From the NCBI GenBank assembly GCA_025963465.1, contig JAOQAP010000096.1, forward strand, positions 1-54,273: a stretch of DNA of 54,273 nt, written 5' to 3'. The position numbers were made by a program, and so were the translations under genes. The DNA comes from Flavipsychrobacter sp. Lineage in GTDB: Bacteria; Bacteroidota; Bacteroidia; Chitinophagales; Chitinophagaceae. Within the stretch, counting starts at the first letter, position 1. The number at the start of each line of letters is the position of its first letter. The notes under the pieces are model-generated. The model saw only the letters and a list, made by a program, of their open reading frames with translations, did not search any database and was not told the origin of the DNA. This document shows, one piece after another, positions 1 through 54,273 of this stretch.

Positions 1-1
1 C

Positions 2-238
2 ATTAAAATATGCTGTGAGTATACCCCTATGCTGAATAACAACATAATGATCCTGCGCCCTGAAGACCGTAAGCGCATTTCATTTGCCATGTTTGAGCAG
101 GCAGATTATTATATGTCCAATTTCCGACTGCACCCTGCTGATTACCCGGGTACAAATATTGAATACCAGATAGAACTGCTGAACAGCACTATATTGAGAA
201 TATACAAACTGAAAGGAACTAATGTTAAGTTGAGGTAG
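2..238 (+). CDS. C-terminal end of a GT39-like membrane glycosyltransferase (cut by window start)
   Basis: The reading frame is open from base 2, with no stop upstream of the ATG at 29, so this is the tail of a gene that starts outside the window. The codons before the ATG also align with the C-terminal tail of the next gene: the I-x-I/V-C start, the LRPEDRKR block and the LNST-L-I-KL ending correspond one to one. The visible part is the soluble tail, with no membrane segment. It is therefore the end of a tandem paralogue of the gene at 263. The gap between the two genes is only 24 bp, so they are probably co-transcribed. Product class is inferred from the paralogue. Confidence 0.8.
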   Translation: MKICCEYTPMLNNNIMILRPEDRKRISFAMFEQADYYMSNFRLHPADYPGTNIEYQIELLNSTILRIYKLKGTNVKLR

Positions 239-262
239 CATTGCTATCTGTAACCTGTATAA

Positions 263-1834
263 ATGACAACAATGACGATGAAAGAAAAGATAATGCCTTA
301 TCTGCCCGGTATCATACTGCTGGTATTAGGCATCATAGTTAGCTTGCTTACTTACCAGGATTATGGCATAGGGTGGGACGAACCATACCAACGTGGCCCC
401 GGCCTGCTTAGCTACAACTATATGTTTCATGGCAACCCTGAGCTGTTCCTGAAAGAAACGGACAACCATGGTGCAGGGTTTGAGTTATTTCTGCTCTTTT
501 TTGAAAAAGGCTTGGGTATCACTGATACCCGCGACATATACATGAACAGGCACCTGGTTACCAATATCGTGTACCTGCTCAGCGCATTCGCAGGATATGT
601 ACTGGTATTGAAAATGTTTAAGAACAATATTCTTCCAAGCCTAGGGTTTATCATTCTGGCATTCACACCACGCCTGTATGCACATTCATTCTTCAATAGT
701 AAGGACGTGCCGTTTATGTGTATGATCCTTGTTACACTTGCAGTTGCCCGTGCCGCTTTCGACAACAGGAAGGTTTGGCTGTATCTCATCATGGGTCTTG
801 TATGTGGTTATGCCACCAGTATCCGTATAATGGGTGTCATGTTATTCAGTTTCCTTTTGTTATTTCTATTGATAGACCTTTTTACCGCTATTTCCAATAA
901 AGAGAAACCACTAAAGCCTGTTCTGAACACAGTATTGTTTACAATCGGTTTTTGCTTTTCGCTATACATATCATGGCCATACCTGTGGCCAAAGCCTATA
1001 CATAATTTCGTAGAAAGCTTCAGGGCATTGTCGCACTTTAAGTGGGGAGCTACTACGCTTATCAGCGGCAAAATGGTAACAGCCACCAGCCTGCCATGGA
1101 CTTATATACCTCAGTGGTTCCTCATCACTACACCCGTCCTATGGCTTATTGCGGGCTTTGCAGGCATCGGGTTGGTTATCTACAACTTTTCTAAAACCCC
1201 TATGCAATATCTCCGCAACACTCCAGAGCGCAACCTGCTTTTATACGTGCTTTGCTTCTTCGTTCCTGTGCTTAGTGTCATAGTCCTGCACTCGGTTGTC
1301 TATGACGACTGGCGTCACGTATTCTTTATTTACCCGCCATTTATTTTGCTTGCCTTATATTTTATCAACCGCTTCATGCAGGCCAAATACAAAATGATCG
1401 TGCAGGGCGTATGCGCATTACAGGTAGCTATGCTGGTATTCTTTATGGTAAAAGATCATCCGTTCCAGCAACTGTATTTCAATGAGCTGGTATCGCACGA
1501 AGATGAATACCTCCGCAGGAATTACGAACTGGATTACTGGGGCCTTAGCTTTAAGCAGGCCCTCGACCACATTACCGAAATGGACAACCGTAAAGACATA
1601 AACGTCTGTAGCAATCTTTCGGCCTACATAGAGAACAACACCCTTGGCCTTCGCCCGGAAGACCGTAAGCGCGTACACTTCACCCCACCTGACCAAGCCG
1701 ATTACTTCATTACCAACTACCGCGGTCATCCCGAGGATTACGATGGCGTAAACGTCGACTATTCTATCTCAGTACTAAATAGTACTGTCCTGCAGATATT
1801 CAAACTTAGAGGCCCACAGGTGAAACTTCGTTGA
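263..1834 (+). CDS. Glycosyltransferase family 39-like multi-pass membrane protein
   Basis: A 523-residue protein with about ten hydrophobic segments and a soluble C-terminal tail of about 100 residues. The first periplasmic loop carries G-W-D-E-P-Y at residues 37-42, the acidic motif expected in GT-C enzymes that take sugars from polyprenyl-phosphate donors. Further conserved-looking blocks are FNSKDVPFM in a loop and DDWRHVFF before a late membrane segment. Length fits the ArnT/PMT-like superfamily. The start at 263 is used because the first hydrophobic helix begins at about residue 12; ATGs at 272 and 278 are possible. It follows a paralogue with 24 bp spacing and ends before a strong terminator. 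Acceptor and donor are unknown. Confidence 0.75.
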   Translation: MTTMTMKEKIMPYLPGIILLVLGIIVSLLTYQDYGIGWDEPYQRGPGLLSYNYMFHGNPELFLKETDNHGAGFELFLLFFEKGLGITDTRDIYMNRHLVTNIVYLLSAFAGYVLVLKMFKNNILPSLGFIILAFTPRLYAHSFFNSKDVPFMCMILVTLAVARAAFDNRKVWLYLIMGLVCGYATSIRIMGVMLFSFLLLFLLIDLFTAISNKEKPLKPVLNTVLFTIGFCFSLYISWPYLWPKPIHNFVESFRALSHFKWGATTLISGKMVTATSLPWTYIPQWFLITTPVLWLIAGFAGIGLVIYNFSKTPMQYLRNTPERNLLLYVLCFFVPVLSVIVLHSVVYDDWRHVFFIYPPFILLALYFINRFMQAKYKMIVQGVCALQVAMLVFFMVKDHPFQQLYFNELVSHEDEYLRRNYELDYWGLSFKQALDHITEMDNRKDINVCSNLSAYIENNTLGLRPEDRKRVHFTPPDQADYFITNYRGHPEDYDGVNVDYSISVLNSTVLQIFKLRGPQVKLR

Positions 1835-1892
1835 TTTATAACAGATTATTAGTTTCCGCTCGTTCGGATTTGCAATTCCCTTAGTAAAATAC

Positions 1893-1926
1893 AAAAAGCC
1901 AATCAAATAAATGATTGGCTTTTTTT
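1893..1926. terminator. Bidirectional intrinsic terminator
   Basis: A perfect 9-bp stem (AGCCAATCA / TGATTGGCT, 1897-1905 and 1912-1920) with a 6-base loop, preceded by A5 and followed by T-rich sequence. It therefore works on both strands: for the glycosyltransferase gene on + and for tRNA-Glu on the minus strand. Confidence 0.9.
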
Positions 1927-1927
1927 G

Positions 1928-1999
1928 TAGCATGTACGGGAGTCGAACCCGTCATTCCTCCGTGAAAGGGAGGCGTCTTAACCGATTGACCAACACGCC
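1928..1999 (-). tRNA. tRNA-Glu (anticodon TTC)
   Basis: The 72-nt cloverleaf is read on the minus strand. The acceptor stem GGCGTGT pairs with ACATGCT, allowing two G-U pairs. The anticodon stem CCTCC/GGAGG holds the loop CTTTCAC, giving anticodon TTC (Glu). The T arm is ACGGG/CCCGT with loop TTCGACT. The discriminator base is A and no CCA is encoded. A full promoter lies just upstream and a terminator just downstream, so the gene is an independent unit. Confidence 0.95.
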
Positions 2000-2016
2000 G
2001 TGGTCATTTGGGAGTG

Positions 2017-2047
2017 CAAAGATAGTAAGGTATTTCTTCCCTGCAAA
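2017..2047 (-). promoter_or_regulatory. Promoter of tRNA-Glu
   Basis: On the minus strand, TTTG (2044-2047), a 19-bp spacer and TATCTTTG (2017-2024). This is an exact match to the Bacteroidota primary sigma factor consensus and sits 17 bp before the tRNA 5' end. Confidence 0.85.
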
Positions 2048-2071
2048 ATTTTCGACCAATTTTTTTAACTT

Positions 2072-2839
2072 CTATGCTTCCACCATCGCATTTATTATAC
2101 CCAGGAACTCTGCTGCTTTCAGCGAAGCGCCGCCTATCAGGCCGCCATCTACATCTGCACAGGCAAATAGCTCTGCCGCGTTAGATGGTTTACAGCTGCC
2201 ACCATACAGTATAGGCATATCATCAGCTACAGCGGCGCCATACTGGGCGGCTATCACGCTGCGTATGTGTGCGTGCATATCCTGTGCCTGCTCACTTGTT
2301 GCCGTGCGTCCAGTACCTATGGCCCATATCGGCTCATAAGCAATCACCACATTTTTCAGCTGCAATTCGCTCAGGTGAAAAATGCCCGCCTTTATCTGTG
2401 CTTCCACATAAGCGTTCTGCGTATTGGCGTCACGTATCTCCAGAGGCTCACCACAGCAGAATATCACCTGCAGCTCGTTGATCAGCGCCTGGTTTACTTT
2501 CTTTGCAAGGGTAGCATCATCTTCTTTAAAATATTCTCTTCTTTCAGAGTGCCCTATGATCACATAATCTACCTCCGCACTTTTCAGCATCGCGGCAGAT
2601 ATTTCACCTGTATAAGCACCTGATGCTTCGCTGTAGCAGTTCTGTGCGCCCAGGCACACATCTATCATGCCGGTAAGCTGTGCTGCCGTTTGTGTCAGGT
2701 GCAGGTAAGGTGGTGCTATTACTACTCTTCTATCCTCGCTGAGTGGTGGTAAACCCTTGAATATTTCATTGACAAGTTCTGCACCTTCGGTAAGGTTCAG
2801 GTTCATTTTCCAGTTAGCAGCAACAATTTTTTTACGCAT
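2072..2839 (-). CDS. tpiA: Triosephosphate isomerase
   Basis: A 255-residue protein of normal TIM length. It interconverts dihydroxyacetone phosphate and glyceraldehyde 3-phosphate in cytoplasmic glycolysis and gluconeogenesis. The N-terminal AANWKMN contains the phosphate-binding Asn and Lys. The catalytic His lies in IIGHSERRE, and the catalytic Glu in AYEPIWAIGTG, followed by the flexible loop 6. The C-terminal GGSCKPSNA and DGGLIGGASL are the phosphate-binding loops. All key residues are present. It lies 29 bp downstream of the GlmU-like gene on the same strand and is probably co-transcribed with it. Confidence 0.97.
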   Translation of the reverse strand: MRKKIVAANWKMNLNLTEGAELVNEIFKGLPPLSEDRRVVIAPPYLHLTQTAAQLTGMIDVCLGAQNCYSEASGAYTGEISAAMLKSAEVDYVIIGHSERREYFKEDDATLAKKVNQALINELQVIFCCGEPLEIRDANTQNAYVEAQIKAGIFHLSELQLKNVVIAYEPIWAIGTGRTATSEQAQDMHAHIRSVIAAQYGAAVADDMPILYGGSCKPSNAAELFACADVDGGLIGGASLKAAEFLGIINAMVEA

Positions 2840-2868
2840 GTGTATATATTTAATTATTTTAAAATTTC

Positions 2869-4056
2869 TTATTGATTGGTACTCTTATCAAAAATGTACC
2901 GATACATTTTCATTTCCGGCTCGGTCAGTGTGAGCCCACGCCGGCCCATCATTCTGTTAGCTGTTTCCATGGCCTTATCAAAGGTGTAGGTCACCATGCT
3001 ATCACTGCCTCCCCAGGAGAAGGAAGGAACAAATTTTTCCGGGAAACCACCGCCATATATATTGCACGATACTCCCACCACGGTCCCTGTATTGAACATC
3101 GTATTGATACCACACTTGGAATGATCGCCCATCAGCAGGCCGCAGAATATAAGGCCTGTTGGTACCAGCCTGTTGGCCTGCTCGCTCCATATCTTTATTT
3201 CGTCGTAGTTGTTCTTCAGGTTAGAGCAGTTGGTATCAGCCCCCAGGTTGCACCATTCACCTATCACTGCATTGCCCAGGTACCCGTCATGAGATTTATT
3301 ACTGTTGGCAAAGAACACCACGTTGTTTATTTCACCACCTGTTTTACAGCCCGGGCCTATGGTAGTGGCGCCATATATCTTAGCGCCCATTTTTATCACG
3401 CTATGCTCGCATGCAGCCAGTGGCCCGCGTATCATAGTCCCTTCCAGCACCTCTGCATCCTTGCCTATATACACCGGCCCGGTAGAAGCATTGATTATAC
3501 AGCCCGCATAAATACGCGCACCATCTTCTATAAACAGGTTGTCCTTTCCCGTCACGGTTACACCATCAGGTATTGCAGCGCTTTTCCTGCCACTGGTAAG
3601 CAAAGCAAAGTCTTCCTTGATCGCTCTGTCATTATGAGAGAATATGTCCCACACATTGCTAAGGAAATGAACATCGCCCGCAAACTCCACCCATGGCATA
3701 GCTGCAACATGCTGATGAAATGTATCTATTGTAAGATTGTTATCCGCAAGACGGGCTGCAAGTGTAAAGCTACCTTTAACCAGTTTCTGTCCTTGTGCAA
3801 GTTTTGATATAGCCGTAGCTAACGCCGCATTCCCAAACACATTCCCATTGACGTAAAAATTATCATCACCTGCATTCATTGGGTACACTTCCTGCAGGTA
3901 ACCTTCGGTCAGCGTTCCCTCAATGGTTGTCTCCAGGTACTTTCCCCACCGCTCGCGCATGGTAAGTATGCCGCAGCGAATATCTGCCACCGGGCGGGTA
4001 TGGGTGAAGGGTAACAAGTGAATACGGGAAACGTCATCAAAAAGTATATACTTCAT
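2869..4056 (-). CDS. GlmU-like sugar nucleotidyltransferase/acyltransferase fusion
   Basis: A 395-residue protein. The N-terminal part (about 1-190) opens with ILFDD and PFTHTRPVADIR, the pattern of the alternative GlmU family of Bacteroidota. The rest (about 195-350) has hexapeptide repeats with many I/V-x-x-G-A units, forming a left-handed beta-helix as in sugar acyltransferases. The proposed role is the last two steps to UDP-N-acetylglucosamine (glucosamine-1-phosphate acetylation and uridylylation) for the cell wall. This is family knowledge, not shown here. It precedes tpiA by 29 bp. The N-terminal domain diverges from classical GlmU, so the uridylyltransferase activity is less certain. 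Confidence 0.85.
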   Translation of the reverse strand: MKYILFDDVSRIHLLPFTHTRPVADIRCGILTMRERWGKYLETTIEGTLTEGYLQEVYPMNAGDDNFYVNGNVFGNAALATAISKLAQGQKLVKGSFTLAARLADNNLTIDTFHQHVAAMPWVEFAGDVHFLSNVWDIFSHNDRAIKEDFALLTSGRKSAAIPDGVTVTGKDNLFIEDGARIYAGCIINASTGPVYIGKDAEVLEGTMIRGPLAACEHSVIKMGAKIYGATTIGPGCKTGGEINNVVFFANSNKSHDGYLGNAVIGEWCNLGADTNCSNLKNNYDEIKIWSEQANRLVPTGLIFCGLLMGDHSKCGINTMFNTGTVVGVSCNIYGGGFPEKFVPSFSWGGSDSMVTYTFDKAMETANRMMGRRGLTLTEPEMKMYRYIFDKSTNQ

Positions 4057-4099
4057 AAGCTATAGTAAAGGAAGCTACCTGTTGGAAATCAGTACAAAT

Positions 4100-4127
4100 A
4101 AAAATCCCGACAAAAGTCGGGATTTTT
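4100..4127. terminator. Intrinsic terminator after rpmE2
   Basis: A perfect 12-bp stem, AAAAATCCCGAC / GTCGGGATTTTT, with loop AAAA. On the minus strand it lies about 50 bp after the rpmE2 stop and ends in a T-run. Its A/T flanks make it symmetric. Confidence 0.9.
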
Positions 4128-4177
4128 CATGCTTATTGCAAGCTTTTATGCAGATAACTTTAGTACTGTAAAAGTAA

Positions 4178-4429
4178 TTAAGCTTTCTTTTCGTAACGCT
4201 TCTTGAACTTCTCGATACGGCCTGCTGTATCTACGAACATTGATTTACCTGTGTAGAAAGGATGAGATGTATTTGAGATCTCGACCTTAACTACAGGGTA
4301 TTCTTTACCATCTTCCCAAAGTATAGTTTCCTTTGTAGGAGCTGCTGAGCGGGTAAGGAACATATGATCGTTAGATGTGTCCTTGAATACTACAAGACGG
4401 TAGCCGTCCGGGTGAATGCCTTTTTTCAT
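4178..4429 (-). CDS. rpmE2: Ribosomal protein L31, type B
   Basis: An 83-residue protein beginning [10 protein letters not shown], the usual L31 start. The longer frame upstream is leader sequence, so the start at 4429 was chosen. The centre has [17 protein letters not shown] and the end FKKRYEKK, typical of L31. The CxxC zinc motif of type A L31 is absent, so this is the zinc-independent type B form. It sits on the large subunit and helps to bridge the subunits. It is a single-gene unit with its own promoter (4482-4513), a hairpin in the leader (4446-4463) and a terminator. Confidence 0.95.
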
Positions 4430-4445
4430 TTTGCTGTTGTTTAAT

Positions 4446-4463
4446 GCATGGGTTTTGCCATGC
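4446..4463 (-). promoter_or_regulatory. Hairpin in the rpmE2 leader
   Basis: In the minus-strand leader, GCATGG and CCATGC pair around a 6-base loop, 16 bp before the rpmE2 start codon. Its location between promoter and start suggests a role in translation or autoregulation. This is inferred from position only. Confidence 0.45.
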
Positions 4464-4481
4464 GTGATTTTATTAAGGCTG

Positions 4482-4513
4482 CAAAGGTATAAAAAATTAT
4501 ACATTTAGCCAAA
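4482..4513 (-). promoter_or_regulatory. Promoter of rpmE2
   Basis: On the minus strand, TTTG (4510-4513), a 20-bp spacer and TACCTTTG (4482-4489), matching the Bacteroidota consensus. The predicted leader is about 45-50 nt. Confidence 0.8.
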
Positions 4514-4525
4514 CTATAGTTACAA

Positions 4526-5056
4526 TTACTGTATTACAAACTTCTTGATGTCCGCTTCAGCCTCTTCAGAGTGGTTATACTTGCCTATTACTTTACCCGT
4601 TGGGTCCAGCAGGAAAGCCTGTGGGATATACTGAAGTCCATAGATACCACATGCTGCTGATCCCCACTGCCTTGGATTAAGGTCACTGAATTGTGTCCAG
4701 GTAAGGCCATCCTGCGCAATTGCCGCAACCCATGATTCTTTTTTAACATCTAACGAAAAGCTGGCTATAGTAAAGCCTTTCTTGGCACCCTTGAATTTCT
4801 TACCTGAATACTCCTTATAAAGGCTTACAAGCCCCGGGTTAGACCTGCGGCATGGTCCGCACCATGAAGCCCAGAAGTCAAGAAGCACATAAGTACCTTT
4901 ATTGATCTCAGACAGCTTTACCATTTTCCCTTCCGGGTTAGGGTAGGCTAATTCAGGCGCTTTCTGGCCTATTTTGATGGTTGTATTTTCATATTGGGCA
5001 GATGCTGAGGCAAACATGCCCAAAGCAAATGTGAGCGTAACCAGTATTTTTTTCAT
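4526..5056 (-). CDS. TlpA-like periplasmic thioredoxin
   Basis: A 176-residue protein when started at the ATG at 5056, which gives a clean signal peptide (MKK, hydrophobic core, ASASA cleavage region). Upstream codons only add a hydrophobic stretch that overlaps intergenic sequence. The thioredoxin fold carries the active site WASWCGPC at about residues 68-75 and the cis-Pro loop in YIPQAFLLDP at about 145. AhpC/TSA-TlpA type proteins of this length reduce disulfides in the periplasm of Bacteroidota. The substrate is unknown. It lies downstream of pyrD on the same strand with a 75-bp gap. Confidence 0.85.
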   Translation of the reverse strand: MKKILVTLTFALGMFASASAQYENTTIKIGQKAPELAYPNPEGKMVKLSEINKGTYVLLDFWASWCGPCRRSNPGLVSLYKEYSGKKFKGAKKGFTIASFSLDVKKESWVAAIAQDGLTWTQFSDLNPRQWGSAACGIYGLQYIPQAFLLDPTGKVIGKYNHSEEAEADIKKFVIQ

Positions 5057-5131
5057 GTTTTTGTATAAATGAGTGGTAAATATAAGTAACAATGTCAAAT
5101 AATATGCCAAACAACTGCCCTCAAAAGCCAA

Positions 5132-6157
5132 TTATTTCATAAGGCCCTTGCAGATGTTCTTCGCTATGCCTGGTCCTTCATAGATAAAACCCGTATACAC
5201 CTGAACCAGCGATGCACCCGCATCCAGCTTTTCCTTTGCATCGGCAGCCGTAAATATGCCTCCCGAAGCTATGATAGGTATACTGCCATTACTATGCTGG
5301 CTTATGTACCTGATCACATTTGTGGCCCGCTCCCTTGCAGGTGCCCCGCTTAGTCCGCCTGCGCCTATCTCAGTCACCTCTTTTTCCGGTGTCTTCAGGC
5401 CACTGCGGCTAATGGTGGTATTGGTAGCTACTATGCCGTCCAGCTTTGTGGTCTTTATAATGTCTATTATATCGTCCAGTTGCTCATTGGTCAGGTCAGG
5501 TGCTATTTTCAGCAGTATAGGCTTGCTTTTTGGCTTTTGCCTGTTCAGCGCCTGCAGCCTGTTCAATAATTCCGTCAGCGGGCCCTTATCCTGCAATGCA
5601 CGCAGGCCGGGCGTATTCGGGCTGCTTACATTCACTACAAAGTAATCCACCTGGTCAAAAAGCTCCTGGAATCCTTTTTCATAATCATCCGTGGCTTGTT
5701 CATTAGGCGTGTCTTTGTTCTTGCCTATATTACCTCCTATAATGATGCGTTCCTTACGTTTTTTCAATCGCTCTGCAGCCGCTGTAGCACCGTCATTATT
5801 AAAACCCATACGGTTGATGAGCGCCTGGTCTGCCGGCAGGCGGAACAGCCTTGGTTTAGGGTTACCGGCCTGTGACCGTGGAGTAACAGTACCTATCTCT
5901 ATAAACCCAAAACCCAGGCAGGCAAGGGGATCGGTATATTTTGCGTCTTTATCAAAACCTGCAGCCAGCCCCACAGGATTAGGAAACGTAATACCCCATA
6001 GTTTACGCTCCAGCGATGGCGATTTCACAACAAATGCCGCTTTCAGCATACTACGCATTGGCCCGATAGAATAAGCTGTTGTCAGGCGTTTCATCACCCA
6101 GTAATGCACTTTCTCGGCATCTACATTGAAAAGGATACTTCTTATTAATGAATACAT
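5132..6157 (-). CDS. pyrD: Dihydroorotate dehydrogenase (quinone), class 2
   Basis: A 341-residue protein from the ATG at 6157 (MYSLIRS). It oxidises dihydroorotate to orotate with FMN and passes electrons to the quinone pool, the fourth step of pyrimidine synthesis, at the inner membrane. The N-terminal amphipathic segment ([14 protein letters not shown]) is the class 2 membrane contact. Seen are [13 protein letters not shown], the nucleotide loop [32 protein letters not shown] with the catalytic Ser, and KIAPDLT. The phosphate-binding end has ASGGIF and [19 protein letters not shown] element lies 9 bp before the start, suggesting a very short leader. Confidence 0.95.
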
Positions 6158-6165
6158 GATTGCCG

Positions 6166-6173
6166 CAAATATA
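6166..6173 (-). promoter_or_regulatory. -7 element ahead of pyrD
   Basis: TATATTTG on the minus strand, 9 bp before the pyrD start codon. No clear TTTG is seen at the usual distance. If it is used, the pyrD mRNA is nearly leaderless. Confidence 0.5.
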
Positions 6174-6255
6174 CACCGCACAGGCAAGTTAACTGCTGTA
6201 TTTTAACAAAAATTACATCACAGAAAATCATTTAAACTGTAATTTAGCAACCAAT

Positions 6256-6966
6256 ATGCCTTGCAAAACTGCTCTGTTCCTGTTTTTCTTTTGTGTTATC
6301 AGTTTTGCTGCTGCCGCGCAAACAATAAGAGGCGAGGTACTCGATAATGATGACAAGCTCCCTATATCAGACGTTAACATCGTAAACATATACACATCGC
6401 TCAGTGTGTCCACTAGTGAGCAGGGTGCATTCATCATTGCAGCGGCAGGCGGGCAGTTACTCGAATTCAGGAAAGAAGGCTTTAAAACGGTAAGGGCTCG
6501 TATACCACAGGGCTATATCCCGTCTTATTTCAGGATCGTTATGAAAAGAGGCTTCTCTGATATAAAGAGCACCAATCTCGCCCAGCAGACCAACAGGTAC
6601 AACTATTCAGCAGACAGCACCCGCTTTCACGATTTCTACAAGTCCGTGCTCGACTTCCCTAAAATGTCCGGTATAGATATGGTCGCCAGCCCTTTCTCTG
6701 CATTAAGCAGGAAGAACCAGGAGATATGGCGTTTCCAGGAAGACTATGAGCGCTTTGAAAAGGAAAAATATGTGGACAGGACTTTCAACGAAACTGTTAT
6801 TACAAGGTACACCGCCCTTACCGGCGATAGCCTGCGTTATTTCATGAGGAGGTTCCGTCCCACTTACGATCAGCTGAAGAATATGAATGATTACTCCTTC
6901 TTCAATTTCATAAAGACAGGAGCATACCACTACCGCAATGCAGTGCAGCCGGCCAATTCAAGATAA
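6256..6966 (+). CDS. Secreted protein with carboxypeptidase regulatory-like domain
   Basis: A 236-residue protein with a signal peptide (hydrophobic 5-20, then AAAQ). Residues 22-95 form a CarboxypepD_reg-like beta-sandwich: IRGEVLDNDDKLPISDVNI and a later EFRKEGFKTV strand. This N-terminal extension is also found on SusC/TonB receptors and in many small periplasmic Bacteroidota proteins. The rest (100-236) is rich in Tyr, Phe and Arg and was not recognised. It is convergent with the DinB gene, with a 9-bp gap. Substrate and partner are unknown. Confidence 0.75.
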   Translation: MPCKTALFLFFFCVISFAAAAQTIRGEVLDNDDKLPISDVNIVNIYTSLSVSTSEQGAFIIAAAGGQLLEFRKEGFKTVRARIPQGYIPSYFRIVMKRGFSDIKSTNLAQQTNRYNYSADSTRFHDFYKSVLDFPKMSGIDMVASPFSALSRKNQEIWRFQEDYERFEKEKYVDRTFNETVITRYTALTGDSLRYFMRRFRPTYDQLKNMNDYSFFNFIKTGAYHYRNAVQPANSR

Positions 6967-6975
6967 CTGACTCTT

Positions 6976-7488
6976 TTAAAGGTAGCGTTCCTTTATAATA
7001 TCCACGTGATGTGTTACATGCCCTGCAATGGCAAACCCCAATGCACGTACAGAGATAATAACATCCCTTGCCGGCCCTGTTTTATCCAGCATACTTGGAT
7101 GCATGCCTTCATACATGGCAATGGTGCACTTTCTCACCAGTTCCAGTTCATGCATCAGGCTTTCCCTTGATCGTTCTGTAGCAAATGAGTTGACAACAAA
7201 CTCATGTACACTAAACATAGGCAGCTGTGCCTGGTCACCACGCGATATGCGCATGATCCTGTAGCAGAAGTTGCGCTCGGCATCTATCAGGTGTGCCAGC
7301 ACTTCTTTTATATTCCATTTGCCGGCTTCGTATCGCAGCAAGAGTTGCTCATCACTAAGTCCTCCAACAAAAGATTCAAGTTCATTCCAATTCTCTTTCA
7401 GCGCAGTTATAAGATCGGTTTTGGGTGCTTTGGTCACATAACCATTATAGAAACCATAATCAGCCGTGGCGGGAGGTGCAATAAGCAT
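6976..7488 (-). CDS. DinB superfamily protein
   Basis: A 170-residue protein from the ATG at 7488; codons further upstream look non-coding. A four-helix bundle is suggested by amphipathic helices at about 25-50, 60-80, 105-130 and 145-168. The metal-binding His residues typical of DinB/YfiT proteins are in LAHLIDAERN and HVTHHVDIIKERY. YfiT-like members act as thiol (bacillithiol-type) transferases or metal hydrolases, but no substrate can be assigned here. There is a 143-bp gap on the upstream side. Confidence 0.8.
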   Translation of the reverse strand: MLIAPPATADYGFYNGYVTKAPKTDLITALKENWNELESFVGGLSDEQLLLRYEAGKWNIKEVLAHLIDAERNFCYRIMRISRGDQAQLPMFSVHEFVVNSFATERSRESLMHELELVRKCTIAMYEGMHPSMLDKTGPARDVIISVRALGFAIAGHVTHHVDIIKERYL

Positions 7489-7610
7489 AACATATGTTTT
7501 GCACAAAACTAAGTGATCAAAGCTTATTGCAGAAGAGTCCGGGCACAAAAAAGCCAAAACACGCAAATGTTTTGGCCAAAGTATATTATAGTTAATTACT
7601 CGCAAAGGAA

Positions 7611-7630
7611 CTCCCCTTTAGGGGTCGGGG
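7611..7630. repeat. Dispersed repeat with CCTTTAGG core
   Basis: CTCCCCTTTAGGGGTCGGGG, which can fold as CCCC-TTTA-GGGG. It matches 19 of 20 bases with the copy at 28849-28868, and a related CCTTTAGG element lies at 14991-15012. It is intergenic and non-coding. Confidence 0.7.
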
Positions 7631-7631
7631 A

Positions 7632-7901
7632 TTACGCAGTATGCTTCATTTCACTATCAGTGAAAACATTGTACTGCTCTTTAATAGCGTCATAAAATGC
7701 TTCGGCAGTAAAAAAGCTTAGCGGGTCATTTGAAACGCCATAAATATTGTTCTCAACATTGAAGTACGCAATAGCTTTATTAGGATTGGTAAATACATGC
7801 TGTCCATTTTCTATAATGTAGCCTTCTGAAATAATATTGATGTTATCCAGCTCAAATCTGTAGCCTCCGTCCTCCTGGCTTTTTATCCTGAATTGATACA
7901 T
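7632..7901 (-). CDS. Hypothetical protein, 89 residues
   Basis: A small soluble protein beginning MYQFRIKSQEDG with no signal peptide. Beta-strand-like alternation in the first 50 residues (YRFELDNINIISEGYIIENG) is followed by a helix near 65-80 (AEAFYDAIKEQYNVF). No family was recognised. The frame is open throughout, the composition resembles the neighbouring genes, and the 400-bp gene-free stretch on its upstream side can hold a promoter. It may be a monocistronic gene. Function unknown. Confidence 0.6.
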   Translation of the reverse strand: MYQFRIKSQEDGGYRFELDNINIISEGYIIENGQHVFTNPNKAIAYFNVENNIYGVSNDPLSFFTAEAFYDAIKEQYNVFTDSEMKHTA

Positions 7902-8303
7902 AGCGGGTCTTTTATATCCTACCTATTGCAAAAATCGGGCGAGAAAAGATCGGTTAAGATAAAAATGGGAATTACGATCAAGTAACCATTTGACAATACA
8001 AAAGGAATGTTAACTCAAAATATTGACGATCAATATTTTATATCATCTATACATTTTGTACTTATTATACAATAGCAATTAATAAATAAAATAAATAAAA
8101 TGTTAAATATGATTGTCTGGTAAAGAAAACTGTGGAAATGTTTCCTCAACATCCTCATGAAAACAAAACACCTGTTAATTCGCAGTTAACTGGATTTCGA
8201 TTCATTCAAACCACTAAAATCACGCTACACAGCCCACCTTAGCGACCTTTAAAACACAACACAGGAAACTGCGGTTTTGCGCCTTTGCGAGATATTTTCA
8301 GCT
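7902..8303. other. AT-rich gene-free stretch with a 23-bp palindrome
   Basis: About 400 bp with no convincing frame. At 8017-8039 there is a perfect 10-bp inverted repeat (AAAATATTGA, spacer CGA, TCAATATTTT), a possible operator or hairpin. The right end (8241-8292) is copy 1 of the TTTGCG dispersed repeat. The rest is low-complexity A/T sequence. Confidence 0.6.
8241..8292 (+). repeat. TTTGCG dispersed repeat, copy 1
   Basis: The unit runs from a CTTTAAAAC-like start through CACAGGAAACTGCGG to TTTGCGCCTTTGCGAGA. Related copies are at 18231-18282 and 24559-24611 on the same strand, and a tandem inverted pair lies at 47363-47485. All are intergenic. Confidence 0.8.
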
Positions 8304-8843
8304 CTATTGGGTATTGCTTTTAGTCCGTATGGCCTTATATATCTTAATAGCGCTCATCAGCAAAATGACAAACAAGAACAGGCCTGTTAGCCCCCATACC
8401 ACGCTAAGCCCCTGCTTCACAACGGCCAGCATCACTATAGCTATCAGGAAGATAGTAGCCACCTCGTTCCATATCCGTAGCTGACCGGACGAGTATTTGA
8501 ACACACCATTTGCCTGCTGTTTATACAGCGCGTGCAACGTAAAATGATAAGCATACAGCCCCACCACAAAACACAGTTTAATAGCCAGCCAGTTATCCAG
8601 GGTGCCATACATATACCACATCCACGGGCCAAAAATGAGCGTAAGCACTGCCGATGGCCATGTAATGCCAAACCACAACCGCCGTATCATAATATTGAAC
8701 TGTTGCTTTAGTATGGCCTTCTCAGGCTCAGCTTTTTCATTAGCTTCTGTATTGTAAATAAAAAGCCGCACGATATAGAACATACCGCTGAACCACGTTA
8801 CTATGAAAATGATGTGAAGTGCCTTTACGTATTGGTACATCAT
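8304..8843 (-). CDS. hemJ: Protoporphyrinogen IX oxidase HemJ
   Basis: A 179-residue membrane protein with about five helices. The N-terminus has the HemJ signature KALHIIFIVTWFSGMFY with its conserved His, Trp and Gly, then an R-L-x-x-Y block. LRIWNEVATIFLIAIV matches the conserved R-x-x-N-E in a later helix. The family converts protoporphyrinogen IX to protoporphyrin IX in the inner membrane. It lies 25 bp downstream of hemH, the next enzyme of haem synthesis, which supports the call. Translation may begin at either of two adjacent ATGs. Confidence 0.92.
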   Translation of the reverse strand: MMYQYVKALHIIFIVTWFSGMFYIVRLFIYNTEANEKAEPEKAILKQQFNIMIRRLWFGITWPSAVLTLIFGPWMWYMYGTLDNWLAIKLCFVVGLYAYHFTLHALYKQQANGVFKYSSGQLRIWNEVATIFLIAIVMLAVVKQGLSVVWGLTGLFLFVILLMSAIKIYKAIRTKSNTQ

Positions 8844-8868
8844 AGGTGCTGATTATTCAGAATAGGAA

Positions 8869-9885
8869 CTAATTGCCTATAAGGCCCGCCATTGCATTGA
8901 TCCATACAGGTTGCACATTCATGCACGGAATAAAGGTAAACGATTCACCACCTGCTTTCAAAAAATTCTCTTTTTCCCTGAGCCCTATCTCTTCCAGTGT
9001 CTCCAGGCAGTCACTTACAAATGACGGACAAACTACCAGTAGGTTCTTTATCCCTTCCTGTGGCATTTGCTCCATACGCAGCGTGGTAGATGGTTTCAGC
9101 CATTCCGACCTGCCCAGTTTCGACTGGAAGGAAACGCTGTATTTATCTTTCGGTATGCCAAGTAGTTCAGTCACAAGTCGCGTAGTAGCATAGCATTGGT
9201 GGCGGTAACAAAACGCATGGGCAGGGGAGTCTGTCTCACAGCAGTTTGCCGCTGCCAGGCAGTGATTGCCGGTCACGTCACTTTTTTGTATGTGCCGCTC
9301 TGGTATACTATGATAGCTGAACAGTAAGTGTCCGCCATTCATGTATGGCTTTATGCTCTCTGCCAGTGCAGTTATATACCCCGGATCGTTATAAAATGGT
9401 TTTATGATGCTGATGCTGAACGGGTACTTGCCTTTCTTATGCACAGCCTTTGCATGCTCTACCGCAGTTTCGTAGCTCGACATTGCATAGTGCGGATACA
9501 ACGGGAACAACACTACTTCTTCCAGGTCAGGGTTGGCCGCATGTATACGGTCATATGCTGCCTTCATTGTAGGGTTGCCATAGCGCATAGCTACTTCTAT
9601 CGGTTCCTTTATCTGCTGCTGTAGTTCTTTTTGTTGCTGGTAGGTTATAGATACAAGCGGCGATCCGTCTTCGCCCCATATAGCGCTATATGCCTCTGCC
9701 GATTTTGGTGCCCTGAACGGGGTAATGATACCTTTTACCAAAATGCTGCGCCACAGATAAGGAGAGTCTATTACTCTTTCATCCATAAGGAATTCCCGCA
9801 GGTAAGCCCTCACATCTTTCACCTGCACAGAATCAGGGGAGCCCAGGTTCATCAGTATTACGCCACGCTTTGTTTTACCAGCCAT
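8869..9885 (-). CDS. hemH: Ferrochelatase
   Basis: A 338-residue protein of typical length that inserts Fe2+ into protoporphyrin IX. Seen are GVILMNLGSPDS at the N-terminus, the metal-site His in FSYHSIPERH, YRHQCYATTR in the middle, SKLGRSEWLKP, and VVCPSFVSDCLETLEEI containing the conserved Glu side of the active site. It is cytoplasmic and membrane-associated. Several Cys residues cluster in the NHCLAAANCCE segment; a role in an iron-sulfur cluster is possible but not shown. It is the first gene of a hemH-hemJ unit. Confidence 0.96.
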   Translation of the reverse strand: MAGKTKRGVILMNLGSPDSVQVKDVRAYLREFLMDERVIDSPYLWRSILVKGIITPFRAPKSAEAYSAIWGEDGSPLVSITYQQQKELQQQIKEPIEVAMRYGNPTMKAAYDRIHAANPDLEEVVLFPLYPHYAMSSYETAVEHAKAVHKKGKYPFSISIIKPFYNDPGYITALAESIKPYMNGGHLLFSYHSIPERHIQKSDVTGNHCLAAANCCETDSPAHAFCYRHQCYATTRLVTELLGIPKDKYSVSFQSKLGRSEWLKPSTTLRMEQMPQEGIKNLLVVCPSFVSDCLETLEEIGLREKENFLKAGGESFTFIPCMNVQPVWINAMAGLIGN

Positions 9886-10067
9886 TATTTGAGCAAGAAG
9901 TTAATTGAGATGCAAAGAAACACAACTACATTACAATGTCAAAATAATGATTATTTAAAATGACCTCAGAATGACAGATCAGAGCAGCCTGCTAAAAATC
10001 TGGTTTAACATTTTTTTATTATTCTCAATAACGCCGTGTATCATATTTTGAACTTTCTTTGCAACAT

Positions 10068-10358
10068 ATGCGTAAGCACCTTGCAGTCATGTTTATTATC
10101 ATTTTCTCTTTCCAGGTATTACCTGTGAGAGTGCTTGGTAAGCTATTGGCAAAAGGGCAAACCGAAGAGGAAGTAAAAAACAGCGATAGCGATGATTCAG
10201 ATAACGCTGCTAAATATCTTGATTTTCTTTCCTGCAATTCTTTAAAATTTTCCTCTTCTTGCGTCACGGAAAAACCCGTTGGATTTGTGGTAAATACATC
10301 TGATGATGTACCTGCATCTTACGTCTCCGAAATTCTATCACCTCCACCAAACTGCTAA
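10068..10358 (+). CDS. Small secreted protein with an acidic Asp/Ser stretch
   Basis: A 96-residue protein from the ATG at 10068 (MRKHLAVM). The N-terminus is a signal peptide (about 1-25). It is followed by EEEVKNSDSDDSDNA, a short acidic segment, and two Cys in the middle plus a terminal Cys. No family was recognised. It lies 192 bp upstream of the SulP transporter on the same strand. An imperfect hairpin (about 10371-10397) after its stop suggests a separate transcript. Confidence 0.55.
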   Translation: MRKHLAVMFIIIFSFQVLPVRVLGKLLAKGQTEEEVKNSDSDDSDNAAKYLDFLSCNSLKFSSSCVTEKPVGFVVNTSDDVPASYVSEILSPPPNC

Positions 10359-10550
10359 TAGGGCACCGCTGTATCCGGTACTTTTTTGTACCCGGTTTTC
10401 TTAATAGGCTCCTTGCAGTCTCGTATACAGTTTTTTGCCTTCATCTCTCTCCGGTAGCTATTGCGAAAGCATCTGCTGCTCTCTGCTGCATTTAATCCGT
10501 TTCAATCACCCTGCATTGCCTTTTGGCTATGCACACAAACCTTATATCTT

Positions 10551-12233
10551 ATGGGTTCGTCATATTCATTTCAGATTTTTAAAAAAGATTTTCTTTCCGG
10601 CCTTATAGTATTTCTACTGGCCCTTCCATTATGCCTCGGCATTGCCCAGGCCTCTCATGCACCGCTGTTTGCCGGAATTGTTGCCGGTATAGTAGGTGGT
10701 ATAGTGATCGGTTTTTTTAGCGCATCCAGCCTCAGTGTCAGCGGGCCGGCTGCTGGCCTTACTGCTATTGTATTGGTAGCCGTTACTCAAATGGGCGTGT
10801 TTGAGATATTCCTTTGTTCCGTAATTATAGCAGGAGTTGTACAGCTGATATTTGGATATCTCAAGGCTGGCGCAATTGCAAACTATATTCCATCAAGCGT
10901 ATTGGAAGGTATGCTGGCTGGTATCGGACTCACCATTATCATCAAGCAGTTACCTGACGCCGTTGGCTTTGCAAAGAACAAAGGTGCCGTTATGGAAGAC
11001 GCGGATGACGGATTCTTTATGAATACAATAACAACAGCTATGCACAATGTACAACCTGCAGCCATTATCATATCGCTTATCGGGTTGCTGCTGCTGGTTC
11101 TTTGGCAGACAAAAGCGTTTAAAAAAGTGCAGCTGCTGCCTGCTGGTTTATTAGTGGTGATCCTTGGCACCCTTATAAATCTTGCATTCCAGGCAAATGT
11201 CCCTGGTATGGCGCTCGATAGCTCACACCTTGTGAAGTTACCGGTAGCAGCCACAGTAGTTGATTTTTTCAGGCAATTCTCTTTCCCCGACTTCAGGGGG
11301 TTTACCATGCCTAAAGTTTGGGAAACGGGTATAGTAATTGCCGTAGTTGCCTCTATCGAAACACTGCTTTGCGTGGAAGCGACTGACAAACTTGATCCGC
11401 TAAAAAGATATACGCCAACGGATAAGGAACTTAAGGCGCAAGGCATAGGCAATATTATCAGTGGTTTTCTTGGCGGCTTACCCATTACATCTGTCATCGT
11501 ACGTTCATCGGCAAATGTGAACGCCGGCGCAAAAACCAAAGCATCTGCGATCATACATGGTGTACTGTTGCTGGTATGCGCGGCAAGCATACCAATGTTG
11601 CTCAACATGATACCTAAAGCAGCTCTTGCCGCTATACTTATTTTTACTGGTTACAGGCTCTGCAAGCCCACAGTATTCAAGCATATGTGGCAGGGCGGAT
11701 GGACACAATTCATTCCTTTCGTTGCTACGGTAGTCGGCGTGGTGTATCTCGACCTGTTGAAAGGTGTTGGTATTGGTATCCTCATCAGCATTTTCTATAT
11801 ACTACGTCAGAACATCCGGATACCTTATTACTACCAGCGCAGCACTTATAGCAATGGGGATCTTATAAAGCTCAATCTTGCCCAGGAAGTATCTTTCCTG
11901 AATAAGGCCAGCATAAAGGAAACGCTGAACAACTTGCCAAACGGAAGTAATGTTATAATTGACGCATCGGATACTCAGTATATTGATTTCGATATTCTCG
12001 ATCTCATTAATGAGTTCTACCATACCCGCGCCGCTGAAAAACAGATCAATATGTCATTAATAGGTTTCAGGCACGCATACAAATTACCCGATGCAGCAAA
12101 AGAACGGGACCTCGTCTACGAAATGATTAATAAAGATGAAGTCCCCAAACGGTCGGCAGGAAGCTATAAAAAACTACTTAAACAGTTACAAGATAACTTA
12201 AATAATTCACCGCTTAAAAAACCTTCGCTATGA
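10551..12233 (+). CDS. SulP family anion (probably bicarbonate) transporter with STAS domain
   Basis: A 560-residue protein from the ATG at 10551; the longer upstream frame is not needed, because the family starts shortly before the KKDFLSGLIVFLLALP block. SulP hallmarks are LPLCLGIAQASHAPLFAGI, the SVSGPAAGLTAI segment in helix 3, and SVIVRSSANVNAGAKTK in the later core. About 12-14 helices fill residues 15-420. The C-terminal STAS domain (about 430-550) contains VIIDASDTQYIDFDILDLI. The stop overlaps the start of a beta-carbonic anhydrase by 4 bp (ATGA), which argues for bicarbonate as substrate rather than sulfate. Substrate assignment is inferred. Confidence 0.9.
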   Translation: MGSSYSFQIFKKDFLSGLIVFLLALPLCLGIAQASHAPLFAGIVAGIVGGIVIGFFSASSLSVSGPAAGLTAIVLVAVTQMGVFEIFLCSVIIAGVVQLIFGYLKAGAIANYIPSSVLEGMLAGIGLTIIIKQLPDAVGFAKNKGAVMEDADDGFFMNTITTAMHNVQPAAIIISLIGLLLLVLWQTKAFKKVQLLPAGLLVVILGTLINLAFQANVPGMALDSSHLVKLPVAATVVDFFRQFSFPDFRGFTMPKVWETGIVIAVVASIETLLCVEATDKLDPLKRYTPTDKELKAQGIGNIISGFLGGLPITSVIVRSSANVNAGAKTKASAIIHGVLLLVCAASIPMLLNMIPKAALAAILIFTGYRLCKPTVFKHMWQGGWTQFIPFVATVVGVVYLDLLKGVGIGILISIFYILRQNIRIPYYYQRSTYSNGDLIKLNLAQEVSFLNKASIKETLNNLPNGSNVIIDASDTQYIDFDILDLINEFYHTRAAEKQINMSLIGFRHAYKLPDAAKERDLVYEMINKDEVPKRSAGSYKKLLKQLQDNLNNSPLKKPSL

Positions 12234-12874
12234 TGAACAATCGGATATTAGAATCAGAACCGGTGACCACTCCTTCTGAAGCCCTTCAGAAATTAAAAGA
12301 AGGTAACTTCCGGTTCATAAATAACATGCCTATAAATAAAGATTTGCTTAACCGGATCGCTGAAACAAAAGATGGCCAGACGCCTTTCGCCGCTATTCTC
12401 AGTTGCATGGACTCTCGTGTTTCATCAGAACTCGTGTTTGACCAGGGCTTAGGTGATATCTTTAGCTTGCGTATAGCAGGCAACGTAGTGACCGACGGTA
12501 TCTTGGGCAGCCTGGAATACAGCACCGCAGTGGCAGGTGCAAAACTGATCCTCGTAATGGGACATACCAATTGCGGAGCGGTAAAGGGAGCCTGCGATCA
12601 CGTTGAAATGGGATACCTGTCGGGTTTATTAGAACATATAAAACCGGCAGTAGAAAACGAAAAACATATTTTAAATGACCGCACAAGCAACAACCCTGAA
12701 TTTGTTACTGCCGTAGCAAAATTAAATGTGGAAAGTTCTGTGTCAGAAATAGTTAACCGAAGCAGTATTATTAGGAAACTTGTCGAAGATTATAAGTTGG
12801 CCATAGTGCCGTCCATGTACAATGTGGCTACAGGCAAAGTCAGTTTCAGCGGGTTTGCAGATATGCAGGTATAG
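12230..12874 (+). CDS. Beta-class carbonic anhydrase
   Basis: A 214-residue cytoplasmic zinc enzyme that interconverts CO2 and bicarbonate. Zinc ligands and the catalytic dyad are visible: Cys in SCMDSRVSSELVFD with Asp and Arg of CxDSR, and His and Cys in GHTNCGAVKGA. IFSLRIAGNVV and LGSLEYSTAV are typical of the family. It overlaps the SulP gene by 4 bp, so translation is probably coupled, giving a transporter-anhydrase pair. The exact start may be either of two ATGs 3 bp apart (12230 or 12233). A GC-rich inverted repeat lies 28 bp after the stop. Confidence 0.95.
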   Translation: MMNNRILESEPVTTPSEALQKLKEGNFRFINNMPINKDLLNRIAETKDGQTPFAAILSCMDSRVSSELVFDQGLGDIFSLRIAGNVVTDGILGSLEYSTAVAGAKLILVMGHTNCGAVKGACDHVEMGYLSGLLEHIKPAVENEKHILNDRTSNNPEFVTAVAKLNVESSVSEIVNRSSIIRKLVEDYKLAIVPSMYNVATGKVSFSGFADMQV

Positions 12875-12901
12875 ATATAGCTTTACAGTATTCAAAAATA
12901 T

Positions 12902-12934
12902 CCTCCGGCGCAGTGGGTGTGATTAATCCGGAGG
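12902..12934. terminator. Possible terminator hairpin after carbonic anhydrase
   Basis: CCTCCGG and CCGGAGG pair around a 19-base loop. There is no T-run, so this is a weak terminator candidate between convergent genes. Confidence 0.35.
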
Positions 12935-12963
12935 CTAGGGAAGGGGTGGGCAGGACAAGCTGT

Positions 12964-13533
12964 TCACTCCTTCCCGCTTTTTGTACGATACTCCTGGTCC
13001 TTTCCCCAACCTAGCTTTTCCCTATGCACTTTCTTGTGCTTGGTAAAATCTCCCTTTTTAGGCTTCAGGTAGCCTGTGCATATAAGAAACAGATCCACGA
13101 TCTGCGCACCGATAGATGTAAACCATAATCCAAAACATATAATAGCTAAAGGGATCAACGCGAAAGAACCGGTGAAAAAGAGTACGCTAAACAACGCAGC
13201 TCCGGCTACGGCGCAGGCAATACCAAGCAGTTCGGCAACGCCCATCCCCCAATAGCCTAAGTACATGCGGTGCATTCCAAGACCTCCAAAGAAGATGCTG
13301 ATAACATTCAAAATGATAGCAGTGCCTTTATGATACTCCTGCGGTGCATTTTTATGGAAATGAGCAACACTGTCAACAGGACTATGAGGCTGCACTCCTC
13401 CGTTTTCAAAATAGCCAGCTAAAACAACTGCAGGTGCATTCATACTCTTCACAGGGAAAGCAGCATATTGTTGGTAAGGCATCCCACACAACAATAATAC
13501 AAGCAGTACAATGCGGATAAAACAGGTTTTCAA
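12964..13533 (-). CDS. TM2 domain membrane protein
   Basis: The frame is open from 13593 but has no ATG before residue 39. A TTG at 13533 gives a protein beginning (M)KTCFIRIVLLVLLLCG, a clean signal peptide, so that start was chosen (189 residues). The TM2 domain spans about 85-165: two helices with the FFGGLGMHRMYLG motif before and within the first, then ALIPLAIICFGLW and a D-L-F in the second. The C-terminus is basic (KKGDFTKHKKVHREKLG). It follows the MORN/zinc-finger gene on the same strand with a 68-bp gap. Function unknown. Confidence 0.8.
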   Translation of the reverse strand: MKTCFIRIVLLVLLLCGMPYQQYAAFPVKSMNAPAVVLAGYFENGGVQPHSPVDSVAHFHKNAPQEYHKGTAIILNVISIFFGGLGMHRMYLGYWGMGVAELLGIACAVAGAALFSVLFFTGSFALIPLAIICFGLWFTSIGAQIVDLFLICTGYLKPKKGDFTKHKKVHREKLGWGKDQEYRTKSGKE

Positions 13534-13601
13534 TAGATCTGGGGTTTGGTGTGCATCTGGTTGTAAATCAAATACTATGCCGAATTTATACACTTACTGG
13601 C

Positions 13602-14885
13602 CTATGGTATTACTCCTTTTCCATAGCATTTCTGACATTTTATCGGGTCTTTACCACTACCATGGCATCGGTCACAATCATAAACAGTTGATGAAACCCC
13701 TTGCGGTATATAATACCTTGTACTTGACCCATCACTGTGAAAGTCTGTTTTTACGGTCTGGTCCGAAGCCCTGTAAGTTGTCGATTTTCTATGTCCGCTG
13801 CCCTTGCACCACCTGCACGGAAAATCAGACTTTACTTTACCTGTGCCTTTGCACGCATTACATTTGTCTCCACTCCATTGTTTTACTTCCGTAACAGCAT
13901 TATGGTCGGCGTGTCCTACTGCCTCATAAATTTGTTCCCGCTGGTACTTTTCAAATGCATCCCACGTCCTTCCTTTTGAATGGTCTATAGAGCTGGTATA
14001 GCTTAGTTCTTCTTTATATACCCCATTTACAAAAAAGCCTGTTTCACTGATGCCGGGATAACTGTAGTGAATACCCCAGCCATTATAGGTGCCTGCATTA
14101 CTGAACTGGCCAATATACATTTCACCATTTATATAAAACAATGTTCCGAATGTTGCAGGTATCCCGTCTTTCCACAGTCCTTCATATTTGTAGAGCTGGT
14201 TGTGTGTCCACACGTAGGTTCCCCAGCCGTTCTTGCAATCACCGCTGATACAGCCTTCTTTAAATGCGCTCTCATCAGGTGTCACCGGCCATACAATAAT
14301 ACCATCACTAAACTCTACTGAGTCCGATTTCCCATTTGTATAATACAGCCTGCCAAATCCGTCCGGGTTACCTTGCTTAAAATTCCCGACAAAACGATCG
14401 ATAGTGGGCTTTTTGCCATCAAAATCATATCGCCTTCTGTCTATATCATAGGTCAGTGTTCCTTTCCCTTCCGGGTATTTATTTTTTACAGCGCCATTGT
14501 AGTCCAGCCAGCCACATCTCAGGTGTATGCTTTTATTGTATGGGTCCTGGTCATAAGAGTATACGCTTTCATTGTCCGGGTTGCTGAGCAGCATGTTTAT
14601 TACTTTCCGGTTGCTTTTATGATAGCTGCGCCTCATGGCCTCAAAATTATATATTTTGCTCAGGTCATAAGTAGTCACCGTATCCTCAAAACGCTTCTTC
14701 CTGAACGTGCCCACATGTACCTGTATCCACGCATCAGAGCTGGTATCTACCAGCACACCAAATCCGTTTTCACAGTCGCCACTTGCACAATACCCTTTAG
14801 CTTGGCTGTGGCCGGTAGTGCTGAAAATAAAAGCAAGCAATAGTGCAACAATAGTGCGGGCAGCCGTTTTTTCAAAGTAGGTCAT
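13602..14885 (-). CDS. Secreted MORN-repeat protein with DnaJ-type zinc fingers
   Basis: A 427-residue protein from the ATG at 14885, which gives a signal peptide ending in GHSQA. Two modules each open with C-x-SGDC-x-NG-x-G (about residues 32 and 195) and continue with MORN-like strands such as GNFKQGNPDGFGRLYYTNG and YEGLWKDGIPATFGTLFY. The end (about 342-425) has four CxxCxGxG motifs (CNACKGTG, CRWCKGSG, CDRCHGSG, CQKCYGKG), as in DnaJ, but with a 45-residue insert between motifs 2 and 3. MORN repeats with a DnaJ zinc domain in an exported protein are unusual. It precedes the TM2 gene. Confidence 0.8.
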   Translation of the reverse strand: MTYFEKTAARTIVALLLAFIFSTTGHSQAKGYCASGDCENGFGVLVDTSSDAWIQVHVGTFRKKRFEDTVTTYDLSKIYNFEAMRRSYHKSNRKVINMLLSNPDNESVYSYDQDPYNKSIHLRCGWLDYNGAVKNKYPEGKGTLTYDIDRRRYDFDGKKPTIDRFVGNFKQGNPDGFGRLYYTNGKSDSVEFSDGIIVWPVTPDESAFKEGCISGDCKNGWGTYVWTHNQLYKYEGLWKDGIPATFGTLFYINGEMYIGQFSNAGTYNGWGIHYSYPGISETGFFVNGVYKEELSYTSSIDHSKGRTWDAFEKYQREQIYEAVGHADHNAVTEVKQWSGDKCNACKGTGKVKSDFPCRWCKGSGHRKSTTYRASDQTVKTDFHSDGSSTRYYIPQGVSSTVYDCDRCHGSGKDPIKCQKCYGKGVIP

Positions 14886-14990
14886 AACAGTTTTTTCAGT
14901 ACAAATATCTATATGTTCGCCCATTAAATAAATACCTGCATGCAGGTATTTATAAAAATTAAGCAACAAAGATGCACAAATGTACCGGTA

Positions 14991-15012
14991 GCCCTGACCT
15001 TTAGGTCGGGGA
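14991..15012. repeat. CCTTTAGG-core inverted repeat
   Basis: CCTGACC and GGTCGGGG-type arms around TTTA, related in layout to the elements at 7611 and 28849. It is intergenic, in the 212 bp between the M1 peptidase and the MORN gene; nothing else was seen in that gap. Confidence 0.5.
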
Positions 15013-15097
15013 CAAAAAACAAATAACACTTAGGCTTTAGCCAAAATTCATAATAGGTGTACTTGAAATGTCCAACAGGTCTTTTGCACAAAACTTG

Positions 15098-18094
15098 TTA
15101 ATTGGTCGCACTCTTCAGCAACCTCGAAGGCGTTTTCAGCCAGTTGATGTTTTGCAGCTGCACAGTAAATGACAGGCTTCTCACAAACATGTTCTTCCTG
15201 CCAAAGGTGTTAACGATGTAATTCTGAAAGTCATTGCTCATGATCAGCGGCGCATACACGGCTACAATATCTTTCACCAGCCATACCTCTACACCACCAT
15301 CATACAGCAGGGTAGTCTGGCTGGTGTTGGTAATGCTTGGCGCAGCATTCGGTATCAGCCCCGCATCAAAGAACAGGCGGATAGGCAGCTTGCCAAGCGG
15401 CAGGTCTGTTTTCAGGTTTATTGTAGCCATCCAGTTATCACTGCGTGCTGCGTTGTTAAATACCGGCACCTTAAAGCCACCTTCCTGTATAGATACCTGC
15501 TGTGATTCCTTTCCGTTCAGGCCATTCCTGTCATAGTAAGTACCATCATACAGGTAATCATTAACACCTGAATAGCTGGCGTTCAGCTCATACTTTGTGT
15601 TGGTAGCTACCGTATTTGTTATCGGGAAGAACTTACCTAAATACCCCCTTACATACAGCGCCTTGTTCTTGGTGTTATAGTCTATGCGAAGATTGCCTTC
15701 CACGTTTACTTTGGCAAAATCCTTCCCCATTTGTCCTTCTGCACTGTAGTCGAACGGATTATAGGTACGTTCGTTCTTATGCAGGTAACGTACCAGTCCA
15801 TACATATTGCTTTCTGTTTTCAGCTTAGGTATAATAGGTCCTGTTATACCCGCAACAGTGCTGGTATCTATATTGTTCTCAGTAATATTGTAGGCTTTAA
15901 GCGTTAGCGTACGGCTCACTGTGCTGAGCGGGTTATGCTCATTAAATGTAAAGCTCAGCGACGGTGCCACCTTGGTATAAGACCCGTATATGGCCGATGG
16001 CAGGTTCCTTGACGTCTTGTTATTGTGAAACGTCTTGCCATCTGCCTGTAGCATCACTTCTTTGAATATATTTTCCGGGTACCACACATAGCCTACAGAT
16101 CCTGCACCGTTTACAGCACCGGAGTTAAAGCCGTACAGCGGAGCAACAGCAAAGCGGAAACGGTTCTCAGGTATGGTTAGGTTGTGCAGCAGTATGCCCA
16201 GCATAAAGCCATCATACCTGTTGCGTCCCCATGCCAGCGACAGGAATACCTTGTCCTTTTCAGCTCTGTTCAGCCCTGCAAAAGGGTTCAGCTTTACACC
16301 AAAATGATGAAACAGCGCATGCCTTCTGTACACATCATTGGCAGACTTCCCATCTGGCACATCATTGTCTATCTTCATCCTGCTCCATTCGCTGCCCGGC
16401 ACTGTTATATGCGCAGTATGTGCAAAAGGTGGTGTCCATACAGTATTTGTTATGCTATCCTTGGTATACACATCTATAAGCACTGGCGACGATACGCCTG
16501 TATTGTTACGTATGGTCATCTCTGTTTTATTGCCATTCACTTTGGCTTTTACTATCGTAAAGTCTATTCTCTTTGTTGTGTTCAGGATAGTATCGAAGAA
16601 CCAGCCCACAGGCTTTGTGGCATGGCGCTCCATGATCACACGGAAGTCCTCGGGGTATGGATGGTGATAATGCCATTTGTCATAATACTCCTTCATGCCT
16701 GCTTCAAAATTTTCCGGGCCCATATATTGTTCCAGCCATCTCAGCACCAGTGCACTTTTGTAATACACGTCCAGCCCGTAGTTCAGCTTTGTAAAGTTAG
16801 ACGAGGTCTCATCTATCGCCTGGTCAATATGCGTTGCTACGTTCTGATAATACAATAGCGTCTCATTGAGTGCTCCTTTCTTTTTACCTAATGTATCGTG
16901 GTTCAGGTCCCTGGTAGTTTTCTGTTCGTAAAAGGTATTCAGCCCCTCGTCCATCCATGCATGGTCGCGTTCATTGCTGCCCAGCATACCATAAAACCAG
17001 TTGTGCCCTGCCTCATGTATCACCACCGTCTTCAGGCTGCTTCTGTCCGACTTGTCGATCACCGTTATCGTAGGGTATTCCATACCACCGCCTGCACGCA
17101 GGTCACCAAGCACAGCCTTAATAGTTTTGTATTGATACTGGCCTATCCATTTGCCATAGTGCAGCACCGTTTCTTTCAGGTAACCATTTGCCTTCAGCCA
17201 TTCTTTCTGGTAAGATGGCATGAATGCCGACCACGTAGTAACCAGTTGCCCGTTACCCGGCGAGTATACCGTATCCTTTCTTACTACCCAGCGCTTATCA
17301 GCAAACCATGCAAAGTCATGTATATTATCTTCATGATAGTGAACGGTTTTCATTTCCAGGTCACTTGCCGGGGTAGGATCATAGCCTAGTGAATCTTTAG
17401 GTACTTCTTTTTTAGCCAGCTCATCCATCCGTGCATTTTCCTTTACGTCCATGCAGTTACCTGTGGCCATCAACACATAGTTGGTCGGCAGGGTTATGTT
17501 CACGTCATAAGAACCGTACTCGCTGAAAAACTCTCCCTGGTCCTGGTAAGAAATAGGGTGCCAGCCCTTCGTATCATACACCGCCGGCTTGGGGAACCAT
17601 TGCGATATATAATAGGCCTGTCCTGTATGCCCCATACGCGAAAACACCTTAGGCAGCTTCACTTTGAACGGAGTAGTGATCTTGATACTCTTTCCGGGCA
17701 GCAATGGTTTTTGCAGGTCTATACGGGCTATATCCGGAGCGTTTTCAGAGCTGTAGTACTCTGCACTATGGCCATCTACAGTAAATTGCAGGCTGTCTAT
17801 ATATCCTCTGTCCTTAGGTTTTGCATAATAAAAGGCTTTGCTGCCGTTCAGGTCCATTTGCCTGGCCATTGGTGTATGGTCGTTCTTATAGGCATTCGGC
17901 CACAGGTGCATGTATATAAACTTCAGCGTATCGGGCGAGTTATTGGTATAGGTCAGTTCCTCATAAGCGTCCAGCACATGCTTCCTGTCGTCCAGCCGCA
18001 CATCTATCTTGGTGTCCACATGCTGCTGCCATTTCGGTTGTGCTGTCGCACTATATGATACAAGTATGGTAATAAAGAGAATAAGATACTTCAT
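15098..18094 (-). CDS. M1 family zinc metallopeptidase
   Basis: A 998-residue protein from the ATG at 18094, giving a signal peptide that ends in ATAQ. The zinc site HEAGH-x18-E is complete (HEAGHNWFYG through HAWMDEG), with GGGMEYPTI upstream in place of the GAMEN exopeptidase motif. The first 600 residues are the M1 N-domain and catalytic domain. The last 400 are beta-rich with many alternating aromatic strands. They look like an outer-membrane-barrel or surface module seen in long Bacteroidota M1 proteins, not an ERAP-type helical domain. Probably a periplasmic or surface aminopeptidase. A TACTTTTG element lies 15 bp upstream. Confidence 0.92.
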   Translation of the reverse strand: MKYLILFITILVSYSATAQPKWQQHVDTKIDVRLDDRKHVLDAYEELTYTNNSPDTLKFIYMHLWPNAYKNDHTPMARQMDLNGSKAFYYAKPKDRGYIDSLQFTVDGHSAEYYSSENAPDIARIDLQKPLLPGKSIKITTPFKVKLPKVFSRMGHTGQAYYISQWFPKPAVYDTKGWHPISYQDQGEFFSEYGSYDVNITLPTNYVLMATGNCMDVKENARMDELAKKEVPKDSLGYDPTPASDLEMKTVHYHEDNIHDFAWFADKRWVVRKDTVYSPGNGQLVTTWSAFMPSYQKEWLKANGYLKETVLHYGKWIGQYQYKTIKAVLGDLRAGGGMEYPTITVIDKSDRSSLKTVVIHEAGHNWFYGMLGSNERDHAWMDEGLNTFYEQKTTRDLNHDTLGKKKGALNETLLYYQNVATHIDQAIDETSSNFTKLNYGLDVYYKSALVLRWLEQYMGPENFEAGMKEYYDKWHYHHPYPEDFRVIMERHATKPVGWFFDTILNTTKRIDFTIVKAKVNGNKTEMTIRNNTGVSSPVLIDVYTKDSITNTVWTPPFAHTAHITVPGSEWSRMKIDNDVPDGKSANDVYRRHALFHHFGVKLNPFAGLNRAEKDKVFLSLAWGRNRYDGFMLGILLHNLTIPENRFRFAVAPLYGFNSGAVNGAGSVGYVWYPENIFKEVMLQADGKTFHNNKTSRNLPSAIYGSYTKVAPSLSFTFNEHNPLSTVSRTLTLKAYNITENNIDTSTVAGITGPIIPKLKTESNMYGLVRYLHKNERTYNPFDYSAEGQMGKDFAKVNVEGNLRIDYNTKNKALYVRGYLGKFFPITNTVATNTKYELNASYSGVNDYLYDGTYYDRNGLNGKESQQVSIQEGGFKVPVFNNAARSDNWMATINLKTDLPLGKLPIRLFFDAGLIPNAAPSITNTSQTTLLYDGGVEVWLVKDIVAVYAPLIMSNDFQNYIVNTFGRKNMFVRSLSFTVQLQNINWLKTPSRLLKSATN

Positions 18095-18108
18095 CCTGCG
18101 AAAATAGG

Positions 18109-18116
18109 CAAAAGTA
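18109..18116 (-). promoter_or_regulatory. -7 element of the M1 peptidase gene
   Basis: TACTTTTG on the minus strand, 15 bp before the start codon; it supports the choice of start at 18094. No good TTTG is seen at the -33 position. Confidence 0.55.
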
Positions 18117-18230
18117 CCAAGTCGGAAAGGGGGAGTTTTCACCATATACTTTATAAACTGGCTATACCTCATTTTATTGTATAAAATGGGTTAATATAGA
18201 TCAGGCTTCTGAGATTACGGTATACCCTGG

Positions 18231-18282
18231 CGAGCTTAAAAACGTAACATAATAAACTGCGGCTTTGCGCCTTTGCGAGAGA
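18231..18282 (+). repeat. TTTGCG dispersed repeat, copy 2
   Basis: GAGCTTAAAAACGTAACAT, then AAACTGCGG, then CTTTGCGCCTTTGCGAGAGA. The closest relatives are copies 1 and 3. It lies in the 270-bp divergent gap between the M1 peptidase and the DUF5995 gene. Confidence 0.8.
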
Positions 18283-18366
18283 TTTCACTCACGCTTTTCG
18301 ATACTTATGAGGCACAACACCAGCAAATTGATTAATTTCTCTATCTTGATAAAAAAATCAGGCCAT

Positions 18367-19137
18367 ATGCCCGCAAAGACCATTGACGAAGTAATAACCC
18401 GGCTGGAAGCAATAATAGAAGATTGCAGTAAGACTGGTAGCAGCGCCGGCTATTTTGCGGCGTTGTACCACAGCGTTACCTGCAGGGTAAAGAAGGGTAT
18501 ACTCAGCAATGAATTTGAGGACAATGCCCGCATGGAACGCCTTGATGTCATATTTGCAAACCGTTACATTACAGCTTACGATCAGTGGAAGAATAAACAG
18601 GCGCCTACCACATCCTGGGCCACAGCATTCAATGCTACACCTAAACGATCTACCATAGTATTGCAGCACCTGCTGGTAGGCATGAACGCTCATATCAACC
18701 TCGACCTCGGCATAGCAGCAGTAGAAGTGATGGCAGGTGGCAGCATTCACGACATACAAAAAGACTTCAATGCTATCAATACGGTACTTGCTGCAATGGT
18801 ATATGAAGTGATCCGTAATCTTAATCGTGTCTCACCACTATTATCATTACTTGGCCTGCACGCTACCGATAACAATGAAATGCTCATCGGGTTTACCATA
18901 GATAGCGCCCGCGATGGCGCATGGTGCTTTGCCGAAGATCTGGCCAAACAACCGGTAGCGCAATATGCCACATGTATTGCCACCCGTGACACTGTAATTA
19001 ACGGCCTGGCAAAGAATATTGTACAGCCATCATCCCGGCTCGTAGGTATCACCCTCTGGTTTGTTCATGTATTCGAATGGAGAAGCTCCAGTAAGATCAT
19101 CAATGTCATGTACAAAAAACAAGGGGTAGCTATATAA
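18367..19137 (+). CDS. DUF5995 family protein
   Basis: A 256-residue protein from the ATG at 18367 (MPAKTIDEV); the longer upstream frame includes repeat-derived sequence. It is predominantly helical with no signal peptide. The block HINLDLGIAAVEV, followed by FNAINTVLAAMVYEVI, and the earlier YFAALYHSVTCRVKKGI are the features that recall DUF5995. The family has no established function. A C-terminal hydrophobic stretch (SRLVGITLWFVHVF) could be a membrane-associated helix. It is monocistronic: repeats follow it and a divergent gene precedes it. Confidence 0.7.
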   Translation: MPAKTIDEVITRLEAIIEDCSKTGSSAGYFAALYHSVTCRVKKGILSNEFEDNARMERLDVIFANRYITAYDQWKNKQAPTTSWATAFNATPKRSTIVLQHLLVGMNAHINLDLGIAAVEVMAGGSIHDIQKDFNAINTVLAAMVYEVIRNLNRVSPLLSLLGLHATDNNEMLIGFTIDSARDGAWCFAEDLAKQPVAQYATCIATRDTVINGLAKNIVQPSSRLVGITLWFVHVFEWRSSSKIINVMYKKQGVAI

Positions 19138-19186
19138 ACAAACTAATTGACGCTGGAATAAGATATGTACCAATGACAGCACCGTT

Positions 19187-19256
19187 CAAACCCGAAGGGT
19201 TGTCATTATTATAGAATAGAAGCGAAAACTCAATGAACCCCGAAGGGGTGATATAA
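19187..19256. repeat. Paired CCCGAAGGG repeat, left copy
   Basis: Two units, CCCGAAGGG-TTGTCATTATTATAGAA and CCCCGAAGGGGTGATA, separated by about 25 bp. The same paired layout recurs in the same orientation at 20378-20453. It ends at the stop codon of the GNAT gene. Confidence 0.75.
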
Positions 19257-19760
19257 CTATATATCCAAACGAAACAACCAGTACCGTAATCCGAAAACAG
19301 GAGTAAGCTCTTTTACTAACTGGAATCCCATGGACTCATAAACATGCCTCGCGTCGTTCATGATCTCTGATGTATGCAGCGCCATTACAGTTTCACCATT
19401 CTCAATCGCTTTTGCTATACATTGTTTCATTAGTTGCCTGCATATACCATTGCCCCTGTATTCAGGGTGCACGCTTACCATCCGCACATAGCACCAGTAT
19501 GCGGGATATACATGGGTAGGATTCCCTTTACGTACCAGGTAGGCCATACCAACTATAAGCTCACCATCTACGCATACAAATACGTCAGACATGGCAATAA
19601 GCTCCCTTAACCGCGTCTCGTCGTGAAGGTTACGTTCCATCAACACCCAGTTGTCAGGTGTGAGTACTGCTGCATGAGTACCGAACGCGGCTATGCCTAA
19701 CTCCTTTAGTTGTTGAAGGTCATTTATCGACCCAGACCGGTATGTTAGTGTAGTATTCAA
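19257..19760 (-). CDS. GNAT family acetyltransferase
   Basis: A 167-residue protein starting at TTG (19760), which overlaps the Uma2 stop by 4 bp (TTGA). The next ATG (MERNLHD) would remove the first strand and helix of the fold. The acetyl-CoA loop is [20 protein letters not shown] (R/Q-x-x-G-x-G/A type). It continues with [20 protein letters not shown], the usual late helix and strand. The substrate is unknown. It forms a two-gene unit with Uma2 between direct repeats. Confidence 0.88.
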
Positions 19761-20350
19761 GCTATTACCTTGGTACCATCATAAATATCGCCTACAGCTA
19801 TAGAGGTCTGTATGCTGCCTAATTGGAGTATATCATTTACATTCTTATACTCAGTAAGCTCCCATTTATTAACAACGTTAATACTAAAAGCCTCTACATG
19901 AACTGATTCAGAATCGACTAGTATATACGCTATCAGGGAAGGAATATCACGGTACAATTTGAATTTATTTTCCCGGTCATAGTTACGTGTAGAAGGCGAC
20001 GATACTTCAAATATGATTGTTGGATTTAGAAAATTCAGGTCGTCATCATTCGTAGATTCCGGGTCTCCGCAAATGACAGAAAGATCAGGATAGGTAAATA
20101 ATGAATTGGCAGGTATATGTATCCTCATGTCACTGCCATATGGCTGGCAAGGTTTTCCTTTCAGCTTAGTACCCAGCGACACCATCAGGTTCCTGCAGAT
20201 GATAATATGCTGTCCCTTAGCGCCCGACATAGCAAACACCTCCCCCTTGTAGTACTCATGCTTTTCAACAGATGCATTTTCCCTTTCCAGGTATTCCTCT
20301 ATGGTTATATACTGCTTGCCATAGGCCGGGGCAGCTTCATGTACTTCCAT
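19757..20350 (-). CDS. Uma2 family PD-(D/E)XK endonuclease-like protein
   Basis: A 197-residue protein of the DUF820/Uma2 family. It begins with [25 protein letters not shown], then contains the nuclease core: PDLSVICGD for the PD motif, [21 protein letters not shown] with the E-x-S substitution at the ExK position and the family's conserved D-x-x-x-K-x-x-x-Y. No biological role is established. These genes are multicopy in cyanobacteria and some Bacteroidota. It overlaps the GNAT gene by 4 bp, and the pair is bracketed by copies of the CCCGAAGGG repeat. Confidence 0.88.
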
Positions 20351-20377
20351 ATCTTAAAATTACAAAAATTGCAATTA

Positions 20378-20453
20378 CAATCCCGAAGGGATGACATTAT
20401 TATAGAAAAACAGATAAGTAACCATAAGAAGCCCCGAAGGGGTGACATTATTT
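20378..20453. repeat. Paired CCCGAAGGG repeat, right copy
   Basis: Units CCCGAAGGGATGACATTATT-ATAGAA and CCCCGAAGGGGTGACATTA, separated by about 22 bp. It is a direct counterpart of the left copy 1.19 kb away, with the GNAT-Uma2 pair in between. Confidence 0.75.
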
Positions 20454-20504
20454 GTTTTTCGCCGAATTCGTTTTAATCACTTGATTATTTGTATAAATAA
20501 ATAA

Positions 20505-20524
20505 TGGCACCAAAGGAGGTGCCA
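20505..20524 (-). terminator. Terminator after parE
   Basis: A 7-bp stem, TGGCACC / GGTGCCA, with loop AAAGGA, 26 bp after the parE stop. On the minus strand it is followed by TTATTTATTTATAC. Confidence 0.75.
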
Positions 20525-20549
20525 CTAAAAAATAAGAACTAACCTTTCA

Positions 20550-22445
20550 TTACCCAACCTCAACACCCAACTCCTCAGCAAGGTCCTTCTCCACACGCAG
20601 GTTGTCAATGATGAACACCTGGCGTTGCGGTGTGTTTTTGCCCATGTAGTATTCCAGTAGTTTTTGTATCTGCGCGTCCTGGCTTATCAGCACCGGGTCT
20701 TTACGCATATCCTGTCCTATGAACTGGGCAAACTCTTCCGGGCTTATCTCACCCAGACCTTTAAATCGGGTGATCTCCGCCTTGGCACCTATCTCGTGTA
20801 TCGCACGCTGGCGTTCTTCATCACTGTAGCAGTAAATGGTCTTCGTCTTGTTGCGCACACGGAAGAGGGGAGTCTGCAGTATATAAATATGATTACCCCT
20901 CACCAGGTCAGGGAAGAACTGGAGGAAGAAAGTCATGATAAGCAGGCGTATGTGCATACCATCCACATCGGCATCGGTAGCTATCACTATATTGTTATAG
21001 CGCAGCCCTTCCAGCCCTTCTTCTATGTTCAGTGCATGCTGCAGCAGGTTGAATTCTTCGTTCTCATACACCACCTTCTTGGTAAGGCCATAGCAGTTAA
21101 GCGGCTTACCCCTCAGGCTGAATACCGCCTGGCTCTCCACAGAACGGCTCTTGGTTATAGATCCGCTCGCAGAATCACCCTCGGTAATAAATATAGTAGA
21201 TTCCTGTTGTTTTAAATTGTATTCATCACGTCCTTTTGCCGGTGCATCATCGTTCAGGTGTATGCGGCAGTCACGTAGTTTCTTATTGTGCAGGTTGGCT
21301 TTCTTAGCACGCTCATTAGCCAGCTTACGTATGCCTGATAGTTCCTTGCGCTCACGCTCACTCTGCTCTATGCGCTTTTTCATCGCATCAGCTACAGAGG
21401 GGTTTTTGTGCAGGTAATTGTCCAGCTCTTTGTTCAGGAAGTCCCCAATGAACGCTTTCATAGACGGGCCACCTTCCCACACGTACTGTGAGCCCAGCTT
21501 TGTCTTCGTCTGCGATTCAAATACCGGCTCCTGCACACGCACAGATACAGCAGCGCTTATGCTCTGCCTTACGTCCGATGCGTCATAGTCTTTCTTAAAA
21601 AAGTCCCTTACCGTCTTTACAAATGCCTCACGGAAAGCAGCCTGGTGTGTACCGCCCTGCGTAGTATGCTGTCCGTTCACAAATGAATAGATATCCTCTC
21701 CGTAATCGCCGGTATGGGTCAGCGCCACTTCTATATCATTACCCTTCAGGTGTATGATAGGGTAGCGCAGGTTGTCTACGTTCGTCTTGCGGGTCAACAG
21801 GTCCAGCAAACCGTTCTTCGATACGTAGTTTCTGCCGTTAAAGTGTATCAGCAATCCCGCATTCAGGAAGCAATAGTTCCATACCTGGTTCTCCAGGTAT
21901 TCATGCAGGAAGTGATAGTGACGGAAAACAGTTTCATCCGGTGTAAAGTTCACCAATGTACCGTTCGGCTCCGTGCTTGCAGCCTCTTTATGTTCTTTTG
22001 TCAGTATACCTCTTTCAAATTCGGCTACCTTGGTACGCCCTTCACGAAATGCCGCAACCTTAAAATACTTACTCAGTGCATTCACCGCCTTAGTACCCAC
22101 ACCGTTCAGCCCTACAGACTTCTGAAAGGCCTTGCTGTCATACTTGGCGCCGGTGTTTATCTTGCTCACCACATCTACCACCTTACCCAGTGGTATACCA
22201 CGGCCATAGTCACGTATGGTCACACTGCCTTCAGCTATGATCAGTTCTATGCGCTTGCCTTGTCCCATGGCAAACTCATCGATACAGTTATCCATTACCT
22301 CTTTAACCAGTACATAGATACCATCATCCACACTGCTGCCATCACCCAGCTTGCCTATATACATCCCCGGACGCAAACGTATATGCTCCCGCCAGTCCAG
22401 CGATTTTATACTGTCTTCGTTATATTGATTTTCTAATTCTGCCAT
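20550..22445 (-). CDS. parE: DNA topoisomerase IV subunit B
   Basis: A 631-residue type IIA topoisomerase ATPase subunit. The GHKL ATP site is present: [21 protein letters not shown], and [14 protein letters not shown]. The TOPRIM part has [21 protein letters not shown] and [13 protein letters not shown]. The ending is the short ParE form without the GyrB insert. It decatenates chromosomes with ParC. No parC gene follows; the next gene downstream is Uma2, with repeats between. In many Bacteroidota the two subunits are adjacent, so the partner is probably elsewhere. GyrB is the alternative, judged less likely from the N-terminal [20 protein letters not shown] block. Confidence 0.88.
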
Positions 22446-22462
22446 TAGTTAAGTTAAAAGTT

Positions 22463-22470
22463 CAAAGTTA
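22463..22470 (-). promoter_or_regulatory. -7 element of parE inside A/T repeats
   Basis: TAACTTTG on the minus strand, 18 bp before parE. The element is embedded in an AAGTTAAAAGTTCAAAGTTA-type low-complexity tract. Confidence 0.5.
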
Positions 22471-22508
22471 AAACCTAAAAGTGTGTTTAGTAAAGTTCAT
22501 TTACATCA

Positions 22509-22862
22509 TCACTTTATTCCTTTTTTAATTGATAGAACCGATGCACCTAATATTTTTGATATTTCAGTCGATTCTTTTAATAATAATCCAATATCATCTT
22601 CTTTACAATCAAACCCATCACGAAGAATACACAACCAATAAGTCGTTTCAGCTGACGATTTTAATGCAATTTCATAAAAACGTTTAAATTCTGTTCTTGT
22701 AGAACTATTCTGTGCCTCTACAACATTTGCACCTACTGACATTGCAGAGCGCATAACCTGCTTGACAACTATTAAGCTAAAGGAATCCCACTTTTTACCT
22801 TTCAGATACTTAACTGTGTTTATCGAAAAGTGATAACATCTGTATTTAATATCGCTAGGCAT
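22509..22862 (-). CDS. Four-helix-bundle protein (23S rRNA intervening-sequence type)
   Basis: A 117-residue protein of the S23/IVP family. Helix motifs typical of it are present: the N-terminal F-x-x-x-T-V-K-Y-L start, QVMRSAMSVGANVVEAQN, and FKRFYEIALKSSAETTYWLCILRD. The family was first found in intervening sequences of 23S rRNA genes, and in Bacteroidota it occurs as many stand-alone copies of unknown role. The flanks are made of repeated AAGTTAAAA and ATCCACTTTGAGG units, and its A/T content is higher than that of its neighbours, suggesting a mobile-like cassette. It lies between parE and the CCG protein. Confidence 0.88.
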   Translation of the reverse strand: MPSDIKYRCYHFSINTVKYLKGKKWDSFSLIVVKQVMRSAMSVGANVVEAQNSSTRTEFKRFYEIALKSSAETTYWLCILRDGFDCKEDDIGLLLKESTEISKILGASVLSIKKGIK

Positions 22863-22885
22863 TCTCTATGTAAGATTTCTTCTAT

Positions 22886-22980
22886 AATTTACAATCCACT
22901 TTGAGGTTTTAACTTAAAAGCTATTTTCACTCTTTAATATTTTCAGTTCTAATTTAAAATCCACTTTGAGGTTTTAACTT
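22886..22980. repeat. Two 30-bp direct repeats, 65 bp apart
   Basis: Both copies (22886-22915, 22951-22980) contain CCACTTTGAGGTTTTAACTT. They match at 29 of 30 positions. They lie in the short gap upstream of the four-helix-bundle gene. Confidence 0.8.
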
Positions 22981-23000
22981 CTCACTTTTAACTTAAGAAG

Positions 23001-23720
23001 CTACCATCCCATCGCCAACACATCCGCAATATGCAGCGTCTTTATCGGAAACTTATTCTCATTGATATATCCCTGCATATGCATCATACATGACACGTCT
23101 GTCGTAATTATATATTGTGCTCCCGTCTCCAGTGCACTCCTCACCTTCACCTGTGCCATACCTATAGATATCGCCTCAAACTTCACGGCGAACGTACCGC
23201 CAAACCCACAGCAGGTCTCACACTCTTTCATCTCCACCAGCTCCAGTCCTGTTACATTACTCAGTAGTTTACGTGGCGCTTCTTTTATACCGCATTCCCT
23301 TAGTGCACCACATGCATCATGATAGGTAGCTTTGCCATTCAGCGTAGCGCCTATGTTATCCACTTTCAGCACCTTAGTTATAAACTCCGTGAATTCAAAT
23401 GTATTATTGATCACCTGGTTACACAGGTTATGATCTGAGCTGTTGTCAAACAGCTTATCATAGCAGTTCCGCACATACCCTGTACATGAACCGCTCGGGC
23501 TTACTATATAGGTATTCTCCTTAAAATCATGCAGGAACTTGGTAGCCACAGACTTAGCCTCATCCTGGTAGCCGGCATTGAATGCAGGCTGTCCGCAGCA
23601 GGTCTGTTTCGTGTTGTAAGACACATTACATCCCAGCTTTTCCAGCACCTTTACCATATTCATGCCCGTTTCCGGGTATAACTGGTCTACAAAACAAGGG
23701 ATGAATAATTGTACTTTCAT
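23001..23720 (-). CDS. Cysteine-rich CCG domain protein (LutA/GlpC-like)
   Basis: A 239-residue protein with two CCG domains: CCGQPAFNAG at about 42 and CCGFGGTF at about 168, each preceded by an upstream Cys region (PCFVDQLYP; YHDACGALRECG). Such domains ligate an iron-sulfur cluster or serve as heterodisulfide sites. The single-chain form of this length matches LutA/YkgE of L-lactate oxidation, which works with LutB and LutC. Those partners are not next to it here, so the electron partner and substrate are open. Cytoplasmic. The gap before parE holds only the four-helix-bundle gene and repeats. Confidence 0.85.
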   Translation of the reverse strand: MKVQLFIPCFVDQLYPETGMNMVKVLEKLGCNVSYNTKQTCCGQPAFNAGYQDEAKSVATKFLHDFKENTYIVSPSGSCTGYVRNCYDKLFDNSSDHNLCNQVINNTFEFTEFITKVLKVDNIGATLNGKATYHDACGALRECGIKEAPRKLLSNVTGLELVEMKECETCCGFGGTFAVKFEAISIGMAQVKVRSALETGAQYIITTDVSCMMHMQGYINENKFPIKTLHIADVLAMGW

Positions 23721-23877
23721 TTATGGTTAAAGTTAAAAGCCTGCCTGCGAATGAGGTAGGGGAAATTCTGCCCGCTAAGATACTAAATTGAAAAGACTGA
23801 ATAAACATAAAGTATTTACCGAAGATGTTTTACTTTTAGCTATCGACTGAGCTCCTGTTTTAGGCTAACAAGATTTA

Positions 23878-24381
23878 ATGTATCAAAACACAGTTATGGA
23901 AAATATTGAGATACTACCCATACAAATAAAAGAACATTACAATGTAATTTCCGGGTTGATGCACCTCTTGCATCTGCATGAACATAGCCTGCATAACAAA
24001 ACAGCCTTATGGCCTGATATAGAGAACAGCTATATGCGTCATGTAATAAAAATGCAGGAGGAATGCGAGGGCCTTTGCCTGCTTGCCTATGTCAACAGTG
24101 TACCTGTAGGTTTCATATTCGGTTATGTGGAAGAGCAGGACGATAGCCGCATAGAGATACACGAAGGCAAAGAGCTGTATATAAGCGACGGTTTCGTATC
24201 AGAGGAATACAGGAGGGTGGGCATATACAGGATGCTCAATGAAACACTGGAACGGCATTATATTAACCAGGGCATCAAACGTATCGTCAGGTTCACATTG
24301 GTAAACAACACAAACATGCGCCAGTTCCTGGAGGAAGAAGAGTATGTAGTAACAAGACTACTTTATGAAAAGTGGCTGTAA
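23878..24381 (+). CDS. GNAT family acetyltransferase
   Basis: A 167-residue protein; an alternative ATG at 23896 (MENIEILP) is equally plausible. The GNAT fold is visible: an N-terminal helix-rich part with HLLHLHEHSLH, the strand VPVGFIFGYVEE, and the acetyl-CoA site LYISDGFVSEEYRRVGIYRM with R-x-x-G. The late block is NTNMRQFLEEEEYVV. The substrate is unknown. A strong hairpin follows the stop. Confidence 0.85.
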   Translation: MYQNTVMENIEILPIQIKEHYNVISGLMHLLHLHEHSLHNKTALWPDIENSYMRHVIKMQEECEGLCLLAYVNSVPVGFIFGYVEEQDDSRIEIHEGKELYISDGFVSEEYRRVGIYRMLNETLERHYINQGIKRIVRFTLVNNTNMRQFLEEEEYVVTRLLYEKWL

Positions 24382-24399
24382 CCAACTAACACTAACAAA

Positions 24400-24432
24400 C
24401 AACGCCCATAATTCTAAAAATTATGGGCGTTG
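24400..24432 (+). terminator. Strong hairpin after the GNAT gene
   Basis: A perfect 14-bp stem (left arm CAACGCCCATAATT) with loop CTAAA, starting 19 bp after the stop. There is no long T-run, so termination may rely on the stem. Confidence 0.6.
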
Positions 24433-24558
24433 CTATTCCACACTGGCGCGGGTGTTCCGAAGGATCAACCGTGTCTACAAGTCCACCCGGTCTGCGACCG
24501 GTATTTACCTTGATACAGTTCAATCAAAGAAATTACATCGGAACGGGGTATTTTATTT

Positions 24559-24611
24559 GCGAGCTTAAAAACTAAACATAAACCTCTGCGGCTTTGCGCC
24601 TTTGCGAGAGA
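24559..24611 (+). repeat. TTTGCG dispersed repeat, copy 3
   Basis: GAGCTTAAAAACTAAACATA, then CTGCGG, then CTTTGCGCCTTTGCGAGAGA. It is nearly identical at its right end to copy 2. Confidence 0.8.
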
Positions 24612-24665
24612 ACATCTTATAATTGCAAGCGGAAACAGCTGCGCGAAAAACAGTCTTAACACACA

Positions 24666-24700
24666 AATGCCCATAACCTGCGAGCAGTATTATGGGCATT
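24666..24700 (-). terminator. Hairpin after the acidic-protein gene
   Basis: An 11-bp stem (AATGCCCATAA / TTATGGGCATT) with a 13-base loop, 22 bp after the stop of the gene at 24722. Confidence 0.55.
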
Positions 24701-24721
24701 GTCAATAAGTTTGTGGTGCTC

Positions 24722-25018
24722 TTATTTATCGTCCTCTTCTTCACCACCAGACAGTGGAAAGTCAGTATCTACATTGTCCAGCATATGGCCAAACCATGAT
24801 TTGCTATCGCCTTTTTCTTCGTTCTTTTCCATTTCCTCAGGGCCATCGGGTTCTATGCGCTCATCCGAATCATCTTCAGGCTCCAGGTCTTCGTCTGATT
24901 CACCACCCGATAATGGGAAGTCTGTATCTATCTTCTCCAGCATATCACCCAGCCATGTATGTTTCTTCTCTGGCTGGTCGTTATTTTCAGGAGTTATATT
25001 ATCATTTTCGTTTGCCAT
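24722..25018 (-). CDS. Acidic protein with a duplicated W-x-G-x-M-L...DTDFPLSGGE motif
   Basis: A 98-residue, very acidic protein without signal peptide or membrane segment. A 19-residue unit occurs twice: WLGDMLEKIDTDFPLSGGE near residue 22 and WFGHMLDNVDTDFPLSGGE near residue 74, with Asp/Glu-rich linkers around them (ESDEDLEPEDDSDE). No family was recognised. The repeated unit looks like a short linear binding motif, with each copy presented on a disordered acidic chain. It lies 77 bp downstream of the biotin carboxylase gene on the same strand, so the two may share a transcript. Function unknown. Confidence 0.75.
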   Translation of the reverse strand: MANENDNITPENNDQPEKKHTWLGDMLEKIDTDFPLSGGESDEDLEPEDDSDERIEPDGPEEMEKNEEKGDSKSWFGHMLDNVDTDFPLSGGEEEDDK

Positions 25019-25095
25019 GGCCGTTGTGTTTTATGTTGTTAACAAATATCCTGATTTTTTATCAAAAATCAATGTGAAATTATCTTAAATAATAA

Positions 25096-26577
25096 TTATC
25101 TGCGGTTAATCTTCCACTTGCTCACACTACCGGACTGCACTGCTGCTACATCACTCTGTTTCTTCTCCTGTCCCCATACCTGTGCGGCAAGTAAAGCGGC
25201 AACTTCCTCCACTGCTGCATCATCCTGGTACAGGTATTCCGGCTTAAAGTACTTTTCTATGAACTTGGTATCAAAGTTACCCGAACGGAAAGGCTCCGTC
25301 TGCACAGCCCATTTGCCAAACTCCAGCGTGGTCTGTATGCCTTTTATATAATACTCATCTATGGCCCTGCACAGGCGGTCTATAGCCTCATCACGGGTAC
25401 TTGCATAGGCGATCAGCTTGGCTATCATCGGGTCATAGAATATAGGTATATCCATGCCTTCTTCATAACCATCATCCACACGCACACCCGGGCCTTTTGG
25501 TGGCTGGTACATTTCCAGCTTGCCGGTGTCCGGCAGGAAGTTATTGAACGGATCTTCTGCACACACACGCAGTTCTATGGCATGTCCCGTTATCTTCAGG
25601 TCATCCTGTGTAAAGGAAAGTTTGTTGCCACGGGCTACATTTATCTGCTCTTTTACCAGGTCTATGCCTGTTATCATTTCCGTCACACAATGCTCCACCT
25701 GCAGGCGGGTGTTCATCTCCAGGAAGTAGAAGTTCAGTTGTTCATCCACCAGGAACTCTACCGTACCTGCACCATAGTAGTTGCACGACTGCGCTGCAGC
25801 TATGGCACATTCGCCCATTGCCTTTCTTACTTCCGGCGTCAGGCAACTGCTTGGTGCCTCCTCTATCAGTTTCTGGTGCCTGCGCTGTATGCTGCACTCC
25901 CGCTCGAACAGGTATACATAATTACCGTGCTGGTCGCCCATCAGCTGTATCTCTATATGCTTTGGTGCGGCTACATACTTCTCTATAAATACATCATCAT
26001 TTCCAAATGCATTGAGGGCTTCACTCTTTGCGGCACGTATCTGCTCTTCAAATTCTGCGGCGTTCTCTACCACACGCATACCCTTACCACCGCCACCTGC
26101 CGATGCTTTCACCAGTATGGGGAAGCCTATTTTTTCAGCTATCTTTTTGGCTTCTTCTATATCTTTCAGTGGTTCTTCTGTGCCGGGCACCATAGGTACG
26201 TTAAACTTCTTGGCCGCCTGCTTAGCGCCTATCTTGCTGCCCATTATCTCTATGGAGTGAGCAGACGGACCTATGAATATCAGCCCCGCATCTGTTACCG
26301 CTTTAGAGAATGACGCATTCTCGCTCAGGAACCCGTAACCGGGGTGTATACCTTGCGCACCTGTTTTCAATGCAGCTTCAATGATCTTTTCTGCATGCAG
26401 GTACGATTGTGCCGATAGGGCAGGGCCTATACAAACTGCCTCATCTGCATAACGCACAAAAGGCATGTTCCTGTCCGCCTCAGAGAATACAGCTACTGTT
26501 TTTATGCCCATTTCCTTTGCTGTGCGCATTACCCGCATAGCTATCTCACCACGATTGGCGATCAGTATTTTTTGCAT
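25096..26577 (-). CDS. accC: Biotin carboxylase subunit of an acyl-CoA carboxylase
   Basis: A 493-residue ATP-grasp enzyme that carboxylates biotin on a carrier protein using ATP and bicarbonate. Seen: ILIANRGEIAMRVMR, GIHPGYGFLSEN, the glycine-rich loop KASAGGGGKGMRVV, FERECSIQRRHQKLIEEAPS, EFLVDEQLNFYFLEMNTRLQVEHCVTE (written in part) and the C-terminal DDGYEEGM. Residues beyond about 450 form a 40-residue Ala/Glu-rich tail not found in E. coli AccC. No biotin carrier or carboxyltransferase gene is adjacent. It could therefore serve acetyl-CoA, propionyl-CoA or another acyl-CoA carboxylase. Confidence 0.9.
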   Translation of the reverse strand: MQKILIANRGEIAMRVMRTAKEMGIKTVAVFSEADRNMPFVRYADEAVCIGPALSAQSYLHAEKIIEAALKTGAQGIHPGYGFLSENASFSKAVTDAGLIFIGPSAHSIEIMGSKIGAKQAAKKFNVPMVPGTEEPLKDIEEAKKIAEKIGFPILVKASAGGGGKGMRVVENAAEFEEQIRAAKSEALNAFGNDDVFIEKYVAAPKHIEIQLMGDQHGNYVYLFERECSIQRRHQKLIEEAPSSCLTPEVRKAMGECAIAAAQSCNYYGAGTVEFLVDEQLNFYFLEMNTRLQVEHCVTEMITGIDLVKEQINVARGNKLSFTQDDLKITGHAIELRVCAEDPFNNFLPDTGKLEMYQPPKGPGVRVDDGYEEGMDIPIFYDPMIAKLIAYASTRDEAIDRLCRAIDEYYIKGIQTTLEFGKWAVQTEPFRSGNFDTKFIEKYFKPEYLYQDDAAVEEVAALLAAQVWGQEKKQSDVAAVQSGSVSKWKINRR

Positions 26578-26680
26578 GCGGCTAAGATAAGGTGGAATTA
26601 GGAATTTGGGGTTACATCTGAAATATTACCATTCAAAAAGTAGTTTCACCTCATTTTGACACTAATATAATGTGCGCTCA

Positions 26681-26711
26681 TTGGCACTACACCTCCTTAC
26701 CCTTATCTTTG
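26681..26711 (+). promoter_or_regulatory. Promoter of the OsmC gene
   Basis: TTGG (26681-26684), a 19-bp spacer and TATCTTTG (26704-26711), 27 bp before the start codon. It matches the Bacteroidota consensus apart from one base. Confidence 0.75.
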
Positions 26712-26738
26712 CTACTCAATTTTTAAAAACAGATACAC

Positions 26739-27152
26739 ATGAAACGTTATTCTACCGCCGTATGGAACGGCTCAGGCAAAGAGGGCAGTGGCCACCTTAC
26801 TTCACAAAGCACTACACTCAATAAAACTCAGTATTCCTACAAAAGCCGTTTTGAAGATGGCGTAGGTACCAACCCTGAAGAGCTGATAGCTGCTGCTCAC
26901 GCGGGCTGCTATACAATGAAGCTGTCTTTCCTTCTTGGTGGTGCAGGTTTCACACCTACAGAGCTGGAAACAAAATGCGACATCACTCTTGACAACGGTG
27001 TGATCACTAAAAGCGAATTGACCGTAAAAGGCAATGTGCCGAACATCTCTAACGATGACTTTAAAAAATTAGCAGAACAAGCACATGCAGAATGCCTCGT
27101 AGGCAAGCTGTTCAATTGCGAAAAGACTTTATTGTCTGCATCTTTAGCTTAA
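26739..27152 (+). CDS. osmC: OsmC family peroxidase
   Basis: A 137-residue protein of the OsmC/Ohr fold that reduces organic hydroperoxides. Both redox Cys are present: AAAHAGCYTMKLS at about residue 58 and AHAECLVGKLF at about 121. TNPEELIAAAH preceding the first Cys is diagnostic. It resembles the OsmC subgroup more than Ohr because of SAVWNGSGKEGSGH-like N-terminal strands. It is cytoplasmic, with its own promoter and a strong convergent terminator. The gene symbol follows the family name. Confidence 0.92.
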   Translation: MKRYSTAVWNGSGKEGSGHLTSQSTTLNKTQYSYKSRFEDGVGTNPEELIAAAHAGCYTMKLSFLLGGAGFTPTELETKCDITLDNGVITKSELTVKGNVPNISNDDFKKLAEQAHAECLVGKLFNCEKTLLSASLA

Positions 27153-27153
27153 G

Positions 27154-27330
27154 GCTGGATGCTGGTTTCTCGATACTTGATACTGGATGTCCGTATTATT
27201 TTTTGAAGCTGGCTCTTGAGTTGACATAAACCATAAATGACAAAGCCCCGAATATCGGGGCTTTGTCATTCTTATCAAGTATCTAATATCGAGTATCTAG
27301 CATCCAGAAACCAGCATCCAGTACCCAGTA
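27154..27330. repeat. Nested inverted repeat between osmC and the E2 gene
   Basis: Outer arms CTGGATGCTGGTTTCT (27155-27170) and their exact complement (27306-27321) enclose tandem GATACT/CATCCAG-type units and the 16-bp-stem terminator at 27236-27270. Related GATACT-, ATCGAGTATCT- and CCAGCATCCAG-like units are repeated on both sides. Confidence 0.8.
27236..27270. terminator. Bidirectional terminator
   Basis: A perfect 16-bp stem (left arm AATGACAAAGCCCCGA) with a 3-base loop, ATA, between the convergent osmC and E2 genes. Confidence 0.85.
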
Positions 27331-27333
27331 TCA

Positions 27334-28683
27334 TTACACAAGCATCGTCACCGGGTTTTCCAGGTGTGCTTTCAGTGTCTGCAGGAAGCGGGATCCTACT
27401 GCGCCGTCTACTACACGGTGGTCGCAGCTCAGTGTCAGCTTCATCAGCTGACGAGTCACTACCTGGCCGTTCTCTATTACCGGAGTAGGTGTTATTTTAC
27501 CTACCGCCAGTATGCAGCTATCCGGTGGATTGATGATGGCTGTAAACTCATCTATGTCCATCATGCCCAGGTTAGAGATAGTAAATGTATTACCCGTAAA
27601 CTCTGCAGGCTGTATCTTCTTGGTACGTGCTTTTTCATACAGGCTGCCTGCTTCCTGTGCTATCTGCGACAGAGATTTCTGATCAGCAAATTTGATCACA
27701 GGTACTATCAGGCCTTCTTCTACAGCTACTGCTGTACCTATATGAATGTGGTGGTTCTGGCGGATGAAATCACCCATCCATGAGCTGTTTACCGCAGGAT
27801 GCCTGCGCAGCGCTATAGCACATGCTTTAATTACAAGGTCGTTAAATGATACCTTCACGGGAGACATGTCATTGATGGCCTTGCGTGCTTCTATCGCCTT
27901 GTCCATAGTAATGGTCATACGCAGGTAGAAGTGCGGTGCTGTGAACATACTGTCAGACAGTTTCTTCGCAATGATCTTGCGCATCTGTGTCAACGGTGTA
28001 TCTGTATGGCCTTCCACACCTGCAGGCTGAGCCACAGGCATTGCTGCCGGAGCTTTCGCGCCCTGCTGTGCTGGTGCACCTGCCGCAGCCGGTGTGTGAC
28101 TGTCTATATCCCTCTTTATGATCCTTCCATTATCACCGCTGCCTTTTACTTCGTGTATGTCCACACCTTTTTCCTCAGCCAGTTTCTTGGCCAGCGGAGA
28201 TGCTTTCACGCGGTCGTCACCGGTTTGTGCCGGGGCAGCTTCAGCAGCAGGTGCTGCCTGTGCAGGAGCTTCCTGTTTTGGTTGCTCGGCAGGTGCCGGT
28301 GCAGCAGCATCAGCACCTGGCTTAGCTTCCTCCTTTGCAGGGGCAGCGGCCGGTTTCTGTTCTGCGGCCGGTTGTGCCGGCGCGGCCTCAGCAGCAGGCT
28401 TTGCGCCACCGCCTTCCGCATCCAGTATAGACTTATAGTCTTCGCCCGGCTTACCTATTATTGCCATAATGCCGTTCACAGGCACGCCTTTTCCTTTTTC
28501 TACGCCTATGTACAGCAGTGTACCATCTACATAAGGCATCACTTCCATGGTCGCCTTATCAGTTTCCACTTCCGCTATTATATCGTCCGACTTTACTGTG
28601 TCGCCTACTTTTTTGTGCCATTCTGCTATAACACCTTCCTTCATTGTATCACTCAACAAAGGCATACGTACCGCTTCCGCCAT
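27334..28683 (-). CDS. pdhC: Pyruvate dehydrogenase E2, dihydrolipoamide acetyltransferase
   Basis: A 449-residue protein. The lipoyl domain (1-80) has EVETDKATMEV with the lipoyl-Lys. It is followed by an Ala/Pro/Glu-rich flexible linker (about 92-160), the peripheral subunit-binding domain (about 160-195, VKASPLAKKLAEEKGVDI and GSGDNGRI), and a catalytic domain ending in LSCDHRVVDGAVGSRFL, where His and Asp of the HxxxD motif are present. It transfers acetyl groups from lipoamide to CoA. Neither E1 nor E3 is adjacent. The same fold serves branched-chain 2-oxo acid complexes, but the MPLLSDTMKEGVIAEW start favours the pyruvate enzyme. Confidence 0.9.
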   Translation of the reverse strand: MAEAVRMPLLSDTMKEGVIAEWHKKVGDTVKSDDIIAEVETDKATMEVMPYVDGTLLYIGVEKGKGVPVNGIMAIIGKPGEDYKSILDAEGGGAKPAAEAAPAQPAAEQKPAAAPAKEEAKPGADAAAPAPAEQPKQEAPAQAAPAAEAAPAQTGDDRVKASPLAKKLAEEKGVDIHEVKGSGDNGRIIKRDIDSHTPAAAGAPAQQGAKAPAAMPVAQPAGVEGHTDTPLTQMRKIIAKKLSDSMFTAPHFYLRMTITMDKAIEARKAINDMSPVKVSFNDLVIKACAIALRRHPAVNSSWMGDFIRQNHHIHIGTAVAVEEGLIVPVIKFADQKSLSQIAQEAGSLYEKARTKKIQPAEFTGNTFTISNLGMMDIDEFTAIINPPDSCILAVGKITPTPVIENGQVVTRQLMKLTLSCDHRVVDGAVGSRFLQTLKAHLENPVTMLV

Positions 28684-28708
28684 AAATATTGTTCTGTATT
28701 TTAAAAGT

Positions 28709-28739
28709 CAAAAGTAAGTCTAATTGCTTAATTAGTCAA
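28709..28739 (-). promoter_or_regulatory. Promoter of the E2 gene
   Basis: TTGA (28736-28739), a 19-bp spacer and TACTTTTG (28709-28716) on the minus strand, 26 bp before the start. Confidence 0.65.
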
Positions 28740-28848
28740 TTGGGTAGTTAGTTAATTAGTTAAAATGTTAATTAGTTAATAAGTCCCCACCATTAACCCA
28801 ACAAAACCATACCCAATTCCAACCATAAGTTCCACGCAACAAGAGCAG

Positions 28849-28868
28849 CTCCCCTTTAGGGGTTGGGG
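28849..28868. repeat. CCTTTAGG-core dispersed repeat
   Basis: CTCCCCTTTAGGGGTTGGGG, matching 19 of 20 bases with 7611-7630. It lies 16 bp after the dnaX stop and may act as its terminator hairpin. Confidence 0.7.
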
Positions 28869-28884
28869 GTTTGAGTTTTGGGGT

Positions 28885-30702
28885 TTAATACTCTATCTGC
28901 ATCCCCAACCCATCCTTCAGCTTTGCCAGGTTCGGGTTTTTGTTCGCCATCACATCAAATACCTCGCTTTTGCTCAGCACGGCGTTCTTCTTCAGCTCGG
29001 CCAGCATCTGCTCATCTTCCTGCACCTCCATAGTTATACGCACGATCATCTTTGTCTGCTCACGGTAGAAATCTATAAGCGATGTACGCTGTTCTTTGGC
29101 ATACATATCTATCAGGTTGGTAGGCGATATGATGCGCACCTCGTCCGGTGGGTATACCTCCAGCTTCATCATTTTGAACTGGGCATAGATCACCGTTTTA
29201 TCCGTCTCCTGCAGGTGTTTTTTGTATTGTTCAAACAGCTCTGTTGCCCTTTCTATGCTAAGCGTTTTAGGTACACTGCTCTGGTTGGCAGCCACATCGC
29301 TTGCAGCCTCATCTATACCGGAGAGCATGTTCATGCTCAGCCTGCGGTTGTTAGACGGTGGCGGCGGTACCGCCCGTTCCATTACCGGGGCAGGGGGTGG
29401 GGGTGCTGCCGACTTTACTACCTGTGGCGCTGGAGCAGCCTGCGGCACCGGTTGCGGGGCAGGCTCCTGTACCACTGGTTGCGCTGCAGCTACCGGCTGG
29501 TAAGGAGCAGGTGGTGGTGTATTATTTATCGGTGCTGCAGGTGCAGCTCCTACACTATTAGAGTTTTTTTTTAAATCACCGGCCTCAGCCTGTTGCCCTG
29601 ATACTGACTGCAGCAGGAAGCATAGCCTTATCAGGCACATCTCCACATGCAGGCGCTTATTGGTAGCGTTCTTGTATTGCAGCTCGCTGTCGTTAATTAT
29701 GTTCAGCGCAGAGAGTATAAATGAAGGAGGCGTCTGGTTGGCCTTTTCATTATACATGGGCTTGTGGTCGTTAGGCACGTCCAGTAGCTTGGCCATACGT
29801 GCATCTTTGCACAGCAGCAGGTTGCGGAAATGCTCTGCCAGTCCGCTGATGATGGTATCGCCCTCAAAACCCTTTTCCAGTGCCTGGTCCAGCAGCAGCA
29901 AGGTGCTTGCCACGTCCTGGCTCAGCATACTGTCTGTAAGGCGGAAGTAGTATTCCGCATCCAGCAGGTTCAGGTGCTCCATGGTATTCTTATAGGTCAG
30001 CATACCATTGGTAAAGCTGGCTATACGGTCGAGCATGGAGAGGGCATCACGCATACAGCCTTCGCTCTTCTGCGCTATTACGTGAAGGGATGCTTCCTGC
30101 GCTATCATGCCTTCTTTGGTGGCTATGCTTTGCAGGTGGTCCGATATATCGTGGGTAGTTATTCTCTTGAATTCAAATATCTGGCAGCGGCTCTGTATGG
30201 TAGGCAGCACCTTGTGTTTCTCTGTAGTGGCCAGTATGAAGATAGCATAGGGTGGTGGCTCTTCCAGTGTCTTCAGGAAGGCGTTGAACGCAGCCGCAGT
30301 CAGCATGTGTACCTCATCTATTATATACACCTTGTACCTGCCCTGCTGAGGGGCAAAGCGTACCTGGTTAGTAAGCTCACGAATATCATCTACAGAGTTG
30401 TTGCTTGCCGCATCCAGCTCAAAGACGTTGAAAGAAGAATTATTCTTAAAGCTCACACAGGTAGGGCACACACCGCATGCCTCCATATCGGCAGTAGGCG
30501 TTTCGCAGTTAATGGTCTTGGCCAGTATACGCGCACACGTGGTCTTGCCCACACCACGCGGCCCGCAGAACAAAAACGCATGTGCCAGGTGCTGGTTCTT
30601 TATGGCATTTTTAAGGGTAGTGGTAATATGCTCCTGCCCCACAACCGTATCAAAGGTTTGCGGCCTGTACTTCCTCGCTGAAACTATATAATTATCGCTC
30701 AT
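28885..30702 (-). CDS. dnaX: DNA polymerase III subunits gamma/tau
   Basis: A 605-residue clamp-loader ATPase. Domain I-II (1-240) has Walker A GPRGVGKTT, a zinc module (Cys at CETPTADMEACGVCPTC), Walker B VYIIDEVHML and the SRC/TTIQSRCQ sensor 1 block. Domain III (about 240-370) is helical. Residues 395-470 are Pro/Ala-rich. The tau-specific end (about 485-605) contacts the polymerase and helicase. At codons 377-380 a run of nine A (29564-29572) lies exactly after domain III. A one-base slip either way gives an early stop, so a gamma-like form of about 381 residues is predicted. Confidence 0.95.
   Translation of the reverse strand: MSDNYIVSARKYRPQTFDTVVGQEHITTTLKNAIKNQHLAHAFLFCGPRGVGKTTCARILAKTINCETPTADMEACGVCPTCVSFKNNSSFNVFELDAASNNSVDDIRELTNQVRFAPQQGRYKVYIIDEVHMLTAAAFNAFLKTLEEPPPYAIFILATTEKHKVLPTIQSRCQIFEFKRITTHDISDHLQSIATKEGMIAQEASLHVIAQKSEGCMRDALSMLDRIASFTNGMLTYKNTMEHLNLLDAEYYFRLTDSMLSQDVASTLLLLDQALEKGFEGDTIISGLAEHFRNLLLCKDARMAKLLDVPNDHKPMYNEKANQTPPSFILSALNIINDSELQYKNATNKRLHVEMCLIRLCFLLQSVSGQQAEAGDLKKNSNSVGAAPAAPINNTPPPAPYQPVAAAQPVVQEPAPQPVPQAAPAPQVVKSAAPPPPAPVMERAVPPPPSNNRRLSMNMLSGIDEAASDVAANQSSVPKTLSIERATELFEQYKKHLQETDKTVIYAQFKMMKLEVYPPDEVRIISPTNLIDMYAKEQRTSLIDFYREQTKMIVRITMEVQEDEQMLAELKKNAVLSKSEVFDVMANKNPNLAKLKDGLGMQIEY
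29564..29572 (-). other. Nine-A slippery run in dnaX
   Basis: On the minus strand the codons are TTA AAA AAA AAC TCT AAT AGT. One extra A (or a -1 slip) reads AAA AAA CTC TAA. One A fewer reads ACT CTA ATA GTG TAG. Both new frames stop at once, and the run also contains the heptamer A-AAA-AAC. Confidence 0.7.
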
Positions 30703-30760
30703 TAATGCTGTTAGTCGTAAGTCGTAAGTCCAAAGTAGAAAGCACGACCAGTATCTGCTA

Positions 30761-30791
30761 CAAATTTACCGTAAAACAGGGGATAATAAAA
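30761..30791 (-). promoter_or_regulatory. Promoter of dnaX
   Basis: TTTT (30788-30791), a 19-bp spacer and TAAATTTG (30761-30768) on the minus strand. The leader is about 55 nt and contains repeated GTCGTAA-type units. Confidence 0.65.
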
Positions 30792-30934
30792 GTCAGGTTT
30801 TTACAGGTGTGGATAGGGTGTGTAAAGGGATATATGGTTATAATTTTTATCGGTGGCATACCTGCCCATGCCCAGCTGTTACAACGCTATGAGCATTACT
30901 GTGAGCGATTATATTGCTGCTATGGTCATTTATC

Positions 30935-30965
30935 TTGTTTATTATTCTCATAATTCGTAAATTTG
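30935..30965 (+). promoter_or_regulatory. Promoter of the toxin-antitoxin pair
   Basis: TTGT (30935-30938), a 19-bp spacer and TAAATTTG (30958-30965). The antitoxin GTG start is 5 bp downstream, so the mRNA is probably leaderless. Confidence 0.65.
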
Positions 30966-30969
30966 TTAT

Positions 30970-31239
30970 GTGGAACCTTTAAGCATAGAAATATTAAACC
31001 CAAAGGCTTTGCAGCTCATTATGGAGTTGCAGAAACTCAACCTTATTAGAATTACTAAAGGATTGGTTAAGCAGGGCAATAGTGCAAGTGTGGTAACAGA
31101 AGCAGAAAACGATGAGCAGGCATGGAAAGATATAGCTGCAAAAAACTTCCTGAAAGGGTATAGTGATGATGAGCCTGACTATACGCTCAATGACATAAAA
31201 GAACCCAACCCTGAATACAAAGCATGGAAGGAAAAATAA
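30970..31239 (+). CDS. Antitoxin partner of a MazF-type toxin
   Basis: An 89-residue protein starting at GTG (30970); a stop codon lies 12 bp upstream in frame. The N-terminus (EILNPKALQLIMELQKLNLI) resembles short DUF2281-type antitoxins. It is followed by a helical acidic C-terminal part (DDEPDYTLNDIKEPNPEYK) suited to wrapping a toxin. It overlaps the toxin gene by 16 bp in another frame. The likely role is neutralising the toxin and perhaps repressing the operon. No ribbon-helix-helix or HTH was recognised. Confidence 0.75.
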   Translation: MEPLSIEILNPKALQLIMELQKLNLIRITKGLVKQGNSASVVTEAENDEQAWKDIAAKNFLKGYSDDEPDYTLNDIKEPNPEYKAWKEK

Positions 31240-31556
31240 TCGTCACAGTATTTCCACAGGACGAACAGAAGAAACTCCGTCCGGCTTTAGTGCTTCGTGA
31301 ATTTCCCAAATATGGTGATGTACTGGTTTGTGGTATTACTTCCCGCCTTTATCAATACGAGAAAGATCTTGACCTGTTACTTGACTTTACTCATCCCGAT
31401 TTTACAAAAACCGGCTTAAAGGCTCCCGGTGTATGCAGACTGAATATGCTTACTATGCTTTCTGTAGAAAATATCAACGGAACAATAGGCAAGGTTAGTA
31501 GTGATACACACCATGGCTTACTGAACGTATTGGCCGATTATCTGGTAAAGAAATAA
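31224..31556 (+). CDS. PemK/MazF family toxin
   Basis: A 110-residue protein with the CcdB/PemK fold. Seen: an early strand ending in PQDEQKKLRPALVLRE (the R-P-x-x-V-L signature), VCGITSRL, KAPGVCRLNMLTMLS, and a C-terminal helix (HHGLLNVLADYLV). MazF toxins are sequence-specific endoribonucleases that cut mRNA. The start overlaps the antitoxin gene by 16 bp, as in typical type II pairs. Cleavage specificity is unknown. Confidence 0.85.
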   Translation: MEGKIIVTVFPQDEQKKLRPALVLREFPKYGDVLVCGITSRLYQYEKDLDLLLDFTHPDFTKTGLKAPGVCRLNMLTMLSVENINGTIGKVSSDTHHGLLNVLADYLVKK

Positions 31557-31614
31557 ACTTCTCAAGTCATTTAAATACTGCTCACGGATAGAAGTAACAA
31601 TCCCTGCACCATCA

Positions 31615-32172
31615 CTATTTCACATAATGCAGCGCAACATACCCTGAGTCAAATACCTTTGAATCTACAAGCTTCAATTGCAGGCTTTCCGGTAAGTTGG
31701 TGTCATCTAAAAAGCGTCTTCCTGCTCCTGCCATTATTGGCTGCACCATTATATGGAATTCATCTACCAGGCCCAGCGCTATCAGCTGCGAGGGAATGTC
31801 TACGCCGCCGGTCGAAATATTTCTGCCCGGCTGTTGTTTAAGTTTTATTATTTCTTGCTCCAGGTTGCCCCTGATGATGCTCGTGTTTTTTCCTTCCACT
31901 TTGTCCAGCGTGCGGGAACAAACAACTATGTTATCTATAGAAGCAAATGCATCAGCGAAATCGTTTATCGACTTTGTAGGTCCTGAATGGTCCTTTGCCA
32001 TATCGGGCCAGAAGGGCACCATCAGCTCATAGGTTTTACGGCCATACAGCAGTGTGTCGGCCTCCCGCATCAGCTGCGCAAAGTATTCATGCACGTCCTC
32101 ATGACCAGTGCCTTTGGTATGGTCGCAGCAGCCGTCTAATGTCAGGTTTATTCCGAATATCAGTTTTCTCAT
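31615..32172 (-). CDS. Dihydrofolate reductase family protein (RibD C-terminal fold)
   Basis: A 185-residue protein from the ATG at 32172 (MRKLIFGINLTLDG). It matches the RibD_C/DHFR-like fold: INLTLDGCCDH, TLLYGRKTYELM, NIVVCSRTL, and PGRNISTGGVDIPSQL for the nucleotide-binding turn. The end is DEFHIMVQPIMAGAGRRF. Such stand-alone proteins in Bacteroidota are NADPH-dependent reductases of unknown substrate. A true folate role cannot be claimed. It is convergent with the toxin gene. Confidence 0.88.
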   Translation of the reverse strand: MRKLIFGINLTLDGCCDHTKGTGHEDVHEYFAQLMREADTLLYGRKTYELMVPFWPDMAKDHSGPTKSINDFADAFASIDNIVVCSRTLDKVEGKNTSIIRGNLEQEIIKLKQQPGRNISTGGVDIPSQLIALGLVDEFHIMVQPIMAGAGRRFLDDTNLPESLQLKLVDSKVFDSGYVALHYVK

Positions 32173-32282
32173 GATGTTTAGTTTTCCTGAAATTAGGAAC
32201 TTTTTTTTCAATGTAAAAAAGCAGTGCTGTTCATCTTTTGTTTCTTAAAGTCTATGCCTGATTCTATAGCATTTAACTGAGA

Positions 32283-32371
32283 GCCGTCTCGCGGAACTCC
32301 CCTCCTGTTTTTAGGAGGGGCAGACGAGCGGAACAGCGAAGCTGTTAGTAGCGAGGCGGGGTGGTAGACTC
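32283..32371. repeat. Long structured intergenic repeat element
   Basis: It has CTCGCGGAACTCCCCTCCTG, then TTTTTAGGAGGGG (hairpin about 32294-32316), then GAGCGGAACAGCGAAGCTG and AGCGAGGCGGGGTGGTAG. The layout resembles Bacteroidota dispersed repeats. Only one copy was seen here. Confidence 0.5.
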
Positions 32372-32421
32372 GCATACATGCTCACAAAAAGAACTAATAA
32401 GCCCCATGAGCAGCAGCACAA

Positions 32422-32859
32422 TTACAACACAAAATCATTCTTCGGAGGATAATGTACATAGTCGGCCCAGTCGATGGCAAATATCTTTTTCAGTTTGGCC
32501 ACCAGTTCCTGTATGGTAGCTGTTTTGGTGATGTATAAATTCGCACCTTTCCTGAATGACTCCTCTATGATCCGTGCTGCGAAATGAGAAGTATACATGA
32601 TCACGGGCAGGTGGTCATATTCCTTGTTGCTTCTTATCTCTGCAATGCAGGCCATCCCGTCTTTACACGGCATGTTGATATCCAGGAACAGGATGTAGGG
32701 AATACTGGCCTTTAGCAATACAAACAAAGCATCGCCGTCCTTTGCATGCCTCAGCGTATAAGGGAAACGCAATTCCTGAAGTGCAGTATCAAAAATAAGC
32801 ACCTCATCTGAATCATCTTCTGCAAGCATTATATCCTTTTCTTTATCTACAGGGAGCAT
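32422..32859 (-). CDS. Single-domain response regulator (receiver only)
   Basis: A 145-residue CheY-like protein. The acidic pair is in MLAEDDSDEV, the phosphoryl Asp is in LFLDINMPCKDG, the conserved Thr/Ser is in IMYTSHF, and the Lys is in LYITKTATI. There is no output domain, as in Rcp1-type regulators that act through protein contacts. No histidine kinase is adjacent. The 145-residue length with the extended C-terminal WADYVHYPP tail is ordinary for this class. Confidence 0.9.
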   Translation of the reverse strand: MLPVDKEKDIMLAEDDSDEVLIFDTALQELRFPYTLRHAKDGDALFVLLKASIPYILFLDINMPCKDGMACIAEIRSNKEYDHLPVIMYTSHFAARIIEESFRKGANLYITKTATIQELVAKLKKIFAIDWADYVHYPPKNDFVL

Positions 32860-33308
32860 GGTTATTCTGTTTTTCGGACACTAAGTTAGCCCATCCGTTA
32901 ATACAAACAACAACAGACAGTTATAAAGAAAATACGTATAATAAATGTACAAAATACAACGAGAAGAACGCGTCGGTTTTGTTTAAATAATTCAGGCGAA
33001 TAGGTCTGAAAAATTAAACAAAAAACTCACTGCCGCAGGAGCAAAAAAATTATACCATATGATTAAAAAATATTCAAAAAAAGAGAAAAATAATTTTACT
33101 TAATGAGTGAGACAGTGCTATGCATACTCATAAAAATCTAAACTCATATTTCCTCGCACCACCTCCAAAAACGGACTTGCAAAAAAGTTGAGGTACCAAT
33201 AACCTATACAATAATAATTATCAGCTCGTTAGACCGAAAATAAAATCTATGATAAGACGGTAGCTGTAGTATGGTACTACACTTTTCGTAGTATCACAGA
33301 TTCCCGTT

Positions 33309-33339
33309 TTTGCCCTCCCACATATTCATCCAACCTTTG
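33309..33339 (+). promoter_or_regulatory. Promoter of the terminase-like HTH gene
   Basis: TTTG (33309-33312), a 19-bp spacer and AACCTTTG (33332-33339). The leader of about 65 nt contains the hairpin repeat. Confidence 0.65.
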
Positions 33340-33362
33340 TCCCCAAAAGCACGAACTACTCG

Positions 33363-33396
33363 ACCTCACCTCTCCTTCGGAGAGGCCGGGAGAGGT
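33363..33396. repeat. Palindromic dispersed repeat, copy A
   Basis: CCTCTCC-TTC-GGAGAGG hairpin (33369-33385) followed by CCGGGAGAGGTTA. The inverse of the element recurs at 43360-43387 with 27 of 28 bases identical. It lies 14 bp before the next start codon. Confidence 0.75.
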
Positions 33397-33409
33397 TAAA
33401 CCTTCTACC

Positions 33410-34420
33410 ATGGACAAGAAACAACAAGCCCACCACCTCTACATGACACAAGGCATGTCACAGAAACAGATCGCTAAAGAAGTAGGCGTCAGCGAGCGCA
33501 CAATTTATACCTGGATACACCAGTATGCATGGGAAGAACTGAAGCGCGCAGCCTACCAGGCGCCCGCAAAGATTGCAGACAACTTCTATAGCCAACTCAT
33601 TGAGCTACAGGATTCGATAGCAAAACGCGAACCCGGCAACCGTTTCCCCACACCGCAGGAAGCGGAAATAAGCCGGAAGTTATTAGTGTGTATCGAGAAG
33701 GTAAAAAAGACAACATCATTACCACAGAGCATGCAGGTACTCGAGTCGTTCCGCAACTTCACCCGCAACAAAAATCCGCAGTTCACTAAAGTATTGGTGC
33801 AGTACACAGGCGAATTTCTCGAAGGCAAAGCCGTTAATAACTATGCGCCCTACGACCTTGAATATGGTGTAGAACAGGTGCTGCCCACTATGCCGTTCTA
33901 CGAAGAACCGGAAGAGGAAGTAGTTCCGGAAAAAGAACCATGCTACACAGGAAACGCTAAATGTCTCCACCCCGAAACATGTAACTATCCTGTATGCAGG
34001 TACACCGAGCTAGACAAACGCAACGCATCGGGCGATCCGTTGGTGAAAAACAGGATAATCCCCATTCCCGCAGTCACAGAAGAAGAGGTGATGGAGCGCT
34101 ATCAGAAATTCATGAAAGACAACGATCTCGAATACAATGAAGAGTTGCAAAGGTTCTTTCCAATAGAAAAAGACCCGGCAGATGTACCGGAAAAACCAAA
34201 GGAAAAACCGGAAGATATCGGAAGTACACTGGAAGCCTGGAACAACATTGTAACTACTATCACAGAAGAACAAACCACTCAACCGGAAGCCCCAACAGAC
34301 CAAAACGAAAACCCGCAAATCCCAAAATCCATAAATCCCGGTTCAGACAACAGCACCGTCAACTTCATCATCCTGCCACCTTCCGATCCGGAAAAAAACG
34401 GAAGCAACGCCGCAGCATAA
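33410..34420 (+). CDS. Orphan terminase small-subunit-like HTH protein
   Basis: A 336-residue protein. Residues 1-45 are a helix-turn-helix (YMTQGMSQKQIAKEVGVSER then TIYTWIHQYAWEE) like the DNA-binding part of phage terminase gpP-type small subunits and transposase heads. Residues 50-125 are helical. A small Cys cluster follows (CYTGNAKCLHPETCNYPVC, four Cys plus His at about 184-202), possibly zinc-binding. The C-terminal 90 residues are Pro/Glu/Asn-rich and look disordered. No large terminase, portal or capsid gene is nearby, so this is a remnant or a domesticated gene. Start and promoter agree. Confidence 0.6.
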   Translation: MDKKQQAHHLYMTQGMSQKQIAKEVGVSERTIYTWIHQYAWEELKRAAYQAPAKIADNFYSQLIELQDSIAKREPGNRFPTPQEAEISRKLLVCIEKVKKTTSLPQSMQVLESFRNFTRNKNPQFTKVLVQYTGEFLEGKAVNNYAPYDLEYGVEQVLPTMPFYEEPEEEVVPEKEPCYTGNAKCLHPETCNYPVCRYTELDKRNASGDPLVKNRIIPIPAVTEEEVMERYQKFMKDNDLEYNEELQRFFPIEKDPADVPEKPKEKPEDIGSTLEAWNNIVTTITEEQTTQPEAPTDQNENPQIPKSINPGSDNSTVNFIILPPSDPEKNGSNAAA

Positions 34421-34440
34421 TGTAAGATTGGCTCAATTGT

Positions 34441-35703
34441 CTATCTCACAACCTGCACCTTGTAATGCAATGAATTGCTACCCATTGTTATGTTGATAAA
34501 GTAATTCCCGACCGGCATATCGGCAGTAGAGATAGCCACATGGTTGCTGTTTATGTTGAGCTCTTTTACCACATTGCCCATCATATTTACCACAGACAAT
34601 TTGTATCCTGTCAAATTACCCACATTCATCACATTATCCACATTGATCACATTACCAGCAGGCACAGGGTATATCTTAATGCCATTATCATTTGCTATGT
34701 GGCTTGCAGCAAGTACGGTAATACATTTTTCCAGCGACCGTGCCTCACACAGGTCACTGCCCGTCACCATTACCTGGTAGCAGCCACTTGCAGCTACAGC
34801 AAAAGTATTGACCGTGGTGGTGCCTATTACCGAGTCGTTCTTTAGCCATTTGTAAGATGTGTAGCCGGGAGCGGCAGTGAGCATGTTTTCTGTAATGGTC
34901 AGTTCAGGTGTAAAGGTGGCCAGGTTGTTGGAAGCCATACTATCTGTCACTTTCTGGTAACCTATGGTTCTCAGGGTTCTTGCGGTCATGCTATCCAGAC
35001 CACCATTGAATGGTATCTCTTGGGGGTCCATCCTGAATATAGAGGAGAATAATACCGACGCGGTAAGATAAGACCCCGCCAGCGACTGGTGGGCACTGTC
35101 CGGGCTCCATAGGTCGGTAGCAGGCAGGGTAGCCATAGCCCGCTCCCATGCTATGCCTATGGGCGCCACTATCTCCCCGGCAGTGTCTTTCAGGTAGCTG
35201 TAGTTCTCGTAGATATTATCTATCAGTTCTGCTCCTGTAGCGCCTATACCGGGATACCCATACTTAAATGCCCAACCTGCGAACCACACCATATGCGCAC
35301 AGGAATTGTATTGCTTTACTGAATCACGTATCTTAAAATGGCCCTCTATCACCCGCGATTTACTGGTATCGGGAAACTTTTTATCGCCATAGATGAACCT
35401 GCCCTGGTTGTCCTGCAGTACCACATAGTCCCAGTTACCGGAGCTGATGAGCCGGAACACAGTAGGATTGTACATATGGGCAAACGTATCCTGGTCCTTA
35501 TCACCTACGGATATGCCGCCCGGGGCATGCATGGTAAATTCAAAATTAAGCCCTGCCTTATCAGCCAGTCCCTTAACAAGACCCGGCACATCAGACACAT
35601 AGGTAAAACTGTTGCCAATGAACAATACCCTCGTGGTATCCTTTTGGGCAAATAGCGGAAATGAAATAAAGAGAAATACAATAGGTAAAATGATCCTGCG
35701 CAT
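34441..35703 (-). CDS. Secreted SGNH/GDSL-type hydrolase with type IX sorting domain
   Basis: A 420-residue protein with a signal peptide (1-20, ending LFAQ). The hydrolase core has LFIGNSFTYV, where Ser32 lies in the G-N-S-F block, and a late D-x-x-H (SPDSAHQS, about 200-207), the expected catalytic triad end. Residues 270-330 form an Ig-like strand module. The last 80 residues match a type IX secretion sorting domain: YPVPAGNVINV and a terminal LHYKVQVVR. It is exported across the outer membrane, probably attached. Ester or sugar-acetyl substrate unknown. Confidence 0.8.
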   Translation of the reverse strand: MRRIILPIVFLFISFPLFAQKDTTRVLFIGNSFTYVSDVPGLVKGLADKAGLNFEFTMHAPGGISVGDKDQDTFAHMYNPTVFRLISSGNWDYVVLQDNQGRFIYGDKKFPDTSKSRVIEGHFKIRDSVKQYNSCAHMVWFAGWAFKYGYPGIGATGAELIDNIYENYSYLKDTAGEIVAPIGIAWERAMATLPATDLWSPDSAHQSLAGSYLTASVLFSSIFRMDPQEIPFNGGLDSMTARTLRTIGYQKVTDSMASNNLATFTPELTITENMLTAAPGYTSYKWLKNDSVIGTTTVNTFAVAASGCYQVMVTGSDLCEARSLEKCITVLAASHIANDNGIKIYPVPAGNVINVDNVMNVGNLTGYKLSVVNMMGNVVKELNINSNHVAISTADMPVGNYFINITMGSNSLHYKVQVVR

Positions 35704-35854
35704 ACACCTAAGACGTATAAAACGGGTAAATAGTTAGGTAGCCGGTGCAGATTTATATCATAAATCACCCCGCAACTCACACCTGTTTTACCCAGACGTG
35801 AGCATTTACACAATTCTGGAAATTCCTAAATCCTGTAAATTCTGATTCTGACGA

Positions 35855-36334
35855 TCATTTTATATCCGCCATTACCGACTTCACACCACCGGAAGCATCT
35901 TTTATACTATACTTGATGGTCATCGTCTTGTTAGGGTTATAAGTTAGCGTACCGGTTACGTCATAAGTATGAAATACTACGGTGTTCTTGTCGCTCATTT
36001 CGCCCACTATTTTGTTCTGGATATTATTATCGAAGTTGCTGACGATCACCTTAGGAGCAGCATCTCCCTTCATAATAGAAATAGGAAAGGCAGCTGTATC
36101 ACCTCCACTCGGGTTCTGCGTCCAGTTGCCTACGAATTTATCTCTTGTATCTATACCACAATCTGCACCATCAAAGCCGGTAGGGCATGTACATGCATTA
36201 TCCATACACACGCCACCATTCAGGCATAGGGTAGCAGAGTGACATTTATTATCCGGGCCACAGGAAGCACAAAAAAGTGCAGCACAGGCAATGATCATTA
36301 TAAGCGCCGTATATGTAGTAATATTTAGCTTCAT
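35855..36334 (-). CDS. Small lipoprotein with EGF-like domain
   Basis: A 159-residue protein from the ATG at 36334. The signal segment ends in CASCG, a lipobox-like site, so it is probably anchored in a membrane. Residues about 25-60 have the EGF pattern: C-x-x-x-x-x-CLNGGVCMDNACTCPTGFDGADC. The remaining beta-rich part (VIVSNFDNNIQNKIVGEMSD, then YSIKDASGGVKS) resembles small lipocalin-like or META domains, without a firm match. EGF repeats are uncommon in bacteria. It is flanked by T9SS proteins but with its own promoter. Confidence 0.75.
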   Translation of the reverse strand: MKLNITTYTALIMIIACAALFCASCGPDNKCHSATLCLNGGVCMDNACTCPTGFDGADCGIDTRDKFVGNWTQNPSGGDTAAFPISIMKGDAAPKVIVSNFDNNIQNKIVGEMSDKNTVVFHTYDVTGTLTYNPNKTMTIKYSIKDASGGVKSVMADIK

Positions 36335-36349
36335 AAAATTGGGTTTTAT

Positions 36350-36380
36350 CAAATGTATTGATTTTATATCCTATCCACAA
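36350..36380 (-). promoter_or_regulatory. Promoter of the EGF-like lipoprotein gene
   Basis: TTGT (36377-36380), a 19-bp spacer and TACATTTG (36350-36357) on the minus strand, 16 bp before the start. Confidence 0.7.
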
Positions 36381-36465
36381 CATTTTTAAACCATAAAAGC
36401 TATGCCAAAGGGCAGGGTGTCATATTGCCTGTATCTTTTGTAAGTTTGCATACAAAACCGACCGA

Positions 36466-37554
36466 ATGAAATATATTGTACTTATACTATCTGTTTGCCT
36501 GTTGCCCTTCGCTTCTTTTGCCGTTGCGCCTATCACGGGTAATACCACCATTTGCGCAGCCACCACATCTGCATTATCTGATGCCACACCTGGTGGCACA
36601 TGGAGCAGCAGCAATACTGCTGTGGCTGATGTAAACTCTTCGGGCATAGTATCTGCCCTTACGCCGGGTACTGCTGATATCACTTATACAGAAGTAGGTT
36701 TTTCCGTAGTTACAGTTACTGTATTGCCATTACCCACACTTTCCGGTTCCCTGCTGTTGTCTATATGCGATAGCGCTACATTCAATTATACACCGGCCAG
36801 CACTATGCCGGGCGTTACATTTACCTGGAGCCGTGCTGCAGTAACCGGCATTTACGAGCATGCCAGTGCAGGCGTAGATAACCCGAACGAGCAATTGCTG
36901 AATACTACTTATGCGCCTGTGGTTGTCTCATATGTATATACGCTCACATCCCTGGAAGGCTGCACCAATACACAAACAGTAGCCGTAACGGTAAACCCTT
37001 CAATAAAACTAAACAGCGCTATCAATGCGCCCGGTATCTGCAGCGGCGATGTGTTCAACTATACACCTACCAGCCTTACTGCTGGCGCTACGTTTGCATG
37101 GTCGCGCACTACGCTTACGGGTATTACCCCTTACACCAGTTCAGGTAGCGGCAATATAGGCGAGGCGTTGACAAATGCCAATCCAACACCTACAGTAGTG
37201 GCCTACAAATACAAGCTAAGCGCTAACGGATGCCTTGCCAAAACTCCTGAGTATGTGTATGTATCTGTATACTCCGTGCCATGCAAGCTGGCTGTACCAA
37301 CACAAAATACAGTAGGTGAAAGCAGGGTTTACCCTAATCCTAACACAGGTGCATTCACGGTGTTCATAGCAACTGTTACAAATGAAAAAGCAGCGCTTAC
37401 CATTACCAATCTTGTAGGCACTAAGGTGATAGAACAGCAGATAGAAACCAACACCACAACCGACATCAGCCTTGATGTTCCCGCTGGTATATACATGCTG
37501 TCAGCCGCTACAGCTACAGACAAGTATTTTCATAAAGTAGTTGTTACTAAGTAA
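36466..37554 (+). CDS. Secreted Ig/PKD-like protein with type IX sorting domain
   Basis: A 362-residue protein with a signal peptide (1-18, ending FAVA). Residues 20-90 are a Big_2-like bacterial Ig domain (TWSSSNTAVADVNSSGIVSA). Two later modules share FNYTP-x-x-x-x-x-G-x-TF-x-W-S-R at about 103 and 195 and look like PKD-type repeats. The C-terminus (about 285-362) is a type IX sorting domain: RVYPNPNTGAFTV and a terminal KYFHKVVVTK. It is an extracellular adhesin-like or structural protein. TAAGTTTG 18 bp upstream may be its -7 element. Function otherwise unknown. Confidence 0.85.
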   Translation: MKYIVLILSVCLLPFASFAVAPITGNTTICAATTSALSDATPGGTWSSSNTAVADVNSSGIVSALTPGTADITYTEVGFSVVTVTVLPLPTLSGSLLLSICDSATFNYTPASTMPGVTFTWSRAAVTGIYEHASAGVDNPNEQLLNTTYAPVVVSYVYTLTSLEGCTNTQTVAVTVNPSIKLNSAINAPGICSGDVFNYTPTSLTAGATFAWSRTTLTGITPYTSSGSGNIGEALTNANPTPTVVAYKYKLSANGCLAKTPEYVYVSVYSVPCKLAVPTQNTVGESRVYPNPNTGAFTVFIATVTNEKAALTITNLVGTKVIEQQIETNTTTDISLDVPAGIYMLSAATATDKYFHKVVVTK

Positions 37555-37630
37555 GTAAAATAACGCAGGCAGCTAACACAGCACCAATAGAAATAGAAAA
37601 TACTCCATGATAGTTACGATTAGCAATTCT

Positions 37631-37658
37631 AAAAAGGCTACCTAATTGGTAACCTTTT
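37631..37658 (-). terminator. Terminator overlapping the end of the 62-residue gene
   Basis: AAAAGGCTACC / GGTAACCTTTT stem with loop TAATT. The arm meets the stop codon of the gene at 37657, which supports that this small gene is transcribed. Confidence 0.65.
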
Positions 37659-37845
37659 AGTCTTCCTTTTTATGTATACCAAATAAAGTTTCATCTACTA
37701 TTTTCGTTGCTTTTTTCAGTTCATTAGGAGACGGGGTAAAATGACTTCGCTGGTTATTCGGGTTGTTACTGTGTCGTCTATCGGCATCACGTAATTTTAT
37801 AGCCCAATCAATAAACTTGTTTATTAAATTGCGAATTGCTGACAT
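37657..37845 (-). CDS. Small hypothetical protein
   Basis: A 62-residue, basic, Asn-rich protein: MSAIRNLINKFIDWAIKLRD at the start, then RRHSNNPNNQRSHFTPSPN and a helical end. No family recognised. A terminator directly at its stop and an AATATTTACTAACTTTA promoter-like stretch upstream suggest it is real. No signal peptide. Function unknown. Confidence 0.55.
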   Translation of the reverse strand: MSAIRNLINKFIDWAIKLRDADRRHSNNPNNQRSHFTPSPNELKKATKIVDETLFGIHKKED

Positions 37846-37904
37846 AAGGTAAAGTTAGTAAATATTACATTTCGATAACCTGCCGTGTAAATGGGGTGTA
37901 GTTA

Positions 37905-38531
37905 TCATAAATTCTCGCCGGATATCAGCGCGGCTTTATCCATTTCTACGCTCTTCTTATTCGTCTTGCTGGTGATCATGTACATCAGCACATCGGCAAA
38001 AGACTTGAGCACTACAAATACGCCCAGGTTAGTAAAGGGCAGGAAATTGGGGATCAGTATGGTGAGGTGCATAGGTATGATGCGCACATACGGAATGGAG
38101 AACATACGCCCGAGGTCGGCAGGCTCTTTGCGCTGCTGTATCTTGTGCTGCACAAAGCTGATGATCTGCCCAAACAGGAACGCGATAAAAAAAGGTTTGA
38201 ACAGGTCCCACTCAAACGGGCCGGACACCTTCATGGTGCGGAGAAAGATACCGTAGACAAGGTGAAATAACCCGTAATGGAACAGGAAGAACGCTGCCGC
38301 AGGGCCTTTCAGCGCAAACATATCGGACGTTCCCTTTGCCAGTGGCGCTGCTTTGCGTATGGTGAGCATGTCCAGTATGTTGAACACACCCAGCAGCACA
38401 CTCTGCCACCAGTATAGCCATACCAATGTTGTAAACACTTCAGGGCGCTGGAAGTAGTACCAGATCAGGTATATATTAGTACCTGCCAGTATCCATAATG
38501 CCGGGTCACGAAGTGCTTTTTTTCTGTCCAT
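37905..38531 (-). CDS. DUF6498-like membrane protein
   Basis: A 208-residue protein with about five membrane segments (about 10-28, 35-55, 75-98, 110-130 and 145-180). The start (DPALWILAGTNIYLIWYYF, then WLYWWQSVLLGVFN) and GPAAAFFLFHYGLFHLVYGIF recall DUF6498. No catalytic motif is known. It has its own weak promoter-like element and is convergent with no partner. Function unknown. Confidence 0.65.
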   Translation of the reverse strand: MDRKKALRDPALWILAGTNIYLIWYYFQRPEVFTTLVWLYWWQSVLLGVFNILDMLTIRKAAPLAKGTSDMFALKGPAAAFFLFHYGLFHLVYGIFLRTMKVSGPFEWDLFKPFFIAFLFGQIISFVQHKIQQRKEPADLGRMFSIPYVRIIPMHLTILIPNFLPFTNLGVFVVLKSFADVLMYMITSKTNKKSVEMDKAALISGENL

Positions 38532-38635
38532 TGTAATGCTGCTGTAATAGTAAAGATAATTTTTTATTTAAACCTATGCAGCAGACTATGTTGTTTATCT
38601 AAATTGCTTTACTTTGCTGTTGCTTATAAGGTAAA

Positions 38636-38983
38636 ATGAAACGCAACCATTTATTACTTATTGTATTTACCATACTGATTTGCACCGTCGCAAGTACTGA
38701 TGCGGCAGCATGGAGAAGGTATAAGTATTGCAAAAAGCACTCCTGCCTGGATGGCTGCTATAAGGACAGGCATTTCCGCCCGTTCAGGAGCAGGGAGATA
38801 AGTGATGCAGAGCGGGACAACAAGAACAAGGAAATGGAGGGTAAGTACTATCACACCTACAAGAACTATGAGCGTAACGATGGGGCAGGGTATTATAAAT
38901 ACTATGACAACCACAACCATCTCTATGTGAATCCCGGCTACAAAGACAACTACAGGCCTGAGGTAGATGGCAATAAGAAATAA
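38636..38983 (+). CDS. Small secreted basic Tyr/Asn-rich protein
   Basis: A 115-residue protein with a signal peptide (about 1-24, ending DAAA). The mature part is rich in Tyr, Arg, Lys and Asn, with four Cys in the first 25 residues (YCKKHSCLDGCYKD) and repeated YY-x-Y and NHNHLYVN stretches. No family recognised. Its stop directly abuts the stop of the convergent yceI gene, with no gap. Confidence 0.55.
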   Translation: MKRNHLLLIVFTILICTVASTDAAAWRRYKYCKKHSCLDGCYKDRHFRPFRSREISDAERDNKNKEMEGKYYHTYKNYERNDGAGYYKYYDNHNHLYVNPGYKDNYRPEVDGNKK

Positions 38984-39514
38984 TTATCGCTTCGCCTTCA
39001 CATCTACCGTTACCGTCACGTAGTCGGCCATTAAAATGGTCTTGCTGCCTACGCCAAAGTCACGGCGGTTAATGCTGAAAGTGCCTTTGAATTCAGCTTC
39101 ATTACCCAGCTGGTTGAACTCGAAAGGTATTTCCACATGACGGGTCTTTCCTTTTATCGTTACATCAAACATACCGGCAAACTGGGCATCTTTTATATAC
39201 AGCTTCGTCGACTTTACTTCGATGCGTTTGTACTGTTCCGCATCAAAGAATTTTTCTTTCTTCAGGTGCGCATCCCGCTTTTTTATGTTGGTCTTTATGG
39301 TAGCTACATCTACAGTTGCATAGAGGCTGCCGTTGGCAGGGGTATCGGGGTTAAAAGTGAGTTTTGCCCTCAGGCCGCTTAGCTTGCCGACTACGGGCAA
39401 GCCCAGCTCCCTTATCTTAAAAGACACTGTAGAAGAGGTAGCCTGCCACACATGCTGGCCAAAGGCTGCAGAAGGCAGCACAGCAAACAACAGGATAGCA
39501 ATTACTTTCTTCAT
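38984..39514 (-). CDS. YceI family protein, secreted (fourth in cluster)
   Basis: A 176-residue protein from the ATG at 39514 (signal peptide ending AFGQ). The YceI lipocalin-like barrel shows VWQATSSTVSFKIRELG, DAHLKKEKFFDAEQYKRIE and INRRDFGVGSKTI. YceI proteins bind isoprenoid or other long-chain lipids in the periplasm. It is the last gene of the TetR-YceI cluster and lies 127 bp after the third yceI gene. It is the most divergent of the four, with a GVGSKTILMADYV end. Confidence 0.85.
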   Translation of the reverse strand: MKKVIAILLFAVLPSAAFGQHVWQATSSTVSFKIRELGLPVVGKLSGLRAKLTFNPDTPANGSLYATVDVATIKTNIKKRDAHLKKEKFFDAEQYKRIEVKSTKLYIKDAQFAGMFDVTIKGKTRHVEIPFEFNQLGNEAEFKGTFSINRRDFGVGSKTILMADYVTVTVDVKAKR

Positions 39515-39641
39515 GGATTTTCGCTTGAACAAACAACGACCATAAAGGTAAAAGAATATGGCAACATTGTGCATGTACTAAACCGGGCATAAAAATACCC
39601 GTGCAAAACTGCACGGGCACCTTATCTATGTCTATGTAGGG

Positions 39642-40190
39642 TTAGGCTGTTTGAGGTACTGTTTCTTTCACAAATTCCATATTTGCGCTCAGCTTTACTT
39701 CTTCACCCAGCATAATGCCACCGGTTTCAGATACCATGCTGAAGCTTACACCGAAGTCTTTACGGTTCATCTTGCCGGTGATCTCAAATCCTGCACGGGT
39801 ATTGCCCCATGGGTCCTGCATTACGCCTCCATGCTCTACTGTGAATATGAATGGCTTGCTTACGCCACGCATAGTAAGTGTGCCGTGCAGCTTGTAGCTG
39901 TCATCGCCGGTTTTTTCAAGCCTGTCACCATCAAACGTGATCTGGGGGTGGTTGGCAGTGTCAAAGAAATCACCTGTTTTCAGGTGCCCGTCGCGCTGCT
40001 CGTTGTTGGTAGATATAGAATCTACATCTGCAGTGAAATGCACTTTAGCATCAGAGAAATTATCATTCTCTGTAATTACTGTAGCATTGAATGTTTTAAA
40101 ATGGCCTGTTACTGTAGAGACCATCATGTGTTTCACCTTAAAGTGAACTTCCGAGTGTGTAGGATCTAAGATCCATTTAGCTGTTGACAT
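39642..40190 (-). CDS. YceI family protein, cytosolic (third in cluster)
   Basis: A 182-residue protein with no signal peptide, beginning STAKWILDPTHSEVHFKVKH. The barrel motifs are VTGHFKTFNATV, RDGHLKTGDFFDTANHP and MNRKDFGVSFSMVSE, all YceI hallmarks. Lack of export distinguishes it from the other three. It is 31 bp downstream of the FrnE-like gene, so co-transcription is likely. The ligand is unknown, probably a polyisoprenoid. Confidence 0.92.
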   Translation of the reverse strand: MSTAKWILDPTHSEVHFKVKHMMVSTVTGHFKTFNATVITENDNFSDAKVHFTADVDSISTNNEQRDGHLKTGDFFDTANHPQITFDGDRLEKTGDDSYKLHGTLTMRGVSKPFIFTVEHGGVMQDPWGNTRAGFEITGKMNRKDFGVSFSMVSETGGIMLGEEVKLSANMEFVKETVPQTA

Positions 40191-40221
40191 ATTTATTGGT
40201 TTTTATTTTTCGTTAAATGAT

Positions 40222-40941
40222 TCAGTTACAATCTCCATCAGGGGTACATGCTGCTCCGTCCTGTGCTCCGATATCTTTTAAGGGTTGTTCTGCCTGGTAT
40301 TCGCCCCATGCCTGCTGCAATCCACTGAGGAATACTTCCGACGGCTGTGCGCCGGATATTCCATACTTATTGTTCAGTACAAAGAAGGGTACTCCGTTAA
40401 TGCCGTATGCCTGTGCTCGTTCTATATCTTCTTCTACCTGTGCTGCAAAAAAGTTGCTATCCAGCATTTGTCCTACCTCAGTTGCATCCAAGCCTATCTC
40501 TGCACCCAGTTCTATCAGTGTATTCCTGTTGCTTATGTTCAAGCCATCGGTAAAGTATGCTTTCAGTAACCGCTCTTTAGCTGCATCACCAAGGCCTTTG
40601 GTCTTAGCCATCTGTATCAGCCTGTGTGCATCAAACGAGTTAGCTATAACAGCTTTATCAAAATTATAGGTAAGCCCTTCCTGCCTCGCCGACTCGGTAA
40701 CCTGTGCATACATTTTTTCTGCCCATGCCCTTGTTTGTCCTTTGCGTTCTGCGAGATAGTTGTAAATATCCGTGCCTGGAGGATAATCAACACCAGGGTT
40801 TAACTGGAAGCTGTGCCATACTATATTGATCTTATCTTTCTGCGGGAATTGCTCCAACGCATTCTCCAGCTTCCTTTTGCCTATGTAGCAAAATGGGCAC
40901 ATAATATCTGACCAGATATCTATTGTCATACTATTTTTCAT
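40222..40941 (-). CDS. FrnE-like DsbA family oxidoreductase
   Basis: A 239-residue thioredoxin-fold protein with CPFC at residues 16-19 (SDIMCPFCYIGKRKL) and the cis-Pro loop GVPFFVLNNKYGISGAQP. The helical insert is the FrnE type. A second Cys pair lies at the extreme C-terminus (AACTPDGDCN). It is cytosolic (no signal peptide) and may be a dithiol oxidoreductase or polyketide-type isomerase. The start codon ATG shares one base with the upstream gene's stop (TGATG), so translation is probably coupled. Confidence 0.88.
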   Translation of the reverse strand: MKNSMTIDIWSDIMCPFCYIGKRKLENALEQFPQKDKINIVWHSFQLNPGVDYPPGTDIYNYLAERKGQTRAWAEKMYAQVTESARQEGLTYNFDKAVIANSFDAHRLIQMAKTKGLGDAAKERLLKAYFTDGLNISNRNTLIELGAEIGLDATEVGQMLDSNFFAAQVEEDIERAQAYGINGVPFFVLNNKYGISGAQPSEVFLSGLQQAWGEYQAEQPLKDIGAQDGAACTPDGDCN

Positions 40942-41357
40942 CAGTTCGTTCTATGTGGGTTTGTATGCCTTAGCTTAATGAACAATGGCTCGAGCGTAAA
41001 GTAGGCCAGCACCGGGAAAAAGTGCATAGGTATCACAAGGCCGGGGAACAGCTCAGGCGAGTTAATATCCAGCGGCAGCTTTGTAGAGAACGCAGGCAGT
41101 ATACTTGCAAAGGTGAGTATCGCAAATATAAAATTGAATACAGCCTCTGTCCTGTTCTTCAGCCATTTGTCCAATATCCAGTAGCCTATTGCCGCCACTA
41201 CACACCCTACAACATTAGTGATAAGTATAGCGCCTGGTTTGGCAATATTGGAGAAATCGACACCGAGAGAAGATGAATAGATCTTCTGAAAGATAAGCGC
41301 AGTGGCGCCCGCCAGTATCCCCGATGTGATACCGAGCAATAATAATCGCTTTAACAT
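40941..41357 (-). CDS. Four-helix membrane protein of the YceI cluster
   Basis: A 138-residue protein with four membrane segments (about 4-24, 40-62, 70-90 and 105-125) and a short KLRHTNPHRTN tail. No family was recognised with confidence. The small size and position inside the operon, one base from the FrnE-like gene and 22 bp after the second yceI gene, suggest it works with the lipid-binding proteins, for example as a membrane partner. This is an inference. Confidence 0.65.
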   Translation of the reverse strand: MLKRLLLLGITSGILAGATALIFQKIYSSSLGVDFSNIAKPGAILITNVVGCVVAAIGYWILDKWLKNRTEAVFNFIFAILTFASILPAFSTKLPLDINSPELFPGLVIPMHFFPVLAYFTLEPLFIKLRHTNPHRTN

Positions 41358-41379
41358 AACCCTGATTTTATTGTGTGAA

Positions 41380-41916
41380 TTATTTTTTAACGACCGGCAC
41401 CGATAAGTCCAGCTTTATATTTTCACTAACATCGCCACCCGGCTTACCTATGTGGAAGTCGTTGCGGTTCACTGTAAACTGGCCCTTGAATGTGGCTGTG
41501 TTGCCTTTGCCCTGGAAGGTGAAAGGTAAGGTCAGTTCTTTTTTAACGCCGTGCATTTCCATATCTCCCGTCACCTGGTAGCCTGCGCCTGCCTTGGTGA
41601 TCTTCTTTGATACAAAATGTATCACCGGGTATTTACCGGCGTCAAACCATTCTGCACCCTTGGCATGTGTGTTCATCAGCCCGTTGCCGGTATTGATAGA
41701 TGCTACATCTATTGAGAGATCGAAGCTGGAAGTTGCAAGGTTCTGTTCATCAAAAGCAATGGTGCCTTTGAATGTTTTGAAAATGCCACCTACTTCGCCA
41801 CCACCAACGAACTTAACGCTATAGCCGGTTGCTACCTGCCAGTTGCTGGCGGGAGCAAAGGCAAACACTGCTGCTGTAGAGAGCAGTGCTGCCATTGAAA
41901 AAATCAGTTTTTTCAT
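41380..41916 (-). CDS. YceI family protein, secreted (second in cluster)
   Basis: A 178-residue protein with a signal peptide ending in the VFAFA region. Barrel motifs are YSVKFVGGGEVGGIFKTFKG, NTHAKGAEWFDAGKYPVIHF and VNRNDFHIGKPGGDVSENI. The His of the early FNVD-type block is replaced here by VKFVGG, an unusual strand. It is 9 bp after the first yceI stop, so the two are clearly co-transcribed. Lipid ligand unknown. Confidence 0.9.
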   Translation of the reverse strand: MKKLIFSMAALLSTAAVFAFAPASNWQVATGYSVKFVGGGEVGGIFKTFKGTIAFDEQNLATSSFDLSIDVASINTGNGLMNTHAKGAEWFDAGKYPVIHFVSKKITKAGAGYQVTGDMEMHGVKKELTLPFTFQGKGNTATFKGQFTVNRNDFHIGKPGGDVSENIKLDLSVPVVKK

Positions 41917-41925
41917 AATTGCTTA

Positions 41926-42498
41926 TTAGTCTTTTGCGAATTCAGTATTTGCTATCAGTTTCACTTTGTCGCTCAGCATTGATTCCGGCATTGTAGCTGC
42001 TATACCAAAGTCTGTACGTTTGATATCGCCTGTAAGTCTGAAACCAGCCATTTCTTTTTTGCTCATTGGGTTAGTAGCAGTACCAACTAATACTGCAGTA
42101 AAAGTTACCGGTTTAGTAACACCATGTAATGTGAGGTTACCGGCTACTTTGTATTCTTTACCGATACCTTTCTTGAATGAAGTGCTCTTGAAAGTCATCT
42201 TCGGGTTCTTTTCTACATCAAAGAAATCAGCACCTTTCAGGTGGGTATCCCTTGATTCGATATCGGTATTGATGCTGTTCATATCAGCTGAGAACTCGAT
42301 AGATGCATCAGAGAAATCAGCTTTTGATGACGTGATCTTAGCGTCGTAAGATTTGAAATTACCATCGATATCATTGATGGTAAGGTGAGTGATCGCGAAA
42401 CCTACCCTTGAGTGGCCTTTATCTACACTCCATGTCTGTGCATAAGAGGCTGCGGATAACATCAGTCCTGTAGCGAATAAAATTGCTGTTTTTTTCAT
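41926..42498 (-). CDS. YceI family protein, secreted (first in cluster)
   Basis: A 190-residue protein with a signal peptide ending SYAQ. YceI motifs: SVDKGHSRVGFAITHLTIND, DTHLKGADFFDVEKNPKMTF and LHGVTKPVTFTAV, then IKRTDFGIAATMPESMLS. It is the first gene after the TetR regulator and carries the promoter/operator site (42528-42556) upstream. Probably a periplasmic lipid-binding protein. Confidence 0.93.
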   Translation of the reverse strand: MKKTAILFATGLMLSAASYAQTWSVDKGHSRVGFAITHLTINDIDGNFKSYDAKITSSKADFSDASIEFSADMNSINTDIESRDTHLKGADFFDVEKNPKMTFKSTSFKKGIGKEYKVAGNLTLHGVTKPVTFTAVLVGTATNPMSKKEMAGFRLTGDIKRTDFGIAATMPESMLSDKVKLIANTEFAKD

Positions 42499-42527
42499 TT
42501 TGGTGTTTTTTTGTTTGGTTTGTGAAT

Positions 42528-42535
42528 GAAAGTTA
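42528..42535 (-). promoter_or_regulatory. -7 element of the YceI operon
   Basis: TAACTTTC on the minus strand (one base from TAnnTTTG), 30 bp before the first yceI start. The operator-like site begins 5 bp upstream of it. Confidence 0.55.
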
Positions 42536-42540
42536 TTATT

Positions 42541-42556
42541 GAATGTTTATACATCT
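42541..42556 (-). promoter_or_regulatory. Candidate TetR operator upstream of yceI
   Basis: On + it reads GAATGTTTATACATCT. It matches the site at 43336-43351 at 14 of 16 positions and sits within the -33/-7 spacer of the yceI promoter. Confidence 0.65.
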
Positions 42557-42599
42557 ATTATTTTAAAAATCAATTAACCGTAATACCCTTGTTATAATA

Positions 42600-42614
42600 G
42601 TTAACACCGTTAAC
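42600..42614. promoter_or_regulatory. GTTAAC inverted repeat between tetR and yceI
   Basis: GTTAAC-ACC-GTTAAC, 15 bp, in the 132-bp gap. It could be a secondary operator or part of the tetR terminator. Confidence 0.35.
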
Positions 42615-42630
42615 CTGTCCGGTAAAAAAA

Positions 42631-43248
42631 TTATTTTCCTAATCCCTTTAAAAAGCCTGTAATAAAATCTGTCAGTATGAGCCTGTTCATCTCCTCTGCA
42701 GAAAGGCCCATGTGGCCTGCAGGTGGCGCCATCAGGTTGATAGATACTAACCCGTGCAGCATAGACCAGAACGAATGAACCTTCATCCATACATTTTCCT
42801 GCTCTGCACCACCTTCCTTCAGCAGTTCAGCGATAGTGGTATGAAACACATCTATGAACGCTGTAAGCTCGGGTACTTTTGTAAGGCTTTCGCAGCTGGG
42901 CATTCCCAGGCCATACATGAGCTGGTAATATTCTTTATGCTCGAATGCAAAATCCCAGTAGGCAAATGCAATAGCTTCGAGTTGAGTAGCAGCTGTGGTA
43001 TTGGCCAGTTTTGCTTCTTTTACCTTATCGCCGAGCAGCTTAAAGCCCTGGCGGTTGAATTCTGATAAAATGGCTTCCTTATTCTCGAAGTGGTCATATA
43101 CTACAGGAACACTATATTCTATGGCGTCAGCGATCTTACGGATAGACAAAGACTGCCAGCCATCCTCGTTCACCAGTTTCCAGGCAGATTCGAGAATGCT
43201 GTCACGCACTTCTTTTCTTTGTCTTTCTTTTCTTTCTACTATTCCCAT
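42631..43248 (-). CDS. TetR/AcrR family regulator of the YceI cluster
   Basis: A 205-residue protein. The DNA-binding head is typical: RDSILESAWKLVNEDGWQSL, SIRKIADAIEYSVPVVYDHF and ENKEAILSEF. The C-terminal ligand domain (about 75-205) is helical and its middle contains AFEHKEYYQLMYGLGMP, the TetR_C fatty-acid/AcrR style. It probably senses a hydrophobic ligand and controls the four YceI genes. It has a TACCTTTG promoter element (43281-43288) and a candidate operator upstream (43336-43351). Confidence 0.92.
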   Translation of the reverse strand: MGIVERKERQRKEVRDSILESAWKLVNEDGWQSLSIRKIADAIEYSVPVVYDHFENKEAILSEFNRQGFKLLGDKVKEAKLANTTAATQLEAIAFAYWDFAFEHKEYYQLMYGLGMPSCESLTKVPELTAFIDVFHTTIAELLKEGGAEQENVWMKVHSFWSMLHGLVSINLMAPPAGHMGLSAEEMNRLILTDFITGFLKGLGK

Positions 43249-43280
43249 TTTTCTACTGATATATTTCCTAACAGCGTTAG

Positions 43281-43288
43281 CAAAGGTA
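43281..43288 (-). promoter_or_regulatory. -7 element of tetR
   Basis: TACCTTTG on the minus strand, 32 bp before the tetR start; the -33 region is TTAG-like at 19 bp. Confidence 0.6.
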
Positions 43289-43335
43289 CATAGTTATTTC
43301 ATGCTACCTAATTTTCATGCATAGTTTTAACAAAT

Positions 43336-43351
43336 GGATGTATATACATCT
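43336..43351 (-). promoter_or_regulatory. Candidate TetR operator upstream of tetR
   Basis: It reads GGATGTATATACATCT on +, with a perfect 14-bp palindrome GATGTATATACATC at 43337-43350. It resembles the yceI-proximal site (42541-42556). It lies upstream of the tetR promoter rather than on it, so autoregulation could be by looping. Confidence 0.65.
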
Positions 43352-43359
43352 TCTATAGG

Positions 43360-43387
43360 ACCTCTCCCGGCCTCTCCGAAGTAGAGG
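43360..43387. repeat. Palindromic dispersed repeat, copy B
   Basis: The reverse complement of the element at 33363-33396, with 27 of 28 bases identical. It lies in the 330-bp gap between tetR and the beta-propeller gene. That gap also holds the operator and a terminator; nothing else was seen. Confidence 0.75.
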
Positions 43388-43501
43388 ATCTGTTAGCACA
43401 AATAATCCCTCCCTAAAGAGAAAGTTATTAGATAACCCGGCGCGAGTATTGTTGGTCAGAAAATAAGACCAACAACGGCGGAAAGTATCTTGAAATAGTA
43501 A

Positions 43502-43535
43502 CGATAACAGCCCTGCATTACAGGGCTGTTTATCG
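43502..43535 (-). terminator. Terminator hairpin after the beta-propeller gene
   Basis: An AACAGCCCTG / CAGGGCTGTT stem with loop CATTA, extended by CGAT/ATCG with a one-base bulge. It lies 44 bp after the stop on the minus strand. Confidence 0.65.
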
Positions 43536-43578
43536 ACGGTATATTAAGGCTTGTATTTACTTAAATAAAACGAATAGA

Positions 43579-44769
43579 CTATTGCTTTACAAAAGGAATG
43601 TTGGAGCGGAGGCTGCCCTGCTTGTCAGTTACCTGCAGCATGTACATGCCTGTCTTGAGATCAGCAATATGCAATGGGGTAGTGATATTTGTTACATTCC
43701 ATGATATAACTTTTTTACCTGCAATATCATATATGCTTACACCATCACCTGCACTGATACCTGTAAGCGTGAGGGCTGTGAATGCAGGGTTAGGGTAGAG
43801 GATAATATTATTGGCATCCAAGCTAATATTGCTTGCTGCAGATGATCCTGAGCCTGTGGCAAATGCCAGGTACCATGGACTGCCGCTCACATCAAAAGAA
43901 GCAATGAGCGCATTTGTATTCTCATTGTATACCGATACAGAATCACTGAAATGATGTACCGTCCACACCTCATTACGTGTAGGGTGCAGGTAGATATTCA
44001 TTGACGCCTTGTTGTTAATAATAGAATCGATCAGACTAAGATCTGAGGTCTTATAGATCATGACTTTGTTGCCATTAAGTACAAACAGCTTACTACTGTC
44101 ATGGCTAACTACCAGAGCGCCGGGGGTAACAGGGAAACAATTGACTGAAGCGATCACAGCCTTTGTAACAGGGTCTATTTTATATATCATTTTAGATGTG
44201 CCTGCCGCTTTGAACGCCATAGTTCCGCCAGGGCTAAAACGAACACCGGCATAATCATATGGCGATGGCGCTACATTGAATGTAGTGACTGTAAGACCCG
44301 AGGCGTAATTAACGACATGTATCTTGCCACTATCTGTCACCCATACTTCTTTACTGTTCGGGCGCTCTTCAGGCAGCCATGGCGCACCCAGCACTACGCT
44401 GTCCACAACGGTTTTGGTGGTCGTATTGATACGTACCAACGCTGCCGCAGTAGTAGCGAACAACATGTCGGGCTCATTAGATGACGCCAGGTTACGTAAC
44501 CTGATATCTGTAGAGTCAACTATAGTACTGGACGAAACATTAATATAATAAAGCTTGAAGGTGGGGCTGGTAGCATAAAACTTACTGCCATCTTTTGATG
44601 CAGATACGAATGCGAATCCACCTGAGCCAAGTGTTCCGGTTTTGGAGTAAGTGGTGCCATTCAGGAGCCCCATGCCCGCGGTACCGAAGCCTCCTGCAAG
44701 TATAGGCTGAGCGATGGCCGCGTTGCAAAACAGAACTAATGCGGTAATAGTAGTAAATATACGTCTCAT
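43579..44769 (-). CDS. Secreted YncE-like beta-propeller protein with type IX sorting domain
   Basis: A 396-residue protein with a signal peptide ending AIAQ. Residues 40-310 contain repeated YVTN-like blades such as GKIHVVNYASGLTVTTFNV, SPGGTMAFKAAGTSKMIYKI and SVSVYNENTNALIASFDV, giving about six blades. The C-terminal 75 residues form a type IX sorting domain (IILYPNPAFTALTLT and a final SNIPFVKQ). It is exported through the outer membrane. Similar YncE-like proteins bind DNA or act as surface sensors, but no target is known. Confidence 0.85.
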   Translation of the reverse strand: MRRIFTTITALVLFCNAAIAQPILAGGFGTAGMGLLNGTTYSKTGTLGSGGFAFVSASKDGSKFYATSPTFKLYYINVSSSTIVDSTDIRLRNLASSNEPDMLFATTAAALVRINTTTKTVVDSVVLGAPWLPEERPNSKEVWVTDSGKIHVVNYASGLTVTTFNVAPSPYDYAGVRFSPGGTMAFKAAGTSKMIYKIDPVTKAVIASVNCFPVTPGALVVSHDSSKLFVLNGNKVMIYKTSDLSLIDSIINNKASMNIYLHPTRNEVWTVHHFSDSVSVYNENTNALIASFDVSGSPWYLAFATGSGSSAASNISLDANNIILYPNPAFTALTLTGISAGDGVSIYDIAGKKVISWNVTNITTPLHIADLKTGMYMLQVTDKQGSLRSNIPFVKQ

Positions 44770-44789
44770 AGAATTTGTTTTTGTTACTG

Positions 44790-44820
44790 CAAAGCTATGA
44801 CCACATTATATTTATTACAA
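44790..44820 (-). promoter_or_regulatory. Promoter of the beta-propeller gene
   Basis: TTGT (44817-44820), a 19-bp spacer and TAGCTTTG (44790-44797) on the minus strand, 20 bp before the start codon. Confidence 0.7.
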
Positions 44821-44864
44821 TCCGTGTATAATGGTATTTTTTACTCCGTATAAATACGGATATG

Positions 44865-46649
44865 CTATGCCCCTGCAGCCTCCATAGGTATATGAATAAG
44901 TACCAGTGTACCCTTGCCCAGCTGGGAATCTATATCTACCGTGCCCTGCTGGAACTGTACCCTGGAATACATGTTTTTCAGGCCTATCCCATCTGATTTT
45001 ACTTTCTTCATATCAAATCCCTTACCATTATCTTCAATGGTAACAGATACGCCATCTTCGTCTTTTATCACCTGTATGTTCAGCTTGGTAGCACCGGCAT
45101 GTTTTATCACATTATTTATCGACTCCTGTATGACCCTATAGAGCACGGTCTCAACTTCCTCTTTCAGTCTTTCATTAAGACCTACCAGCTCAAGACTTAT
45201 AGCCAGTTTATCACTGTCTATACCAGATACCAGCTCTTTGACCGCAGAACCAAGCCCGGCCTTCAGCAAGGCATTAGGCATCATCTGGTGAGATATAGAC
45301 CGTAGCTCGTCGTAGCTTTCTGTTACAAGCCCTAATATCCTGTCTGCCTCTGTAGACCGTTGTGGACCCATCTTGCTAAAAAAACTATTCAGGTTAAGCA
45401 GGGTAGCGGAAAGCAGCTGGCCTACACCATCATGCAGATCGGCAGCTATGCGCTTGCGCTCTCTTTCTTCAGCATTGATCACTTCCCGTGTAGTAATGAA
45501 TTGCTGCTTGTTGATCTCCTCCTGCAGTCGGGCACGGGCCTGCAGCTTACGGCGGTTATAAACAAGGTAAAAGATAACAGAGCCTGTGATGATGAGCACT
45601 ATAGCTATAAGCAGGGAAATATTGCGCTGCCTTAGCTGCAGGTTTTGTATAGTAGCCTGCTGGTTTAGCTCTTTAATCTTTTGCTCCTTCTTCTCTGTCT
45701 CATACTTTGTATTTTGCACAGCAAGTTGTTTGTTCTTTGTCTCTGTATAGATGGTGTCCTTGAGCGTGGCATACTGCCTGCTGAACTCCAGCGCTTTCTT
45801 CAGGTCGCCACGCTTTTCGTATATCTGCCCAAGCATTGCATAGCAATATGACTCCAGGTCGCGATACTTTATATCCGTGCTTAATGTCAATGATCGCTGC
45901 GTGTAGTCAATAACACTATCGGTTTTACCGAGGCGGTCAAAAGTTTCTGCGATGTTTATGTACGCTATTGCAGCATCTATCTTCCTGCCTTTTTGCAATT
46001 TATAAAACAAAGCCTCCTTCTGATAACCAAGAGCACTCACCAGGTCATTCCTTTCACCATAAATACCGGCAATATTCTCCAGGCTATATGCCTTACCTAC
46101 AAAGTCCTGCGCTTTATCGTTATAGGCCAGCGATAGTTTGTAAAAGAACATGGCCGAATCGAGATCCTTCTTATACTTTTCATAATAAATGCCCAGCCTG
46201 TTATAAGCATTACCCAGTAAGGTATCATCCTTAAGCGCTACAGAATACTTAACCGCAGTTCTCAAATACTGCTCTGCTACTTCTGGATATTTATTAAAAC
46301 CATTGACCTGTGCAATGGCAAAGTAGAGCTGCGCTTTCTCTTTAGATACCGGGGCCTGCTCTGTATGACGGGCCACCTCCAGCAATATCTTTATTGCCTT
46401 ATCAAATTGCCCGTTCACAAACAGCTTGTCACAGCGCAGGCGCTGTATCTTCATTTCTGCCTCAATATCTTTGAGTTTGATAGCAAGGGGAACGGTCTTT
46501 TCTGCCAGGTATTCCAGCGAATCGGAGTTATTGTCAAAAGCTTTTTGCACGGCAGCTATACCAGCAGCAAGCTCTTTCTTACCCGATTGCGCCTGTACAT
46601 ATGGCGAAAAGCAAGCAAGAAATAGTAAAAAGGGTAGTATCCGGCGCAT
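44865..46649 (-). CDS. TPR sensor histidine kinase (NarX-like)
   Basis: A 594-residue protein from the ATG at 46649, giving a signal peptide ending VQAQ. The sensor part (about 25-330) consists of TPR-like helix pairs (for example AYNRLGIYYEKYKKDLDSAMF and EIYEKRGDLKKALEFSRQYA, shown in part). One membrane segment lies at about 360-385 (LIAIVLIITGSVIFYLVYN), followed by a coiled coil, HisKA_3 with the phospho-His in RKRIAADLHDGVGQLL, and an HATPase with NVIKHAGA and DNGKGFDMKKV. It is divergent from its likely response regulator (46727). Confidence 0.92.
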   Translation of the reverse strand: MRRILPFLLFLACFSPYVQAQSGKKELAAGIAAVQKAFDNNSDSLEYLAEKTVPLAIKLKDIEAEMKIQRLRCDKLFVNGQFDKAIKILLEVARHTEQAPVSKEKAQLYFAIAQVNGFNKYPEVAEQYLRTAVKYSVALKDDTLLGNAYNRLGIYYEKYKKDLDSAMFFYKLSLAYNDKAQDFVGKAYSLENIAGIYGERNDLVSALGYQKEALFYKLQKGRKIDAAIAYINIAETFDRLGKTDSVIDYTQRSLTLSTDIKYRDLESYCYAMLGQIYEKRGDLKKALEFSRQYATLKDTIYTETKNKQLAVQNTKYETEKKEQKIKELNQQATIQNLQLRQRNISLLIAIVLIITGSVIFYLVYNRRKLQARARLQEEINKQQFITTREVINAEERERKRIAADLHDGVGQLLSATLLNLNSFFSKMGPQRSTEADRILGLVTESYDELRSISHQMMPNALLKAGLGSAVKELVSGIDSDKLAISLELVGLNERLKEEVETVLYRVIQESINNVIKHAGATKLNIQVIKDEDGVSVTIEDNGKGFDMKKVKSDGIGLKNMYSRVQFQQGTVDIDSQLGKGTLVLIHIPMEAAGA

Positions 46650-46726
46650 ATAATATATTGTCAAGATAGATGAAAAACGGAAAGCATAATGAAAAATCCG
46701 GTACATTTTTTTTATATTTATGAGCC

Positions 46727-47359
46727 ATGAACACGGAACACAAGATCAATATCATATTAGTGGATGACCACGCTATAGTTCTTGACGGGGTAGAAGCCCT
46801 GCTGGGCACTATACCTAAACTAAAAGTGACCGGTAAAGCAGCTAACGGACAAGCAGCACTGGACCTGATGGAGCGTGAGACACCTAATATGATCATTACA
46901 GACTATTCTATGGAAGGAATGGACTGCCTGACCCTTATCCACAACATTAAAAAGAACTACCCGGGCGTAAAGATAATAGTGATGACCATGCACGATGAAC
47001 CACCTATAGTACAAAGTGTGCTAAGGGCCGGCGCTGAGGGCTACATACTGAAAAAATACACCCACCACGAGCTGCTGACCGCAATAGAAATAATAGCCGA
47101 GGGCGGACAGTTCTGGAGCCAGGAGATCAATAAGATACTGCTAAAAAAGCTGCAACCCGAAGATACCGTACAGATCACTGACCGTGAAATGGAGGTACTA
47201 AAGCTACTCATTAACGAAATGAACAGCCGGCAGATAGCAGAGCAATTATTTATCAGCGAGCGTACCGTAGATACCCACCGGAAGAACCTGCTGCGCAAAA
47301 CCAACTCTACTAACATAGTAGGGCTGCTGAAGTATGCCCAGGCCCACGGGCTTATATAA
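46727..47359 (+). CDS. LuxR-type response regulator
   Basis: A 210-residue NarL-like protein. The receiver (1-120) has VDDHAIVL, the phospho-Asp in MIITDYSMEG, VMTMHDE and the Lys in GYILKKYTHH. The C-terminal HTH is ITDREMEVLKLLINEMNSRQ, IAEQLFISERTVDTHRKNLL, RKTNSTNIVGLLKYA. It is divergent from the histidine kinase at 44865, with a 77-bp intergenic region, so the two form a two-component system. Target genes are not evident from the sequence. Confidence 0.93.
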   Translation: MNTEHKINIILVDDHAIVLDGVEALLGTIPKLKVTGKAANGQAALDLMERETPNMIITDYSMEGMDCLTLIHNIKKNYPGVKIIVMTMHDEPPIVQSVLRAGAEGYILKKYTHHELLTAIEIIAEGGQFWSQEINKILLKKLQPEDTVQITDREMEVLKLLINEMNSRQIAEQLFISERTVDTHRKNLLRKTNSTNIVGLLKYAQAHGLI

Positions 47360-47362
47360 GTG

Positions 47363-47485
47363 TTCTCTCGCAAAGTCGCAAAGACGCGGTTTCCTGTGTT
47401 ATGTTTTTAAGCCCGCAATCCTATTTAGTGATCTCACGCAGAGCCGCAAAGACGCAGTTTCCTGTGTTGTGTTTTTAAGCCCGCA
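47363..47485 (-). repeat. TTTGCG dispersed repeat, tandem copies 4 and 5
   Basis: Two copies (47363-47419 and 47432-47485) of the unit, both inverted relative to copies 1-3, about 70 bp apart. They start just after the response regulator stop. The remainder of the gene-free stretch up to 47721 is A/T-rich and holds only the tRNA-Met promoter. Confidence 0.8.
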
Positions 47486-47701
47486 GTGCTGTTGTATAGT
47501 TTTATGTTTTCATATTCAATATATTTTGAACAAAAATAGTGGGGTGGCAGCCGCCGCGAAATACCAATAGGTACTGATTTTGCATCAGTAGAAGTACGTA
47601 TTTCAGTAGCAAAACATTATATATAATGTACGGGAACAAACTATTTTATAGTGCCTGCAGGAAAAGACAGGCAAAAACATGGAATTTTAAAATTTTACTG
47701 C

Positions 47702-47709
47702 TACTTTTG
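47702..47709 (+). promoter_or_regulatory. -7 element of tRNA-Met
   Basis: TACTTTTG ending 12 bp before the tRNA 5' end. A clear TTTG at -33 is not seen. Confidence 0.65.
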
Positions 47710-47721
47710 CAATCCCAAAAC

Positions 47722-47795
47722 GGCGAGGTAGCTCAGGTGGTTAGAGCACAGGATTCATAACCCTGAGGTCGGGAGTTCAAGTCTCCTCCTCGCTA
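47722..47795 (+). tRNA. tRNA-Met (anticodon CAT), elongator type
   Basis: A 74-nt cloverleaf. The acceptor GGCGAGG pairs with CCTCGCT (one G-U). The anticodon loop TTCATAA gives CAT. The anticodon stem is CAGGA/CCCTG, not the three G-C pairs of an initiator, so this is the elongator form. The T arm is GGGAG/CTCCT with TTCAAGT. No CCA is encoded and the discriminator is A. It is immediately followed by a terminator and the AT-rich region, so it is a potential integration site. Confidence 0.93.
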
Positions 47796-47801
47796 CTCAG
47801 T

Positions 47802-47831
47802 AAAATAGGCACTTTCGACGGTGCCTATTTT
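47802..47831 (+). terminator. Terminator of tRNA-Met
   Basis: An 11-bp stem, AAAATAGGCAC / GTGCCTATTTT, with loop TTTCGACG, then CGTTTTATC. Confidence 0.8.
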
Positions 47832-47874
47832 CGTTTTATCAAAGACAGGTAAAACATAGGTAAAACATTTAGCT

Positions 47875-48387
47875 TTATATTGCCACTACTATAGGTAGGC
47901 CTTCGGTAGCATTTATTCTATAAACCTCCAGCTGTATAAGCTCTACCATTTTATTTATCCGAGCTTTCCATTCTATACTTTCTTTGAAATTCTCACCATA
48001 TATCTGCCATATTCTCTCGTCCAATAAGCATTCTCCGAATTGCATTAATTCGTTTCTTGTATCATGTCCGTCCCTTTTTTCAAAAGATCGCATTGCGACA
48101 ATGGCATAGTCAATTTTTATTTGAAATTTGAAACACAGTTCGAATAATACAGTAATGGTAATTCCTTGTTCTGTGGGTGCTCCAGCAACAATTAGTATCA
48201 TTTTACCGTTTACTTCAATAAGGTATGTCCCATTATCAATAATAATTGTATTATTAACGTCCTCAAATCTTTTTCGATCCGGATAGTTTAAACGTTTAAT
48301 CGCTGTGGGGTTTAACTTCTTACAAATAGCATCTATTGTAGTTGATTTACCAGCATCTTTCGTGCCGACTATTAAAATATATTTCAT
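47875..48387 (-). CDS. P-loop NTPase of unknown family
   Basis: A 170-residue protein. Walker A is GTKDAGKST (residues 8-16). It is followed by a strand-loop MILIVAGAPTEQG (about 63-75) where an acidic Walker B residue is not obvious, and DYAIVAMRSFEKRDGHDTRN. It looks like a small GTPase/NTPase core without added domains and is cytosolic. It is divergently transcribed from the nuclease-vWA gene, with 76 bp between the starts; TAACTTTG 6 bp before its start suggests a nearly leaderless mRNA. The gene is visibly more AT-rich than the genes left of the tRNA. Confidence 0.65.
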   Translation of the reverse strand: MKYILIVGTKDAGKSTTIDAICKKLNPTAIKRLNYPDRKRFEDVNNTIIIDNGTYLIEVNGKMILIVAGAPTEQGITITVLFELCFKFQIKIDYAIVAMRSFEKRDGHDTRNELMQFGECLLDERIWQIYGENFKESIEWKARINKMVELIQLEVYRINATEGLPIVVAI

Positions 48388-48463
48388 GATAGCAAAGTTA
48401 TTGTAATTTGGAATCTATATATACGAATTCCATTAAAATATCAGCGCAAATTATTTGAGTAAA

Positions 48464-50194
48464 ATGGAAAATACTATTATAGAAACAGCGGCCGAATTAT
48501 ATAGAGAAATGAAGAATCGGGGGATGGAAATCGGAAAGCGAGATGATCGTAGGGACGATGGTTTAATCAAGGATTTGCGACATCGCTTAAATTGCCCGGA
48601 TGATAAACTCGCATCTTTTTTAAAGGAAAAGAATATTTCAGCAAAACAATTTCTTATTGAATTCTTGAATATTGCCAAGCCATTTTCTTTGATGTTTGAA
48701 GAAATATGGAGATTCTTATCGAAACATTACGCTCCGAAAGCGGCTGAAACTGTTTCCATTCGGTTCGGTTTTTCTGATACACATGATTCAGTATCTATTG
48801 ACCTAGAAGAATTCAGGCGGCAGGCTAACTCATTAAAATTAATTAACTCAATAACCCAACGCACCATTTGGTCTGAGGAGGCACTTAGTAAGCTTTTTAA
48901 ATTAGCGGAAATACTAGTAGGTGATAGTAAGCAAGAGAGAAATACAGGATATATACCTGGCGAAGATTTACAGTTACCAACAATTCAACCTATGTCAAAC
49001 GCAATTGACGGGATAGTGGGTGATGTTCGCAATCTGTTTCAAAAAATTATAGATGCGTATTATATCGAGGTTGAGGAAAATAACGATAGTACACCGAATA
49101 CAAAATCCAAGCATTTGGCAATGAGATTGACCGATTTTATTCCGAATTGGCATTTAGTATTCTCAACTATATCAAGGATATCTGAGGACAATAAAAATGA
49201 TGCATACGCGTATTACATGAGAGAAATAGAACCTCTTTTGTCTTTCGAGAATACACTAACTCAAAAAGAAATAAAGGAGGCACTCGACATACTGGACTTG
49301 CCTTTTTGGAAGCATAGATGGCATACCTATGAAATTTGGTGTACAGTTGCCATATTAAGTGCTTTAGAAGAATTTAATCCTGTTCCCTTGGTAGTGGATG
49401 GGCAAATTCCACTTGATGGTTATTCAGCGGAAATCATTGCTTATTTTGAAGCATCTTCTTTTCCCAAGTCATGTGTGACAATTCAAGTGCAGACACCAGT
49501 TGAAAATGGGGATAGAAAAGGCATGAAACCTGATTTACGGATTTGCTTCTCTGATGAGATTTCTGATATAAACAATACTGCCGCAGTCGTTGAGTTTAAA
49601 CAGCGAGGTTCTATTACTAAGGCTCATATTGAAGAGGTGCTGACATCCTATGTTGTCGGAACGCCAAGGAGCGGTGGTACCATCATCATAAATTACGATA
49701 AGACTGATGTTGTGCCGGCACAAATTTCTAATGGCTATTATTTTGAGGGGGTACACCCTGGCAATCCAAACGAGGTGAGTCTCCTAAAAATAACCTTACA
49801 AAAAATTCTTGAATCAGTAGAATTTAAAAGAAATAAAAATAACGTTGTCTTGTTCGATATATCATCAAGTATGGAGCGCCTGTATGACAAACAAATCGTT
49901 CGAAATTCGTTAAAATTATTTTTTCATGCGAAAGGCTTTCAAATTTATTTCTTTAATGATGAATTAGTCGAAATGGATATCTCGTTGAACTATGAAAATA
50001 TAGAAACTTCTGGTTCTACAAACTTAGAAATGGCTCTAAATCAGTTATTGAACAAGGTAGGGAACATAAACCGCCTCTTAATTATCAGTGATGGTGACTA
50101 TTCTATACCTAAGAAGATTTTAGATTCGATACCGGCTGTTGAAGAATGTTATCCGGAGCACATGGCAGAATATTTAAGGTGGGTTGCTGAATAG
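48464..50194 (+). CDS. PD-(D/E)XK nuclease-like and von Willebrand A domain fusion
   Basis: A 576-residue protein from the ATG at 48464; a TTG 9 bp upstream is possible. Residues 1-280 are helical and unrecognised. About 285-440 looks like a restriction-nuclease-like fold: a helix with YEIWCTVAIL, GMKPDLRICF (PD at about 356-357) and AVVEFKQRG (E-F-K at about 377-379). The C-terminal vWA domain (about 460-550) has all metal-site parts: DISSS (DxSxS), SGSTNLEMAL with the Thr, and IISDGD with the Asp. The combination was not recognised as a described system. Confidence 0.7.
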   Translation: MENTIIETAAELYREMKNRGMEIGKRDDRRDDGLIKDLRHRLNCPDDKLASFLKEKNISAKQFLIEFLNIAKPFSLMFEEIWRFLSKHYAPKAAETVSIRFGFSDTHDSVSIDLEEFRRQANSLKLINSITQRTIWSEEALSKLFKLAEILVGDSKQERNTGYIPGEDLQLPTIQPMSNAIDGIVGDVRNLFQKIIDAYYIEVEENNDSTPNTKSKHLAMRLTDFIPNWHLVFSTISRISEDNKNDAYAYYMREIEPLLSFENTLTQKEIKEALDILDLPFWKHRWHTYEIWCTVAILSALEEFNPVPLVVDGQIPLDGYSAEIIAYFEASSFPKSCVTIQVQTPVENGDRKGMKPDLRICFSDEISDINNTAAVVEFKQRGSITKAHIEEVLTSYVVGTPRSGGTIIINYDKTDVVPAQISNGYYFEGVHPGNPNEVSLLKITLQKILESVEFKRNKNNVVLFDISSSMERLYDKQIVRNSLKLFFHAKGFQIYFFNDELVEMDISLNYENIETSGSTNLEMALNQLLNKVGNINRLLIISDGDYSIPKKILDSIPAVEECYPEHMAEYLRWVAE

Positions 50195-50219
50195 ATTTTA
50201 TTAAACTTGAAATTGGATA

Positions 50220-52151
50220 TTATTGAGTCGTTAAAATATCATACGCTTCTCTTTGCTTTACGTTGAATTTTAGTAGGGAGTAAAAATCAAATTTAACTGC
50301 ATTCCGTACTTTAATAATTGCCTCATCCCTTGAGATATTGTTGTGCAACCAATAGCTGGAGTTCGTGTCCACAATACTACCTGCCTCTTCTGTAGTAATT
50401 AATGAAATGTTTATCATCACCGGATTGCCACTTTGAACATATTGGTCAAGTTCAAAACTTTCAAAAAAATCAGCAACGATTACATTGTTTTTTAGAAAGC
50501 CGTTCTTTAAAGCAATAATTAGTATTTTCTTGTATACCCCCCCATATTCGGAAAACGGGAACTCTTTGTCCTTATTCCAATTTAATTCAAAATCAGGATG
50601 TCTTAAATTTGCAAAAGTCGTTGTCCATTTGCTGTGTGTAATTAAAATGACAGATGGGGTAAAGCCCAGGTTCGTGAGACCATGTATCGATTTATCAATA
50701 TCAATTAATAAATTTAGAACTCGTAATTTTTTATCATCAAGAATCTGATTAATAAAGACCTTCTCTTCAACTTTTGCCAATTGATGTCCTAGTAAATTAA
50801 CGTTTCCTATAGATGTGGCAAAATTTTGATCTTGAATAAAGTGCTTTTTCCAATCTTCTTTAATTAAGTTTTTTTCTCCGATCTGAATAGCCCCCTCTGG
50901 CTTCTTTTCTAAATTATTTGTATTTCTAAAATAGGTAAAAAGCTCCCTAATTGAATTCTTATTGCTCCAACCAGCAATTAGTGTATCGCTAAAGGCTGTA
51001 ATTATTGGTTGGTGTAATGGTTGATCCGCAATAGATTTTTCCTTACCAGTAACATTTACTTTTCGCAGGTAGTCAACCTGTTGTTTAAAACTTAAAATTC
51101 TCTTATCAAAGTCTTCTTTGGACGGGGTATTAAAAATTGAATGCCATTTTTCATAACCGTTCTTTTCTAAATCCAGCAGCATTTCTGCCATAGAAGAAAT
51201 AAAGTATTCAAATGATTTGATGTGTTCTGGGTTTTTATCTTCAATATTATAACTTATTGCGCCGTCATCTTTTAGAAAATAAATTAATGAACCAAAAGTA
51301 ACCCAGTGCAAAGCGGAAGGAGGTGTATATACTTCCATTTCCGGACGCTCAACATAATCCCATTCGTTCCATGTGTTATCTCCGTGGTACGATGAAGCTC
51401 TGAGATAGTATATATCCTCTAGTTGCTCAGATTCAATATAAAGGTTGTATTGTTCAAAAATGTCGTTTATTTCTTTTATTTCACTGTGATTTAATATCTC
51501 GATACTAAACAAATAGTAAGTCCAAAACCGAACAACTTTGAATATTCTTCTAACGATATTATCTATGAAAGTACCCGCATAAAGCCTCTCTTCTAGGATT
51601 TTTAGTTGATCTTGTTCCTCTTGGTTAAGCTTCTTGTTTTGTAAAAATGAAACTTCAAGTTTGACCCTGTATTGGTCATAGCTATTACTGTAAATCTGAT
51701 TAAGTTGATTAAGAAAAAAACTGAATTTTCTAATATCTTTATATTTTATCGAGGTGTATATTATGTTGCTCAATTTTGAAAGGAGTACCTCTGAAAAAAG
51801 GTTGTCCTTTGTCTTATGCTTAATTTCAGAACTGTTCTTGTTAAATTTAAGTCCAAAGACAATCATTTCTTTGATCCCTCTCGCTGCAGCTTCTGAACAA
51901 ACCTCGTGAATTTCTTGATCGGATATCAATCCGCGATATTTTCTTACAGAATATTCGTAATAATAGATGAAAAGATTTGCAAAAACAGAAAATGAATCAA
52001 TATCATCATTTTGATAGTTTGCATAAAGCCTTTCATGTAAAAAGGTATTTAATGACTCGAAGATGTCTACATATTGGCCATCAATGCTCCCATAGAAAGA
52101 TTGAACAATTGATTTATAAAATGAGCTCGAAGCTGCCTGATACTTTTCCAC
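50220..52151 (-). CDS. Large uncharacterised island protein, partner of the membrane protein
   Basis: A 643-residue protein starting at GTG (52151), which shares one base with the stop of the upstream membrane-protein gene (TAGTG). No signal peptide or membrane helix. Residues 1-340 are helical, rich in Tyr and Asn. The last 200 residues alternate strands and helices (VLNLLIDIDKSIHGLTN, SVILITHSKWTTTFANL, YKKILIIALKNGFLK), suggesting an alpha/beta domain. No catalytic motif was recognised. It is convergent with the nuclease-vWA gene, with a 25-bp gap. It is AT-rich like the rest of the island. Confidence 0.65.
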   Translation of the reverse strand: MEKYQAASSSFYKSIVQSFYGSIDGQYVDIFESLNTFLHERLYANYQNDDIDSFSVFANLFIYYYEYSVRKYRGLISDQEIHEVCSEAAARGIKEMIVFGLKFNKNSSEIKHKTKDNLFSEVLLSKLSNIIYTSIKYKDIRKFSFFLNQLNQIYSNSYDQYRVKLEVSFLQNKKLNQEEQDQLKILEERLYAGTFIDNIVRRIFKVVRFWTYYLFSIEILNHSEIKEINDIFEQYNLYIESEQLEDIYYLRASSYHGDNTWNEWDYVERPEMEVYTPPSALHWVTFGSLIYFLKDDGAISYNIEDKNPEHIKSFEYFISSMAEMLLDLEKNGYEKWHSIFNTPSKEDFDKRILSFKQQVDYLRKVNVTGKEKSIADQPLHQPIITAFSDTLIAGWSNKNSIRELFTYFRNTNNLEKKPEGAIQIGEKNLIKEDWKKHFIQDQNFATSIGNVNLLGHQLAKVEEKVFINQILDDKKLRVLNLLIDIDKSIHGLTNLGFTPSVILITHSKWTTTFANLRHPDFELNWNKDKEFPFSEYGGVYKKILIIALKNGFLKNNVIVADFFESFELDQYVQSGNPVMINISLITTEEAGSIVDTNSSYWLHNNISRDEAIIKVRNAVKFDFYSLLKFNVKQREAYDILTTQ

Positions 52152-53290
52152 TATAGATTACTTTTAATAATGTCATCCATTTCATACACCTTTCGCATGG
52201 TTCTTAGCATTGCTTCAACATTTTTCTTTTTCCCATTTTTTACTTCTTGGACTATCCTTGATTGTAGATATTCAGTGTAAATATTTTCTTCAGCTTCTTG
52301 TCTGGGCTGATAGGATTTAGTTTTATAACAAGACTGAATTCTTTTGATTTTCCGCGCTGTCAGGGTATTGTCTTTATGAATTTCGAAAACAGGAAAGCTG
52401 CCAATAATCTTTTCAAAAATCCCTACGCTTTTATAATAATTTTGATTTTTTAATTGGCTTGAAGACAACAGTTTGGCTATCTTTTCCGTATTAACATCTT
52501 TCACAATGATCGGTTCCTCGTTTAAAATATCGTCAATTGAGGTTTCGTCATTTGTTTTGGAGTCAGCTGGGACGATGGAAATACGGAAATGATTATTTTC
52601 TTTAGAAAAAAACGATGTGCTTCCTGCAGAAATTCCAATTGAACTAATATGTTCGTCATATAGTTTCTTTCCGTAAGCTACATAAACGGCGTTGTAGTTT
52701 AAAGCATACACCTCACGAAGTACCTCTTTCTCAAGAGAATCAAAAAAGTAGTTATCGTCAATCACCTGAATTAGGCGGCGAAACAAAAATGTAATGGCGC
52801 ATATCGCTCCGACTATTAAGTATGAGGCGCTAACAATAGCATCCGGAGCACTGAAAATCGTAGTGTTGCGAAATAATGAAATGCAAACTAGGGACGCTAT
52901 TAGGGTTGCAATAAAATAAAAAATTGGATACAAATAAATTCTCTTGAACATCAACTGATAGGATAAACTCTCCTTAATTGATAAATTAGTGATTAACCAA
53001 CCAATCACCACCAAAGTTACACTGAAGATCGTTGCCATGTTTGATGCTCGTTGATCGATTAGCAAAAATGCTGTTGATGCATCAATATGTAGTATTTGTA
53101 AAAAAGAGGGCTTGATGAATTGCCCCAAAAGATAGAAAACCAATACCACTGGAATTACAAATAATCCCCTGTGTTTATGATTAAATAGGCTGGCTAAATT
53201 TATTAATTTTCGCTGAAAATTAGATTCAAAAACCTTAGGCAGTTTTTGTTTGCATAATTCACTAACATCTTTTCGTAAAGAACGGCTCAT
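52151..53290 (-). CDS. Four-helix membrane protein with C-terminal soluble domain
   Basis: A 379-residue protein from the ATG at 53290. Four membrane segments lie at about 42-60, 84-104, 119-141 and 150-172. The remaining 200 residues are soluble (SIGISAGSTSFFSKENNHF, then KKRIxxC-type basic end). The layout recalls DUF2254-like membrane proteins but the match is weak. It is upstream of, and overlaps by one base, the 643-residue protein, so both are surely co-translated. A membrane-anchored effector or sensor is a reasonable inference. Confidence 0.65.
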   Translation of the reverse strand: MSRSLRKDVSELCKQKLPKVFESNFQRKLINLASLFNHKHRGLFVIPVVLVFYLLGQFIKPSFLQILHIDASTAFLLIDQRASNMATIFSVTLVVIGWLITNLSIKESLSYQLMFKRIYLYPIFYFIATLIASLVCISLFRNTTIFSAPDAIVSASYLIVGAICAITFLFRRLIQVIDDNYFFDSLEKEVLREVYALNYNAVYVAYGKKLYDEHISSIGISAGSTSFFSKENNHFRISIVPADSKTNDETSIDDILNEEPIIVKDVNTEKIAKLLSSSQLKNQNYYKSVGIFEKIIGSFPVFEIHKDNTLTARKIKRIQSCYKTKSYQPRQEAEENIYTEYLQSRIVQEVKNGKKKNVEAMLRTMRKVYEMDDIIKSNL

Positions 53291-53418
53291 AAATTCATGC
53301 TTCTTAACCCACAAATTACCATCTTTTTTGAATATTCAATGTTGTTTGTTGGACAAGTAGTACCGTGTTTTTTCGATTGTAACATTTAATTTTATATCTT
53401 TAAATATAAAACAAGTTA

Positions 53419-53688
53419 ATGGAAGTAATCTGCCTAGAAGATAATGCCTTTTATTCCCTTGTTGAACAGGTATTCGAACGTTTAAAAGATAAAGAAAAAA
53501 CGAAGGAAGATAAATGGATTTCCGGCGAGGAGGCAATGTTAAAGCTACGCATTAATAGTAAAACAACTTTGCAGAAATTACGTAATGAAGGCAAAGTCCG
53601 TTTTTCGCAACCTGAGAAGAAACATATTGTTTACGATCTCGCTTCTATCTACGAATATCTTGAGAAGCATGCAAAAAACACCTTTTAA
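53419..53688 (+). CDS. Excisionase-like helix-turn-helix protein
   Basis: An 89-residue protein with the HTH_17-like core WISGEEAMLKLRINSKTTLQ then KLRNEGKVRFSQPEKKHIVY and a final EYLEKHAKN. Such small proteins are common in Bacteroidota integrative elements and plasmids, as excisionase or regulatory DNA-binding proteins. It is divergent from the island membrane-protein gene, with a 128-bp AT-rich gap, and is followed 2 bp later by another small gene. Confidence 0.8.
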   Translation: MEVICLEDNAFYSLVEQVFERLKDKEKTKEDKWISGEEAMLKLRINSKTTLQKLRNEGKVRFSQPEKKHIVYDLASIYEYLEKHAKNTF

Positions 53689-53690
53689 TT

Positions 53691-53927
53691 ATGAGTATAG
53701 AGGAGCAACAATATATAAAGGGGTTTAATCATGGTTATCTTTTGACCAAGCATTTACCAGATTTAGTTTTAAAGCTTGTAAAAGGTATTACGGGAAAAAC
53801 AGGTGATTATTTCGCTGGGTTCTTTTCCGGGAAAGAAGAATGCGAAATGGAACATACTAAGGACCAATTGGCGGAATTTGATGCAATCAGGAACCAACAA
53901 ATAGATAAAGAACGCGAGATTGAATAA
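53691..53927 (+). CDS. Small hypothetical island protein
   Basis: A 78-residue helical protein starting 2 bp after the HTH gene. It has an N-terminal FNHGYLLTKHLPDLVLKLVK, a KTGDYFAGFFSGKEE turn and a charged end (EFDAIRNQQIDKEREIE). No family recognised. It is likely co-transcribed with the HTH gene. Confidence 0.65.
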   Translation: MSIEEQQYIKGFNHGYLLTKHLPDLVLKLVKGITGKTGDYFAGFFSGKEECEMEHTKDQLAEFDAIRNQQIDKEREIE

Positions 53928-53981
53928 GTAGATATCCACTTTCTATCATTACTCTGTAAAGTAAAACTAAGACGATAAACG

Positions 53982-54273
53982 ATGACTGTATTCAACACCG
54001 GATTAAACGAATTTACTCGCAAGTATTTAGTAAAACATCCTGGGGTTGATGAAAGTCCTCTTGTCCTATCCTTTAATTCCGAGTACAAACGGGCACTATC
54101 TGAATTGATTGAGCAGTTTGTGTTCTTTGATAAGGTGTCTATAAAGGTATACGGAGAAAATATTGGGCTGGTCGTATTAATAAATGAATTAGGATTAAAA
54201 CAAGTCCTTGATCTAATTGAGGAAGGTGTTATTGAATTTTTATTATGGACGCCGACACTCACGGCATTGAGCA
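53982..54273 (+). CDS. Unknown protein, cut by the window end
   Basis: The frame opens at ATG 53982 and is still open at the last base (97 codons visible). It starts MTVFNTGLNEFTRKYLVKHP and continues with ELIEQFVFFDKVSIKVYGEN and VVLINELGLKQVLDLIEEGV. No signal peptide and no family recognised. It follows the small gene by 54 bp in the same direction, consistent with one transcript. Confidence 0.65.
   Translation, partial: MTVFNTGLNEFTRKYLVKHPGVDESPLVLSFNSEYKRALSELIEQFVFFDKVSIKVYGENIGLVVLINELGLKQVLDLIEEGVIEFLLWTPTLTALS

Follow-up and report, generated by a model that had tools for sequence, protein, structure and literature searches.

With Mg, PD-(D/E)xK domains cleave nucleic acid, and nucleases of the McrC/PDDEXK_7 type elsewhere depend on an AAA+ or helicase partner as their motor. 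In vWA domains, the MIDAS site binds a protein ligand through one of the ligand's acidic side chains. Metal sites of vWA domains bind peptide or protein ligands (PMC7159879), and in the MoxR-vWA ternary systems (VMAP) described in the same source the effectors lie C-terminal to the vWA domain and a MoxR AAA+ partner is a core component. Contig C56 of Flavipsychrobacter sp., from an assembly of 277 contigs, encodes a 576-aa protein with both domain types in a single chain; the window, that is, the whole stretch of DNA that was analysed (54,273 nt), corresponds to this entire contig.

Each of the closest described systems shares some traits with this protein and departs from it in others. Like PDDEXK_7 (PF04411, DUF2357-type) and McrC (PF10117) proteins, it has a YExW-type helix before the core, followed by PD and (D/E)xK on successive strands, both motifs being in register in the alignment; in contrast to them, it carries a C-terminal vWA domain and reaches no Pfam nuclease cut-off, and no McrB AAA+ GTPase partner exceeded the cut-off among the five window neighbours scanned. 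The MoxR-vWA systems as portrayed in PMC7159879 likewise combine within a single polypeptide a MIDAS-bearing vWA domain with nuclease effectors, some of them of the REase fold, yet the effector order is opposite here, with the nuclease (residues 262–450) N-terminal to the vWA domain (451–560), and the window showed no recognisable MoxR AAA+ partner. TerY-P triads (vWA, PP2C, kinase), as described in PMC11090510, resemble it in their MIDAS-bearing vWA domain and restriction-type linkage but differ in that here the vWA domain is fused to a nuclease; neither a PP2C phosphatase nor a kinase was found among the five scanned neighbours. Helicase and methylase genes of the ARMADA/DISARM/Dpd/Druantia type (PMC12458937) lie upstream of two relatives, whereas most loci of the family lack them, and the term vWA is absent from the main text of that ARMADA paper. 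The vWA region also bears a weak profile likeness to TROVE/Ro60-type vWA domains (E 0.04, over residues 443–556 with an eight-row family profile), although no TROVE RNA-binding domain was recognised and a nuclease is fused instead. In the openly licensed literature searched, no description of a PD-(D/E)xK–vWA fusion or of a system of such architecture was found, in agreement with the initial annotation, which had not known the nuclease-then-vWA order as a family.

The locus comprises the following features (evidence in brackets):

47722–47796 (+): tRNA-Met, edge of the AT-rich island (tRNA position and G+C drop)
47875–48387 (–): 170-aa P-loop protein with Walker A motif GTKDAGKST, a neighbour whose partnership is without support (AAA_29 match at E 1.2e-4, below cut-off)
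48464–50194 (+): 576-aa nuclease–vWA protein, whole gene including stop (ORF, nine relatives, eight-row alignment A3)
48464–49246 (+): residues 1–261, N-terminal region, no known domain (helix-rich prediction at low confidence; fewer conserved positions in A3)
49247–49813 (+): residues 262–450, PD-(D/E)xK nuclease-like core (invariance in 8/8; profile alignment with PDDEXK_7 and McrC)
49814–50143 (+): residues 451–560, vWA domain with D465, S467, S469, T519 and D543 (weak profile matches and conservation)

An ORF check reproduced the gene positions, strands and protein length given by the initial annotation: the P-loop gene and the 576-aa gene, which starts with ATG at 48464, diverge across a gap of 76 bp. 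The AT-rich region that it had placed behind a tRNA was also borne out, with G+C (2-kb windows) falling from ~0.44 to 0.33–0.36 from 48 kb onward. No second copy of the tRNA-Met 3′ end was detected in the assembly or the window (for shorter cores, the genome was not covered), and the island is cut at 54273 because the window comprises the whole contig. Neither the 576-aa protein nor its neighbours passed a naming cut-off in Pfam, NCBIfam or PADLOC. PADLOC comes with no printed cut-off; at E 1e-4 none of the five window neighbours matched (0/5; best E 0.0037). No curated family in the three collections covers the 576-aa protein, nor did any of their vWA or nuclease models match it.

The presumptive nuclease core is marked by an LPxWxxRxxxYxxW helix (279–292), P356-D357, E377-F-K379 and N410-Y411, and the P-D...(D/E)-x-K set that defines the PD-(D/E)xK superfamily is present in 8/8 aligned members. 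For profile comparison, PDDEXK_7 and McrC proteins were taken from related genomes, and four and 12 of them, respectively, were aligned: 4/6 PDDEXK_7 places were used, leaving out L020 (inner stop) and L024 (partial), and 12/17 McrC places, leaving out L033 (inner stop) and L037, L038, L040 and L041 (partial or weak). When the family profile was built from five rows, the score of the nuclease segment was 28.9 for PDDEXK_7, where 100 column shuffles reached at most 22.5, and 29.4 for McrC, where they reached at most 24.5. Eight rows gave 37.7 for PDDEXK_7 (maximum of 150 shuffles, 23.3), the alignment running from the YExW helix through PD, and 26.8 for McrC, a small margin over the maximum of 150 shuffles (23.6), with both PD and ExK falling in register. 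Scores for the vWA and N-terminal segments stayed at 11–16 in these tests. HHalign's own probabilities were low (40% for PDDEXK_7, 6% for McrC), and forced global alignments with either family scored poorly. Neither PF04411 nor PF10117 was matched over its curated cut-off, so that the resemblance is of the profile–profile kind only, and G000 gave no match to either model; among the window protein and its relatives, none exceeded a Pfam nuclease cut-off, while one rhizobial member matched RE_endonuc over the motif (E 0.11). On the motif and this weak profile evidence, residues 262–450 appear to form a PD-(D/E)xK nuclease of the general McrC/PDDEXK_7 kind, with membership of either family unproven.

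Independent but weak support was obtained for the C-terminal vWA domain that had been proposed. In addition to the TROVE match, two Pedobacter relatives gave sub-threshold matches to the Pfam model VWA_CoxE (E 2.9e-4 and 6.1e-4), and the family profile matched ITIH1 over its vWA region (E 0.0033 with five rows, E 0.4 with eight). NCBI annotates the Lysinibacillus member as a vWA domain-containing protein. The metal site (DxSxS, T, D) is complete in the window protein and four other members, with T519 lost in 3/8. The nuclease-then-vWA fusion is thereby supported. AlphaFold models from two runs with three alignment rows were too low in confidence for use (mean pLDDT 47.8 and 39.1), and a check for the alpha-beta-beta-beta-alpha-beta core was made on these same models, with pLDDT only 39–48. 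No sign of a fold other than a nuclease emerged for residues 285–440, although models this weak could have missed one.

Nine relatives of the 576-aa protein were found, seven of them full-length: two in Pedobacter, one in G155 (same phylum), one on a Lysinibacillus plasmid and five on rhizobial plasmids. The Pedobacter proteins come from genome contigs, that of G155 from a phylum draw and the remainder from plasmid records, with the five rhizobial records found using the G155 protein as query. Identity to the window protein is ~46% for Pedobacter and 26.5% for Lysinibacillus, and ranges from 46 down to 16% across alignment A3, which contains the window protein and the seven full-length relatives. 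The Neorhizobium petrolearium and Sinorhizobium medicae records (L043 and L046) encode the C-terminal part only, each beside IS66 genes, and were left out of the alignment. W282, R285, Y289, W292, P356, D357, E377, K379, N410, Y411, D465, S467, S469 and D543 are invariant in 8/8 rows, while T519 and G517 are kept in 5/8 and both lost in the three rhizobial full-length proteins. The PD...EFK and DxSxS/T/D sets that the initial annotation had called intact are thus all present in the window protein and, except for T519, invariant; relatives belonging to three phyla retain both sets. This invariance places the nuclease and metal-site residues under constraint, which is looser for the MIDAS threonine.

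The family is thinly spread. A profile search of 119 related genomes returned the window's own copy only; full-length members occurred in 2/395 genomes of the phylum draw (the window's and G155, with the matches in G198, G093 and G152 covering the vWA part only and left out as members) and in 2/301 genomes of a Pedobacter family draw, both already in the set. Members were carried by 6/72,556 plasmid records, two of the six partial. Two family queries had no match in a phage collection, and no relative was found in the viral contigs scanned with family queries. This thin, far-flung spread, together with the IS-truncated copies, is consistent with mobile defence cargo; the same thin spread is expected of any rarely kept accessory gene.

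The initial annotation had joined the 576-aa protein and the P-loop protein into one two-gene system, in which the divergent NTPase would power or control the nuclease–vWA protein. Beyond the short distance between the two adjacent, divergent genes, this proposal could draw on the P-loop motif being kept in the neighbour's single relative (G420, same genus, 51% identity). The P-loop protein matches AAA_29 and other models below their cut-offs, and no MoxR model matched it in Pfam and NCBIfam scans. It is present in 2/119 related genomes, the window's own included, absent from the other 295 genomes of a phylum draw of 296, and without relatives in plasmids, phages or viral contigs. Nor was it found at any other fetched locus of the nuclease–vWA family or in the genomes or records of the four family carriers searched whole, while the G420 contig, on which the P-loop gene lies ~190 bases from the end with the sequence beyond unseen, gave no nuclease–vWA match. 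As the P-loop gene occurs at no other fetched family locus and its relative's contig has no nuclease match, the pair is not conserved. The pairing was therefore rejected; by the criterion that the initial annotation itself had set, namely that the two genes never co-occur, it is refuted as far as present data go, and we regard a functional NTPase pair as very improbable. The P-loop gene next door is more likely common cargo of the island.

Further genes of the AT-rich end deserve mention in their own right. A membrane-protein gene (P4, 52154–53314, –) and then a 643-aa gene (P3, 50223–52151, –) form a two-gene unit, and for neither member did any family in Pfam, NCBIfam or PADLOC pass a cut-off. 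The unit recurs in G424 (L053, 5478–8572) and G433 (L054, 5751–8812) without the nuclease–vWA gene, and in L053 adjoins a Shedu (SduA) gene, a DpdB-like gene and an integrase-like gene. P4–P3 is a candidate defence pair, but was rejected as partner of the nuclease–vWA gene because it occurs in these two genomes without the nuclease family. At the contig end lie two small genes (53419–53927, +), the first of which is HTH_17-like (E 1.9e-5, just under the cut-off). Since small HTH genes of a similar kind accompany mobilisation-like genes in the Pedobacter locus L004, the window island is possibly an integrative or mobilisable element that the end of the contig truncates.

The neighbourhoods of the relatives bear on function. 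They include ietAS, a Druantia/DISARM-type helicase and methylase, type III CRISPR, Argonaute, TIR and Dsr1 genes, and 20/23 scanned neighbours of relatives (9/10, 9/10 and 2/3 by batch) matched PADLOC models at E ≤1e-4, a proportion biased upward as the neighbours were hand-picked and the PADLOC helicase and ATPase models are broad; at E 1e-4, 0/10 ordinary window proteins matched. The suggestion of a defence or conflict island thus gained support from the relatives, which sit in defence islands, while the window's own neighbours scored 0/5.

In Pedobacter, a 4.1-kb block (6967–11031 in both L003 and L004, 76.5% identity) is the only DNA common to the two 17.7-kb loci and contains a gene for a 238-aa protein, the nuclease–vWA gene and a convergent PLD-like gene, i.e. 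a possible three-gene cassette. One of the loci additionally has a ThsB-type TIR gene, the other mobilisation-like genes (by eye). That these three genes form the true system, of which all other copies would be partial, fits the block holding just them; no 238-aa or Pedobacter-type PLD match was found at the other family loci, however, and we consider this quite improbable. PLD-like proteins near the nuclease–vWA genes of Pedobacter, pRlX4 and CCGE531 show no detectable kinship by BLASTP, so that PLD was rejected as common partner and the family is left without a constant one.

On the Lysinibacillus plasmid, an HNH gene lies upstream and a GIY-YIG/Schlafen-type helicase gene downstream of the nuclease–vWA gene, followed farther on, by annotation, by nucleotidyltransferase, E2 and Mov34 genes. 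In Rhizobium CCGE531, ietA and ietS lie upstream and a Dsr1-type SIR2 gene and a pAgo_I match downstream; in pNGR234a, S8 peptidase and SIR2 genes are annotated in the corresponding upstream and downstream places. The G155 locus has, in order, a SNF2-type helicase (family assigned solely by similarity to the pRlX4 gene), a DrmMI/type IIG-like methylase, a metallo-beta-lactamase-like protein and the nuclease–vWA protein, and then Cmr1-, Cmr6- and Cas10-like genes. We also noticed in G155 a Cmr1/RAMP-like protein (L009, 11104–12366) with an inserted PDZ domain (PDZ_2, E 9.5e-10), which is unusual for a type III CRISPR subunit.

In Rhizobium leguminosarum pRlX4, genes for a DruE-like helicase with an MrfA zinc-binding domain, a DpdE/DrmD-like helicase, a methylase (known by similarity to the G155 methylase, not from a family scan), an LmuB-like ATPase, an HNH protein, a 264-aa protein and the nuclease–vWA protein follow one another in one direction, with DrmC-like PLD, IetS and IetA genes convergent to the last. 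The run (L047, 5284–17001, and L042, 27–9975) looks ARMADA-type with extra nucleases. Upstream of the nuclease–vWA gene in both pRlX4 and G155 are related SNF2 helicases (37% identity) and methylases (39% over 1133 aa), and because of this common context some members are suggested to serve restriction-like complexes of the DISARM/Dpd/ARMADA kind as accessory nuclease. Extended to the family as a whole, with the window copy as an orphan, this role would fit the shared gene direction in pRlX4 and G155 and the DruE-like helicase heading the pRlX4 run. Set against this, only 2/9 relatives have the helicase–methylase context, no such genes were recognised in the window or the fetched Pedobacter and Lysinibacillus stretches, and the main text of the ARMADA paper does not mention vWA; we thus deem it rather unlikely.

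A role outside defence, in DNA repair or mobile-element upkeep such as plasmid exclusion or stability, would suit a family in which rhizobial plasmids carry 5/9 relatives and a plasmid of Lysinibacillus one more, and ietAS genes were themselves first described in plasmid incompatibility. Yet defence genes dominate the scanned neighbours, and such a role seems improbable.

As the relatives lie among phage-defence genes, the 576-aa protein is probably a defence nuclease. We consider it reasonably likely that it represents an undescribed defence-associated nuclease family, in which a nuclease of McrC/PDDEXK_7 type would be recruited or gated by the vWA domain and the neighbours vary. Judged from these neighbourhoods, the gene seems to be a one-gene module that would act in phage defence. 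Residues 262–450 would adopt a PD-(D/E)xK fold and cut nucleic acid, and the vWA metal site most likely holds, in MIDAS fashion, an acidic side chain of a putative protein ligand. Through it, perhaps with the helical N-terminus, the vWA domain may recognise either a protein of the phage or one subunit of an adjacent defence complex, and this recognition could place or unlock the nuclease on invader nucleic acid. More tentatively, and with considerable doubt, one might picture a motor-free McrC: a nuclease controlled by its own vWA domain, which would sense a phage or partner protein via the metal site, the whole being a horizontally spread one-protein immune sensor–effector.

The idea lends itself to direct testing through the invariant residues, of which four in the nuclease and four in the metal site can be mutated. 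If it is true, prokaryotic immunity would gain a so far unnamed nuclease family, in which a vWA domain would switch on or aim the nuclease with no MoxR-type motor involved.
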